Of a stretch of DNA of 49,549 nt, positions 1-49,549 are shown piece after piece (within the stretch, counting starts at the first letter, position 1; every line of letters starts with the position of its first letter). The notes below the pieces were generated by a model. That model was not told the origin of the DNA and did not search any database. It saw only the letters and a list, made by a program, of their open reading frames with translations. Position numbers and translations under genes: made by a program. Source of the stretch: a virus; the IMG/VR virus record IMGVR_UViG_3300009151_000102, positions 1 through 49,549 of that record. One strand, given 5' to 3'.

Positions 1-492
1 CACTGCACCTGCGCCACCGCCGCCAGCACCACCAAGAAAACCTCCTGCTCCGCTTGAACTACCGCCATTATTTCCTTGTCCTGCTGTTCCTAAACCACCT
101 GGCGCTGTTCCCGCATTAGCTTCACCAACACCGCCACCACCTCCAGAACCACCAGGAAGACCAGCAGCTAGTGAAGAACTAATATATCCACCGCCTTTAC
201 CACCACCAATAGATATAATTGAAGTAGAAGAACCAACTATACTACTATTGTTACCACTCACTGCATTATTAGCACCTGAAGTTGCACCTGTTCCACCAGA
301 ACCTACAGTAATTGTATATGTTGCATTAACAGCACTAAATGATCCCGTAAGAAAACCACCTGCACCGCCACCGCCACCACGTTTTGAACCACCGCCACCA
401 CCACCCGCAACAACAAGATATGTAACTGCAGGAATTACAACGGGTGAATAAGCAAGTCCGCCAGTAATTATTCCTCCACCATTAATTAACAT
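1..492 (-). CDS. Glycine-rich tail adhesin-like protein, C-terminus cut by window edge
   Basis: The frame is open from ATG at 492 to the window edge (164 codons, no stop), so the C-terminus is missing. After about 30 residues containing a short hydrophobic stretch (VTYLVVAGGG) the protein is dominated by runs of glycine (GGGGGG, GGGGGAGG, GSGGGGGVG) separated by short Ser/Thr/Asn-rich strands. The VxYLVVAGGG opening followed by poly-Gly is typical of the glycine-rich domains on phage tail-tip and fibre proteins. Glycine-rich adhesins of T-even relatives (gp38 type) form polyglycine-II sandwiches that carry the host-recognition loops; the same role is inferred here. It is a paralogue of the next gene upstream (506-1399), and the ribosome site AGAGAG lies just before the start. 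It is the last visible gene of the fibre operon. Confidence 0.75.
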   Translation of the reverse strand, partial: MLINGGGIITGGLAYSPVVIPAVTYLVVAGGGGGGSKRGGGGGAGGFLTGSFSAVNATYTITVGSGGTGATSGANNAVSGNNSSIVGSSTSIISIGGGKGGGYISSSLAAGLPGGSGGGGGVGEANAGTAPGGLGTAGQGNNGGSSSGAGGFLGGAGGGGAGAV

Positions 493-505
493 TTATCATT
501 CTCTC

Positions 506-1399
506 TTAAAATGTTATTGAACCAGAAGATGTAAATTTGTATATTCTAAAACCACCAGTAACTGTGACTGTTGGTGATCCTGTATTTGCTGATGCTGCGT
601 TATAATAATCTGGATATTTTAATACTACTACACCTGAACCGCCACCGCCAGCACCTTCACCGTTTGCAGCACCACTTCCTCCGCTACCAGTATTTGCTGT
701 TCCACTCGAACCGGCTGCTCCAAACCAACCGTTGTATCTAACACCAGGTCCTCCACTAGAATAAGTAATACTAGATCCGGTGATACTATTTGAAATTCCA
801 GCACCGCCAGAAACTGGGCCCGCACCACCAGTATAATTAGCTCCCACACCGCCAGCACCACCACCACCGCCACTACCACCAAAGTTGCCACTAACATATG
901 TACCATTACCGCCATCATAACCTTGTCTTGTTGCTTCATCAATATATGTTGATCCTGAATACACTCCTTTTCCGCCCACAGCTCCAGTTGTGCCACTAGT
1001 TAATCCACTAGCGCCGCCACCACCAGAGCCGCCAGAAGTGCCTGGAGTTCGTGATGGTGCACCTCCTCCACCTCCACCATACGATAATACAGAAATTCCA
1101 GAACCACTGATAGAAGTATTTGATCCGTTATTTCCTTGTTTATTAGTGCCACTAGCTATTGCAGCACCACCAGCACCTACTGTTATTGTAAAAGTATTAC
1201 CATATGAAACTGAAGAAATTGTTGATGTTAAGTAACCACCAGCACCACCGCCACCACCACTCTCAGAAGATGAAGAACCAGTAGCTCCTGATGCACCGCC
1301 CCCTACTGCAAGATATTCCATATTAAGTATAGCGGTAACTGGTGGAGGTTCATAAAAATTAAAATTACCTCTAATAGTTGTTCCACCTCTAATTATCAT
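506..1399 (-). CDS. Glycine-rich tail adhesin-like protein (297 aa)
   Basis: A short N-terminal head (about residues 1-30, MIIRGGTTIRGNFNF) is followed by MEYLAVGGG and three blocks of glycine runs (around residues 48-55, 110-130 and 178-186) separated by Ser/Thr/Tyr-rich segments. The end (TGGFRIYKFTSSGSITF) is a non-glycine beta-like cap of the kind often found in prophage glycine-rich domain proteins. It shares the head (INGGG/IRGG... then YLVxGGG) with the gene at 1-492, indicating duplication. A start at ATG 1399 is supported by GAGAGACTATAA just upstream. Probably a distal fibre or receptor-binding component; the exact receptor cannot be inferred. The proline-rich plus-strand frames here are antisense images of the Gly codons. 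Confidence 0.75.
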   Translation of the reverse strand: MIIRGGTTIRGNFNFYEPPPVTAILNMEYLAVGGGASGATGSSSSESGGGGGAGGYLTSTISSVSYGNTFTITVGAGGAAIASGTNKQGNNGSNTSISGSGISVLSYGGGGGGAPSRTPGTSGGSGGGGASGLTSGTTGAVGGKGVYSGSTYIDEATRQGYDGGNGTYVSGNFGGSGGGGGAGGVGANYTGGAGPVSGGAGISNSITGSSITYSSGGPGVRYNGWFGAAGSSGTANTGSGGSGAANGEGAGGGGSGVVVLKYPDYYNAASANTGSPTVTVTGGFRIYKFTSSGSITF

Positions 1400-1415
1400 T
1401 TATAGTCTCTCATTA

Positions 1416-1793
1416 TTATGTTGTAATTTCTAGAAGTTTCCAGTTAATAGTTTCTTCATCCCAATCATATAATTTACCATCTGTTGGATAAGGTATTGGT
1501 GATTCCCATAAGAATGTAGTTGAATTTAATGTCCAACTAGCAAATGGTTTTGGTGGATAAAATACATCCAATTCACTATCATAAATGTAACCAATGCCTG
1601 CATAGTTACCACGCATAGCAGGTTTATCATCAGGTTCATTTGTGATTGGATCATAGTGTATTCCACCTCTTGTGTTATAGGATGTTTGAATCCATAATGA
1701 AGGATTACCAAATAAACCGGTATCAATTACATCTTGTTCTACTACTATTACTTGAGTAACAATACCACCTTCCACTTTTGCAAAATGACTCAT
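1416..1793 (-). CDS. Conserved phage protein of unknown function (125 aa)
   Basis: This small globular-looking protein begins MSHFAKVEGGIVTQVIVV and contains WIQTSYNTRGGIHYDP, RGNYAGIGYIYD and FYPPKPFASWTLN, a recognisable signature of a protein often found beside tail-fibre genes in cyanophages, pelagiphages and related T4-like phages. The Trp/Tyr-rich, beta-prone sequence fits a virion-associated or fibre-accessory role, but no function is established that I know of. A strong ribosome site (AGGAGA) precedes ATG 1793. It lies between the glycine-rich adhesins and a small unknown gene in one minus-strand operon. Confidence 0.75.
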   Translation of the reverse strand: MSHFAKVEGGIVTQVIVVEQDVIDTGLFGNPSLWIQTSYNTRGGIHYDPITNEPDDKPAMRGNYAGIGYIYDSELDVFYPPKPFASWTLNSTTFLWESPIPYPTDGKLYDWDEETINWKLLEITT

Positions 1794-1813
1794 ATTTTTT
1801 TCTCCTATTACTT

Positions 1814-1996
1814 TTATCCTGTAGAATAATTATTATATGTATCACTAGGTGTTAAAATTGTTGGATCAGTGCTTGGATCAGATTCAATATATAATATTTT
1901 TACTGCACCAATATCATTTAAACTTGATATTAAATTGGCATATGAACCCTCAAATGTTATAACTTCAGAACATATATTGTAAGTTAAAGTAGCCAT
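1814..1996 (-). CDS. Small hypothetical protein (60 aa)
   Basis: A 60-residue acidic ORF with no motif I recognise. It starts at ATG 1996, one base beyond the stop of the preceding structural gene, so translation is probably coupled; the leader overlaps that gene's end. Its position in a tightly packed fibre operon, with only about 20 bases to the next gene, supports it being real. Possibly a fibre assembly factor or small virion protein, but nothing in the sequence shows this. Confidence 0.55.
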   Translation of the reverse strand: MATLTYNICSEVITFEGSYANLISSLNDIGAVKILYIESDPSTDPTILTPSDTYNNYSTG

Positions 1997-1997
1997 A

Positions 1998-3059
1998 TTA
2001 TGTAGCGTTCGTTTGTATAATTACACCATACTTGGTGCAGACATTAAAGAATGTGTATGTATTATCATTAAGACTAACCGTGTCTCCAGTTGTTCCCATA
2101 CCACCAGTTGTCCAATAAATTGGAACAACACCTGTAACATATTGTGTTGGATATCCTATTTGCTGCATACTATAAAATACTGGTGATACAACATATTTTG
2201 GATTACCTGATGCATCAATTGTATTTGTTCTACGACCAGTTCCCGTTTGAGCAATAGTTAATGTTGCTGCTGTGTTTGTACCTATATCATATATTGGATA
2301 ATTAGTTCCACCATTTGGATTAGTTACATTACTAGTAAAAGCAGCTATACCCCAAGTGACTGCTGTGGAAGCAGTTGAGTATAATGTTGCTCCAGAAGTT
2401 GTATATGTAGTTAAAGCACTTGCTGATGTTCCTGCATAATGATTATACATTACAAATGGTGCAGTACCATAAAATGTGTGAGCATTAGTCATTGACGATT
2501 CCCACAATCCAACCATTCCCACATTTTCACAAATTAATGTGCAATGTCTTTGATTGGCAATAAGATAATAAGTTTGACTAGTAGAACCAAAACTTGAAGT
2601 TAAACCGTAAGTATCTCTAGTAGCTATGTTTGCAGCAGTAGAATTAATATATAATCTAGGCGTTTCACCCGTAACAACTCCTACTGATGATGCATTTGAA
2701 CCGGCAGTAACGGTAAAACCTGCATTAAACGATGTATTACTAGAATAATTATATGGATTTAATGTAATATATTTTAATGCTGAACCAGAAAGACATGGTG
2801 CTGAAAAACAAAAGTTCCATGATGTTCCATCGGGTGCAGTAGTTTCACTAGATGTTGCAATTGTTGGTCGGTCTACAGAATGATTACTACCAACATAAGT
2901 CCATCCTGCAGCGGTTGAATCAAATATGACAGAAGATGATTGAGAAAATCCACTCAACAAACTTGTGCTTGGTGAAGAGTTGGTTATTAATCTTCCAATG
3001 TCTCTTAAATAAAACAATGGATTAACATAGGTTGATGGAGTTACTAATTTTGCATACAT
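1998..3059 (-). CDS. Structural/adhesin-like protein, paralogue A (353 aa)
   Basis: Beta-rich, Ser/Thr/Tyr-rich protein with no lysine-rich or catalytic motif. It is clearly homologous along its whole length to the neighbouring 350-aa protein (3072-4124). Shared blocks include RDIGRLIT near residue 20, GWTYVGSNH near 53, CFSAPCLSGSALKY near 85, SSMTNAH followed by FYGTAPFV or YYGTAPFV near 190, and IGYPTQYVTGV near 305. It starts with ATG 3059 after AGGAAAATAAT. The location among fibre genes and the lack of enzymatic motifs point to a virion surface protein. No family name is certain; similar proteins are known in T4-like marine phages as hypothetical structural proteins. Confidence 0.7.
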   Translation of the reverse strand: MYAKLVTPSTYVNPLFYLRDIGRLITNSSPSTSLLSGFSQSSSVIFDSTAAGWTYVGSNHSVDRPTIATSSETTAPDGTSWNFCFSAPCLSGSALKYITLNPYNYSSNTSFNAGFTVTAGSNASSVGVVTGETPRLYINSTAANIATRDTYGLTSSFGSTSQTYYLIANQRHCTLICENVGMVGLWESSMTNAHTFYGTAPFVMYNHYAGTSASALTTYTTSGATLYSTASTAVTWGIAAFTSNVTNPNGGTNYPIYDIGTNTAATLTIAQTGTGRRTNTIDASGNPKYVVSPVFYSMQQIGYPTQYVTGVVPIYWTTGGMGTTGDTVSLNDNTYTFFNVCTKYGVIIQTNAT

Positions 3060-3071
3060 ATTATTTTCCTG

Positions 3072-4124
3072 TTAACCTGCTACATTAACTATTAAACCAA
3101 ATTTTGTAGATACGTCAATAAACGCATAATCTACTCCATTGACACTAATAGTATCACCGGTACTTCCTATAGAAGGTTTAGTAAGATATACTGGCGTTAC
3201 ACCCGTAACATACTGTGTTGGATAACCTATTTTATCCATTGAATAGAATATAGGTTGCACAACATATTTTGGATTTCCTCCCGAATCAATAGTGCCGCTT
3301 CTTAGTGTAGTAGAAGTTGTTGCTTGGACTAAATGAAACCCGGTTAAATTATTTGTTGCCAAATCATATACACCATAATTAGTTCCTGTATTTGGATCAG
3401 TTACATTAAATGTGTTAGCAAATAAAGCCCAATTACCACTAGCAGTATATACTGTAGGTGTGATTGCTGTTCCTATTGCAGAAATTGCAGAAATATTTCT
3501 ATGTGTAAGTGATACGAAAGGTGCTGTGCCATAATAATTATGAGCATTAGTCATTGACGATTCCCATATAGCACCTAAACTATTTCCATCTAATAGAATT
3601 GTTAAATGCCTTGCACTTGCTATTATATAATAAACTGTACCAGCTGCACATGAAAAAGATAATGATGTGTTATTTGCATTTAGTCCTGAAGTGGAAATAG
3701 TTCCATTAGTATACAAACGAGCACTTTCATTTGTAACAACACCTAGAGATGATGCACTGCTTGCTCCAGTAAGACACCATCCATTTGGATAAGTACCAAC
3801 ACCTTGATTAAGACCGTAGTTATATACACTAAATATAGCATACTTCAATGCAGAACCAGAGAGGCATGGTGCTGAAAAACAAAGATTCCATTGAGCGCCA
3901 TCACCAATTGTGCTACCATCTCCAATTGTTGGTCGATCTGCTGCATGATTGCTACCAACATAAGTCCATCCTGCTGGTGTTGCATCATATACAACAGACG
4001 AAGCAACATTGAATGCCTGTAATAGACTTGTGCTTGGAGTAGCTGAAGTTATTAATCTTCCTATATCTCTCATTATTCCTGTAGAGAAAACATTAGAAGA
4101 ACCAATTACTAATTTAGCAAACAT
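3072..4124 (-). CDS. Structural/adhesin-like protein, paralogue B (350 aa)
   Basis: Homologue of the following 353-aa gene, with the same ordered motifs (RDIGRLIT, GWTYVGSNHAADRPT, CFSAPCLSGSALKY, SSMTNAHNYYGTAPFV, NPKYVVQPIFYSM, IGYPTQYVTGV). The conserved ends and diverged middle suggest tandem duplication followed by divergence of an exposed region. The ribosome site GAAGGAT lies upstream of ATG 4124. Function is inferred only as a virion component, possibly surface exposed or host-binding. Confidence 0.7.
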   Translation of the reverse strand: MFAKLVIGSSNVFSTGIMRDIGRLITSATPSTSLLQAFNVASSVVYDATPAGWTYVGSNHAADRPTIGDGSTIGDGAQWNLCFSAPCLSGSALKYAIFSVYNYGLNQGVGTYPNGWCLTGASSASSLGVVTNESARLYTNGTISTSGLNANNTSLSFSCAAGTVYYIIASARHLTILLDGNSLGAIWESSMTNAHNYYGTAPFVSLTHRNISAISAIGTAITPTVYTASGNWALFANTFNVTDPNTGTNYGVYDLATNNLTGFHLVQATTSTTLRSGTIDSGGNPKYVVQPIFYSMDKIGYPTQYVTGVTPVYLTKPSIGSTGDTISVNGVDYAFIDVSTKFGLIVNVAG

Positions 4125-4126
4125 TT

Positions 4127-4342
4127 CTATAATCCTTCAGGTGTATAAAACACATTAATTTTTTCATCAGTAAAACTTAAAATTTCATTAGATGGTGTAA
4201 TAAAATATAAAATAAATTTAACAACCAAATAGTTAAAACTTATTGATTTTTCTTGCATTAAAGATTGCAATTCACTAATTTCTCCACTATATGTATAGAT
4301 TATACAACCATTAAAATATTCTTTAATTTCGTCATTTGTCAT
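4127..4342 (-). CDS. Small hypothetical protein (71 aa)
   Basis: Small protein starting MTNDEIKEYFNG, with alternating hydrophobic stretches (YLVVKFILYFIT near residue 39) that could be a beta-sheet core or a marginal membrane segment. GGGAT precedes ATG 4342, and the stop is 2 bases from the next start, as expected within a compact operon. Function unknown; possibly a fibre chaperone or accessory protein, judged by position only. Confidence 0.6.
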   Translation of the reverse strand: MTNDEIKEYFNGCIIYTYSGEISELQSLMQEKSISFNYLVVKFILYFITPSNEILSFTDEKINVFYTPEGL

Positions 4343-4343
4343 T

Positions 4344-4823
4344 TTAATATCCCGAATAATATGTATAAGTAATTGCTATTTTTTGACCAGGTTGACCAAT
4401 ACCAACTTGCGTAATATCCCAAAATAAATAATTACCTGCAGAAATTGATATAGATTGACTGACTGTATTAGATTGACCTAAATTATAGTAATAATTTTTT
4501 AATCCTGGTACTAAATTAACTGTAGCAACAGTAGAAGAAACATCATAATCCGTTCCAGTTTTAAAAGTTAATATAATATTCTGATTTGTTGGTGTTGATG
4601 TTGTTGTAGCTTGAATAGTTGTTAATAATGCGGGACCTGCAAATCTTAATCCATTTCCAACATTCAATGCTACTTTAGCTGTTCCTGATTGAGATGTGCT
4701 AACAGTTAAAGGTTTTGAACCAGCAATTAATTTTGAAGCATCAGCCGAACTAACACTAACAACATTATTAAAAATTTTTCCAATTGTTGTATCGATTAAC
4801 ACACTTCTCGTTCTTGTTGTCAT
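4344..4823 (-). CDS. Hypothetical virion-associated protein (159 aa)
   Basis: I use the ATG at 4823, which overlaps the stop of the upstream fibre gene as TAATG (translational coupling), rather than the TTG at 4862 that would add 13 residues. The protein (MTTRTRSVLIDTTIGKIF...) is Ser/Thr-rich and predicted all-beta, ending in YTYYSGY. It looks like a compact beta-sandwich such as those at fibre ends, but no family is recognised. Its position directly after a large fibre protein suggests a fibre-tip or fibre-associated subunit. Confidence 0.65.
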   Translation of the reverse strand: MTTRTRSVLIDTTIGKIFNNVVSVSSADASKLIAGSKPLTVSTSQSGTAKVALNVGNGLRFAGPALLTTIQATTTSTPTNQNIILTFKTGTDYDVSSTVATVNLVPGLKNYYYNLGQSNTVSQSISISAGNYLFWDITQVGIGQPGQKIAITYTYYSGY

Positions 4824-6682
4824 TATTGTAATACCTCTACAGTTTTTACATGAGCTACCCAACGAACATTTGAACTTGCTGCACCAGTGACGTAAATGTT
4901 TACTGTATCCGTTGTATTATTCGCTCTTGCATCTATTGACCAAGTTCCAATATCTCTATGAATAACTATTTCATATAATGATCCAGCATCAGATGCTATT
5001 CCAGAATTATTTATTGCAACACCCTTTAAATGAAATGCTGCATTTTGATTTGTAACATCTGTTCTTCTTCCAACTATATCTACAGTATAAAACATTGTAG
5101 AATTTGATGAAATTGATATTCTATTATTACCATCAATCAACAACTCTGTTTCTGTAGCATTAGTTGTTGTTCCTCTTAATATATAATCTTTAACAATGCT
5201 GTCACCAGATGAAGAAAAGTTACCAGTAGTTAGTGTTAATCCATTTGCAGTAGCAGTAAGTGTAGTATTTGAAAGTGTGATAGAATTGCCAGATGCTGTA
5301 GAACCAGAGTTTGTTCCAGAACCGGCAAATATAGTAGAAATTTCTATAGGTGCATTATTTCCAGGTGCAGATGTAAATGTTAATACTGATCCTGATATAC
5401 TATATGTAGTTTTTGGTTGAAATAAACCACCAACAGAGACTAGTGTATAATTTATATTGGATGGTGTTGTGCTTAATGAATATACAGTTTGAGAACCACT
5501 TCCTGTAAAATTATCTACAGTTATTGATATTGGTGCTATTGTATTTGCAACAGCAAAAGCAGCATTAGCATAAACACCTGCACTATTAGCTGCTTGATAT
5601 GCACTATTGGCGTATGAACCAGAAGTTACTGATCTTTGGTCTGCAGTATTAGCTGCAGTAAATGCACCGTTAGCATATGATGATGCAGATGTTATGTTTG
5701 TATTCTGTTGTGCATTAACACCATAGAAATAACTATTAGATGTGTTTGCAAATGAATATGCACTATATGCATAAGTATTTACTGTATTGGCAAATGTAAA
5801 TGCACCATTTGCATAACTTGATGCACTATTTGCAGCACTTCTTGCCCAAGAGTCTGGACTACCTGTATTTGCCTGTGCGTATGCACTATTAGCATAACTA
5901 CCTGCACTGTTAGCTGCATCTCTTGCCCATGAATCAGTTGCAGACCCGCCAGTATTTGCAGCTGCAAAAGCAGCGTTAGCATAAACACCTGCACTATTGG
6001 CAACTTGATACGCAGCATTAGTTTTATCAAATATGGATGAACCATCAAATGTTATACTTTGTGGAGATGCATTTCCATTTGCAGTAATTGTAATACCATT
6101 AGTTGGTAAGAAATTAACTGTATCAAGACCTTGCGCTGTTAGGTATGTTGTACCGTTTACTTTCCAGTATTTGAAAGTAGAATTTATTCCAACTTTAACA
6201 ATACCTTGAGATAATGCATTTACATTAAAACCAGAATCAACATCAAATCTAAGAGCAGATACATTAGATACAACATTACTTACATTACCCGAAGTATCAA
6301 TTAAACTTACAGTAAGGTTGTTTGTATTTGCAGCACTGTATTGACGTGAACCATCACCAAACAATATATAATTATTAACTGTTGCAATATTTGAAGTTAA
6401 ATTACCAGCAGTTAATAACCCATCAGATTTATTAAATGTTAATCTAGAATTGCCAGCAAAAATACCTGAATCATTAAATTGGATTTCTTTATTCAGTCCA
6501 GAAGGTTGTGTATTTGTAATTGAACCTAAAGTATTGGATGCAGTTTTATAATAGAGAATACCATCAGCATAATTGATTGTTAATTCGCCATTAGCAAGAG
6601 ATGCTACAGTTGGGACGTTTCCTGTATTTCCAGAGGAACGTAATGTAATTACTGTATTTGCTATTGCTGGTGGTCCTGACAT
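4823..6682 (-). CDS. Tail fibre protein with Ala/Asn heptad repeats (619 aa)
   Basis: Fibre-like protein. The N-terminal about 90 residues (ITLRSSGNTGNVPTVASLANGELTINYADG) match the short repeat-like attachment domain common in T4-like marine phage fibres. Residues about 210-380 are made of near-perfect seven-residue units in the style of SYANSAY/xAANTAx with an invariant Asn. The C-terminal part is beta-rich (a PITLS-type segment and a final domain with a lone FHLKG). Ala/Asn heptads of this kind suggest a trimeric coiled-coil shaft. The start ATG 6682 overlaps the stop of the upstream coiled-coil gene (TAATG). Likely role: tail or baseplate-attached fibre for adsorption. Confidence 0.75.
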   Translation of the reverse strand: MSGPPAIANTVITLRSSGNTGNVPTVASLANGELTINYADGILYYKTASNTLGSITNTQPSGLNKEIQFNDSGIFAGNSRLTFNKSDGLLTAGNLTSNIATVNNYILFGDGSRQYSAANTNNLTVSLIDTSGNVSNVVSNVSALRFDVDSGFNVNALSQGIVKVGINSTFKYWKVNGTTYLTAQGLDTVNFLPTNGITITANGNASPQSITFDGSSIFDKTNAAYQVANSAGVYANAAFAAANTGGSATDSWARDAANSAGSYANSAYAQANTGSPDSWARSAANSASSYANGAFTFANTVNTYAYSAYSFANTSNSYFYGVNAQQNTNITSASSYANGAFTAANTADQRSVTSGSYANSAYQAANSAGVYANAAFAVANTIAPISITVDNFTGSGSQTVYSLSTTPSNINYTLVSVGGLFQPKTTYSISGSVLTFTSAPGNNAPIEISTIFAGSGTNSGSTASGNSITLSNTTLTATANGLTLTTGNFSSSGDSIVKDYILRGTTTNATETELLIDGNNRISISSNSTMFYTVDIVGRRTDVTNQNAAFHLKGVAINNSGIASDAGSLYEIVIHRDIGTWSIDARANNTTDTVNIYVTGAASSNVRWVAHVKTVEVLQ

Positions 6683-7359
6683 TAAAACGAACCGCCCGGA
6701 GATTCAATTTTTAATTCTACATCATCGGTTAGTATATTATCAGTAGATTGCATCATACTTGTTGTCTTTTTTTTCTTTATATTAGGAATTGATTTTTCTA
6801 ACTGTATAATATAATCGTTTTTAGTATTTAGTTGTTCTTCCAAATCCTTTATTCTAGACTCAAGTTTGATTTTTTCAGTGTTTAATACAGATTCAAGATT
6901 GTTTTTTTGATTAGTTAAATTAGAAATTTCATCATTCTTTACTCTGATATCATTTTCTAATCTGGCTTTTTCCTGATATTGACCATTAACTTCATTTTGC
7001 AATCTATTCTTTTCATTATTTAAATTTGAAATCTGTTCATCTTTAGATTTAACAGTATTTTCTAAATTGGTTTTTTCTTCTAATAATTTATTTTTTTCAT
7101 TGTTTAAATCCAATTCAATAGAAGATAACTTCTGATTTAATTTATTTTCTAAATCAGTTTTCTCTTCTATTAATTTGGATATTTCAAGTTTTATGGTTTC
7201 ATAGTCACCGACTTTCTTTTCATATGAGTCGGTGATTATCTTTACATCTTCTTCTTGCAATGCCATTTTAGTCTGAAACAATAAATTCTGTTTCAATACG
7301 GCATTAAAATTATCAAATGTTACATCATTGTGTTTCTTTAAAAAACGAGTTTCTGACAT
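6682..7359 (-). CDS. Long coiled-coil protein ending in GGSF (225 aa)
   Basis: Residues about 35-195 are almost wholly charged heptads (runs such as EKTDLENKL, NNEKNRLQNEV, KDLEEQLNTKN), a long parallel coiled coil. A basic KKKK cluster near residue 197 and an acidic C-terminus ending SPGGSF follow. The N-terminus (MSETRFLKKHNDVTFDNFNAVL) could be an anchor. It lies between two fibre genes and shares the terminal GG-S/N-F tag with two neighbours. No enzyme motif. It may be a fibre assembly scaffold or a structural rod. A ribosome site AAAGGAT precedes ATG 7359. Confidence 0.7.
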   Translation of the reverse strand: MSETRFLKKHNDVTFDNFNAVLKQNLLFQTKMALQEEDVKIITDSYEKKVGDYETIKLEISKLIEEKTDLENKLNQKLSSIELDLNNEKNKLLEEKTNLENTVKSKDEQISNLNNEKNRLQNEVNGQYQEKARLENDIRVKNDEISNLTNQKNNLESVLNTEKIKLESRIKDLEEQLNTKNDYIIQLEKSIPNIKKKKTTSMMQSTDNILTDDVELKIESPGGSF

Positions 7360-7382
7360 TATAAAATCCTTTCATGATATTT

Positions 7383-9644
7383 TTAGAATGATCCACCACT
7401 GACAGTTCTCAATCTACCAAAATATGGTACGCCAGTTGCATCAACTTGTAATAAGTCACCATCAGTTGATGATGTTACTGCACTTAACGCACCAGTTGAA
7501 GATGATGTATCAGAAACAATAACACCTTTGATTGCAAATGATGAATTACCAGTACCACCTCTAACAACACCTAGTGTACCAGAAATAAGTCTTGATGTAT
7601 CTATTGCAATTTGTGTGTTACTTACACTCGAAACACGACCAAAAGCATCAGTGGTTACTACAGGTATATATGATGCAGAGCCATATGTTCCTGCACTACC
7701 AGTATTTGCTAGTGATATTAATTTACCCGTACCATTACCAACAAGTATTTGTCCTGCACTAAACGTATTAGCGCCAGTACCGCCTTCGGTTACTGCAATC
7801 GCAGCAGCAAGACCTGAAATTATACCACCAGTTAAGTTTGCACTGATTGTTGCAATTCTACTATTAGCAACATCAATTACGTTTGTATATGGATCTGGTA
7901 CATAACTATCAAACAAGTAGTATTTGCTATCTGCAGCATGTCTGACAAAACCAGTATGAAGATTTGCACTACCTGATTTATAGTGACCAACAAAACCAAT
8001 ATCAACCGAATCACTTACATCATTGTTTGCAGCAAGGAAAATCATTGAATCGGTAATATTTAAGTTGGTTACATTAGATGTAAATGTATTACCACTTAAT
8101 ATCAAGTTACCAGTAACTGTTACATCACCAGAAATGGTACCACCAGAAGAATTGAACTTTGTATTTGCAACAGCAAAAGCAGCATTAGCATAAACACCAG
8201 CACTGTTGGCAGATTGAAATGCACCATTTGCATAACTAGATGAACTATTTGCAATTCCGTATGATGATAATGCATTTACGGCGGCAGTATTTGCTTTTGT
8301 GTATGCACTGTTTGCATAATCACCGGCACTTACTGCTTTTTGATCGGCAGTATTGGCAGCAACAAATGCACCGTTAGCATATGAAGATGCACTATTAGCA
8401 CTAACAAAAGATGAATTGGCATATGAACCAGCACTTACTGCTTTTTGATCTGCTGTGTTAGCGGCAACAAAAGCACCGTTAGCATAACTTGATGCACTGT
8501 TAGCAGTAATAAACGCACCATTAGCATAACTTGATGCACTGTTGGCAGTTGTTCTTGCCGTATTGTCAATACCATAACCTTGGAAAGCAGTTAATTGAAT
8601 TGTTGAATCTGGGAATACAATGTTTCCACTGTTAGCAGAATCAAATCTCCATGTTCTAAATGTTGAGTTATCGGTACTTACAGATAAATTAACATAACCT
8701 TCGTAATTAGCTGCAAGAGTTGGACCAAAACCAGTAGGTAATGTTAATCTATTTCCACTATAACTACCGCCAGCAATTGCGTGGCCATTAACATCTAAAT
8801 CACCACCTAACTTTGGAACTGAATCTCCTTCAACCGATGAGAGTTTTCCTGATGCTGTTGACTGTGCAGTATTTGCGGCAGAAAAAGCAGCATTAGCATA
8901 AACACTAGCACTGTTGGCAGATTGAAATGCACTATTAGCATATGAACTTGCGCTGTTAGCAAAACTTCTTGCAGAACTATCTACAGAACCCGCAGAAGCA
9001 CTGTTAGCTAAAGCATACGCTGCATTAGCATGGAGATATGCACTGTTGGCATATGCACCAGAAGTTATTGCTTTTTGATCTGCAGTATTGGCAGCAACAA
9101 ATGCACCATTAGCATAACTACTGGCACTATTGGCAGTATCTCTAGCATATGCATCGTTTGGTGTAAATGCAGTATTTCCAGCGGCAGTAATACGACCTTT
9201 GGCATCAACAACAAATGTTGCTACATTAGTTGAACCACCGTATGAACCTGCGGTAACACCAGTAGATGCTAATGTTATCGGAATTGCTTTGTCTGCAGAA
9301 CCATTAACTGAAACATTACCAGTTGCATCACCGGTTAAACCAATGTTTCTTGCATTTTGCCAAGTTGTTGCGGTTGTGGCATTACCATTCAATGTTGCAG
9401 TAATTATACCTGCACTAAAATCGCCATTAGTATCTCTTTTTACTAATTTTGATGCGGTATTTGCATCAGTTGCAGCATCAATAATATCTGTATAATACTT
9501 ACCACCAACAGCAATTACTTGATTTCCAGCTAAACCAAGAAATAATTTATTAGATGTATTTGAATAAGCAGGCTCAGCAACATTTAACGAAGCCGGTAAA
9601 GCTGTGCTTTCTGAAAATTTTAGTTGAATTACGGTATCTGACAT
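7383..9644 (-). CDS. Large tail fibre protein with Ala/Asn heptads, ends in GGSF (753 aa)
   Basis: The N-terminus (MSDTVIQLKFSESTALPASLNVAEPAYSN) is the typical attachment head of such fibres. Then come a GVTAGSYGGSTNV...DAKGRIT segment (about 130-160), a common fibre repeat motif, long stretches of YANSAF/xAANTAx heptads (about 165-275 and 365-490), a GDVTVTGNLILSG beta module (about 510), another TGSAGTYGSASYIP...DAFGRVSSV repeat (about 660-690) and a C-terminal SGGSF. The GDVTVTGNL module recurs in the 1444-aa protein. Driven by its own TATAAATA late promoter at 9687-9694 and a GAGGAC ribosome site. Role: adsorption fibre; attachment site on the baseplate unknown. Confidence 0.8.
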   Translation of the reverse strand: MSDTVIQLKFSESTALPASLNVAEPAYSNTSNKLFLGLAGNQVIAVGGKYYTDIIDAATDANTASKLVKRDTNGDFSAGIITATLNGNATTATTWQNARNIGLTGDATGNVSVNGSADKAIPITLASTGVTAGSYGGSTNVATFVVDAKGRITAAGNTAFTPNDAYARDTANSASSYANGAFVAANTADQKAITSGAYANSAYLHANAAYALANSASAGSVDSSARSFANSASSYANSAFQSANSASVYANAAFSAANTAQSTASGKLSSVEGDSVPKLGGDLDVNGHAIAGGSYSGNRLTLPTGFGPTLAANYEGYVNLSVSTDNSTFRTWRFDSANSGNIVFPDSTIQLTAFQGYGIDNTARTTANSASSYANGAFITANSASSYANGAFVAANTADQKAVSAGSYANSSFVSANSASSYANGAFVAANTADQKAVSAGDYANSAYTKANTAAVNALSSYGIANSSSSYANGAFQSANSAGVYANAAFAVANTKFNSSGGTISGDVTVTGNLILSGNTFTSNVTNLNITDSMIFLAANNDVSDSVDIGFVGHYKSGSANLHTGFVRHAADSKYYLFDSYVPDPYTNVIDVANSRIATISANLTGGIISGLAAAIAVTEGGTGANTFSAGQILVGNGTGKLISLANTGSAGTYGSASYIPVVTTDAFGRVSSVSNTQIAIDTSRLISGTLGVVRGGTGNSSFAIKGVIVSDTSSSTGALSAVTSSTDGDLLQVDATGVPYFGRLRTVSGGSF

Positions 9645-9686
9645 ATTGTCCTCGTTTTTATTATTGTTGTTGCCGGAATCTCTATC

Positions 9687-9694
9687 TATTTATA
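9687..9694 (-). promoter_or_regulatory. T4-type late promoter TATAAATA
   Basis: Exact TATAAATA on the minus strand in the intergenic gap 9645-9705, about 40 bases upstream of the ATG at 9644. TATAAATA is the consensus of T4 late promoters, recognised by the gp55 sigma factor with gp33 and the gp45 clamp. A GAGGAC ribosome site lies between it and the start codon. It would make the 753-aa fibre and downstream fibre genes a late transcription unit. Confidence 0.75.
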
Positions 9695-9705
9695 AAAATC
9701 AAATA

Positions 9706-10158
9706 TTAAAAATTACCGCCTGTAATATTTTTGATATTTTGAAATACTGTATTTGCTAATGCATAAGAACTATTGGCATAAGAACCTGCAGTAATTGATA
9801 TCTGATATGAATTATTTGCCAAAATATATGCATTATCCGCTAAAGTGTATGCGGTATTTGCTCGAGCAAATGCGGAATTTGCGTTTAAAAATGCGGAATT
9901 TGCATATGATTCTGTTGCAACACCAGCAGCACCAGTAATAGATCCAATAGCAGTTGCTTTAAAACTTTGATTTACTGAGTCATATGTAATAGTGTCACCA
10001 TCATGTATACCAGTAAGATTAAAACCTGTAATATCATTTATGGTAACAGTCTGTCTTGATCTAAAATTAGGATCAGCAATGAATGTTCTATTTGGAGATG
10101 TAATTGTTACTTTATTAACACCGCCAGTATTTTGAAACAATTTAGCATTTATGGCCAT
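9706..10158 (-). CDS. Small fibre-type protein with Ala/Asn heptads, ends in GGNF (150 aa)
   Basis: Starts MAINAKLFQNTGGVNKVTITSPNRTF, followed by a beta-rich attachment region (GIHDGDTITYDSVNQSF near residue 50) and heptads SYANSAF/LNANSAF/ARANTAY to the end (KNITGGNF). It is a short version of the neighbouring fibres: head plus heptad tail plus the GG-N-F terminus. GAGGTAATT precedes ATG 10158. Probably a collar or small fibre protein, or an adaptor that continues into a coiled coil with its neighbours; inference only. Confidence 0.7.
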   Translation of the reverse strand: MAINAKLFQNTGGVNKVTITSPNRTFIADPNFRSRQTVTINDITGFNLTGIHDGDTITYDSVNQSFKATAIGSITGAAGVATESYANSAFLNANSAFARANTAYTLADNAYILANNSYQISITAGSYANSSYALANTVFQNIKNITGGNF

Positions 10159-10160
10159 AA

Positions 10161-10493
10161 TTACCTCGTTACTGATGGCAAGACGGTTGCAATTCCTTCA
10201 ATAACTCTAGATACAATATTATTAGCTGAAGTTATTTTTAAATCATAAACATATCTACCTGCACTTAAGTTTGCAGTGTTTGCCGCAGTAATAGAAAGTG
10301 TTATCTCACCGTTTGCGGTACCTGTGATTGTAGAATTAATAGTATATGCAGTAGATGAGTAATAAGATTTACGCATCTGTGAATTGGCTGTATATGCATA
10401 AAGATTGATGGCATTTCCACCATCATCTCCAACATTAACAGTGGTGTTAAATGTTGCACCTTGTTCTATTGTAAGTTCTGAAAAAGCAGCCAA
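10161..10493 (-). CDS. Conserved virion-associated protein (110 aa, TTG start)
   Basis: Beta-rich domain beginning MAAFSELTIEQGATFNTTVNV and containing GGNAINLYAYTANSQMRKSY and a closing SAGRYVYDLKITSA...RVIEGIATVLPSVTR. This pattern is common in small proteins found next to fibre genes of T4-like cyanophages and resembles the N-terminal domain of baseplate upper proteins. The start is TTG at 10493, preceded by AAGGAAATAATT; no ATG is available nearby. A GATAAATA box at 10511-10518 could be a late promoter about 18 bases upstream. Likely a baseplate or fibre-attachment adaptor. Confidence 0.7.
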   Translation of the reverse strand: MAAFSELTIEQGATFNTTVNVGDDGGNAINLYAYTANSQMRKSYYSSTAYTINSTITGTANGEITLSITAANTANLSAGRYVYDLKITSANNIVSRVIEGIATVLPSVTR

Positions 10494-10505
10494 AATTATT
10501 TCCTT

Positions 10506-13500
10506 TTACTTATTTATCTGTGCTTCTAATTCTTTAACTTTATCTGATAATTCTTTTATTGCTTCAATTAATAATGGAACAATCTTTTCATACTGAACAG
10601 TTTTATAGTTCTCACCAGATATACTGTTGCCTTCTTTATCAGTATCAAATGGTGCAGGAACAACAACTTGTGGCAATACTTTTTCTAAATCTTGTGCAAT
10701 AACACCAACTTTTATTTTATCATCATAACCGTAAGATGCCGCAATATCATTTCCCTGATATGTTACACCTTTTATTTGATGAACTTTTGATAGTGCATCT
10801 GAGATTGGTGTAATATTTTTCTTCAATCTTTCATCAGAATAGTATGCGGTAATATCAGCAGTAGAAGTGATTGCACCATATGCCGCAAATGCACCAACTC
10901 GCATAGCAGTATATGCGCCACTGCCCGCTGACCAACCAGCTGTGCTAAACACATTATCGGTATCTAAACCAAAATGAGCACCATATGCTCCCACTCTATG
11001 AAAATTAATGAAAGCTGCTCCACTAGCATTATTATTAACTTCAATTTGTCCTGATTCAGCAGTGGTAAAAGCAGCACCGGTTTTTGAAACTGTTATTTGT
11101 CCACTAAATGTGCATCCTGCTAACGGTGCATATGAACTTATACTTGCATTATTAAATGGTGTATATCCTAATGCAGTTGTAACATTACCACTTGTTATAC
11201 CTGTAATGTAACCAGCGCCATTTGTTAATTGATTTGTATTAGTTACATTAGTTGCACCTGCAGCGATACCATCTAATTTACTTGCATAGGTACTTGTCAT
11301 ATAACCATTAACTGCAGAAGTTGCAGCTGCCATCGCTAAAGTAAATGATGAAGCAGTACCACCACCAGTTAAAGGTGCAGTTGTTGTGATTGCAACAGAT
11401 GATATAAATCCGTTACCATTACTAATTTGATTATTATTAGTTACATTAGTTGCACCTGCCGCAATACCATCTAATTTGCTGGCATAGGTACTTGTCATGT
11501 AACCATTAACTGAAGCAGTTGCAGCAGGCATCGCTAATGTAAATGATCTACCAGTAGTACCACCAGTTATTGGTGCGGTTGTTGCAATTGTTACACTATT
11601 AATAGCACTTGAATCAATACCATCTAATTTGCTGGCATAGGTACTTGTCATGTAACCATTAACTGCAGAAGTTGCAGCTGCCATTGAAATTGCTGGTGTT
11701 AGACCACCAGATGATACAACAGGTGCAGTTCCTGTTACTGAAGTAAGATATAATGATGCCGCAGTATTTGCTTTTGCATATGCACTGTTAGCATATGAAC
11801 CAGAAGTTACTGCTCTTTGATCGGCAGTTGCGGCATTTGTTGTTGCAGTATTGGCTTGAAGATAAGCACTGTTAGCATATGAACCAGAAGTTACTGCTCT
11901 TTGATCGGCAGTTGCGGCATTTGTTGTTGCAGTATTGGCTTGATTATAAGAACTATTTGCTTGAAGATAAGCACTGTTAGAATATGATTCAGCGGCTGCA
12001 GAACCCATATTACTATAGATAGTACCATCATTAGTAAATGTCCATTTATCTGTTGTTTCATTCCAAATAACTGCAGCATTATCTAATGTACCACGTTCAA
12101 CTTCAATACCAGCATTTTCAGTTGGTGCAGATGCTTGTGGTAAATCTGCATTTAATGTGATGATGGCATCACCAACTCTTAACTCTGTAGTATTTACATA
12201 TGTTGTTAAACCAGAAACAGTTAAATTACCAGTAACCACAACATCACCAGAAACAGTACCACCTGATGATGAGTATCTAGTATTTGCAAATGCATAAGCA
12301 GAATTTGCATAATTGCCTGTAGAGTTTTGACTTAGATATGCTGCATTGGCATGTAAGTATGCACTATTGGCATATTGACCTGTAGAGTTTTGACTTACAT
12401 ATGCACTGTTAGCATGTAAGTGAGCAGTATTAGCATATACGCCAGTTGTATTTTGACTTGTATATGCAGCATTGGCATGAATATAAACACTGTTTGCTTG
12501 TATGTGTGCCGCATTGGCATGCATGTAAGAATTATTAGCGTGTATATATGCATTGTTAGCATAATTGCCTGTAGAGTTTTGACTTAAATATGCACTATTA
12601 GCATGTAAGTAAGAACTATTGGCATGTCTATATGCAGCATTGGCATAACCACCAGCAAATGTAGCCGTGTCGTATGCAGTTTTAACTGCTAAAGAAGATG
12701 CAATATTACTACTAATAGTTGATGTAATACTATCACTGATTAAATTAGCAGTTAATATTTTTGAGAACATTGTTGTCGGCACTGGATTAAAGATATCTCT
12801 AATCTGCCAAGTATTGGATGTTCCTTCAAATCTGATATAAGCATTAGCATCAGGTGCAGTAGCACTACCATTACTTCCTAATGTAATGTTTGATGTATTA
12901 CCTCTCCATACACCAAAATAACCAGCACCAACAGTTGTAATTGGAGTATTTGCACTGATAACAAAAGTATCAGTATCAAAAACTACAGCACCAGCTAATT
13001 GGAATTGTCCATCCACTGTTAATGTATTACCTACATACATGTTACTGGCAACATCAGCATTCTGTGCAGTTAAAGAACCAACAATATCTGCACGACCAGT
13101 TGCTCTCAGTGAATTAGTGTGAACTAGTCCAGTTGTATTAAAATTACCAGAGGTTGTATTTGTTGTAACTGCAACATTAGCTAAGAAATTAGCTTGTTGA
13201 GCAACAGTCAATGTGCTATCTAAATTAGCAAAAGATGTAACTCTTAAGGTACTATCTAAATTAGCAGCCCCAGTAACTTTTAATGTGCTATCTAAATTAG
13301 ATGCATCGGTTACTCTCAAGGTACTATCTAAATTGGCACCACCAATTACTTTTAAGGTACTATCTAAATTAGCAGCACCAGTAACTCTCAAGGTACTATC
13401 TAAATTAGCAGCGCCTGTTGTCCTTAACGTGCTTCCTAAATTAGCAATACCAGTTGTTCTTATTGTACCCACATGAACTAAACCTGTCGTTACTACATTA

Positions 13501-14840
13501 CCTGTAGTAGTATTTGCAGTTACATTAACATTAGAACCAAAATCTGCTTGACCAGTTGTTCTTAAAGTACCACTCTGAGTTAAACCTGTCGTTACTAAAT
13601 TACCAGAAGTTGTATTTCCAACAACATCTACTGTAGTTGCAAAATCAGCACGACCAGTTGACCGTAAAGTGCCTGTATGCGTAAGACCTGTTGTTACTAA
13701 ATTACCTGCAGTTGTGTTTGCAGTAATGTTAATATTGGAACCAAAATCTGCTTGACCCGTGGAACGTAAAGTGCCTGTATGTGTAAGACCTGTTGTTACT
13801 AAATTACCAGAAGTTGTATTGCCAACTGTGTCTACTGTAGTTGCAAAATCAGCACGACCGGTACTTCTTAGTGTTCCAGTATGTGTTAATCCAGTAGTAT
13901 TTAAATTACCTGATGTTGTATTTGCAACAACATTCAATGTGCTGTCAAGATTTGCTGTTCCAGTTACTCTCAAGGTACTATCTAAGTTAGCACCACCAGT
14001 TACTTTTAATGTGCTTTCAAGATTTGATGCACCAGTTACTCTTAGTGTGCTTGTTAGATTAGAACCACCAGTTACTCTAAGTGTACCATCAACATTAGCA
14101 GCAGTAGTTACTCTTAGATTGCCTGTTTGTGTTGTATTTGCAGTTACAGTATTACCTGTATTTAAGTTACCAAATACTGTACCATCTGTTCTAACATTTA
14201 ATGTAAGTGTATTAGCAACAGCACTTAAATTTAAACTTGTACCATAGATATTTGACGAGTGTGTTGTAACACCAACAACATCTAAAGTATCATAGATTGT
14301 TGATCTTGTTGATTTTGAATTTGTTGTTACCATATCGGTCAAGTATGCAGTATTAATACTTGCAGAACCTACATTGACAAATACTACATTACCTGTACCG
14401 GTCATACTTAGTTTGTTTACAATAGATGCATTTTTACCTATTGCAATATCATTATTCGTTGAAATATTACTTGTTGTAATATTATTAGTTACTTGTAGAT
14501 TTGAATTAATTATTGCATTATTGGCAACGTAGAGTGCAGTTCCTTTACCATATATGTAAGTATTTGCACCAACAGTTAAATTACCAGTCTGTGATGATTG
14601 AGAACCAAGTGTTATACTTTTACCAACTTCAAGATCGGTTGAAAACAAGACTCCATTAGCAACTTGTAATGCAACGCCAGTTGCAGTAATTACTTGTTTA
14701 GAATTCCCTGTAAAAGCAAAGGTACCATTTGACTTTGTATAGTTTCCAGTCTCTAATGTGTTTAAAGCATTGGCAGACTGATTGGTTTGAATTCGCCATT
14801 CATCTATCGTATTATTTTTGGTGATATTAGTTATTGCCAT
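10506..14840 (-). CDS. Giant tail fibre with S74 intramolecular chaperone domain (1444 aa)
   Basis: Order of parts: head (MAITNITKNNTIDEWRIQTNQSANAL); 12-residue NLDSTLRVTGxA units and 34-residue units (about residues 240-540); beta module and GDVVVTGNLTVSG (about 850-870); Ala/Asn heptads (about 730-850); three YMTSTYASKLDGI repeats (about 1050-1190); and a C-terminal Peptidase_S74 domain starting SDERLKKNI. In S74 chaperones of endosialidase and T5 fibre type, the Ser and the Lys five residues later catalyse self-cleavage; here these are Ser1335 and Lys1340, so the last about 110 residues would be cut off after the trimer forms. The weak ribosome site (GTAGATAATAA) is odd for such a large gene. 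Likely the main long adsorption fibre. Confidence 0.85.
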   Translation of the reverse strand: MAITNITKNNTIDEWRIQTNQSANALNTLETGNYTKSNGTFAFTGNSKQVITATGVALQVANGVLFSTDLEVGKSITLGSQSSQTGNLTVGANTYIYGKGTALYVANNAIINSNLQVTNNITTSNISTNNDIAIGKNASIVNKLSMTGTGNVVFVNVGSASINTAYLTDMVTTNSKSTRSTIYDTLDVVGVTTHSSNIYGTSLNLSAVANTLTLNVRTDGTVFGNLNTGNTVTANTTQTGNLRVTTAANVDGTLRVTGGSNLTSTLRVTGASNLESTLKVTGGANLDSTLRVTGTANLDSTLNVVANTTSGNLNTTGLTHTGTLRSTGRADFATTVDTVGNTTSGNLVTTGLTHTGTLRSTGQADFGSNINITANTTAGNLVTTGLTHTGTLRSTGRADFATTVDVVGNTTSGNLVTTGLTQSGTLRTTGQADFGSNVNVTANTTTGNVVTTGLVHVGTIRTTGIANLGSTLRTTGAANLDSTLRVTGAANLDSTLKVIGGANLDSTLRVTDASNLDSTLKVTGAANLDSTLRVTSFANLDSTLTVAQQANFLANVAVTTNTTSGNFNTTGLVHTNSLRATGRADIVGSLTAQNADVASNMYVGNTLTVDGQFQLAGAVVFDTDTFVISANTPITTVGAGYFGVWRGNTSNITLGSNGSATAPDANAYIRFEGTSNTWQIRDIFNPVPTTMFSKILTANLISDSITSTISSNIASSLAVKTAYDTATFAGGYANAAYRHANSSYLHANSAYLSQNSTGNYANNAYIHANNSYMHANAAHIQANSVYIHANAAYTSQNTTGVYANTAHLHANSAYVSQNSTGQYANSAYLHANAAYLSQNSTGNYANSAYAFANTRYSSSGGTVSGDVVVTGNLTVSGLTTYVNTTELRVGDAIITLNADLPQASAPTENAGIEVERGTLDNAAVIWNETTDKWTFTNDGTIYSNMGSAAAESYSNSAYLQANSSYNQANTATTNAATADQRAVTSGSYANSAYLQANTATTNAATADQRAVTSGSYANSAYAKANTAASLYLTSVTGTAPVVSSGGLTPAISMAAATSAVNGYMTSTYASKLDGIDSSAINSVTIATTAPITGGTTGRSFTLAMPAATASVNGYMTSTYASKLDGIAAGATNVTNNNQISNGNGFISSVAITTTAPLTGGGTASSFTLAMAAATSAVNGYMTSTYASKLDGIAAGATNVTNTNQLTNGAGYITGITSGNVTTALGYTPFNNASISSYAPLAGCTFSGQITVSKTGAAFTTAESGQIEVNNNASGAAFINFHRVGAYGAHFGLDTDNVFSTAGWSAGSGAYTAMRVGAFAAYGAITSTADITAYYSDERLKKNITPISDALSKVHQIKGVTYQGNDIAASYGYDDKIKVGVIAQDLEKVLPQVVVPAPFDTDKEGNSISGENYKTVQYEKIVPLLIEAIKELSDKVKELEAQINK
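12280..12655 (-). repeat. Run of about 16 in-register heptads with invariant Asn (fibre shaft)
   Basis: Within the 1444-aa fibre, consecutive seven-residue units such as YLHANSA, YLSQNST, GNYANNA and YIHANNS run without a break for roughly 16 heptads. Asn is always at unit position 5 and Ala/Gln at position 4. At DNA level this gives approximate 21-bp periodicity. It is coding repeat structure, probably an alpha-helical coiled coil. Confidence 0.75.
13200..14110 (-). repeat. Coding tandem repeats: 36-bp and 102-bp units
   Basis: Two arrays of 36-bp units (12 aa, ANLDSTLRVTGA type) flank four to five 102-bp units (34 aa, NTTSGNLVTTGLTHTG...). The 34-aa units alternate between RADFATTVD and QADFGSNxN endings, giving a 68-aa (204-bp) higher-order period. 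All lie in frame in the 1444-aa fibre gene. Probable beta-helical shaft; also a hot spot for recombination. Confidence 0.8.
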
Positions 14841-14843
14841 TTA

Positions 14844-15074
14844 TTATCTACTTTTTTCTAATAGTTGATTTAACAACGACTTGACTTCTTTCATATCGGA
14901 TGACATTTCTTCAACTTGATTCTTTAATCTATTTATTTCATTATTTTTGTCAGTTATACTTTTACTCATTCTTTTTCGTTCTTCATTTTCTTTTAATAAA
15001 GACTTATTAGTTGCCAATAATGCACGACTATTAGTATCTTTAGAATAAGGTGTTCCTTCAACTTTTAATAACAT
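14844..15074 (-). CDS. Small coiled-coil protein conserved beside DUF4815 gene (76 aa)
   Basis: MLLKVEGTPYSKDTNSRALLATN is followed by a charged coiled coil (about residues 28-76, KEVKSLLNQLLEKSR end). Small proteins of this pattern (MLLKVEGT...ALL...) are a recurrent feature of T4-like cyanophage genomes, next to the baseplate/fibre junction. Likely an adaptor or chaperone that joins the fibre to the baseplate. GCGGAATAATT precedes ATG 15074. Confidence 0.65.
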   Translation of the reverse strand: MLLKVEGTPYSKDTNSRALLATNKSLLKENEERKRMSKSITDKNNEINRLKNQVEEMSSDMKEVKSLLNQLLEKSR

Positions 15075-15076
15075 AA

Positions 15077-18000
15077 TTATTCCGCAGGTAATGCAATCAC
15101 ACGTAAATCTTTAACCTTCGGTACAATCGTAGGATCACTTGAACGTAATACAATTTTAATTGATAAAGTTACAAATGTATCATATGTTACACCATTGGTT
15201 GAAGTATATGTAATGAAATTACTTGTTGCCGATGGACGATATTCATAATCAATAAAACTATATGGTGTTAATGATGGGGCTACTGTAGGATTAATATTTA
15301 CTAATTTTTGATATCTTCTATCCTTAAATGCAGTGCCGTCAGAACCAGATAGTATCTTACAGAATACATCAACTGAAGTACCAACTGGTTTATTTGCGGT
15401 TAAGAATACTCTTAAATCTCCAGCATCAAAGCCATCTGCCAATTGAATCTGTCTTGTAATATATCGTGCGAGACATGGACCACCACTTGAATCATATTCA
15501 GTATTTAATACAACACTTCCACCAGAACCAGATGCAACAACTGATGGATAATTTGTATTTGCACCAATAGTTATAGTATAGTCATCAATGTAACCAGCAC
15601 CAGGAACAGAAACATACACACTAAGAATATTGCCACTTGCATCACATGAAAGATTACCACTGAAACCTGTACCAGTAGAACTGCTAACAACAATAACATT
15701 AGAATTTCCATAACCAGTTCCCGAAGCAACAATTGTAAAATCTTCTGAATTTATTTCTGCATCATCAACATAATTTTCCCATATATTTAGAAATGCTTTT
15801 TCTATAGATACTACAGGAGAAACAGCATCATTTGTTGTTGACATATCTACTTTAACAGTAAAGTCACCTTTATATCCTAATGTTTTTCTTCTATAACCAA
15901 CTGCATACAAGTCATCATTTTCAAATGATATTGTTGTTCCCGGTACAATTGCACGATAATTTGATTCCATTGAACCACTAATTGTATTTGCTTTCAATGA
16001 ATAATTAACTGAAGTACCTGTTGGAACAATAGATGTTTCTAATAATCTAAATTTATCTACGCTGTAAATCACATCTTGTTCATCACTTTGTAATGCTATT
16101 GATGCTGGTGTTGTTGAGAACGAACACCGATGTAATCTAAACATCAAATCTTCATTGATATAAGGTATATATTCCATAGAATTCTGTGAACGATACAATG
16201 TTCCAACATATGGATTAACACCAATATACTGATTACTTGTTGATACTTGACCTTTTTCTGCTTCCCATAAAATGTAATCTGGTGAATCAGTTAATACAAC
16301 AACTGCATATAAACCAGGTTTCAAGAATATAGGAGTATAAAACTCAAAGTTTGTTATTGTTGCTGCAGTATCAATTGAAGGTGATGTGTCTGAAATATTA
16401 ACTTCAGATGGTACTTTAGTTACAACTGATTCTGGATACCAAAAATCTGATGATGGTGTTCCATTTACAGTTGGGCGAATTTGAACCCATACAGGCAATT
16501 CATCATCTTTTGCTTTGAAGAACAAATCTACACTGTTCAAGTAAATACCATAGGGGTATCTTGATGGATCAACAAAGAAAGTTTGTGCTAATGGATCCCA
16601 ATTGTATGTTGACAATAATTGTGAACCAGCTGATCTTGATGATATCAATCTATCTGATGTAGTTGTTCCAACAATCTTTGAGTCTACGTCATAATTATAT
16701 ACAGTATCAACTAATTCAGTTTTACTTACACTTATTCCTGAAGAAACGTATACTTTATCAGCAAATGATATTGAATCACCGTCATATGTATTATTATATG
16801 ATTCCGTTACACGTAAATTTCTTTGACCAGAACGGAATGTTGCAGTTGGAATATGGAAAGCACCACCGGCTTGACCATATTTGTTTGTTTTATTAGTACC
16901 AAGACTGTAAACAATTGAACCTGTTGTAGTAGGTGTAGAACTTAATGTTGCAGTTTTTGTAGAACCAACATAAGAACTAATTGTAAACTGTTCACCAATA
17001 CCAGCTAATGATGTTGTTGAATGAACAATACTTATTGTATTGCCATTATAGTAATCATTTGTTGCTGATGCATTACCATCCAATACAATAGTATTACTTG
17101 CCACAGTTCCTATACCAGAATGATGTTCTTCTACTGAAGATATGATTACTGTTGCACCACTATCTAAACCATAAACATATTTGCCAGCAAGTGTTAATGC
17201 ATTTTCATTAATTATAGAAACATTTGCACTACCAGTTTCACTGACGGCAACATAACCTACGTTATATGAAGTACCACCACTCAATAAAGAGTTTAATGCT
17301 GTAGCCAATGCGCCGGTTGATGTTGCAATTAATATGGGTTCACCAGTTGTTAAAGTTGTATTTGTAGTTAAAGTAATTTTATTAGGTACAACAACATATT
17401 TGTTTACATCAACATCATCAAAGAATGAATAAACTGTTGTTTTAGGACGTAACCCATTTGTTGTAAATATTACTCTTTTTGCTTTCATATAGGGTTGAAT
17501 CGCTAAATCAGTTACAAATTCACCTACACTTTGTTGTGATGAAGAAGTTGATATTTGTTGTTGATTTAATTCAGCACCAGCAGTTAAATATGTGTTATCA
17601 TTATATGCTTGATAAACACCCCATACGCCACCTTGTTTACCTCTCCATTCACCGTGACCAAATCCACCAGTACCTATCCATTTTTCATATGTGCCGCCTT
17701 CTTCGGTTCGTGTTTGATACCATTTTGAATCGGCAATTTGTGCAAAAGGACTATCTTTATCGTCAGACCATTGTTTTACATTATCACCAATATACTTAAA
17801 CGCATTATTAATAAAATTAAATGCGTTTTCAATACCTTGATTGGAATTCAATACTACTTTTGCAGTTGTTTCTGAATCTACATCACCAGTAAATTCTGGG
17901 AACAAACGCATTGTTCCTTTAAATGAAGCATATAGAGCACCAGCAACTGGTGATGATTTTGTTGCATATGGTTGTTGTGCAAGAACAGATGTTGTATAAT

Positions 18001-21000
18001 CTAACATCATAATCTTTTGTTGATTCACACCAGGTGTTATTAATTGTGTTCCACCAGTAGATATTAGTGTATTTGCCTGAAGATTGATGGTTCTCATTAA
18101 TGATGCGGGTTTCAATTCACCATTATCAATTAAACATCTATTATCAAATTGAACTTGACTTGGTGGTGCTTTGATATCGTCTGTAGTAAAATTATCAGTT
18201 AAGATACCATACTTTGATCTCTCTAAACCATTTGCATCTGTAATTTTTGTTGATACTGCATCTTTTTCTAGTGTATTCAATGCAACATAATATTCTAATT
18301 GTTTAATACGATTTTCAAATGCACCAATATCTTGCATTGTATATCTACGATGATTAACAAAATCAGCACGAATATCTTTAACATTTTCCGTATATGCGGG
18401 TATTGCTAATGTATAGATTAACATGTCGCCAGAATTTACATTTGGTGCAATAGGTTTAATTGCAGATGTGCCAGATATTACTTCAAAATCTTTTGATTGT
18501 TTAACTACAATTCTATCAATTCTACCTAGATAATAATCAAAATTAGTTGTTAAAGTTCCACTAGGTAGAGGATTAACCGCACCAGATATATTTGTCGTAC
18601 CAATACCTCTTGTTGGTCTGAAATCAAATGCCGATCTTAATGGTATTAATTTATTATCTTCTTTATTATTAAAGTAGAAAATCTCATCATATGTAAAATT
18701 AGATCCTGATTTTAAATAAGAATCTATAGTAAACAAACCATCATTTTGTGGAGATGGTGCAGATTGATGACTTAGATATTTGTAAGTAACATAAACTTTA
18801 CCACGTGGCGCACTATATCCACGTTTCAGTGTAATTGTTGCATGATCATAATAAGATTTACGTTGCCCATTGTCAAAATCATAATTGTTTGTAACATCAT
18901 ATGTTGAACTTGACAACATTGCAGTTGTTACATTTGCAGCAGGACTTCTGGAATCGGTAATTCTAACAATTTCTAAAACATCAGGCACTTGTAAACTTAC
19001 TGCTTTACCTGGTGTTCTTAAATTTGTTAATATTGTGGTATCATCAAAGAATGTTGAACCAACAGTATTAAATACATAACCCACTCCACTAACTGAAGTT
19101 TTTGATGATGTATTTGCAGTGTAAAGACTTGTTGTACCAGGAGAACCTGCACCATTAGTAAACTCATATGGAACTAATGAATGTAAATTTAATCCAGCTG
19201 TTGATGGTATTAATTGTTTACCACGAATTGCACCCGAAGATGCATTTTCTGCATTATTAACTTTTGTATTAATTAACAAATCTACTTTTGCACCTGCAGT
19301 ATTAAGGTCAATTTCAAAGTTTGTTGAACTGATCGCAGTTACAGTAAATAAGTTATTTGCTAATCCAAGAACAGTATTTGCAACAATACCTGACGTGGCA
19401 TTTGCAGTAGTATCATACCGAACCATACAGATAATATTATCTCTAATATTTGAATCTGAAATAACACCAACAGAACCACAGAATGAGAATGTATCTGTAC
19501 CTTCTGCACTAATACTAATTACACCACCACTGTCTGCAGTTTTATTGCCATAAAACTTTTTAGCATAGAAATCCATATTTGTCAATGTGGATGGTTTCAT
19601 TGCTTGGAATGGTACATCAAATATTAATGACGATCTTTGTGGTTCTGAAATCAATGCAAAACCAGTTGTTGTATCTTTAGAATCACTATTAATATTACCA
19701 CCAAATGTTTTTGCAGTTCCACTCTTAATTGCGAACGATTCTGCATTTTTAAAATCTGAATCAATAGAGAATGTATTTGCTGCTGGAATAATTGGCCAAG
19801 CAGAATCTAAGTAGATATGTGTTGCATTAGATGATTGAATTAATACTGGAGCAATTGCTGTACCACCAGAATCGGTAACTCTAAAATACATATTTGCATA
19901 TGCATTGGTAGTTACTGTAGAAGAAAAACTTGCGGGCATGCGAATTGATCTTGTATTTGAACCTGATGCTTGAGTTGTACCTGTAATTGATACACCATTA
20001 GCCGCAAAAGTATGGACAGCAAATGAATGTGTAGTGCCAAGTTCTAAAGTTGTTGAGTCATTATAATCCATCATATTGGCACGTATTTCACCAATCTTTG
20101 TAGAATTATATGCAGCGGTAGTTGTTGTATTTACACTTGTATGTGCAACACTATGAACATCTAATAATGGATAATTTGTAATATCTAATGTACCAAAGAC
20201 ACTATCTAAAACAACATAGCTTTCGTAATTAGTTGATACATCATAACCTTCAACATTAGCAACTTCTCTTGCTCGATCTAATTGGATTGTTGTTGGTGCA
20301 ATAGTTTGAAATTCATGTCCACTAACATAGGCTTTACCAGGATCAAGAACAATATTAAACATACCATTTGCAGAATCACCTTCTTCAATAGAAATAACAA
20401 ATGGATCTACAGTATAGTTACCAGATTCATCATATGTTCTACGTGCTAACATCTTTTCAATTTCACTATAGATTGGGTAATCAATTTCTTTTGTCTTTAC
20501 GCCATCTACTAAACGAATAACTTCAAAAAATGAAGATACATCAGGAGAATCAATTGATCGTTTTGAAAGTAGTGTATTAATCGCAAATCGTTCTGCACCC
20601 GGTGCTTGATAGTTAAATGCACCTTGTGCTGGGTCTAATAAAGAAGTATCATCAATTTCATCTACAATAGTTAATTCAAATTCAATACCAACTTTATATG
20701 ATGGCTGTTTATTAACTGTTGTTGAATTGCCTATTCTATAAAATAATTCCAAAACTAAAAATTGTGGTGTAACTTTTACAAATTGACCTTTAAAATAGTA
20801 AACACCGTCTTGAACACTGGCAACATATGAAGCACCATATGCGCTAGCACTTCTTAGTTGTGCATAGATATTTTGACCATAAATCTTTAATTCATCCGAT
20901 TCAACAAAACGATCACCACTGAGATATTTAATAACTAAAACTGGATAAGTATCAAGTGTATCAACAGCGATAACTTTGGCACGTGCCAATTTTGTAGAGT

Positions 21001-21298
21001 TATATGATACAATTGTTTTATTTAAGTAATCTGAAGGTACAATATCTTCATTATTATATTGTTCATTTAGTATAATATAATTTGTCGTAGTATCTAATGA
21101 AATTTTACCACCAATAATTGGACTACCACTTTTGAATATATTATTACCAAATTTTTCTATTTGGTTAGTTAGAATTGTTTGTAACTGAGTAAGTTCTCTT
21201 GCCTGAATTGAATATCCAGGACGGAAAAGAACCCGCATAAAGTTCTTATTTTCATTGAAATCATCGTAATATGGATCGTAATTGAATAGAGTAGTCAT
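15077..21298 (-). CDS. DUF4815-type giant baseplate/tail structural protein (2073 aa)
   Basis: The N-terminal sequence MTTLFNYDPYYDDFNENKNFMRVLFRPGYSIQARELTQLQTIL (split: YYDDF, RVLFRPG, SIQARELTQ) is the hallmark of DUF4815 proteins of T4-like cyanophages and relatives. The rest is a long beta-rich, Ser/Thr-rich chain with several Ig-like or beta-sandwich modules and, near residues 1880-1950, GTGYGNSNVIVV and GAGYIDDYTI-type repeats also seen in the gp6, gp7-like and gp8 neighbours. It lies immediately downstream of gp8, the position of gp9/gp10 in T4, so a baseplate-wedge peripheral or fibre-attachment role is inferred. Strong ribosome site GAGGAATAA precedes ATG 21298. Twice the size of T4 gp10 plus gp9. 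Confidence 0.85.
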   Translation of the reverse strand: MTTLFNYDPYYDDFNENKNFMRVLFRPGYSIQARELTQLQTILTNQIEKFGNNIFKSGSPIIGGKISLDTTTNYIILNEQYNNEDIVPSDYLNKTIVSYNSTKLARAKVIAVDTLDTYPVLVIKYLSGDRFVESDELKIYGQNIYAQLRSASAYGASYVASVQDGVYYFKGQFVKVTPQFLVLELFYRIGNSTTVNKQPSYKVGIEFELTIVDEIDDTSLLDPAQGAFNYQAPGAERFAINTLLSKRSIDSPDVSSFFEVIRLVDGVKTKEIDYPIYSEIEKMLARRTYDESGNYTVDPFVISIEEGDSANGMFNIVLDPGKAYVSGHEFQTIAPTTIQLDRAREVANVEGYDVSTNYESYVVLDSVFGTLDITNYPLLDVHSVAHTSVNTTTTAAYNSTKIGEIRANMMDYNDSTTLELGTTHSFAVHTFAANGVSITGTTQASGSNTRSIRMPASFSSTVTTNAYANMYFRVTDSGGTAIAPVLIQSSNATHIYLDSAWPIIPAANTFSIDSDFKNAESFAIKSGTAKTFGGNINSDSKDTTTGFALISEPQRSSLIFDVPFQAMKPSTLTNMDFYAKKFYGNKTADSGGVISISAEGTDTFSFCGSVGVISDSNIRDNIICMVRYDTTANATSGIVANTVLGLANNLFTVTAISSTNFEIDLNTAGAKVDLLINTKVNNAENASSGAIRGKQLIPSTAGLNLHSLVPYEFTNGAGSPGTTSLYTANTSSKTSVSGVGYVFNTVGSTFFDDTTILTNLRTPGKAVSLQVPDVLEIVRITDSRSPAANVTTAMLSSSTYDVTNNYDFDNGQRKSYYDHATITLKRGYSAPRGKVYVTYKYLSHQSAPSPQNDGLFTIDSYLKSGSNFTYDEIFYFNNKEDNKLIPLRSAFDFRPTRGIGTTNISGAVNPLPSGTLTTNFDYYLGRIDRIVVKQSKDFEVISGTSAIKPIAPNVNSGDMLIYTLAIPAYTENVKDIRADFVNHRRYTMQDIGAFENRIKQLEYYVALNTLEKDAVSTKITDANGLERSKYGILTDNFTTDDIKAPPSQVQFDNRCLIDNGELKPASLMRTINLQANTLISTGGTQLITPGVNQQKIMMLDYTTSVLAQQPYATKSSPVAGALYASFKGTMRLFPEFTGDVDSETTAKVVLNSNQGIENAFNFINNAFKYIGDNVKQWSDDKDSPFAQIADSKWYQTRTEEGGTYEKWIGTGGFGHGEWRGKQGGVWGVYQAYNDNTYLTAGAELNQQQISTSSSQQSVGEFVTDLAIQPYMKAKRVIFTTNGLRPKTTVYSFFDDVDVNKYVVVPNKITLTTNTTLTTGEPILIATSTGALATALNSLLSGGTSYNVGYVAVSETGSANVSIINENALTLAGKYVYGLDSGATVIISSVEEHHSGIGTVASNTIVLDGNASATNDYYNGNTISIVHSTTSLAGIGEQFTISSYVGSTKTATLSSTPTTTGSIVYSLGTNKTNKYGQAGGAFHIPTATFRSGQRNLRVTESYNNTYDGDSISFADKVYVSSGISVSKTELVDTVYNYDVDSKIVGTTTSDRLISSRSAGSQLLSTYNWDPLAQTFFVDPSRYPYGIYLNSVDLFFKAKDDELPVWVQIRPTVNGTPSSDFWYPESVVTKVPSEVNISDTSPSIDTAATITNFEFYTPIFLKPGLYAVVVLTDSPDYILWEAEKGQVSTSNQYIGVNPYVGTLYRSQNSMEYIPYINEDLMFRLHRCSFSTTPASIALQSDEQDVIYSVDKFRLLETSIVPTGTSVNYSLKANTISGSMESNYRAIVPGTTISFENDDLYAVGYRRKTLGYKGDFTVKVDMSTTNDAVSPVVSIEKAFLNIWENYVDDAEINSEDFTIVASGTGYGNSNVIVVSSSTGTGFSGNLSCDASGNILSVYVSVPGAGYIDDYTITIGANTNYPSVVASGSGGSVVLNTEYDSSGGPCLARYITRQIQLADGFDAGDLRVFLTANKPVGTSVDVFCKILSGSDGTAFKDRRYQKLVNINPTVAPSLTPYSFIDYEYRPSATSNFITYTSTNGVTYDTFVTLSIKIVLRSSDPTIVPKVKDLRVIALPAE

Positions 21299-21308
21299 TT
21301 ATTCCTCG

Positions 21309-22634
21309 TTAAAAACTCAGTATAAAACGGATTCGTTCGGTTTGTGCATCATCACGGGTTATTGGTGTTTTACTGCTTATGTATAATACGTGTCCTGAAT
21401 ATAAATCTAGTGTTGGATTCTGAGTTGAATTAACTACACGAATTGCACCACTATCACGACCTTTTATTGTAGAATTTATACTTAAAGTACCACGAACATT
21501 ATTTACATAAAGATGATTTTCTACAGTATCAAAGGATATAACATCTGCTTTATATGTTGCAGTTTCATATGTTGAACCTTGAAATACTACTTCATCAACA
21601 CCAAAATCACCTACACCTGGTGCTGTTGTTATTCTTGTATATAATGAATAAGATTCACCTGTTGCTGGATTTGATGTATCATTTAAATATGGATTATGTA
21701 ACAACACTACTTGTCTAAAATCATTATCAGTAGGTAATATACCAGATTCGTCTTGATCAAATTCAACATTAAACATTAGATTAGAAGCAGTTAATTCATA
21801 TACTGGATCATAACCATGACCATCATGCGGTGCAATAGAAACATTTGCGGTAGCACTAGTTCCAACACCACCAGTAATATCAGTAAATGTTAAATCCGCA
21901 TATGTATACTGTGAACCTCTATTTTGAATAATGACATCGACAACATGTCCACCTGTTACGTTTGCTTTTAATATTGCACCAGTACCATCACCATCTATTG
22001 ATATAATACCCTGTGTTGTTCCATTAGTATAATTATTACCTGAATTTTTAATCGTAACAATATCAATACCACCGGGAACTGCTGCAGCTCTAACAAACTT
22101 ATTATAAGTTACTGGCATCCAGTTATCTGTTAAGAATTTTTGTTTTTGGACAGATGAAATTGTATACAAATATTTCCATTTATAACCATCTGCAGTTAAA
22201 ACATATGGTTCTTCTAATGATGTTGTAGACAATGTTAATGCAGGTTCTGATGTAGAGTTTGCACTTGCGTTATTTGCTAAACATTTAAATACTTGATCTT
22301 TACTATTCAACACATAAAAATTAGTATTTGCTTCGTAAGTGTTATATTTTGTATTTGCTGTCCAATTATTTCTATCTACGACCAAAGATGCATTAGTATA
22401 TGATAATTGTTTTGCCAATATACCATATCTGTAATAATCATTAATTATTGCATCGGTTTCTGTAGGTGTAACTGGAACTTCAGTACCTGCATTCCAAGGT
22501 AATTGTTTACCTATAAATGCATACATGTATGATCTTCTTGTTGTGGGAAGATATGAATTTGCCATTAAATCCAATAGATTATATAATTGTTTGGCAAGTA
22601 ATACTTTAAAATTTTTCGTTATGAGTGAGGACAT
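21309..22634 (-). CDS. 8: Baseplate wedge subunit gp8
   Basis: T4 gp8-type wedge protein (T4 gp8 is 334 aa; this is 441). Seen: RRSYMYAFIGKQLPWNAGTEVPVTPTETD-like N-terminal block (residues about 34-65), the VFKCLANN and DGYKWKYLYTISS motifs near 110 and 150, and FLTDNWMPV near 170. These are conserved in cyanophage gp8. The C-terminal half carries GNNYTNGTTQG and GSQYTYADLTF glycine-tyrosine repeats shared with the gp6 and gp7-like neighbours, accounting for extra length. It follows gp25-gp6-gp7-like, the T4 order. No Shine-Dalgarno is visible; an AATAAATA box sits 5 bases before ATG 22634. Confidence 0.85.
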   Translation of the reverse strand: MSSLITKNFKVLLAKQLYNLLDLMANSYLPTTRRSYMYAFIGKQLPWNAGTEVPVTPTETDAIINDYYRYGILAKQLSYTNASLVVDRNNWTANTKYNTYEANTNFYVLNSKDQVFKCLANNASANSTSEPALTLSTTSLEEPYVLTADGYKWKYLYTISSVQKQKFLTDNWMPVTYNKFVRAAAVPGGIDIVTIKNSGNNYTNGTTQGIISIDGDGTGAILKANVTGGHVVDVIIQNRGSQYTYADLTFTDITGGVGTSATANVSIAPHDGHGYDPVYELTASNLMFNVEFDQDESGILPTDNDFRQVVLLHNPYLNDTSNPATGESYSLYTRITTAPGVGDFGVDEVVFQGSTYETATYKADVISFDTVENHLYVNNVRGTLSINSTIKGRDSGAIRVVNSTQNPTLDLYSGHVLYISSKTPITRDDAQTERIRFILSF

Positions 22635-22642
22635 AATTGTAT

Positions 22643-25441
22643 TTATTTAACTTTTTGGACGTTTGTGACAATATTTTTAGTATTTGAAGTAAATGCAGTA
22701 TCTACTTTAATAGTATTGGCATTTACAAAAGTAACAGTTTTAGTCTCATCAAAATACAGATTAATTGTTACATTAGTTGCAGTAACACCAATTGTATTTT
22801 GAGTAATTAGATATTTACTATTTGATAAACTTAATACCGTTTCTGTATTACCAGTTGACAGATAGATAATATCACCATCTTGGATATCATTAATAAAGTT
22901 ACTATTATTACCAAATACTGTATTTGATCCAGAATTAACATTTACTGTATTTGCAACATGACGATATACACCAGTAAATATTACAACATCTCCAACATTG
23001 ACATAATTCATTAAGTTGGCAGTTGTATTTGTAGTTGCATTAGCACCATATACAATATTGAATGTTGTGGGTAATGCTTTTACTGTTATGTATTGATTTA
23101 CTTCATCTGGTGTAACTATTTCAGTATTATTATCAATTCTTGTAACAAATGTTTTTGTACCTAATGGATGAACAATATCTTGTAATGGTTTCTTAAATTT
23201 ATTGTAGTCTGTCTGTGAACTAATTACATATGAAAAATTGTGATATTTGTTACCGTCTTGCATAACTTTATCTGCACTCAAGTGACCGTCAGTATTCAAA
23301 TAGATACCCGGATAACGAATTAAACCATTCTCAAAACCTGCAGTTGCTTTAGCACGACCATCACCATAAACTAATACACTACCAGAAACTACATTACCGG
23401 TAACTCCACCATCATCTGAAATGATTTTTTTAGTTTTATCAAAAGTTCCTTTATAATTAAATAGTCTAATGAATCCGGTATTTTGATCAAATTCATCAAC
23501 ATAAGCTGAAAATGTTGTTGATATATTACTTGTTCCCTGATACACTCTTGTATTGGAAACAAATAACTGTCCTTCAGTAACATTTGATAAACTTAAATCC
23601 ATATTTCTTAAAGATATGATTGGCGCTTCAACATAATCATATCCATAACTAACAATACGAATTGAAGATATTGCACCAATTCTTGAGGTTGTTAATGAAT
23701 ATATTTCACCATCTCCCAATACTTCACTCACGTAAACATTAGCATTTGCACCAGAAGTTGTGTTTATTGTAATCGTAGGTAATGCATCTCTTCTATAACC
23801 TTCACCACCTAATGTATATGCATTTGATGAATGATTGTTAATTGTTACTGTTTTAATACCAGTATTACCTGAATGAATAGCACTAACATATGCATTAGCA
23901 CCATATCCAGAACCACCAAGAAAGTTTAATGTTTGTCCAACCGCATATCCATTACCACCATTACCAATTATAATTCTACCTAATGAACCAATTTTATATA
24001 AATCATTTCTTACAATTTTATATACAGTAACACCAGAAATATCATTTTTAAAATTTTCAGCAAATGAAATTGTGTGAGTAGTAACTCCAGTAATTTCATA
24101 GATATCTTCCATCTTATTTTGGATGTATAATCTTACATAATTACCAACTTCAAATGAATCAGTTAAATCCTGTGTTGCATCTGTTATTATGTTTGTATCT
24201 TTAACAATAAAACATGAAGTTATTATCATGATATCTTCATAACTTTCATTATAAAAACTATACGTATCAAGTGTTGGTCTTGCTCTATATCCACCACCGC
24301 CTTGATCTAATTCAATAAACGATAATGGATAAACATTAAAAGATTGATATGTGCCGATATTACCAATTGTAATAGCATTGGCAACATTTATATTTGCGTA
24401 TTGTCCATGAAGAGTTTCAATGGATGTATTGCGAACATTTACTTTACGAACAATTGATTTATCAACTAAATTGATAAATGCCTTTGCTTCTGCACCATAT
24501 GGAGCATTTTCAAATCCTCCTTTAAAATCTAAGGTAGTTACATAATCATCATATAATGAAGATATTTCACTTTCTTTTCTAAATCCAAAACCAGGATTAG
24601 TTAAAAGAATATCAGTAACAGAACCTTTTGTTGTGTTACCAACATATGCCAAAGCACCTACTGGATTATTTGCAGAAGGATTTAAACCACCAACAATAGT
24701 AACTGGATCACCATCATAGTCAATATCTGGATCATAACCATTATAGTAAAGACCTCTATTTTTAGAATCAATTTTAATTTCTGATAACGCACCAATTAGA
24801 CGACCTGATACAGTTACATCAACAACACCATTATTGTATGTTGCATCTACAGTTTCACCAGTCTCAAATAATCTTTCGACATTTGAAACATAAATTTCAA
24901 TATATGAAATGCCTAATTGCCGATCAATAGATTCAATGACTTTTTCTACTACGGCAGTTGCTTTAGATATTCTACCTGTTATTTTTGTTTTTTCAATATT
25001 AAAGATATTGTTATCATCTGTATCAATTCTAAGTGCCAATGGCAATACCCATTTACCATCGGAAGTTTTTATTATATCTTCTTTAGGATAGTAAATGTCT
25101 ATATTTTCATTATATAAAGCACGGAATAGAAACTTAACTGAATCTGGTGTACCGTTAGATTTATAAAATGTTGTAATTAATTTTAAGAATAATTTTTTAT
25201 CTGCCAATATATTATTTGGAAAATATGGCATTAAATCTCGTTTTAATAATTCTAAGTAATCGGCATCTGCATTATCTAAATCAATAGAATTTTTAAGCGC
25301 AGTTAATTCATAACTTATTTGGTTATTTGTTTCTAACCATTCGTAGTATTTTTTAAGAAAAGTTACAAATACAGGATGTTCAGACCGAACAAATTCTGGT
25401 AATTGTTTTTCTACTAGTATAGATGTTAAAACTTGATCCAT
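22643..25441 (-). CDS. 7: Baseplate wedge protein, gp7-like by position (932 aa)
   Basis: Large protein between gp6 and gp8, the place of gp7 (1032 aa) in T4. The N-terminus (LTSILVEKQLPEFVRSEHPVF, then FYKSNGTPDSVKFLFRALYNENIDIYYPK at about 117-142) is the conserved start found in cyanophage wedge proteins. The rest has many GSGYGANAYVSAI and GYGYDYVEAPIISL-like repeats and beta-rich regions. The start ATG at 25441 overlaps the stop of the gp6 gene. The name gp7 rests on gene order and size, since direct sequence similarity to T4 gp7 is low. Confidence 0.75.
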   Translation of the reverse strand: MDQVLTSILVEKQLPEFVRSEHPVFVTFLKKYYEWLETNNQISYELTALKNSIDLDNADADYLELLKRDLMPYFPNNILADKKLFLKLITTFYKSNGTPDSVKFLFRALYNENIDIYYPKEDIIKTSDGKWVLPLALRIDTDDNNIFNIEKTKITGRISKATAVVEKVIESIDRQLGISYIEIYVSNVERLFETGETVDATYNNGVVDVTVSGRLIGALSEIKIDSKNRGLYYNGYDPDIDYDGDPVTIVGGLNPSANNPVGALAYVGNTTKGSVTDILLTNPGFGFRKESEISSLYDDYVTTLDFKGGFENAPYGAEAKAFINLVDKSIVRKVNVRNTSIETLHGQYANINVANAITIGNIGTYQSFNVYPLSFIELDQGGGGYRARPTLDTYSFYNESYEDIMIITSCFIVKDTNIITDATQDLTDSFEVGNYVRLYIQNKMEDIYEITGVTTHTISFAENFKNDISGVTVYKIVRNDLYKIGSLGRIIIGNGGNGYAVGQTLNFLGGSGYGANAYVSAIHSGNTGIKTVTINNHSSNAYTLGGEGYRRDALPTITINTTSGANANVYVSEVLGDGEIYSLTTSRIGAISSIRIVSYGYDYVEAPIISLRNMDLSLSNVTEGQLFVSNTRVYQGTSNISTTFSAYVDEFDQNTGFIRLFNYKGTFDKTKKIISDDGGVTGNVVSGSVLVYGDGRAKATAGFENGLIRYPGIYLNTDGHLSADKVMQDGNKYHNFSYVISSQTDYNKFKKPLQDIVHPLGTKTFVTRIDNNTEIVTPDEVNQYITVKALPTTFNIVYGANATTNTTANLMNYVNVGDVVIFTGVYRHVANTVNVNSGSNTVFGNNSNFINDIQDGDIIYLSTGNTETVLSLSNSKYLITQNTIGVTATNVTINLYFDETKTVTFVNANTIKVDTAFTSNTKNIVTNVQKVK

Positions 25442-27513
25442 TAGACGATCACTGTCTTAACAACAATACTGGTTGGATCTTGGTCATCTAATACTAACAT
25501 TTTATTTAAACTTGATTGAATAACACTACTCATAGGTTTAATATGTATCATAATATCACCAAAATCATTATTAACTGCGATAGGATTAAAGTTATTAATA
25601 TATATTTTACCTAGTTTGTAATCAATTGTTCCAGTAACGCCATTATTTCTATTGTTATTAATAATAATTTTGGTACTCTGACTACTAATCTCGTCAGTCT
25701 TGTAGTATGAGATTCTTATTTGTCCATATCTACCTTGAAGAACTGCAAGACCCTCTCCTAATTGCCCACCGCCTCCTGTAATCTGAACTGCTGCAGTTGT
25801 ATAACCAATACCCGGTGTTAATACTGTAATTGATGCTATCTTACCATTAACAATAGTTGCAGATGCCGTTGCACCCGCACCATCACCAACAATAGTAACA
25901 GTTGGTGTAGATATATAATTAATACCTGGATTAGATACTGTAATAGATTCCAAACCAGTATATGATGATGGAACTTCCTCAAAGAAACATTGTCTATTTA
26001 TTCCACTTTCATCAGCAACAGTAAAATCTGGTGATGAATAGAAATTATCATTTGTTGTTCCTCTGGTTAATTCAAATCCAAAATCTAAAATATAATTGTC
26101 TGAATTAATTAAATCTGGTCTAAATTTCTTTGCAACAAATAATGTTGCTTCATTAGAAACAATTGATCTATCATAAGCATCAACGCTTGTTTCCATACCA
26201 GAGAAATTAAAATAACTATTAAACTTGTTTAGATTAGTTGCACAATAATTACTAATTAATGTTTTAATATTTTCCACTAATACACTTTGTTGTGTATTTA
26301 ATTTTGCTTTATTAAAATAAACTTTTGATATTACTTTAAGATAATTATAATCAACATCTACAATTTCCGGTGTAACAGTCAACATACTGATGGGTTTCAA
26401 TATGTTATTTTTTACATAATCTTTTTCTGTTTGTGATACTTCAAAACCTAATTTTGGTTTTGCGGATACAAATACTTTACCGTAAACTGGTGGATTGTTT
26501 TCTTCTCCACCCCAAACATTAACTGCTTCAAATTGTGGATATTTTTGTTGGATTAATCTGATATAATCGTTCTTTGTTACTGCACGATTTTGTGCTAATA
26601 GACTTAATGGTGCACCAAACTTAATCTCATCAACGGTTTCCCTACTTTGACCACCAGATGCTTTTGATACTGGACTAATAGAAAATTGAGAATAACCGCC
26701 AACTGGAGATGTTGCAATAAAATTGTTGGCATAATTTGCCAATGAACCGTGTGTAATCAAATAGTCGGTTTTTATTACTGCGCCATCTGGAACACCTTTA
26801 CTAATTACATTATCGCCAAAGTAAATATCATATTTACCGTTATAACCTTCTTGTAAAAAGTAAACCTCAGAATTTGCGGTAATATTTAAATCATTTTCCG
26901 ATCTATCATAAACAACAACGGTGGTATTTGAAACTGATTGTTGAACACTCACTACCAATGTAGTTGTATCTATGTTACTATCATTTAAAGTAAAAATCTG
27001 TTTTGGATTTGAACTTACACTATTTACTGTTTCGTATGATGCTAACTGACCTTCATAAATTGGTATATTTTGAAATACAAAATTATAACCAACTTTATCA
27101 ACCGAATATGCATCTAATGTAATAAATTTATATGTTGTGCCGTCAATCTGTTCTGAGAAAAATACATAACCTTTTGGTATGAGTAAAGAACCTGGTGTTG
27201 TATCTGCCGATGCAATAGTTATATTAACAATTGCTCTTGGTGCTGTAGCTGATCTTGGAACATAATTTAATTTTTTAGCATGAGAAACAACAGAACTTCT
27301 AAGTAATGCAGTATCTAAAAATGATTCGTTTGCAATCATATTTAAATAATATGCATTATAGTGTGTATTATATGCCAATACATCTAAAAGAATATTAAGA
27401 CCTGACCCTTCAAAATCATAATCTTGAAATTGAGTTTGTTGTCTTAAAAAATCTCTTAAATTGGATTTTATTTGGTCAAAATCTAATTCAGTAACTTGGA
27501 GTCTATCTGCCAT
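25441..27513 (-). CDS. 6: Baseplate wedge subunit gp6
   Basis: 690-aa protein beginning MADRLQVTELDFDQIKSNLRDFLRQQTQFQDYDFEGSGLNILLDVLAYNTHYNAYY (motifs FRxYDFEGSGLxILLDxLAYNTHYNAYY region, residues about 22-60), the diagnostic N-terminal signature of gp6 of T4 and its cyanophage relatives. T4 gp6 is 660 aa. It has the J-like wedge core and, near residues 540-590, GINYISTP/GIGYTTAAVQI repeats. gp6 forms the continuous ring of the baseplate together with gp25 and gp53. Order gp25-gp6-gp7-like-gp8 matches T4. A GAGAAAG ribosome-like site lies upstream of ATG 27513. Confidence 0.93.
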   Translation of the reverse strand: MADRLQVTELDFDQIKSNLRDFLRQQTQFQDYDFEGSGLNILLDVLAYNTHYNAYYLNMIANESFLDTALLRSSVVSHAKKLNYVPRSATAPRAIVNITIASADTTPGSLLIPKGYVFFSEQIDGTTYKFITLDAYSVDKVGYNFVFQNIPIYEGQLASYETVNSVSSNPKQIFTLNDSNIDTTTLVVSVQQSVSNTTVVVYDRSENDLNITANSEVYFLQEGYNGKYDIYFGDNVISKGVPDGAVIKTDYLITHGSLANYANNFIATSPVGGYSQFSISPVSKASGGQSRETVDEIKFGAPLSLLAQNRAVTKNDYIRLIQQKYPQFEAVNVWGGEENNPPVYGKVFVSAKPKLGFEVSQTEKDYVKNNILKPISMLTVTPEIVDVDYNYLKVISKVYFNKAKLNTQQSVLVENIKTLISNYCATNLNKFNSYFNFSGMETSVDAYDRSIVSNEATLFVAKKFRPDLINSDNYILDFGFELTRGTTNDNFYSSPDFTVADESGINRQCFFEEVPSSYTGLESITVSNPGINYISTPTVTIVGDGAGATASATIVNGKIASITVLTPGIGYTTAAVQITGGGGQLGEGLAVLQGRYGQIRISYYKTDEISSQSTKIIINNNRNNGVTGTIDYKLGKIYINNFNPIAVNNDFGDIMIHIKPMSSVIQSSLNKMLVLDDQDPTSIVVKTVIV

Positions 27514-27514
27514 T

Positions 27515-27922
27515 TTATCTTTCTCTTGCTAAGAAAAATTCTATTTGAACGGGTTCTTGTTTATTCACAGTTGTAAATGTCATACTAACAGTAAATCTAT
27601 TATTATCATAATCTGGAGTCACTTGAATATCTTGTATACTGACCCGTGGTTCAAAATTTATAATTGTCTGTTTTATCTCTTTTTGTAAAATACTTGCACT
27701 AATTGAATCCATATTCTCAAATAACATTTTCCTGACATTTGAACCAATCTCAGGATGAAAAGGTTTTTCAAAATGGTTTAACAAAATTAGATTCTTTACT
27801 GAATTTACAATTGCACTCATATCCGTCAAAATATTAATGTCTTTTTTGATTGGATGAGCAATGAAATTTAAATCTAAATCTCTATATCTATTTTTATTAC
27901 TATTGTTATATGCGATTGCCAT
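27515..27922 (-). CDS. 25: Baseplate wedge subunit gp25
   Basis: 135-aa protein with the gp25/gpW family profile: DLDLNFIAHPIKKDI at 16-30, LLNHFEKPFHPEIGSNV around residue 48-64 and the conserved NFEPRVSIQ (EPR motif) near 92. T4 gp25 is 132 aa. It is part of the sheath-initiating wedge. Its stop is 1 base from the gp6 start. There is no Shine-Dalgarno; GATAAATA ends 4 bases before ATG 27922. Confidence 0.93.
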   Translation of the reverse strand: MAIAYNNSNKNRYRDLDLNFIAHPIKKDINILTDMSAIVNSVKNLILLNHFEKPFHPEIGSNVRKMLFENMDSISASILQKEIKQTIINFEPRVSIQDIQVTPDYDNNRFTVSMTFTTVNKQEPVQIEFFLARER

Positions 27923-27941
27923 TTAGTATTTATCTGTTATT

Positions 27942-28790
27942 TTAAGATGAAAGTAATTTTTCTTTATATAAATCTGTACCAATATAATTGTTAATCAAAT
28001 AAGTTTGTGTATTTCCAACTGATCCCAAACGATTTACCAACATGTAATCATTAAGAATATTCATTGAATTGCCAAAAACAGTAAAATCATGAGTTCTTCT
28101 ATCCCACAATAAATTATTTGCAGTAAGTGCATGTGCATATAATGCATCTACACCAACTGAAGATAAGTTAGAATATACATTACTATATCCAGTATCAGGA
28201 TCAACTGATGTTCGTTTTGAATTTTGTAAGGTAATAATATCATTCGTTATAACTGCAGTATTAGAAGTAATTTCATCATTTACAAATAAACTGGTCATGC
28301 ATCCTAACAACGGTAAAGCATTTGCAGAACCATCAATGTTATGGACTAATAATATTGTAGTTTGTCCAAGACTCATTATTTTAACATGATCGGGTATATT
28401 AGTACCTGCTGTTCCTAAAGATGTTGTTAATCCCGATATATTTGAAGTGTGTTTTTTAAAATAATTTATTGTATTTGTGCTGAAAGTATTATATAAAGAA
28501 TTTGTTGCATTACCTGTTGCTGAATTATTATCCCAAACTTCAATACTATTAATTAAACTTTTCATTGAATTTACTTGTGTTTGTAGACTTGCAACTACAT
28601 TTACTGTTGGATCTCTGTAATAATCTGTTAAATTAGTTGGTCCATTTCTCACTAATTCTTTTTGCCATTCTTTTAAACCAAAAGGTGAGTTATTTAAAGT
28701 TTCTTTTGTTTCATTCGTCAATTCAATAGAATTACCAAACTTTGTATTATCAAAATTTATTTGTAATTTACTAATAATTGATGTTGTCAT
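27942..28790 (-). CDS. Baseplate-region protein of unknown function (282 aa)
   Basis: Mostly helical N-terminal half with Asn- and Thr-rich loops (WQKELVRNGPTNLTDYYRDPTVNVVASLQTQVNSMKSLIN near 40-85), then a beta-rich part (MSLGQTTILLVHNIDGSANALPLLGCMTSLFVN). No enzyme motif or named domain is recognised. It lies between the spike gene and gp25, where T4-like marine phages carry conserved unknown virion genes. AAAGGAAATTATT precedes ATG 28790. Probably a virion component; certainty low. Confidence 0.65.
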   Translation of the reverse strand: MTTSIISKLQINFDNTKFGNSIELTNETKETLNNSPFGLKEWQKELVRNGPTNLTDYYRDPTVNVVASLQTQVNSMKSLINSIEVWDNNSATGNATNSLYNTFSTNTINYFKKHTSNISGLTTSLGTAGTNIPDHVKIMSLGQTTILLVHNIDGSANALPLLGCMTSLFVNDEITSNTAVITNDIITLQNSKRTSVDPDTGYSNVYSNLSSVGVDALYAHALTANNLLWDRRTHDFTVFGNSMNILNDYMLVNRLGSVGNTQTYLINNYIGTDLYKEKLLSS

Positions 28791-28808
28791 AATAATTTCC
28801 TTTATAAA

Positions 28809-29795
28809 TTAAGCAAAAGTACCAACCATACTAGGCGTTGGTATACCTGTTGTTGGAGTTGCAGGATGAACATGTAGATTATGTTCTACTCGTATACCTG
28901 CCATTGATCCCATTGCATCTCTAACATATCCACCAACAACTATTCCACTAAGAACTAATGGTGCAAGCACAGATGTTGCTGATGAAATAGGTAATACCGC
29001 AGAAATTGTACCTGTACCTATATAATGTCCTAACATTCCAGTAAGAGGACTTCCCATATTTCTAATTGTACCTGGAATTGCAACACCATCTACACCAATT
29101 GTTATTCCGCCATATTTAGTAACAAAACCACCAGGACTACCCGAAAGATTACCAGTAGGATCAACAATAGGAACAACAGATGTACCTGAAGTAATGATGC
29201 CGTCAGCATTAATCTGTCCTGTAGAAACAACAGATTTAGAAGTTAACCCACCATTGATATTAACATCAGCTTCAATCTGCATACTTACTGGCGCATTTAT
29301 TGCCACTGTAGAAGCTGGATTTAATATACCACCGGCAGTTATTCTAGTATCACCTGATGAATTTAATATAGTAGTACCTTTAACAATCTGAGTAAAATCA
29401 CCACCAACTTCCATTGTAAAATCTTTTGCAACTTTCATTGTTAAATCTTTTTGGCAATCAATAATTGCATCACCAATAACAGTTATCTTACACAATCCAG
29501 AAACATATATTTGATTATCACCAATGACAATTTCATAATTATCACCAAAAACTTTATTTACTCTTTTTCCATCTGGATGTAATTCAAAAAATGTACCACT
29601 TCTATGTTGAAGTCTTACTGATTCTCTACCCTTTACATCATACATTAAAAGAGAATGACCTGAAGATGATTCCCATAACTGTGAATTTTTATAATCTGGT
29701 GGAAAATCTTCATCAATTGGAGATGGCGGTTCTAGTAGTGTATCTGAACCAGAAACTTTAAACGCTAATTTTGTAGTATCAACTTTGTCTACCAT
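28809..29795 (-). CDS. Baseplate central spike (gp5 beta-helix) protein (328 aa)
   Basis: Homologous in design to the C-terminal beta-helix of T4 gp5. Seen: WESSSGHSLLMYDVKGRESVRLQHRSGTFFELHPDG (about 40-80), a shape known from gp5/VgrG, then eight-residue-spaced strands (YEIVIGDNQIYVSG, CKITVIGDAIIDCQKDLTMKVAKDFTMEVGGDFTQIV) typical of triple-stranded beta-helices. Near the C-terminus lies HNLHVHPATP (His305, His308, His310), an HxH cluster as in the iron-binding tip of P2-type spikes. T4 gp5 has OB-fold, lysozyme and needle in one chain; here the OB-fold is the separate upstream gene. Start ATG 29795 after AGGAAAATAAA. Confidence 0.85.
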   Translation of the reverse strand: MVDKVDTTKLAFKVSGSDTLLEPPSPIDEDFPPDYKNSQLWESSSGHSLLMYDVKGRESVRLQHRSGTFFELHPDGKRVNKVFGDNYEIVIGDNQIYVSGLCKITVIGDAIIDCQKDLTMKVAKDFTMEVGGDFTQIVKGTTILNSSGDTRITAGGILNPASTVAINAPVSMQIEADVNINGGLTSKSVVSTGQINADGIITSGTSVVPIVDPTGNLSGSPGGFVTKYGGITIGVDGVAIPGTIRNMGSPLTGMLGHYIGTGTISAVLPISSATSVLAPLVLSGIVVGGYVRDAMGSMAGIRVEHNLHVHPATPTTGIPTPSMVGTFA

Positions 29796-29812
29796 TTTAT
29801 TTTCCTATCATA

Positions 29813-31018
29813 TTAAGCAATTGGTTTTGGTGCCGCAGATGCTGTTGATTTTTGTTGTTCTTTAGAAGGTATAGCAGCAATCGCAGAAGAAACCGAACTT
29901 GTTGCGCCAGCAATTGATTGTGTAATAAAATTATCTGAAGGTATTGATCCTGTAAGAGTAATTAAATTTGCATTTGCAATAGTAAGTGCATCACCTATTT
30001 GATTAGGACTTATTGTTATATTAGTAGCGAGAGTTGCATTAATAATATTTGCAGGTATTTCTGCTAATGATAATGCATTTCTAACTAATGCTTTAGACTC
30101 ATTAAATACACTTTTAACTTCAGCAAATAAATCTTTATAATCTGGTCCTAAAGTACCCGGTGAAATACCCAACAGATCACCACCCACAGAAAATACCGAA
30201 GAAACAAAAGCAAATAAACATTCTTTTATAAATTTTAATATTCTTGCAGGTAATGACAAAATCCAATTAACAACAGCACGAATTATTACGATATAAAGAA
30301 TAAGTGCATTTGCAAATTTCTTTACAAGATTTATATAATAATTTAATTCTTTAATCTTTGCTGCTAACCATTTTAATTTTTCAGTCCAAACATTTACATC
30401 TGCTTGGGGAATAATACCCGTAGCATCAAATCTTTTATTAATAACTTCACGTAATGTCCGAATAAATCCTAAATTTTTCAGTGCAGCATAAGCAGCACTT
30501 TTTTTAATGTCTGCAGCAACATCACATGCATGAACTAGTTTTGAATTTGTTCTTTTTATTATTGTAAAATCGTAGTTGTATGCACCCCAGGGTGTTGTTG
30601 ATGGATACATCAATTTTGCACCAGCAACTGTAGAATCTGATGGAGGTAAACCTTTTTTTGATCTTTCTGATTCTGGTGAAGCAAAACCCTGTGTTGTATT
30701 TTCTTTTGATGTTTTAATACCAGGTAAAATACCAACAACAACAGGTTTTTGAGCAGCTGGACCATCAAGATAAAATCCTATTACCCACTTATCCAATGCA
30801 GTACCTGCAGCAAATATTGGATTATTTACTGGTGATAAAACAGATGCCCACGGTAAAGTCTCAAGTGGCATTTTTACTTTATCTGCAGTATCTTTACCAA
30901 TAACTCTAATTTTAACTCTACCCAGCTTTAATGGATCATCCATCGCTTCAATAACGGCCATAAACCAAACAAAATTTGGATTTAGTCCTGGTGCAAATGA
31001 TTGATAAACGTCATTCAT
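29813..31018 (-). CDS. 5: Baseplate hub gp5-like OB-fold protein, no lysozyme domain (401 aa)
   Basis: Residues about 15-110 match the gp5 OB-fold (FVWFMAVIEAMDDPLKLGRVKIRVIG, LPWASVLSP, WVIGFYLDGPAAQKPVVVGILPG). Beyond that it has no lysozyme region and no Glu/Asp/Thr catalytic set; instead there is a helical middle with a strongly hydrophobic run (about 238-285: FANALILYIVIIRAVVNWILSLPARILKFIK). The C-terminus is Ala/Ser-rich and ends AAPKPIA. With the spike gene downstream it recreates gp5 in two chains. Peptidoglycan cutting is instead carried by the tape measure (37090-39381). Start ATG 31018 with AGGAAATAATA. Confidence 0.85.
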   Translation of the reverse strand: MNDVYQSFAPGLNPNFVWFMAVIEAMDDPLKLGRVKIRVIGKDTADKVKMPLETLPWASVLSPVNNPIFAAGTALDKWVIGFYLDGPAAQKPVVVGILPGIKTSKENTTQGFASPESERSKKGLPPSDSTVAGAKLMYPSTTPWGAYNYDFTIIKRTNSKLVHACDVAADIKKSAAYAALKNLGFIRTLREVINKRFDATGIIPQADVNVWTEKLKWLAAKIKELNYYINLVKKFANALILYIVIIRAVVNWILSLPARILKFIKECLFAFVSSVFSVGGDLLGISPGTLGPDYKDLFAEVKSVFNESKALVRNALSLAEIPANIINATLATNITISPNQIGDALTIANANLITLTGSIPSDNFITQSIAGATSSVSSAIAAIPSKEQQKSTASAAPKPIA

Positions 31019-31030
31019 TATTATTTCCTG

Positions 31031-32356
31031 TTAACCATAGTTATCACTCCACTGTTCATATCGGAGACTATCTGCGTTTGTTAATGATGTTCTATTTGTA
31101 GAATCGGTAGAAATTTCTATTACGGTTTCATGTCTATCATATTTAACCATTTGTCGTGCTGCCAATATTATATATTTGCCACTTAAACTCTCATCTACTG
31201 AATTTCCAATAACATTTGTTCCACGATTAGATATATGCAATTCAACAACTGCACCACAAATTAAATCAAAATTTCCAGGCATAACTAATTTAATTCTAAG
31301 ACCCATATAATTTCTCATCAGTGCTGGTCTTTTTGCAATATACGTTACACCATCATCAATTTTGTTTATAGAATATGGTTCATTAGCTGTTATGAAAGAA
31401 TTTTTTTGTGCTGCATCTGTTGTAGCACCGTAAAAAACTTTAACACAAGAACTTCCATCATCTTGCCATTCTGGTGGTGGAGCATTTAGTCCAGTATCAT
31501 TAAGATTCAAAAGACTATCCATCATGTTTACAATAGCTGGTTGATATTGCGTATATATCTTTTGACTTAGATGGTCAACAGAATATGTTGTTGTTCCATA
31601 TATACCATTCTTTGCATTTTCATTTAGATTATATTGTGAAACAACTTCCATGTATCTTGCACCAAATAATGAATTATCTGTAGTGTTGCCAAAATTCTTT
31701 GGTTCATAGTTTAATTGATACTGTGCATTTTGTTTAGAAAGAGCTGCAATTGAATAGAATGAATACCCCATCTTATTCTCATAGAACATAAAAGTTGGAG
31801 AATCATTCTCAAGTGAAACTGCTTTCTTTGTGCAGTCCAAAATACATTCTATTGGTTGTTTACCTGATAAAGTTACATCATGCATTCCAGCGGTTGCTTC
31901 CCATTTCCAAGTTTGACTTGGTTTTACTTTTAATTCATTCGTCAATATATTAGCAACAATCTCAGAATACGTTTTGCCTTCATAAGTTTTATATACTTTT
32001 CTTGACCTTGAATTGTAGAATTCTTCAGAAACAAAATTTAATGAATATTGTTCTGTAGTTGGATTCAATGGCACTCTTTTGCTCATTTCATATATTTTAA
32101 ATGTTTTTGAAATGCCAGCAATATTACCCATCTTACTAATTACAACTTTAAGCATTTCAGAACCATCAAATGCTAATTTAGCCGAAATGTTATTTGAATC
32201 TGTAATTAAAATATTACCAGTCATACATGGATTAAAAACAGAATCAAATATATTCAATTCTTCATAGATACCAGTAATATCAAATTTACCCAATCGAGTT
32301 ATTAGTGATAATTCTTTTACTTCAAATTTTAAATTTTGATTTAGTTTTTCAGCCAT
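31031..32356 (-). CDS. Baseplate hub protein, gp27-like (441 aa)
   Basis: Contains VKELSLITRLGKFDITGIYEELNIFDSVFNPCMTGNILI (about 13-50), a hub-type beginning, and later FYENKMGYSFYSI and other beta-rich segments with the aromatic pattern of gp27/VgrG-like hub proteins. T4 gp27 is 391 aa. Position between gp53 and the gp5-like OB-fold protein supports the hub role (gp27 trimer forms the torus that holds gp5). Similarity to T4 gp27 at sequence level is weak, so the number is inferred from context. The start overlaps the end of gp53 by 8 bases. Confidence 0.7.
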   Translation of the reverse strand: MAEKLNQNLKFEVKELSLITRLGKFDITGIYEELNIFDSVFNPCMTGNILITDSNNISAKLAFDGSEMLKVVISKMGNIAGISKTFKIYEMSKRVPLNPTTEQYSLNFVSEEFYNSRSRKVYKTYEGKTYSEIVANILTNELKVKPSQTWKWEATAGMHDVTLSGKQPIECILDCTKKAVSLENDSPTFMFYENKMGYSFYSIAALSKQNAQYQLNYEPKNFGNTTDNSLFGARYMEVVSQYNLNENAKNGIYGTTTYSVDHLSQKIYTQYQPAIVNMMDSLLNLNDTGLNAPPPEWQDDGSSCVKVFYGATTDAAQKNSFITANEPYSINKIDDGVTYIAKRPALMRNYMGLRIKLVMPGNFDLICGAVVELHISNRGTNVIGNSVDESLSGKYIILAARQMVKYDRHETVIEISTDSTNRTSLTNADSLRYEQWSDNYG

Positions 32357-32960
32357 TACGTAAAACTCTTTGTAACTCAGAATGAATTCTATCTTTATAT
32401 TCTGCTTTTATAACTTTAATCGTTCGTTTACTCTCATTTAATTCCATCATATAATCATAGTATGTTCTACGTAATTTAGTTATAACAACTCTCATTGCAG
32501 TACCATCAGGTAAAATATATTGAGTAGTTGATGGTGTAAGTGATGAATATGTTGATGCATCTATTGTTACATATTCTTCATTTATCTCACCAGTTTTTAC
32601 AAGTGTTCTAGTCTCAAGTTTATAGTAATCGTAATAATGCGTTTTTGCCCAAGCAAGACCATAAGTATCTTCTATTGTGTCCATTAACTGTGAATATGTT
32701 AAAGGCCAATCTGTTTTAATATCCATAATTCCATTGACTCGCATAATGAGCCAATGATATTCTGCATTACCATAAATTTTATAAGATACTGTTTCTGGAG
32801 TATCACCTTCAGAAATTACATAATCATAATACGATGATGAATTTGATACAATACTATTGTATATTGTAAAATTGGCAGTTAGGTTTGTAACTGTATCTAA
32901 ATTATCAGTTTCATCATTCTTATATAATGTTGTTGGAAAGTTTGAGAAAAAATCTGACAT
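32349..32960 (-). CDS. 53: Baseplate wedge subunit gp53
   Basis: 203-aa protein with MSDFFSNFPTTLYKNDETDNLDTVTNLTANFTIYNSIVSNSSSYYDYVI... (FFxxFPTTLY, YYDYVISEGDTPETVSYKIYGNAEYHWLIMRVNGI). The segment from ISEGDTPETVSYKIYGN to WLIMRVN is the LysM-like fold used by gp53 to bind gp25 and gp6. T4 gp53 is 196 aa. It lies next to gp48-like and hub genes. Start ATG 32960 has only GGAT upstream. Confidence 0.9.
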   Translation of the reverse strand: MSDFFSNFPTTLYKNDETDNLDTVTNLTANFTIYNSIVSNSSSYYDYVISEGDTPETVSYKIYGNAEYHWLIMRVNGIMDIKTDWPLTYSQLMDTIEDTYGLAWAKTHYYDYYKLETRTLVKTGEINEEYVTIDASTYSSLTPSTTQYILPDGTAMRVVITKLRRTYYDYMMELNESKRTIKVIKAEYKDRIHSELQRVLRNG

Positions 32961-32961
32961 T

Positions 32962-34218
32962 TTATTTTAATCCATTCGATGGTTTACCTAAACTTGTAAC
33001 ATTAGGTAATGTTGCAGGAGTAAATGTAACTTCATTTCTACCTTGTTGCATTACCATGTTCTGTTTATTTTCTAAACCTAAAATTTCTTTTGTCATGAAC
33101 TGAGTCTCTTGGAAATTCAATGATAATCTTATTCCAACTGGCATACCTGTTCCACCAAACTTCGGTGTATCTGAATCAGATTCATATGCTTGAAAACCAT
33201 TTGGTGCATAATCAACATTTATATTTCTAAGAACACAAGTGGCAATCTCAGGAATATTTGGATTTCTTCTACCATTATAATTAAATTCAATATCAAAGAC
33301 TGAAGGCGGAACTAAAAATGCACCACCCGAACCACTAAGAATTTCTGGTGCTTGATGATATCTAAATGTCTCAAGTATCTTTTGAACTTGAAGTGCTTCA
33401 CTTTCACTTCTAGGATACATAAGAAAATCAAACATAAACTCTCTTAACTGCGGTCTTGAATATACAACTTCAATCATAGGATTCTTGGCACCAAATGCAG
33501 ATACAAAAGCAGTATCAACAGCAGAACCATTAAGTTGAAGAATACCGGATTTATCTTTTAAAATTGAACCTAGAAAAGCCGCACCATTAGTAGTAGCATT
33601 TGAATTTCCTGCTTTATGTTCATCATACAAAGATTTAATAATTGCTGCATTACTTAAAAATTGACCACTCAACTCTGGAGTATTATACATGGCTCCTTGT
33701 TGAAATGCAAGCGTGTTTGGCATATAAAGTGCAATATTATCTTGCAACTGAACTACATTATTATTAAAATTTACAGAATTTAATTCACCCAATCTACTAA
33801 AAGCATTTCCAATACTATCAATGGTTTGATTAACTCCACTAGTGAAAGTATCATTACCAATTTTATCTGTTGCTTTATTTTTAAAACTGGCAATCGCACT
33901 CTGAGCATCTTGAAACATTTTTGTTCCTGCCACTGTACCTGAAATATTAGTTAAAGCGTTAATTGCTGTTCCAGCATTAACTTCACCCGTCAATAATCTA
34001 TTGATTCCAGTTTTATTTAAACCAGGTCGTGTTGCCGCAGTAGTTGCCATTTTTGAATTTTTTTGAACAAAAATGTTAAAGATCATATAATGACCTTTAT
34101 CTCTACCACCTATATCTTCGGGATATCTGTAAGTTCCTGGATAAAAACTTTGTAATGGACTAGAAGATGAGAGGTCTTTACTTTGAAACTTAATATCAGT
34201 TAGCGTAAATAATGCCAT
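32962..34218 (-). CDS. 48: Baseplate tail-tube cap protein, gp48-like (418 aa)
   Basis: N-terminus FYPGTYRYPEDIGGRDKGHYMIFNIFVQ (about 25-52) and C-terminal LREFMFDFLMYPRSESEALQVQKILETFRYHQAPEI...VPPSVFDIEFNYNGR (about 258-320) match the tail-tube-fold cap proteins gp48/gp54 of T4-like phages. The middle is loosely conserved and Ala/Asn-rich. gp48 sits on the hub and starts tube assembly. Two late-promoter-type boxes lie upstream (34242-34249 CATAAATA and 34270-34277 TATAAATA) and AGGAAACCGCA precedes the start. Confidence 0.8.
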   Translation of the reverse strand: MALFTLTDIKFQSKDLSSSSPLQSFYPGTYRYPEDIGGRDKGHYMIFNIFVQKNSKMATTAATRPGLNKTGINRLLTGEVNAGTAINALTNISGTVAGTKMFQDAQSAIASFKNKATDKIGNDTFTSGVNQTIDSIGNAFSRLGELNSVNFNNNVVQLQDNIALYMPNTLAFQQGAMYNTPELSGQFLSNAAIIKSLYDEHKAGNSNATTNGAAFLGSILKDKSGILQLNGSAVDTAFVSAFGAKNPMIEVVYSRPQLREFMFDFLMYPRSESEALQVQKILETFRYHQAPEILSGSGGAFLVPPSVFDIEFNYNGRRNPNIPEIATCVLRNINVDYAPNGFQAYESDSDTPKFGGTGMPVGIRLSLNFQETQFMTKEILGLENKQNMVMQQGRNEVTFTPATLPNVTSLGKPSNGLK

Positions 34219-34241
34219 TGCGGTTTCCTAGATTGACTACA

Positions 34242-34249
34242 TATTTATG
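34242..34249 (-). promoter_or_regulatory. Late promoter box CATAAATA
   Basis: NATAAATA-type box on the minus strand about 24 bases before the gp48-like start. Predicted start of the RNA leaves an 18-base leader that contains the AGGA ribosome site. NATAAATA is the late motif known in cyanophages. Second box of a tandem pair with 34270-34277. Confidence 0.55.
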
Positions 34250-34269
34250 TGTAGTTAATTAATATTAGA

Positions 34270-34277
34270 TATTTATA
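34270..34277 (-). promoter_or_regulatory. T4-type late promoter TATAAATA
   Basis: Exact TATAAATA on the minus strand in the divergent intergenic region (34219-34276), about 52 bases upstream of the gp48-like start; its last base is the first base of the divergent gp4 start codon. Likely drives the long minus-strand baseplate operon. Confidence 0.65.
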
Positions 34278-34726
34278 TGACATTTGGAAAGAATACCTAT
34301 AAAGGATTGTTTAAACCTAAGAATCCACAGAAATATAAGGGAAATCCTAATAATATCATCTATCGTTCGTCATGGGAACTTAGATGTATGAAATACTTTG
34401 ATGACCAAGAACAAGTAATCTGGTGGGCATCTGAAGAGTTATCAATACCTTATTTTTCACCAGTAGATAATAGGATGCATCGTTACTTTCCAGATTTCAT
34501 TATTAAAGTTAAACAAAAAGATGGTAAAGTAATGACATATGTTATAGAGGTAAAACCAGCTGCACAAACACAGAAACCAGTCCAAAAGAAAAGAACTAAG
34601 AAATATATAAGTGAAGCAGCAACATATGTTGTAAATCAATGTAAATGGAAAGCAGCAGATGAATTCTGCCATGAACATGGATGGGTATTTCAGATAATCA
34701 CTGAAAGAGAATTAGGTATCAAATAG
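34277..34726 (+). CDS. 4: Head completion nuclease, gp4-like (TnsA-type endonuclease fold)
   Basis: 149 aa, same length as T4 gp4 (150 aa). Seen: RSSWELRCMKYFD (Glu34), RYFPDFIIK (Asp73) and VIEVKP (Glu91, Lys93), the PD-(D/E)XK set of the TnsA N-terminal/gp4 family. gp4 finishes filled heads before tail joining. First gene of the plus-strand block; transcription upstream is not visible as a TATAAATA box on this strand. A 79-base gap (34727-34805) follows it. Confidence 0.9.
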   Translation: MTFGKNTYKGLFKPKNPQKYKGNPNNIIYRSSWELRCMKYFDDQEQVIWWASEELSIPYFSPVDNRMHRYFPDFIIKVKQKDGKVMTYVIEVKPAAQTQKPVQKKRTKKYISEAATYVVNQCKWKAADEFCHEHGWVFQIITERELGIK

Positions 34727-34805
34727 TATTCTAATTCAAAACCTAACACCTTTACTTATATGTTTTATTACTAAAAAAATAGGATAATATGCGAATAAAT
34801 AGATC

Positions 34806-35384
34806 ATGGCCTACTTAATTACCAGAATTAATCAAGAATTACAAAAATCAGGATACAATGCCGGTACTAGGCGTGCCAGAGATTGGTTGCGAGCAAAGAT
34901 AGGTGAATTGAGTCCTACACCTGCAACCTTGATGCGAGATAAAGAAAGATTGAGAAATACGCAATTTATTGGAAGTATGTTCTTCTTTTACTATGATCCT
35001 AAGACAAAAGATTCGCTGCCATATTACGATAGGTTTCCATTGGTAATACCAATAGAACAATACTCAGACGGTTTTCTAGGGTTGAACTTGCACTACATTC
35101 ATCCAAAGCAACGAATCATCCTTTTAGACAAGTTAAGTGAATATACGACTAATGATAAGTATGATGCAACAACAAAACTTAGATTAAGTTATGCTTTATT
35201 ACGTGCCGCTTCAAAATCGTTTGAAGCAAGTCCATGTATTAAAAGATATTTGGCAAATCATGTTAAATCAAGATTTGTTAGTATAGATGCTAATGAATGG
35301 GATATTGCAGCACTATTGCCAGTTGAAAGATTTGAAAAAGCAAGTACCGGAAAAGTCTGGTCTGATTCAAGGAAAAAATTCTAA
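34806..35384 (+). CDS. Conserved T4-like phage virion protein, unknown function (192 aa)
   Basis: Protein with LPYYDRFPLVIPI...DGFLGLNLHYIHPKQRIILLDKL (about 66-110) and a C-terminus ending VERFEKASTGKVWSDSRKKF. This pattern is a recognisable conserved protein of T4-like cyano/pelagiphages, next to gp4 and the tube-fold gene. By its position a role in head completion or the neck/baseplate is possible (T4 has gp2 next to gp4), but I cannot confirm this. No Shine-Dalgarno; AATAAATA ends 4 bases before ATG 34806. Confidence 0.7.
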   Translation: MAYLITRINQELQKSGYNAGTRRARDWLRAKIGELSPTPATLMRDKERLRNTQFIGSMFFFYYDPKTKDSLPYYDRFPLVIPIEQYSDGFLGLNLHYIHPKQRIILLDKLSEYTTNDKYDATTKLRLSYALLRAASKSFEASPCIKRYLANHVKSRFVSIDANEWDIAALLPVERFEKASTGKVWSDSRKKF

Positions 35385-36148
35385 TGTCATTTTTACCACA
35401 ATTATTTCTTTCAAACATTAAAGCAAAAGATGGTTTAGCAAAACCTTCTAGGTTCCAAGTAATATTACCTATTCCTGCTTATGTCAATTCTTTTATTGGC
35501 CAAAATCTATTTGAAGAGATTGTAAATTTTAGAAATTCTATTTTTGCAGATATTACTACTCAAGTAGCAGGAACTACTAATGAGGGTGCAAATCCAGCCA
35601 TATCAAGATATCTAGCTCTACAATGTGAATCTGCCGAACTGCCAGGTAAAACATTACAGACTGCTGATGTTTCAATTTATGGTCCAAACTTTAAAGTACC
35701 AGTAAAGATGGAATATGCAGATACAACACTTAACTTTATCTGCACAAACGAATTCTATGAGAGAAAGTTATTTGATCGTTGGTTAGAATCAATTATACCT
35801 AACGATACTCATAATGTTAGATTCTCAAAAGGTAGAACAACAAGATACTTAACAAATATTAAAATTGTCCAATATGACGATTTTATCAAACAGATTTATG
35901 CAGTGGAATTGATTGATGCTTTTCCAGTAAGTATTGCCGCACAACCATTAAGTTGGGGCGAAGATAATTTCCATAGATTATCCGTTCAATTCACATATCA
36001 ACGATATAGAACTATATACAATGGTGCTTATGATTTAGGTGCCGCAGCCAGTGCATTGTTTGGTGCTTCTGTTTCAGGAATACCATTGAAAGCAATATTG
36101 AATTCCGAGATTAATCAAATCGGTGCAACATTGAAAAGAATTTTTTAA
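35384..36148 (+). CDS. Tail-tube-fold protein (gp19 family, candidate gp54)
   Basis: 254 aa. CESAELPGKTLQTADVSIYGPNFKVPVKMEYADTTLNFICTNEFYERKLFDRWLESIIP contains the tube-protein core (PGKTLQTADVSIYGP; YADTTLNFICTNEF; LFDRWLESI), followed by IVQYDDFIKQIYAVELIDAFPVSI. This is the gp19/gp54 tube fold; length and position beside gp26 and the tape measure favour a tube-initiator protein over the major tube, but that is inference. ATG 35384 overlaps the previous stop (TAATG). Confidence 0.8.
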   Translation: MSFLPQLFLSNIKAKDGLAKPSRFQVILPIPAYVNSFIGQNLFEEIVNFRNSIFADITTQVAGTTNEGANPAISRYLALQCESAELPGKTLQTADVSIYGPNFKVPVKMEYADTTLNFICTNEFYERKLFDRWLESIIPNDTHNVRFSKGRTTRYLTNIKIVQYDDFIKQIYAVELIDAFPVSIAAQPLSWGEDNFHRLSVQFTYQRYRTIYNGAYDLGAAASALFGASVSGIPLKAILNSEINQIGATLKRIF

Positions 36149-36163
36149 TTAATTGGAGATACT

Positions 36164-36895
36164 ATGTTACCTAAAATTGATGTGCCTTTATTTACAGTTG
36201 AATTGCCTTCAACGAAAGAAAAAATAACTTTTAGACCATTCTTGGTTAAAGAACAGAAATTGTTCTTAATGAATACAGAAAGTAATGATGCACAGGAAAC
36301 TGTGAAGATTATCAGACAAGTATTAAAGAATTGTGTATTAAGTGATATTGATGTTGATGTATTACCAGTATTTGATATTGAATATCTGTTTATGAATCTT
36401 CGTGCAAGATCGGTATCTGAAGTTGTAAATCTAAAATACAAATGCAATAACACAATCACAAAAGAAGATGGAGAAGAAAAACGGTGTGATACAGTTAATG
36501 AAATCGTTCTTAACGTATTAGAAATAGAACCAACAATTTCACCAGACCATACTAGAAAAATTCAATTGACGGATAACATTGGATTAATGATGAAATATCC
36601 AACTTTTGAAATGATGAAGAGTATGGCAGGTAAAAATGAGAGTGAAGTAATCATGAGTATGATTTATAAGTGTATAGATTATATTTACGATAAAGACCAA
36701 ATTCATTATATCAAAGATGTATCTGAACAAGAACTAGAAGAGTTTATTGATAATATCCAACAAAAAGATTTAGAAAAGATTCGGGTATTCTTTGATACTA
36801 TGCCAAAGATTAAAAAAGATGTTGAATACAATTGCAAAAAATGCGGATACCATGAAAGTATCACATTAGAGGGCACCCAAGATTTTTTCGGATAA
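36164..36895 (+). CDS. 26: Baseplate hub protein gp26-like, possible tail-assembly chaperone N-part (243 aa)
   Basis: MLPKIDVPLFTVELPSTKEKITFRPFLVKEQKLFLMNTES (KITFRPFLVKEQKLF motif) and FDIEYLFMNLRARSVSEVVNLKYKC belong to the T4 gp26 baseplate-hub family. Cys pairs at about 94/107 and CxxC (NCKKCGY) near 223-226 look like a zinc ribbon. It ends QDFFG and the final codons contain the heptamer T TTT TTC, with the next ORF in the -1 frame. Two genes then a tape measure is the arrangement of tail-assembly chaperones in long-tailed phages. GGAG ribosome site before ATG 36164. Confidence 0.85.
   Translation: MLPKIDVPLFTVELPSTKEKITFRPFLVKEQKLFLMNTESNDAQETVKIIRQVLKNCVLSDIDVDVLPVFDIEYLFMNLRARSVSEVVNLKYKCNNTITKEDGEEKRCDTVNEIVLNVLEIEPTISPDHTRKIQLTDNIGLMMKYPTFEMMKSMAGKNESEVIMSMIYKCIDYIYDKDQIHYIKDVSEQELEEFIDNIQQKDLEKIRVFFDTMPKIKKDVEYNCKKCGYHESITLEGTQDFFG
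36883..36889 (+). promoter_or_regulatory. Candidate -1 ribosomal frameshift site (T TTT TTC)
   Basis: Canonical X XXY YYZ heptamer in frame (codons GAT TTT TTC GGA TAA) just one sense codon before the gp26-like stop. After a -1 slip the next codons are CGG ATA ATG, in frame with the 63-aa ORF starting at 36895, giving a fusion of 242 + 2 + 63 = 307 residues. No clear downstream hairpin or pseudoknot was worked out. Confidence 0.5.
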
Positions 36896-37086
36896 TGTTT
36901 TGTCATGATACACTAGGTAATTACTATAGGACTAATTTTGCGTTAATGCACCATCACAAATATAGTCTTACAGAACTTGAAAATATGATACCTTGGGAAA
37001 GAGAAATTTATATAACATTACTTGTTAATCATTTAGAAGAAGAACGACAAAGAATTGAACAACAAAAATTAGCAAACAAAAGGTAA
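36895..37086 (+). CDS. Tail chaperone C-terminal ORF (63 aa), probable -1 frameshift partner
   Basis: 63 residues: MFCHDTLGNYYRTNFALMHHHKYSLTELENMIPWEREIYITLL... with LMHHHKYSLTELENMIPWEREIYI, a motif also found as the end of gp26-type proteins in marine T4-like phages. ATG 36895 overlaps the gp26-like stop (TAATG), so either coupled re-initiation or frameshifting can express it. It sits 3 bases before the tape-measure gene. By arrangement it resembles the T part of lambda G/GT chaperones; T4 gp51 is another hub-assembly factor, but no similarity to it can be claimed. Confidence 0.7.
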   Translation: MFCHDTLGNYYRTNFALMHHHKYSLTELENMIPWEREIYITLLVNHLEEERQRIEQQKLANKR

Positions 37087-37089
37087 GAC

Positions 37090-39381
37090 ATGGCAAAAGA
37101 TTCCAGATTAGCAGAAATATTCCGTCAAGAACTTAAAAAAGATAAGGGTTTGATGAGTGCTTTCCTTGCCTCTGCCAGTGAGCGAGGAAAAGAAAGATCA
37201 GATATTAGAAATATATTGCCCAAATCTGGAATCTCTGGTGCTATAGCTGAACGAATGTTTGGTAAATCATATCGTGCAGGCAATAAAGATACTAAAGTTG
37301 AAAGAACATCTGGTGATATTACTTCATCAAAGTATTTACCAGGTATGGCAAAAGATATGAATTTGATGCGATTGAATATGCAAAAATTAGTAACACTTGC
37401 TGGCGGTAAACCATCTAAAACAGTATCCACTGGGTTATTAAAGGGTAAAGATACTAAGATTGCGGAAAAAAAAGAATCTGGTGGAATGTTAGGAACTGCA
37501 GGTAATATGTTAAATGGCGCAGCATCCATGGCAGGCGGCGCATTGGGTGGAATAGGAAAATTAGGAGGTGGTATATTAAGTATGGGTGGTTCTATGCTTG
37601 GTGGTATAGCTAGTGGCATAGGTAATATAGGCGGTTCTATACTTGGTGGTTTAACTGGAATATTAGGTTCACTTGGTGGTGGTTTTTTAAAAATATTAGG
37701 TGGACTTGTTAGTTTTGGTTTACCTGGTATGTTAATAGCACTTGGCGCAGGTTCATTAATATCAGCAATATTTACTAATTTTGATTTTAAAAGTTTAGGC
37801 GGAATTTTTACAGATACTTTTGATGGCATTACCAAAGTATTACAAGATTTTTTTGGAGTCACAGAAGAAAATAAAGATAAATCATTTATAAGATTGATAG
37901 CAGAAAAATTGGATGATAAATTTGAAACAACAAAATTTACTGAATCTTTAGATTACATTGGTAAAAAATTAAAAAGTATTACAGATACTTTGGAAGTTCA
38001 AATTCGTAGTGTATACGTCACAATACAAAATCACGCTAAAGCTGCTTTTACAACTTTTGCAGATATTATGTTGGCAGTTGGAAGTGACATTAAAGGAATA
38101 ACAACTAAGTGGTTTGATGAGAACATGGTTAAAATTTACACTTTAGTTGGTACCCTTATTGGTGGTGTTATTGGATCAATTATTCCTAAAGTTGGAACAG
38201 CTATTGGAGCTACAATTGGAGGTACACTAGGTGCAGCCACAGCATTTACGATTCAAAAAGAACAATCTGGTGGTGAAAATGATAGAACTGCTTTAGCAAA
38301 TATACAAAAAAGATTAGATGATAAAAGTGCGCCAGGAACAAGAGAATTTGATGAGAAACGAGTAATAGAATTAAAAAAGAGAATTGCTGATAGGGATGTT
38401 ACTTATTCATCAAACAACTTAGATTTAATGAGAAAACAAGGTCTCGGTAATACATTTAATACACATTTAGCATCGGAATATGAAAAAAATCCATTACCAA
38501 CATCACCAACTAAAATTCCAGGTAGTAATGTAAGTGGTACTGGTGGTAGTTACAATGATAGAATTGCTAGAGGTGAATCTGGCGGTAAATATGATACAAT
38601 TTTTGGTAAAGCTGGTGGAGCAATGATTAATGGTAAACTAGTAACCGAAAATACAATTGATGAGGTTATTGCTTGGCAAAAATCTATGGCAGCAACAAAT
38701 AAACAAGCAATAGGAAAATATCAATTTATGAGTAATGAAGTGATATCATCGGCAAAAGCTGCTGGATTATCTGGGAATGATTTATTTAATGGCGTTAATC
38801 AAGAAAAAATGCAGGCTGCATATACAGAAGCAAATAAAAAATCTTTGAGAGCTGCTGGTTTACCAGATACTGATGAATATCTTTCAATGGCACATGCAGT
38901 TGGTGTTGGTGGAATACAAGCATTACTTAAAGCACAACAATCAGGAGAAGGTGGTACATTATCCGCTGCGGATGCTTTTCTAAAATATGGAACATTTAAA
39001 GGAGCACAATCAACTTGGGCAGTAGATTCTAATGCTAGAAAAACCAATAAACAATTAAACGCATCTGTTGATGATACTATTGCAAGACTGTCTAATAAAG
39101 TAAATGGAACTCAAAATTTAGCTTCAAATAAAGTAGTTCCTGTAACTCCAAATCCAGATGTGCCTAAATTGAGTATTGCACAACAAATGGGTGAAGCATT
39201 AGGAACTGAAATGAATAGTCTATTACAATTTGTTGGAAAAAGTATTGATAGTATGAATAAGAATATGACTGCAACTGCATCATCATCTTCTGGTGGTCAA
39301 GGAAACATATCTGCTTACAATGATAAAGCGTTTGAATTATTCTTTAATGCTACGGTACAATCAACAGTTAATCCAAGTTAA
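37090..39381 (+). CDS. Tail tape measure/hub protein with muramidase domain (763 aa)
   Basis: N-terminal charged region, then a Gly-rich hydrophobic core (about 134-235, e.g. GGGILSMGGSMLGG) as in tape measures, then helical segments, then a C-terminal lysozyme/transglycosylase-type domain (about residues 487-665): IARGESGGKYDTIFG with catalytic-type Glu496, AIGKYQFM near 540, and SMAHAVGVGGIQALLKAQ near 610. It follows the gp26/63-aa chaperone pair, as tape measures do, and occupies the place of T4 gp29 (590 aa). At about 0.15 nm per residue it would give a tail of roughly 110 nm; rough inference. The hub gp5 has lost its lysozyme, so this domain probably makes the hole in peptidoglycan. AAGG ribosome site. 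Confidence 0.8.
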   Translation: MAKDSRLAEIFRQELKKDKGLMSAFLASASERGKERSDIRNILPKSGISGAIAERMFGKSYRAGNKDTKVERTSGDITSSKYLPGMAKDMNLMRLNMQKLVTLAGGKPSKTVSTGLLKGKDTKIAEKKESGGMLGTAGNMLNGAASMAGGALGGIGKLGGGILSMGGSMLGGIASGIGNIGGSILGGLTGILGSLGGGFLKILGGLVSFGLPGMLIALGAGSLISAIFTNFDFKSLGGIFTDTFDGITKVLQDFFGVTEENKDKSFIRLIAEKLDDKFETTKFTESLDYIGKKLKSITDTLEVQIRSVYVTIQNHAKAAFTTFADIMLAVGSDIKGITTKWFDENMVKIYTLVGTLIGGVIGSIIPKVGTAIGATIGGTLGAATAFTIQKEQSGGENDRTALANIQKRLDDKSAPGTREFDEKRVIELKKRIADRDVTYSSNNLDLMRKQGLGNTFNTHLASEYEKNPLPTSPTKIPGSNVSGTGGSYNDRIARGESGGKYDTIFGKAGGAMINGKLVTENTIDEVIAWQKSMAATNKQAIGKYQFMSNEVISSAKAAGLSGNDLFNGVNQEKMQAAYTEANKKSLRAAGLPDTDEYLSMAHAVGVGGIQALLKAQQSGEGGTLSAADAFLKYGTFKGAQSTWAVDSNARKTNKQLNASVDDTIARLSNKVNGTQNLASNKVVPVTPNPDVPKLSIAQQMGEALGTEMNSLLQFVGKSIDSMNKNMTATASSSSGGQGNISAYNDKAFELFFNATVQSTVNPS

Positions 39382-39385
39382 AGAA

Positions 39386-39407
39386 AAACCCCACCGAAGT
39401 GGGGTTT
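39386..39407. terminator. Bidirectional rho-independent terminator between convergent genes
   Basis: A 9-bp stem (AAACCCCAC/GTGGGGTTT) with a CGAA loop on the plus strand, UUCG on the minus strand (the extra-stable C-UUCG-G tetraloop). T-rich tracts flank both sides. It lies between the tape measure (+) stop at 39381 and the gp32 (-) stop at 39413, so it ends transcription from both directions. Confidence 0.85.
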
Positions 39408-39412
39408 CTTTG

Positions 39413-40309
39413 TTACGACTTCTCTGCTAGTGATTTAAAATAATCCATATCGTCATCATCTACAGAATCTTTAAATGCAGGTACTTCAATTTCTTCTTTG
39501 AAACTATGAACAGAATCTTCTGCTTTAGTTTTCATTGTAACTGCACCTTCTAAACCAAGAACTTTATCTAACCTTGTCTTTATTTGTTCATAAGACTTGA
39601 AGTTCTTTGCATCATGAAAGTCTTTCAATGAATACTCTTTCTTCCACAATTCTTCTAGTTTAGTATCATCACCTTCAAACAATGCTACTGGTGAATCAAA
39701 TTCAGATTTATCATAGTTACGATAATTCTCAACATTACGAATCTTCAATTTGAAGTTTGCACCTTCCCAAAGATCAAATGGATTAATTGGCTTCTCATCA
39801 GGAAATTCAGGATTCATTGCTTCAGTAATCTTATCAAAGATTTTCTTACCAAATTTAAATATCTTAATTTGACCTTCGTTCTCTTTGTTACTTGGATCAG
39901 AAACAATATAAACATTAGCATAGTAACTTAACCTACGTTTTTGATTCCGTGCAATGTTTTTGTTTGCATCAATACCAGAATTCCATAGTGTTGAATTATG
40001 TTCACACACTGGACACTTACCATTGTTGATTGTAGTTAAACAATTATCAATCAACCATCCACCTGGTCCTTGAAAACCATGATTGAATACTCGTACCCAT
40101 GGAAGACCATCATCACCATCTACTGCAGGTGCAGGAAGAAACCGAATGATTGCCATACCGTTTCCTGCTTTATCTACTGATGGTTGCCACATTCTAGGAT
40201 CATCTCTTGATCCTGCTTCGGCAGTTTGATTTGTTGTTGTTGCTTCGATTGCTTTGGTCAATTTTTCAAAATTATTTTGACCACGTTTTAAATTTGCGAA
40301 TGAACTCAT
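39413..40309 (-). CDS. 32: Single-stranded DNA-binding protein gp32
   Basis: 298 aa (T4 gp32 301 aa). N-terminal basic self-interaction region (SSFANLKRGQNNFEKL), OB-fold core with zinc-binding His77, Cys90, Cys99, Cys102 spaced almost exactly as T4 His64/Cys77/Cys87/Cys90 (NHGFQ...IDNC...GKCPVC), RLSYYANVYIVSDP core motif, and a strongly acidic C-terminus (DSVDDDDMDYFKSLAEKS) for partner binding. It coats ssDNA in replication, recombination and repair. GAGG ribosome site; a 73-base intergenic leader lies upstream, in which no confident promoter was found. Confidence 0.97.
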   Translation of the reverse strand: MSSFANLKRGQNNFEKLTKAIEATTTNQTAEAGSRDDPRMWQPSVDKAGNGMAIIRFLPAPAVDGDDGLPWVRVFNHGFQGPGGWLIDNCLTTINNGKCPVCEHNSTLWNSGIDANKNIARNQKRRLSYYANVYIVSDPSNKENEGQIKIFKFGKKIFDKITEAMNPEFPDEKPINPFDLWEGANFKLKIRNVENYRNYDKSEFDSPVALFEGDDTKLEELWKKEYSLKDFHDAKNFKSYEQIKTRLDKVLGLEGAVTMKTKAEDSVHSFKEEIEVPAFKDSVDDDDMDYFKSLAEKS

Positions 40310-40382
40310 TTGTTTTACCTCGTATTAGTTGTATGTTAATATATCGTCTTGTCCACATGATTCATAATATAATAGTATTTAG

Positions 40383-40970
40383 TCATGCGAACTCCTTCAA
40401 TAATATAGATTTCATTTTATCACATTCAAAGTGAATAAACGGCAAATATTTCAAACATTTCCGATTGAATTCTGGCCAACGAATAGTATCAGTGATTCGT
40501 TTAGACCACATCGGAAAGAAATTCATTAGAGAATTCATAATACATAATGTCTCTAATTGAATATCTTTTTGAAGAGTCATTGTTAATAACTTTGGATAGT
40601 CTCCATTAGTCTTAAACAATTCGGTTGTATTCTCACAATTCTCTTTAATGAATTTGCAATCATTAGTAAAATTGTAAGTCAATGCTTGGATTATCTTCAT
40701 CCGATCTCTGTGACGAGTCATAGCATCCTCTTCAAATAACTTACCAACCCACATGTTTTCTTCACATAAAAAATTAGATATAAGAAATTCTATACAATCC
40801 TCTTTCTCATTTCTACGTGATAACTTGTAAAAATAATACTTGTCTTTACGGTTCTCAAATGATTCAATGCTTATTCTAGATTTACCTTGATACTTAAAGT
40901 AATCATATGAATCGGTTGAGAAATGTAATTTAAGAGAATTATATAAACAGAAAACTTCATAACCTGTCAT
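40383..40970 (-). CDS. 59: DNA helicase loader gp59
   Basis: 195 aa (T4 gp59 217 aa). YNSLKLHFSTDSYDYFKYQGKSRISIESFENRKDKYYFYKLSRR contains the diagnostic YDYFKYxGKxRISxESFExRKDKYYFYKLSRR stretch of gp59 family. gp59 loads the gp41 helicase onto forked DNA coated with gp32. It stands directly upstream of gp32 and downstream of gp33, as in T4. Confidence 0.93.
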   Translation of the reverse strand: MTGYEVFCLYNSLKLHFSTDSYDYFKYQGKSRISIESFENRKDKYYFYKLSRRNEKEDCIEFLISNFLCEENMWVGKLFEEDAMTRHRDRMKIIQALTYNFTNDCKFIKENCENTTELFKTNGDYPKLLTMTLQKDIQLETLCIMNSLMNFFPMWSKRITDTIRWPEFNRKCLKYLPFIHFECDKMKSILLKEFA

Positions 40971-40972
40971 AA

Positions 40973-41194
40973 TTAAATAGGTAATCTTGCTGATTTAGGC
41001 AATAGATTATGGTCTTGTGCATCCATTTGAATCTTATCTCTAAGATTATTATTTACCAGAGTGGCAGCAATTTCAACTTCAAGACCTGTTCTTGTGCAGT
41101 ATTCAACTATCGCTTCATAATGAGTATAGTCAGTTTCTACAACAATCTTTTCTATTGCCTTAGCAAATTCCCTCATCTCCTCTTTGGTTGCCAT
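40973..41194 (-). CDS. 33: Late transcription coactivator gp33
   Basis: 73 aa starting MATKEEMREFAKAIEKIVVETDYTHYEAIVEYCTRTGLEVEIAATLV...ending LPKSARLPI. Size and order (gp32-gp59-gp33-dsbA) match T4, where gp33 links RNA polymerase to the gp45 clamp on late promoters; the C-terminal hydrophobic tail would be the clamp-binding part. I use ATG 41194, overlapping the upstream stop as TGATG; a GTG three bases upstream is the alternative. Sequence similarity to T4 gp33 is weak; assignment rests mainly on synteny. Confidence 0.75.
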   Translation of the reverse strand: MATKEEMREFAKAIEKIVVETDYTHYEAIVEYCTRTGLEVEIAATLVNNNLRDKIQMDAQDHNLLPKSARLPI

Positions 41195-41466
41195 CACTTT
41201 ACAATCGTTTGATATAATGTTTCAAACTGTTCATGCACAGCAACTTCTTCATCATAATTTTGTTTATGATAAACTTTTACCATACGATTAACAATTTTCT
41301 TGGGTAGATTTAATTGACTACAGATATCTGCAACTGCATTTTTAATTAAATCTTTTTCACCTTCCATACGTGTCATTGATCCAGAACACTCACGTAATAC
41401 GCCAAGTAATTTCTGTTGGTCTGCTGGATTACTAATCATATTAATACTCAATTGTGCAACTGCCAT
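41194..41466 (-). CDS. dsbA: DsbA-like double-stranded DNA-binding protein (late transcription)
   Basis: 90 aa, same length as T4 DsbA (89 aa). The C-terminal part IVNRMVKVYHKQNYDEEVAVHEQFETLYQTIV matches the T4 pattern (MFNRLLALYHKDNRDVFEAE...ELYDTVF). T4 DsbA binds late promoter DNA and enhances late transcription. Preceded by AAGGAGAG ribosome site; the stop overlaps the gp33 start. Confidence 0.85.
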   Translation of the reverse strand: MAVAQLSINMISNPADQQKLLGVLRECSGSMTRMEGEKDLIKNAVADICSQLNLPKKIVNRMVKVYHKQNYDEEVAVHEQFETLYQTIVK

Positions 41467-41479
41467 AATATACTCTCCT

Positions 41480-41692
41480 TTATTTTTTCATTGCATAGGT
41501 AATACAAATTGCATCTGGTGTAGTTGTATATGCACACTTAACTGAAAGTGGATCTACACCTTTTGAAATTGCTTGTTCAATATTCTTTGACATCAAGTTT
41601 CTATCATTAATCATGTATAATGTTACTGCTACTACTGCAGTGAAAATCATACCAAACATTGTTGCTGAAAACCAATCCATATCGTTAATCAT
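41480..41692 (-). CDS. Small membrane protein next to lysin (70 aa)
   Basis: Single predicted membrane helix (about residues 9-27, ATMFGMIFTAVVAVTLYMI) followed by a short soluble tail (KNIEQAISKGVDPLSVKCAYTTTPDAICITYA). It overlaps the SleB gene by ATGA. It could be a holin or a pinholin-like lysis protein by position and one helix, but there is no charged membrane pattern that proves this. Similar small proteins (IEQAISKGxDPLSVKC) are common in T4-like marine phages. Confidence 0.65.
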   Translation of the reverse strand: MINDMDWFSATMFGMIFTAVVAVTLYMINDRNLMSKNIEQAISKGVDPLSVKCAYTTTPDAICITYAMKK

Positions 41693-42246
41693 AATTTTAT
41701 CTCCTTTGTTAAATCATTCAAATCACTCTGCTTCTTATAAAAAATGTGTCTACCTATCTTTGTAGTCTTAGGTAAGTTCCAACCTGGATTTACATAATCT
41801 GCATGATAGTATGTTGCACCTTCAGTCACATCATCTATAAATTCATAATTCATTAATACTCTTACTGCTATTTCACGTATACTATTATACAATAAAGTAT
41901 CTCTAATTGTCAATGCTTTATTTAAGTTTGCCTGTTCACAAACCCATGAAAATTGGCATACGTTATTTGATTTCTGGTGAACTACACTACAAATTGTTGG
42001 TGCATATTTACCAGATGCTACACGATTCAAAGTTACAAGTGCTACTGCTACCTTACCAACATCCGGTTCATGTCCCGCTTCAAAGTAAATATTCTCTGCT
42101 AAACAATCAACTTGTTTTTTAACAGGATCAGTTAAACTTTTATATGAGACATTGATCGGTAAGAAATAAGTATTTGGCACATTAACTGATAATACAACAA
42201 CAGAAAATGCCACACAGATACCCATTATGGTTAATGGTATTCGCAT
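41689..42246 (-). CDS. SleB/CwlJ-type cell wall hydrolase (endolysin), membrane-anchored
   Basis: 185 aa. N-terminal hydrophobic segment (about 5-22, TIMGICVAFSVVVLSV), an anchor or signal. Then CLAENIYFEAGHEPDVGKVAVALVTLNRVASGKYAPTICSVVHQK (Glu51 or Glu56 is the catalytic-type Glu of the Hydrolase_2/SleB family), CQFSWVCE near 112 and GATYYHADYVNPGW near 152. It is likely the endolysin, or a lysin released by SAR-type export. Strong ribosome site GGGAGAGAACA. It is just downstream of the tmRNA coding piece and shares the transcript. Confidence 0.85.
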   Translation of the reverse strand: MRIPLTIMGICVAFSVVVLSVNVPNTYFLPINVSYKSLTDPVKKQVDCLAENIYFEAGHEPDVGKVAVALVTLNRVASGKYAPTICSVVHQKSNNVCQFSWVCEQANLNKALTIRDTLLYNSIREIAVRVLMNYEFIDDVTEGATYYHADYVNPGWNLPKTTKIGRHIFYKKQSDLNDLTKEIKL

Positions 42247-42263
42247 TGTTCTCTCCCTATGAT

Positions 42264-42431
42264 TGTGATGGGTTATTCTGTTACGAGGAAACCCATCGAA
42301 ACCCTAAGTAGCCGTTAGGCTGCTAATTGATAAACGCTTTCGTTTGCATTTAAAGATTTTACTTTTAACGACTATCTGTGTCGTGTTGTCTGTTTCGTTA
42401 CTCATTGTCCTGTCGAAACTAAATCCGGCCC
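42264..42431 (-). ncRNA. ssrA: tmRNA coding piece (permuted two-piece tmRNA), tag ANESVYQLAA
   Basis: Starts GGGCCGG at 42431 (5' acceptor strand), followed by TTTAGTTTCGACAGG, the conserved D-arm-like part. The tag reads GCA AAC GAA AGC GTT TAT CAA TTA GCA GCC TAA at 42347-42315, i.e. A-N-E-S-V-Y-Q-L-A-A-stop, with LAA ending as in most proteobacterial tags. The stop is inside a hairpin (AGCC/GGCT). An 8-bp stem (42267-42274/42290-42297) follows, probably marking the 3' end. GGGCCGG pairs with CCGGTCC of the acceptor piece including G3-U70, the alanine identity pair; CAGGACA (42412-42406) pairs with UGUUCUG (43000-42994). The 3' boundary is approximate. Confidence 0.92.
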
Positions 42432-42432
42432 A

Positions 42433-42891
42433 TCATAAAGACACATGAGGATTAACTTTATTCATAACTGAACGTAATCTACCTCTAGTCCAATTTTCAG
42501 GATGATTATCCAAAGAAAATTGTCCTTCTTTTTCACCATTGTTAAACCAAAATCTTTTTGCTCTAACTTTTCTACCATCAACATCAGGTGCATATAATGA
42601 TTTTCTTTTCCAAAAAGGAATTCCATCATCATAACTTCCAACACCCCATTGTTTCATGTTGGATTTTCTAGCACCTTTTCTTCCTGCGATACTCAATAGT
42701 TCTTTGACTAATTCTTCTTTGGACATTAACCCTGCTAATCCTTGCCAAGCCAAATAATCTTCATGTAATCCATGTTTTTCCCACAATTCTTTATGTGCTA
42801 AAGCGTGTTCCTCAACAGTTAATTCCACTAAATTGTCTTTACTATCAGTACCGCCCATATGTTTAGGTATTATATGGTGTTTGTGTTTCAT
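42433..42891 (-). CDS. HNH endonuclease, putative homing endonuclease inside the tmRNA intervening segment (152 aa)
   Basis: HNH motif at residues 5-33: KHHIIPKHMGG (His5, His6), KDNLVELT (Asn20), EEHALAH (His29, His33). The C-terminal part (KRFWFNNGEKEGQFSLDNHPENWTRGRLRS) resembles the short DNA-binding repeats of phage homing endonucleases. The TGA stop ends one base before the mature 5' end of the tmRNA coding piece. The ATG at 42891 follows AGGAGA and a hairpin with two late promoters. The gene occupies the intervening segment of the permuted tmRNA, between CCA of the acceptor piece and GGG of the coding piece. No intron is involved. Confidence 0.9.
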   Translation of the reverse strand: MKHKHHIIPKHMGGTDSKDNLVELTVEEHALAHKELWEKHGLHEDYLAWQGLAGLMSKEELVKELLSIAGRKGARKSNMKQWGVGSYDDGIPFWKRKSLYAPDVDGRKVRAKRFWFNNGEKEGQFSLDNHPENWTRGRLRSVMNKVNPHVSL

Positions 42892-42916
42892 TTGTTTTCT
42901 CCTGTCGATTGTTACT

Positions 42917-42924
42917 TATTTATA
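42917..42924 (-). promoter_or_regulatory. T4-type late promoter TATAAATA (proximal)
   Basis: Exact consensus on the minus strand. RNA start about six bases downstream falls near 42911, exactly at the loop/3'-arm border of the hairpin, giving an RNA with an open ribosome site. Serves HNH, the tmRNA coding piece and the SleB lysis genes. Confidence 0.75.
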
Positions 42925-42926
42925 AT

Positions 42927-42934
42927 TATTTATA
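42927..42934 (-). promoter_or_regulatory. T4-type late promoter TATAAATA (distal)
   Basis: Second exact consensus in tandem, ten bases upstream of the proximal box, overlapping the 5' arm of the hairpin by one base. RNA from it (start near 42921) also lacks the 5' arm. Confidence 0.7.
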
Positions 42935-42962
42935 ATCGACAGAGATTTAACATATGCCCTTA

Positions 42963-43030
42963 TGGTGGACCGGGGGGGATTCGCACCCCCGTCCAGAACA
43001 CCTTTTACTTCACTTCATACAACAATTCTA
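42963..43030 (-). ncRNA. ssrA: tmRNA acceptor piece (T-arm and 3' CCA)
   Basis: On the minus strand: TGTTCTG (P2 3' strand, 43000-42994), GAC, T-stem GGGGG (42990-42986), T-loop TGCGAAT, CCCCC, acceptor strand CCGGTCC (42973-42967), discriminator A73 and CCA ending at 42963. It has no anticodon arm, so it is not a tRNA. TGTTGT (43024-43019) can pair with ACAACA (42389-42384) of the coding piece. The 5' end is uncertain (43030 or a few bases either side) and lies just after the stop of the outer-membrane protein gene at 43043. With the coding piece it makes the permuted tmRNA known in alphaproteobacteria, some cyanobacteria and betaproteobacteria and marine phages. Confidence 0.9.
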
Positions 43031-43042
43031 TTAAATATCCTA

Positions 43043-43492
43043 TTAGAAGGATACTTTAACACCTGCACCGATTGAATTACCATCAAATGACGATACACGA
43101 CTTTGACCAATCTGATAACGATAATCAACTGTTGCGGCAACATTCTTAACAATAGGATAAGATAAACCAACACCACCTGTTACAGCATATCCATCTTTAC
43201 CAGTTTGATTATCAAGCATTGCGGCACCAGCTTTAACTGAAACTTGAACTGGACCAACTTTGGCAACATCATAAGCACTAACTAAACTATAACGATCCTG
43301 ATTGTTTTTGCCTTTAGTAAACTGGTCATAACCTAAAGTAGCAGTAACACTACCAAATTTTTGACCAACGGTAATACCTTGACTATTACGATCTGTACCA
43401 CTATAATCTTTAGTTACATTAACACCTACTTCTACGCTTTGTGCTGAACCAATAACTGCCATCAATGAAACTGCTAGAATAGACTTCTTCAT
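43043..43492 (-). CDS. Outer-membrane beta-barrel protein with signal peptide (149 aa)
   Basis: Signal peptide MKKSILAVSLMAVIGSAQS (about residues 1-19), then alternating amphipathic strands (VEVGVNVTKDY, GSVTATLGYDQF, VQVSVKAGAAM, GGVGLSYPI, AATVDYRYQIG) and a C-terminal strand ending GAGVKVSF, with terminal Phe as required by the BAM complex. It is an eight-strand-like small barrel, exported to the outer membrane of the host. Preceded by GAGGAG ribosome site and a near-perfect sigma70 promoter. Possible role: change of the infected cell surface, for example superinfection exclusion; inference only. Confidence 0.85.
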   Translation of the reverse strand: MKKSILAVSLMAVIGSAQSVEVGVNVTKDYSGTDRNSQGITVGQKFGSVTATLGYDQFTKGKNNQDRYSLVSAYDVAKVGPVQVSVKAGAAMLDNQTGKDGYAVTGGVGLSYPIVKNVAATVDYRYQIGQSRVSSFDGNSIGAGVKVSF

Positions 43493-43560
43493 AATAACTC
43501 CTCTTTGTTTTGTTTAACTACCTTTAATACAGTCAAAAAATGAAATGACTTTATGTATTT

Positions 43561-43589
43561 ATTATACATCATACTTCATTACATGTCAA
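43561..43589 (-). promoter_or_regulatory. Sigma70 promoter (TTGACA-17-TATAAT)
   Basis: Exact -35 (43584-43589) and -10 (43561-43566) hexamers 17 bases apart on the minus strand; RNA start near 43554. It lies partly within the 3' end of the PD-(D/E)XK nuclease gene. The -10 overlaps AATAAATA (43556-43563), so it may also work as a late promoter. Drives the outer-membrane protein and the tmRNA locus. Confidence 0.85.
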
Positions 43590-44249
43590 GTAATACTTTT
43601 TGACATATTCCTCTAGTTTTTCCTTATAATCATCAGGTTTTTTGATGAATACTTGGGCAAACCCCGTTTCACAGGCAATCATTACCACTATTTGTTCCAC
43701 TTTCTTGCCTGTTATCTCTTCAAACATAATCGCATATGCGGTACATTGAAGAAAATAATTTTCAATCCAATCTTCTCTTTTTTCTCTAGTAGATGTCTTA
43801 TAATCTATAATTGATAACTTGCCATCATACTCTGCAATACAATCTACACGACCAGCAACCTTTAAATGATTACTAAACAATGGTTGTTCTATTGCATATA
43901 CATTATTAACTTTATCTGTTATAATAGGTTTTACCTGCAAAAATAATTCTTTTATATGCGGCATTAACTTCATCATATAAAATGAATTAACTTTACCATT
44001 CAACAAATCTTCACATACAGTATGCATTGCAGTACCACGTGATGCTGCCTGATGTGTTATTTTATTTGCTTGTTCTTCACCTACTCTATTACGCCATTCC
44101 TTTAATGCTTCTTTATTACCAAAATGTGATAACACAGTAGTGATAGATGCATATTTACCTTTAGGTGTTGTATAATATCTACCACTAGATAATGTCTCTG
44201 ATTCCAATTCAAAATCTAATTCTGGCAACTTAACAAAACTAAAACTCAT
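43569..44249 (-). CDS. PD-(D/E)XK exonuclease, RecB/Cas4-like (226 aa)
   Basis: Contains RGTAMHTVCE (His76, Glu80), EQPLF (Glu121), AGRVDCIAEYDGKLSIIDYKTS (Asp136, Asp149, Lys151) and FLQCTAYA (Gln168-Tyr172, the QxxxY motif) in the order of RecB-family nucleases. Acts on DNA ends in recombination or host DNA breakdown; the specific role is not shown. Starts at ATG 44249 overlapping the previous stop (ATGA) with a GGAG site. Confidence 0.88.
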   Translation of the reverse strand: MSFSFVKLPELDFELESETLSSGRYYTTPKGKYASITTVLSHFGNKEALKEWRNRVGEEQANKITHQAASRGTAMHTVCEDLLNGKVNSFYMMKLMPHIKELFLQVKPIITDKVNNVYAIEQPLFSNHLKVAGRVDCIAEYDGKLSIIDYKTSTREKREDWIENYFLQCTAYAIMFEEITGKKVEQIVVMIACETGFAQVFIKKPDDYKEKLEEYVKKYYLTCNEV

Positions 44250-44569
44250 GCAACTCCGATTCGTTTAGTGATTCTATCCACATGCTCTTTAACAATTCTA
44301 TCAGTCTTTACTTTCTGAATTGATTTTTTACCATGGCGTTCACCTACTGCACTATTAGGATGTGCTTCTGCAACTTTAGATAATACTTCTTTAAAACCAT
44401 CTGGTACTCTATTTGCTTTTGATACTGATACACCAGATACAATCATTGGTGCAGAAATAATCGTTTGAATATGAGGATTTAGATTTAGATATTCTTCTCT
44501 TTCTGATATCTTCATAAATGTTTCAAACTCTTCACCCGTTACAGTATCTAAAAAATTATATGTTGGCAT
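44246..44569 (-). CDS. FmdB-like conserved phage protein, no cysteines (107 aa)
   Basis: MPTYNFLDTVTGEEFETFMKISEREEYLNLNPHIQTIISAP followed by FKEVLSKVAEAHPNSAVGERHG and a basic tail (IQKVKTDRIVKEHVDRITKR). The head resembles FmdB-type zinc ribbons but lacks the cysteines; conserved in T4-like cyano- and pelagiphages next to the nuclease gene. Function unknown; the basic tail suggests nucleic acid binding. GGAGTGG before ATG 44569; overlaps its upstream neighbour by 14 bases. Confidence 0.75.
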   Translation of the reverse strand: MPTYNFLDTVTGEEFETFMKISEREEYLNLNPHIQTIISAPMIVSGVSVSKANRVPDGFKEVLSKVAEAHPNSAVGERHGKKSIQKVKTDRIVKEHVDRITKRIGVA

Positions 44570-45107
44570 TAAACCACTCCGGTACGTTTCTATTTTTCCA
44601 CTTTGCTAAGTGTGTCTTGTTCTTTATATAGTAATTGCGATATGAACTAATAGAATCGTTTTCAACTTTAACATCATCAGGCATTGCAGGTGTAGGTTCA
44701 GACCATTTACCTGATGGAATATTCTCTGGAAACCTATTTTTAAGAGTCTGCATTAATCCACTAGATTCAACTTTATGAATTTTACCATAACGATAAGTGT
44801 ATTCAATACAAAGCATCTCAAGTAACTCTGCAAGCCAAATGTAATTAGGAATAGATTGTCTTACCCAAATAGCGGAAGGATGATTAAGGTGAGTAGCACT
44901 ATAAAGAATACTCTCACGTTGGTCAGGTAAAACATACCTTGTTTGTTTTCTACCAGTTTTAGATGCACCAACAGATTGAGTGCCGTCAAGATAACGATGG
45001 GCAGTAGAAAGTAATTGAGCATATTCTAAAACCATTTTGGTTACATGACGATCCACATGAAATTTGGCACATTCTTGTGGGATATTTGACAAATAAAATA
45101 TGTTCAC
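44556..45107 (-). CDS. Conserved phage protein of unknown function (183 aa, GTG start)
   Basis: Pattern ECAKFHVDRHVTKMVLEYAQLLSTAHRYLDG, then HLNHPSAIWVRQSIPNYIWLAELLEMLCIEYTYRYGKIHKVES and TPAMPDDVK...SYRNYYIKNK (fits a common phage family in which His and Asp are conserved). The fold is mostly helical; an enzymatic role is suggested by the invariant His residues but none is proven. Starts at GTG 45107, overlapping the stop of the preceding gene (GTGA). Confidence 0.75.
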   Translation of the reverse strand: MNIFYLSNIPQECAKFHVDRHVTKMVLEYAQLLSTAHRYLDGTQSVGASKTGRKQTRYVLPDQRESILYSATHLNHPSAIWVRQSIPNYIWLAELLEMLCIEYTYRYGKIHKVESSGLMQTLKNRFPENIPSGKWSEPTPAMPDDVKVENDSISSYRNYYIKNKTHLAKWKNRNVPEWFNANI

Positions 45108-45370
45108 GATAATTTTTTCTTCATAACATTATTTAATCCATCAAAATTATATCTTTTATAGGTAATTGTATTTGGTTGGTCTAATACTGATAATACAATA
45201 TCATCTTTAATCATATCAACTACACTAAGATATGGCCAACGAGATTGAAATGGACACAAATCACGCCATCGTTTGTTTACCATATAGTATTTGAATTCTT
45301 CTAAATCTTTTTGACTTTTAGCATCAAATACACGCTTGCGCTCATTAATTTCAGTAATCTTATTATACAT
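45104..45370 (-). CDS. Conserved hypothetical protein (88 aa)
   Basis: Basic, aromatic-rich small protein (MYNKITEINERKRVFDAKSQKD; EFKYYMVNKRWRDLCPFQSRWPYLSVVDMI). The pattern RWRDxCPF...WPYLSVxxMI is a recurrent element in T4-like phages, function unknown. It follows the hairpin at 45391-45407, with no strong ribosome site before ATG 45370. Confidence 0.65.
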   Translation of the reverse strand: MYNKITEINERKRVFDAKSQKDLEEFKYYMVNKRWRDLCPFQSRWPYLSVVDMIKDDIVLSVLDQPNTITYKRYNFDGLNNVMKKKLS

Positions 45371-45390
45371 TTTTTATTTCATCTAAAATA

Positions 45391-45407
45391 GGGAGAACTA
45401 GTCTCCC
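45391..45407 (-). terminator. Possible intrinsic terminator or attenuator
   Basis: Minus-strand GGGAGA-CTAGT-TCTCCC stem followed by TATTTTA, between two co-directional genes (45418-45750 and 45104-45370). The stem is short and the T tract is interrupted, so termination may be partial. Confidence 0.45.
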
Positions 45408-45417
45408 ATTGTTGATA

Positions 45418-45750
45418 TTAAGCAACTTGTTCAGTTACTTGTTGGTTTACTTCTTCAGCAGTCAAATCTTTTAGATTAGCAACTTTAGATTTTGTACCAC
45501 CGATAAGACCAACTTGTTTTAGATATGCCTGAACTACTTCAGGATTCACGATTTGATATGCAACTGCTTTGCGACCATCTTTAATAGTCTTAATAACTGC
45601 ATTAGCAAACAACTTACAATCTAACAAATAGTTGGAAATTCGGTACATATGAATTTGATTGCCCAACAAATCATTTAATTGTGTTTTGGTAAATACTTCA
45701 CCAGTTTGCATCACCAACAAAAACTTCTGATAACCATTTGCTTTTTTCAT
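45418..45750 (-). CDS. Possible winged-helix DNA-binding protein (110 aa)
   Basis: MKKANGYQKFLLVMQTGEVFTKTQLNDLLGNQIHMYRISNYLLDCKLFANAVIKTIKDGRKAVAYQIVN reads like helix-turn-helix plus wing (FTKTQLNDLLGNQIHMYRISNYL, then KDGRKAVAYQ). Unproven: no recognised family. Acidic/Gln tail EEVNQQVTEQVA. Preceded by AGGAG and a TTGACA-16-TATAAT promoter, so it is probably expressed early, perhaps as a regulator. Confidence 0.65.
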   Translation of the reverse strand: MKKANGYQKFLLVMQTGEVFTKTQLNDLLGNQIHMYRISNYLLDCKLFANAVIKTIKDGRKAVAYQIVNPEVVQAYLKQVGLIGGTKSKVANLKDLTAEEVNQQVTEQVA

Positions 45751-45792
45751 AATAAACTCCTATCAAATTAAAAATAACTACACTGTTCAAAC

Positions 45793-45820
45793 ATTATACT
45801 ACACCTACACCAAATGTCAA
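45793..45820 (-). promoter_or_regulatory. Sigma70 promoter (TTGACA-16-TATAAT)
   Basis: -35 at 45815-45820 and -10 at 45793-45798 on the minus strand, spacing 16. Same CTTGACATTTG context as the promoter at 46190-46218. Drives the small DNA-binding-like gene. Confidence 0.8.
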
Positions 45821-45823
45821 GCA

Positions 45824-46162
45824 TTATCGCCTCATGTTTGCCTGATCTTTAGCATCTTCTTTACTAAAAATTGGTACCGCATTAGATTTATGTAAAGTAC
45901 CGATGCCTAGCATTTTATCACCAGTATAAAACTTATCGGCTTTGCGAATACAAGCATCACCAGTGAAAGGTAAACTCTTATATACTGGTGTCTCACGCCG
46001 AAATGGCTCCGGTTGTTTTAAAGGCATTACAGATTTAATATTCTTTTTACCAGAAAAACTTGAACTAGTATTTTTAACACTAGTCAACCACTCTTGATAT
46101 TGTGCCACAACTTTTTTAGGCTTGCGTCTTTTCTTAGACTTTTGGTTCAAATGTAAAATCAT
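45824..46162 (-). CDS. Conserved basic phage protein (112 aa)
   Basis: Very basic N-terminus (QKSKKRRKPKKVV) and a conserved C-terminus FYTGDKMLGIGTLHKSNAVPIFSKEDAKDQANMRR. This end motif (YTGDKMxGIGTLHKSNAVPxF) is widespread in unrelated phage types, so the protein must be useful, but function is unknown to me. Preceded by AAAGGAT ribosome site and a sigma70 promoter. Confidence 0.75.
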   Translation of the reverse strand: MILHLNQKSKKRRKPKKVVAQYQEWLTSVKNTSSSFSGKKNIKSVMPLKQPEPFRRETPVYKSLPFTGDACIRKADKFYTGDKMLGIGTLHKSNAVPIFSKEDAKDQANMRR

Positions 46163-46189
46163 AATGTATCCTTTCTCATTTCAAATACC

Positions 46190-46218
46190 ATTATATCATG
46201 ATTGGTATCAAATGTCAA
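46190..46218 (-). promoter_or_regulatory. Sigma70 promoter (TTGACA-17-TATAAT)
   Basis: Exact -35 (46213-46218) and -10 (46190-46195) hexamers, 17 bases apart, on the minus strand; RNA would begin near 46183, about 20 bases before ATG 46162. Confidence 0.88.
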
Positions 46219-46250
46219 GCTATAAAAAATAACCCTTATAAAACAGTCAC

Positions 46251-46409
46251 TTATCCTTTGAGTAAAACTTGACTATTTCCTTGATTATTTTCAGATAACT
46301 GGCGCTTTAATCTGTCTAATTCCATTGAGATTATCTCAGTTTCCCTATGAGTATATGTTAATTGTACCTGAAGTAATCTAATTCTTTCTTGTATCTCTTC
46401 AGTAGTCAT
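46251..46409 (-). CDS. Small coiled-coil-like protein (52 aa)
   Basis: Reading by hand: starts MTTEEIQERIRLLQVQL, ends NSQVLLKG, all helical heptads with acidic/basic pairs. AGGAAAAGAATA precedes ATG 46409. It overlaps the upstream 50-aa gene by 11 bases, in the style of this compact operon. Function unknown. Confidence 0.6.
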   Translation of the reverse strand: MTTEEIQERIRLLQVQLTYTHRETEIISMELDRLKRQLSENNQGNSQVLLKG

Positions 46410-46551
46410 TATTCTTTTCCTGTTTTAATAACCGATATGCGGTTTTGTCTTTATGTTTTTTTCTGAACTGTTTGAAAGTATCTTTACCATCTTCATGTTT
46501 ACGCATTTTAGATTTGTTCAACTTCTCAAACTTCTTACCACCTGCTATCAT
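46399..46551 (-). CDS. Small lysine-rich protein (50 aa)
   Basis: Starts MIAGGKKFEKLNKSKMRKHEDG, ends RLLKQEKNNDY; about a third Lys/Arg. The ATG overlaps the galE-like stop (ATGA), indicating coupled translation. Could bind nucleic acid; function unknown. Confidence 0.6.
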   Translation of the reverse strand: MIAGGKKFEKLNKSKMRKHEDGKDTFKQFRKKHKDKTAYRLLKQEKNNDY

Positions 46552-47516
46552 ATTACTTCCTCTTCCCTTTTACAAATATGCCAATAAAATGCCGTATTAA
46601 TAATTGATTCAATATCGTGCTTAGGATTAAAAATCTGTTTTTGTTTTGCTAATGAACTATCAGCAATAAGAATATCTGGATCACCAGAACGTCTTTTACC
46701 AAATGTATATTTAACATTAACTCCACATTTTTTAATATACTCAATGATTTCTAATACTGAATATCCTGTTCCATTACCTAAATTTAATATAAATGATTTA
46801 TTGTCAATGTATGATGATGCAGTCACATGAGCATCTGCTACATCTGATACATGAACATAATCTCTAACACACGTTCCATCTTTTGTATTATAATCATCTC
46901 CATATACGATAACATTATTTAGATTTTCTAGAATGTTAGGTATCAAATGTGTTTCTGGTTTATGGTTTTCACCCATTTCACCATCAGGATCAGCACCCGC
47001 AAGATTAAAGTATCTGAATATACCATATTTCATTCCAGAATCTTTAATCATCTGTTCACATGCCAATTTAGTATTACCATAAACAGAATTATTATTAGTA
47101 AGTGGATGATGTTCATGTATCATATATTTGTTCCACGAACCAAGAAGTTTTGGTTCATATACTGCAGCAGTAGAACTGAATATAATCTTATTGGTATTAG
47201 ATGATTCCATACGTCTTAATAAGTTTGCAGTGCCAGCAACATTATTATACCAAAACTCAGTTGGATGTTTCATTGATTCACCAACTTCAATTCTACCCGC
47301 AAGATGAAATACAGTATCAAATTGATATGAATCAAATAATGTAAATAAATCATTGTTATCGCATATGTTACCATGACACCAATAATCGTAATACCTATGT
47401 GCTGGTGGCACTAAATCAAATATAACAACATGCCATCCTGCTTTCTTAAGTGCTTTACTTAAATGACTACCCAAATACCCGGCGCCACCTGTAATAAGCG
47501 CTCTTTTACTTTCCAT
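46548..47516 (-). CDS. galE: UDP-glucose 4-epimerase-like SDR (GalE family)
   Basis: 322 aa. NAD-binding GGAGYLG (residues 10-16), FHLAGRIEVGESMKHP (70-85), Ser114/Ser115 and Tyr146-Lys150 (SVYGNTK) catalytic residues, FRYFNLAGADPDG (168-180) and DGTCVRDYVHVSDVADAH typical of GalE. It converts UDP-glucose/UDP-galactose (or N-acetyl forms). Start ATG 47516 lies inside the glycosyltransferase gene (58-base overlap), as the Rossmann head begins right there. Part of the sugar cassette, probably to modify cell-surface glycans or phage DNA/virion sugars. Confidence 0.92.
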   Translation of the reverse strand: MESKRALITGGAGYLGSHLSKALKKAGWHVVIFDLVPPAHRYYDYWCHGNICDNNDLFTLFDSYQFDTVFHLAGRIEVGESMKHPTEFWYNNVAGTANLLRRMESSNTNKIIFSSTAAVYEPKLLGSWNKYMIHEHHPLTNNNSVYGNTKLACEQMIKDSGMKYGIFRYFNLAGADPDGEMGENHKPETHLIPNILENLNNVIVYGDDYNTKDGTCVRDYVHVSDVADAHVTASSYIDNKSFILNLGNGTGYSVLEIIEYIKKCGVNVKYTFGKRRSGDPDILIADSSLAKQKQIFNPKHDIESIINTAFYWHICKREEEVI

Positions 47517-48205
47517 GGAAACTCACCTTTATACTTTTCATTTTGTATACTATTACCCTTATCAAAAAAATCTTGTGTTACTGAATTAGGATTACCATCT
47601 AATCTATAACTCATTGTATGTTCATTATTACATTCATACTTTGGGAAGTGATGTTTCAATGCACTAAAAAACTTTCTATCTGCACCCCATTGACCATACC
47701 ATGCATGTCCAACTTTAACAGCAACATCTCTACGAATGGCAAAACTAGATGTATCAATATGATTTACATTATCATCAAAATACACTGGCCATTTACCTAA
47801 TGATTCACAATTATCTTCACACAAATAGTTGCCATCTTTATCATAGATTTTTCTTAGTGAATATGCCCAATCATTACCTTCATTCAAAACATCAACTAAT
47901 GATTGAACATGATTAGGTTCAAACCAGTTATCTTCATCTAGATAACAGATAACATCTGCATTAACTAAAAATGAACATGCGGCATAGACACGGTGTCCAT
48001 ACCAACCTTGTCCTACGTTATCTTCTAATACAACAAACTTAGTGGTAGAACTCTCAATACACGTATCAAATACATTTTTTCTATGTGCATATCCATCTAC
48101 AAAAATGTAATGGACAATATCTTTATAAGATTGATTTTCTATAGATTCAACACATTGTTTAAGATGTGCGGAACCAATTGTTGGAGTAACTACTGCAACT
48201 TTCAT
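47459..48205 (-). CDS. Glycosyltransferase family 2-like protein (248 aa)
   Basis: GT-A fold features: VVTPTIGSAHLKQCVESIENQSY (about 4-27), ICYLDEDNWFEPNHVQSLV with Asp90-Glu91-Asp92 for the metal, and SSFAIRRDVAVKVGHAW near 152 and WGADRKFFSAL near 175. It transfers sugar from a nucleotide sugar; acceptor unknown. ATG 48205 overlaps the stop of the cupin fusion (ATGA). Confidence 0.85.
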   Translation of the reverse strand: MKVAVVTPTIGSAHLKQCVESIENQSYKDIVHYIFVDGYAHRKNVFDTCIESSTTKFVVLEDNVGQGWYGHRVYAACSFLVNADVICYLDEDNWFEPNHVQSLVDVLNEGNDWAYSLRKIYDKDGNYLCEDNCESLGKWPVYFDDNVNHIDTSSFAIRRDVAVKVGHAWYGQWGADRKFFSALKHHFPKYECNNEHTMSYRLDGNPNSVTQDFFDKGNSIQNEKYKGEFPWKVKERLLQVAPGIWVVI

Positions 48206-48960
48206 TTTCTCTCAATGTCCTCTTCAATACATTTGATACCATATTGTATTTCAATAATCTTACATGGTTCATCAAATGGGTTTGTTAATTGGTGCCATCC
48301 ACCAACTGGTATCTTTATATTACTATGTTTATATAAAGTTTGTGCTGGCATTTTATAATCAGAATCTAACATAGTATTGACTACTGCACAACCTTCTGCA
48401 ATATGCCAATACTCGGCACGATGTTTATGTCTCTGTATTGATAAACTAGATTTAGGATTAATAGTAAGTTCTTTTACTTTAGTTCCTTCAATATCATATA
48501 ATACACGATAGTAACCCCATGGTCGTGTTGTCTTTGGTTGTTGCCAATCTTGTAATATAACACTTGATGAATTCTTTTTATAATTACCACCAATACCAAA
48601 TTCAAAATTAATACCTTCAATATTCATCTCTGGTATATTTTTTTCTGTTCTATCACCACCATTTGCAAAAATAATTACATCATCGGGATATTTAATCCTT
48701 GCTTTTCTTAATAGGTCACATGCAGTATTATCATTATCATTAAATACAATTACTTCATCAACCATTTTCATATTACTTACAATTGCATGGCGTTCATCGA
48801 AAGGTAAAAATGATTTACCTTTCTTTCGTTCTAACCATGCATCAGAATTAATACCTACAATTAAATGATCACCTAACTCCTTCGCTTCACTAAACATAGA
48901 AATATGACCACTATGAATAGGATCAAATCCACCGGAAACAATAACAATAACTTTCTGCAT
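48202..48960 (-). CDS. Nucleotidyltransferase-cupin fusion (cytidylyltransferase-like + sugar-phosphate isomerase-like)
   Basis: N-terminal domain (about 1-140): SGGFDPIHSGHI with HSGH (residues 16-19), the nucleotide-binding HxGH signature of cytidylyl/adenylyltransferases such as RfaE C-terminal type. C-terminal domain (about 145-252): RPWGYYRVLYD, SIQRHKHRAEYWHIAEG, NIKIPVGGWHQLTNP, a cupin of the mannose-6-phosphate isomerase type II kind. The two together would activate and isomerise a sugar phosphate. Start at ATG 48960 (not TTG 48966) since AGGA lies six bases before it. Confidence 0.85.
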   Translation of the reverse strand: MQKVIVIVSGGFDPIHSGHISMFSEAKELGDHLIVGINSDAWLERKKGKSFLPFDERHAIVSNMKMVDEVIVFNDNDNTACDLLRKARIKYPDDVIIFANGGDRTEKNIPEMNIEGINFEFGIGGNYKKNSSSVILQDWQQPKTTRPWGYYRVLYDIEGTKVKELTINPKSSLSIQRHKHRAEYWHIAEGCAVVNTMLDSDYKMPAQTLYKHSNIKIPVGGWHQLTNPFDEPCKIIEIQYGIKCIEEDIERK

Positions 48961-48962
48961 AA

Positions 48963-49394
48963 TCAATCCTGAATGTTTATATTTGGGTATGCTTCTTTAA
49001 TTAGTTTTGCGGTTAAGAAAGGAACTTTTAAATCTTTCTTAAATAGATTAACAAGTAATTCTGCTTCATCTTTATATAAAGATTCTAGTACCTGCATTAA
49101 TAAATTACTTTGTTTTTTACCTACAAGTCCGGGTGCTTGTTGCGGGTGACCTTTAATAAACCGATATAGTTTTCTTACTTCATTTTGTAGATACATGTAA
49201 TTCAGACCTGCTGGATCTTTTGATGGTCTATAATCGGGTATCTCTACATCAAATTGAATATCTTTCATAAATGCTAAAACTAAGAACTCACGGAATCTTT
49301 CACTATCATTCTTCCGTAATACATCTAATCGTTCTGCCTTTGTAGATGCCAACTTAAAATCATCTAGAATCTCAGAAAATAATTTAGAATTCAT
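48963..49394 (-). CDS. Conserved T4-like phage protein, unknown function (143 aa)
   Basis: Helical protein: ILDDFKLASTKAERLDVLRKNDSERFREFLVLAF, then RPSKDPAGLNYMYLQNEVRKLYRFIKG and QSNLLMQVLESLYKDEAELLVNLFKKDL. This is a recurrent protein in T4-like phages, function not established. I use ATG 49394, preceded by GAGG, rather than TTG 49406; it overlaps its upstream neighbour by 11 bases. Confidence 0.75.
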   Translation of the reverse strand: MNSKLFSEILDDFKLASTKAERLDVLRKNDSERFREFLVLAFMKDIQFDVEIPDYRPSKDPAGLNYMYLQNEVRKLYRFIKGHPQQAPGLVGKKQSNLLMQVLESLYKDEAELLVNLFKKDLKVPFLTAKLIKEAYPNINIQD

Positions 49395-49549
49395 CAAGTG
49401 CCTCAAGTAAATTTACCAACCTGTTCGCAATCATATAATTCATAAACTGCTGTTTGGTTGCTGGTTTAACTTCTTCATATCTACTTATAATAGTTTTTAC
49501 AAGAGATTGTGGAATTTCTGATAAATCAATCAATTGTTTATTACGTGCC
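49384..49549 (-). CDS. C-terminal part of a conserved phage protein, N-terminus outside window
   Basis: Open from the window edge to the TAA at 49384-49386. The readable 54 residues are helical and end NRLVNLLEALDEF. No motif is recognised. The gene is co-directional with and overlaps the 143-aa gene. Confidence 0.65.
   Translation of the reverse strand, partial: ARNKQLIDLSEIPQSLVKTIISRYEEVKPATKQQFMNYMIANRLVNLLEALDEF

Follow-up and report, generated by a model that had tools for sequence, protein, structure and literature searches.

An HNH endonuclease gene within the spacer of a permuted tmRNA gene in a virus of aquatic bacteria

Described systems and anatomy of the locus

The tmRNA rescues stuck ribosomes, and permuted, i.e. 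two-piece, forms of it are known in phages (literature consulted: PMC11915505, PMC9004378, PMC4131195, PMC2988022 and PMC12220804). According to a 2025 tmRNA database paper, odd permuted spacers are those with a tRNA-Ala gene or repetitive element inside, and the endonuclease genes it mentions lie in group I introns of tmRNA genes (PMC11915505). Among the homing endonucleases of T4-like phages (I-TevI/II/III, SegB and Aeh1 MobE), a hairpin covers the ribosome-binding site in conjunction with a late or middle promoter, and an operator resembling the homing site has been shown for I-TevI and is putative for I-TevII/III (PMC2988022). Archaeal tRNA and rRNA introns also carry endonuclease genes; they are excised by protein enzymes and the ends are ligated. 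We found no description of a protein gene in the spacer of a permuted tmRNA in the literature searched, most subscription papers being outside its scope, and the original prediction, which knew of no homing endonuclease in a processed tmRNA spacer, holds within the same, mostly non-subscription, limits.

We here describe a locus in a stretch of 49,549 nucleotides, an IMG/VR virus record (IMGVR_UViG_3300009151_000102, positions 1 to 49,549), referred to as the window; the carrier is a virus of aquatic bacteria. All features given below lie on the minus strand. Positions 43025-42267 read as an acceptor piece, a 531-base spacer and then a coding piece, i.e. an apparently intact permuted tmRNA gene with a complete HNH gene in its spacer. 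This anatomy is shown by the sequence; that the spacer is removed from the RNA is an inference.

The acceptor piece comprises a distal-helix strand, TTGTTGT (43019-43025), which is conserved in the acceptor alignment and pairs with ACAACA (42384-42389) of the coding piece, the P2 3' strand UGUUCUG (42994-43000), a T arm with a 5-bp stem and a 7-base loop (42974-42990, from the RF00023 and RF04321 alignments), the acceptor stem 3' half CCGGUCC with U70 (42967-42973), and A73 followed by an encoded CCA (42963-42966, from the sequence and the Rfam alignment), with which it ends at 42963. Next is the spacer (42432-42962), expected to be cut from the precursor; locus L001 represents the same allele. 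The coding piece then begins at the expected mature 5' end, 42431, with the acceptor stem 5' half GGGCCGG including G3 (42425-42431), and continues with the conserved TTTCGACAGG (42409-42418), also seen in the coding-piece alignment, and the P2 5' strand CAGGACA (42406-42412). A tag frame with its stop occupies 42315-42347 (tag at 42347-42318), and a hairpin, GATGGGTT/AACCCATC (42267-42297), was recognized by eye close to the 3' end of the piece. What we required of the anatomy of a permuted tmRNA is present, namely an acceptor piece upstream of the coding piece, halves that re-pair with G3-U70, and, after the resume codon, an open frame, ANESVYQLAA, that ends in AA. In another locus, L012, the distal helix is formed by GTTTAC in the coding piece and GTAAAC in the acceptor piece, as judged by eye. 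The HNH gene (152 codons for amino acids, 42433-42891) is preceded by an AGGAG ribosome-binding site (42899-42903), and a single base separates its stop from where the mature coding piece is expected to start. The positions originally predicted for the CCA end, G1, the spacer of 531 bases, the HNH reading frame and the tag all held when checked against the sequence.

The locus shares with described permuted tmRNAs (RF04321 and RF01849-RF01851) the order of pieces, the helices, CCA, G3-U70, TTCGACAGG and a tag ending in LAA, and differs in its spacer of 531 bases with a protein gene. As in the group I introns of tmRNA T loops (PMC11915505), an endonuclease gene lies within a tmRNA gene in a segment that is, here by inference, removed; unlike these introns, however, the same type of spacer exists without an HNH gene in relatives. 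A group I intron was rejected for the locus itself, as the seven Rfam matches obtained for 42150-43150 at E-values of up to 5 include no intron family. The hairpin over the ribosome-binding site and the late-promoter-like sites of the HNH gene resemble those of the T4-like endonucleases, whereas the host site is a discarded spacer of a permuted RNA rather than an intron or intergenic gap, and no splicing would be needed. The archaeal introns likewise place an endonuclease gene in a protein-removed segment of an RNA gene, but there the ends are ligated, whereas the ends at this locus would stay apart, held by base pairs.

Covariation of the tmRNA helices and empty alleles in related phages

RF04321 (tmRNA_permuted), run under an E-value threshold, matched both pieces of the locus separately, with 42.7 bits (E 5.6e-07) and 26.1 bits (E 0.0036) against a cut-off of 47, while RF01850 matched on the coding side (E 3.5e-08) and RF00023 on the acceptor side (E 2.8e-07). 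At Rfam gathering thresholds no family was reached in the window, both halves appearing only when the threshold was lowered, and ARAGORN called no tmRNA in the window nor in any of the 10 loci with a nested HNH gene described below. As controls, ARAGORN called a permuted tmRNA with the same tag in 5/5 empty relatives supplied, and RF04321 scored 131 bits in 4/4 empty relatives. Moreover, RF04321 spanned the insert above the cut-off of 47 in three of four nested relatives tested (62.5 bits in L171, 62.2 in L195 and 55.1 in L216), the fourth, L152, giving no match at the gathering score. In our judgement, these controls settle the tmRNA identity of the locus, whose own matches stay below the cut-off.

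Covariation of the acceptor stem is shown as well. When acceptor halves were chosen blind to pairing, 134 of 140 cells were paired over 20 unique genes and 18 of the 20 helices were complete, compared to a maximum of 121 cells in 1000 shuffles; pairs 4, 5 and 6 covary. This test took 63 of 68 loci, five being left out for lack of an identified acceptor. P2 makes a weaker case: over 12 unique genes, 77 of 84 cells pair, compared to 70 on average and 76 at most in shuffles. The original prediction would have been refuted by covariance models failing to score both pieces, or by relatives in which the pieces were unlinked, decayed fragments without compensatory changes. Neither is the case: both pieces score, separately and below the cut-off, and compensatory acceptor-stem changes are present. 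Together with relatives carrying empty sites, these results uphold the claim that an HNH gene sits in the spacer of a two-piece tmRNA.

The empty and occupied alleles are directly observed. L134 and L150, two closely related phage contigs, carry the same tmRNA with an HNH-free spacer of only 66 bases (RF04321, 131 bits), and their alignment to the window breaks at 42439 and 42960. Identity to the window on the two flanks is 96.3% and 92.7% for L134 and 96.8% and 88.2% for L150, and in the nearest 150 bases per side, excluding the acceptor stem, 149 or 150 of 150 positions are identical. From TTTCGAC onward, 150 bases of the coding piece are identical among all three. The stem GGGGGUG/CACCUCC is common to 6/6 empty relatives examined (L091, L092, L115, L134, L147 and L150), whereas the occupied allele has GGGCCGG/CCGGUCC, i.e. 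both halves differ while pairing and G3-U70 are kept. L009/L171, with an HNH gene and an otherwise different tmRNA, yet has this same GGGCCGG/CCGGUCC stem. Permutation puts the two stem halves on either side of the spacer, so that a short conversion tract can carry the spacer, the gene and both halves together. The short spacer of L134 is also found in L091 and L147 and, with small changes, in L092, and the empty state is accordingly more likely to be the older. The occupied allele is present in two further metagenome contigs, with 99.9% identity over 9.5 kb and 99.97% over 14.6 kb. Occupied and empty alleles among close relatives, as expected of a homing endonuclease, are thus in place.

Complementarity of the spacer ends is likewise shown. 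The ends pair and lengthen the acceptor stem, mostly by 9-15 pairs, with z < -2 relative to shuffled ends in 39 of 42 unique spacers, and the sequences of this clamp vary widely among the spacers tested; L129, L088 and the nested HNH locus L013 fall short of this value. At the window locus, the 5' strand (42952-42963), supported by the MFE of the precursor and by the duplex test over unique spacers, extends the acceptor stem, and the 3' strand (42432-42446), supported by fold and duplex tests, is also the sequence of the last HNH codons (H, V, S, L and stop). In the predicted fold of the precursor, pairing of the acceptor stem is approximately 1.0 across the 531-base insert, compared to a mean of 0.14 with 20 fully shuffled inserts, none of which reached the real value, and it was at least 0.9 in 15/15 cases when 20 bases were kept at each insert end. 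This fold gives the T stem no more than 0.28 and P2 0.36-0.39. Permuting all HNH codons among synonyms gave acceptor values from 0.0 to 1.0, whereas keeping the last six codons gave at least 0.75. The clamp 3' strand hence doubles as coding sequence, as the predicted acceptor pairing depends on the last HNH codons. We note that a C-terminal VSL is found in the HNH proteins of L162, L171 and L195 and also in the unrelated 123-aa protein of L129.

Recurrence of the HNH group and other genes in tmRNA spacers

The HNH protein of the window matches the homing endonuclease family phrog_655 (2.6e-15) and the HNH part of a maturase chain (6me0, 5.2e-06), and lies just below the cut-off for PF01844 HNH (7.7e-4, 20 bits against 21.4). 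The residues expected of an HNH motif are present, with H5, H6, N20, H29 and H33 invariant in 11/11 aligned members that are 39-63% identical to the window's protein. The predicted model is moderate (pLDDT 71), and a fold search of the PDB with it gave nothing at E 0.001 or better. The HNH genes evolve as coding sequence, as seen in L154 versus L157 with 17, 10 and 49 differing sites by codon position. Relatives in named phages are only partial (23 records, none covering 80%), and one scan of bacterial genome contigs returned a single weak relative (43% over 81 residues), in whose locus neither the coding- nor the acceptor-piece model found a tmRNA piece.

Four viral scans, each keeping the best 80 of 181-185 relatives, and the genome scan together gave 96 distinct HNH genes with the N-terminal motif of the family, near-copies among them, and coding- and acceptor-piece models were run over all 96 loci. 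Within 200 bases of 29/96 genes a tmRNA piece was detected: 10 genes lie inside a permuted tmRNA spacer and share its strand (L162, L195, L216, L171, L247, L152, L155, L154, L156 and L157), and of the 19 others 16 are antisense beside a tmRNA piece and three are sense neighbours, the automatic layout labels of L247 and L323 having been reassigned by eye. Model matches number 50 in 37.7 kb at less than 200 bases from the HNH gene, 10 in 142.9 kb at 200-1000 bases and nine in 286.6 kb at 1000-3000 bases, i.e. the density within 200 bases is about 19 times that at 200-1000 bases. However, 11 of the 35 model rows derive from HNH loci, which favours matches near HNH genes. In the tree, all 29 fall into one group of 39 genes (support 88/91) and none among the other 57; the tree has a midpoint root, 90 residues per row and many unresolved forks. 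No tmRNA piece was found in the loci of 10 of these 39 genes. A count of nesting origins from the tree (two changes) remained unresolved and was dropped.

A complete acceptor helix, sought by pairing, with G3-U70 and a tag-like frame is present in nine of the 10 nested loci; in L156, left unpaired by the script, the acceptor pairs by eye and the T stem is weak. The HNH stop lies inside the coding piece in five of the 10 and one base before it in the other five (L156 judged by eye). Hence, maturation of the tmRNA would end or damage the nested HNH message. Elsewhere, the old acceptor piece is truncated within the T arm or acceptor stem (L222, L323 and L233), or the old tmRNA gene stops just past the 5' acceptor half (L165 and L159). 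L222, L323 and L165 have another tmRNA on the far side of the HNH gene, as does L233 at a distance of several hundred bases, while in L159 the contig ends inside the new acceptor piece. In these five loci, the insert appears to have brought along a replacement tmRNA piece. By eye, the C-terminal parts differ between nested and antisense HNH members. The nesting, as a result shown by the sequences, is thus a recurrent arrangement of one HNH group and not a lone oddity.

Genes of several kinds, and not the HNH gene alone, occupy phage tmRNA spacers. Scanning for one clamp end beside a tmRNA start gave 56 stretches with 37 unique spacers that have a pairing acceptor, and three further stretches without a pairing acceptor in reach. 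In 35 of the 37, a start codon 8-13 bases past CCA opens a frame of 23-133 codons, the two outside being the shortest spacer (L378, 52 bases) and a known HNH locus (L372). The frame ends one base before G1 in 23 of those 35, or in 24/37 counting the HNH row. As several rows are mutually related, the number of families is smaller than that of rows, and since the scan was selected for the end motif it gives no frequency of occupied spacers. One spacer gene encodes a thioredoxin (PF00085, 4.1e-21). A 123-aa family, with 8, 8 and 34 variable sites by codon position, possibly resembles acetyltransferases, a reading of motifs without a library match. The rest of the ten spacer proteins tested gave no convincing library match. 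The notion of a gene in every phage tmRNA spacer was dropped, as 43 of the 51 unique spacers in a separate set have no frame of at least 60 aa, most being short and empty. In four named phages, two of them closely related, the permuted tmRNA spacers are 56-114 bases long without a frame ending at the spacer end.

Proposed mechanism and alternative explanations

The leader of the window's HNH gene contains an inverted repeat, CTGTCGATT/AATCGACAG (42902-42942), with TCGACAGGA at its 3' arm copying the 5' motif of the tmRNA and overlapping the ribosome-binding site; this 9-base match to the tmRNA start overlaps AGGAG. The repeat is shown by the sequence. The late-promoter-like TATAAATA lies at the edge of the hairpin loop (42927-42934) and a second copy within it (42917-42924), as identified by motif count; the motif is rare in the window (four found against 12.1 expected), and the other two copies are found some 42 and 51 bases ahead of minus-strand ORF starts. 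As in the T4-like endonucleases, a hairpin thus covers the ribosome-binding site and encloses a late-promoter-like site, judged by sequence and predicted fold only. Across the group, an inverted repeat together with TAAATA occurs within 75 bases upstream of 46/96 HNH genes compared to 33/538 control ORFs, TAAATA being inside or at the repeat in only 10/96 leaders. A repeat of seven or more is found in six of the 10 nested genes. A hairpin in every nested gene was dropped as a proposal, such a repeat missing in four, with L154 and L157 imperfect by eye and no inverted repeat found in the leaders of L195 and L216. Of 24 HNH leaders whose locus has a modelled tmRNA start, 13 contain TCGAC/GTCGA, the core of the tmRNA 5' motif, compared to 6/72 other HNH leaders and 17/531 control ORFs. 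The set of 24 includes L177, with its tmRNA more than 200 bases off, and some of the other 72 have a nearby acceptor piece. Words of at least eight bases common to the leader and the local tmRNA start are present in 8/24, four of these from one close group, versus 4% of 300 controls.

Based on these comparisons, we propose that the locus is a permuted, probably working tmRNA whose spacer is likely occupied by a homing endonuclease of a tmRNA-targeting phage HNH group, the spacers of phage tmRNAs being a wider slot for small genes. The precursor would be transcribed as a single RNA. The acceptor stem and the spacer-end clamp would then close the 531-base loop, allowing the tRNA-like domain to form, and normal maturation, by RNase P at G1 and tRNA 3' processing at CCA, would remove the spacer, so that the insertion need not cost the tmRNA. 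The HNH gene would be expressed separately and late: in RNA started upstream, the hairpin around the TATAAATA sites may hide the ribosome-binding site, whereas transcripts begun within the hairpin would be free for translation. In some relatives, copies of the conserved tmRNA 5' motif stand in the hairpin arms; autorepression of the enzyme at such a decoy of its target, as known for I-TevI, is therefore possible. Late expression and autorepression are proposed by analogy. The HNH gene would spread by cutting of empty tmRNA genes near the acceptor stem or the TTCGACAGG motif, with repair from an occupied genome copying the cassette and both acceptor-stem halves as one unit. Anatomy, recurrence and empty sites are strong evidence, but cutting and homing are inferred only. 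The originally predicted use of the spacer as a safe site by a mobile element is supported, with spacer removal inferred and mobility resting on the occupied and empty alleles and the repeated association with tmRNA, in the absence of data on cutting, homing or RNA ends.

Alternatively, the HNH gene could be passive cargo, one occupant of a tolerated slot that is filled by ordinary recombination, without targeting tmRNA. The other genes in spacers, i.e. the thioredoxin, the 123-aa family and the wider set of 37 unique spacers with a pairing acceptor, are compatible with this. However, drift into a slot does not predict that the same HNH group adjoins tmRNA in other layouts, antisense or upstream, nor the truncated old acceptor pieces with a further tmRNA beyond the HNH gene (L222, L323, L165 and L233, with L159 reaching the contig end), nor the copy of the tmRNA motif in some HNH leaders, and we find the explanation unlikely. 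It is also conceivable that the HNH enzyme no longer homes and has been domesticated to serve the phage, e.g. against competitors with an unprotected tmRNA gene. The invariance of the HNH residues over 11 aligned members fits such a role, and the changed acceptor stem of the occupied allele could be immune. Yet the patchy distribution, with close relatives lacking the gene, is that expected of a mobile gene; there are no activity data either way, and domestication appears improbable to us.

Least plausible, and in our view very unlikely, is a wreck, in which the insertion broke the tmRNA and left two decaying fragments around the HNH gene. Scores of the locus below gathering thresholds, the silence of ARAGORN and the poorly predicted T stem and P2 of the full precursor could be read in this way. 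Against it, there is no damage to the CCA, G3-U70, the tag frame or the helix strands, the acceptor stem has changed jointly on both sides, the coding piece matches L134 and L150 without a difference over the 150 bases from TTTCGAC, and all but one of the 10 nested loci keep the acceptor helix, G3-U70 and a tag-like frame complete.

If our preferred reading, an occupied spacer in a working tmRNA, is correct, selfish endonuclease genes have a new safe site besides introns, inteins and intergenic gaps, at which an insertion would cost little and would carry with it the two halves of an essential helix. It would also help to explain why a standard finder misses such tmRNA genes. The arrangement would be a compact one for a phage, in which an RNA-processing helix is at the same time ribosome-binding site and protein C terminus, and a link between tmRNA maturation and expression of the nested gene would become testable. 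A bolder reading, which we are slightly more inclined to doubt than to accept, is that the spacer processed out of permuted tmRNA serves protein genes of aquatic phages as a general nest, with a homing endonuclease, a thioredoxin and many small proteins of unknown kind among its contents. One helix would then have three jobs: it would extend the acceptor stem, carry the ribosome-binding site on or beside its 5' strand, and encode the last residues (often VSL and the stop) in its 3' strand. Maturation of the tmRNA would leave a nested message ending at or inside the stop codon, and the making of a ribosome-rescue RNA would in this way limit the nested protein and expose its synthesis to that very rescue.

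As to the surroundings of the locus, a candidate promoter of the precursor, TTGACA-17-TATAAT (43561-43589), precedes an outer-membrane-protein-like gene upstream of the tmRNA. It is the sole 12/12 match among eight promoter-like sites in the whole window, where 10.8 are expected by chance. The neighbourhood is that of a T4-like phage, with genes for single-strand binding protein, baseplate, hub and head closure; when named phages are ranked by the single-strand binding protein, the top ten are cyanophages, at 52-54% identity. A cell-wall hydrolase gene (PF07486, 4.4e-22) follows the tmRNA on its downstream side.

Genes and peptides encoded within tmRNA spacers

Permuted tmRNA spacers of 382 bases in six of the compared stretches (L129, L359, L364, L390, L392 and L394) encode a functionally uncharacterized family of 123-residue proteins, in which third codon positions hold most of the variable sites and the C-terminal end is VSL. 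In the phage contig L354 (213-464, minus strand), the spacer is filled by a complete thioredoxin gene with a CGPC motif, its start a few bases past the CCA and its stop lying one base ahead of the coding piece. Short hydrophobic peptides of 23 and 36 aa are encoded by further spacers (L353, L396 and L401; L352 and L386).

HNH genes, recombination and unannotated tmRNA genes

HNH genes adjoin tmRNA genes in L222, L323, L233, L165, L159 and L160; one flank carries an acceptor piece that is either truncated or additional, and the opposite flank a further tmRNA or acceptor piece, a layout possibly reflecting an insert that restores the tmRNA gene it interrupts. In L092 (about 5100-5260, plus strand), the spacer and coding piece are nearly the same as in L091, a relative without the HNH gene, whereas the upstream acceptor piece differs, which we read as a recombination joint inside the tmRNA gene. 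Permuted tmRNA genes are also present near 1240-1400 in stretches of the named phages XacN1, SM1 and PA_L9 (L403, L404 and L405), and are absent from the listed annotation of those stretches.

Promoter-like sites in the window

A perfect TTGACA-17-TATAAT (43561-43589) precedes a small outer-membrane-protein-like gene (43492-43043) located directly upstream of the tmRNA. The late-promoter-like motif TATAAATA, also found in the leader hairpin of the HNH gene, is about threefold rarer in the window than chance, and its only other copies there, at 9687-9694 and 34270-34277, lie ahead of minus-strand ORFs.
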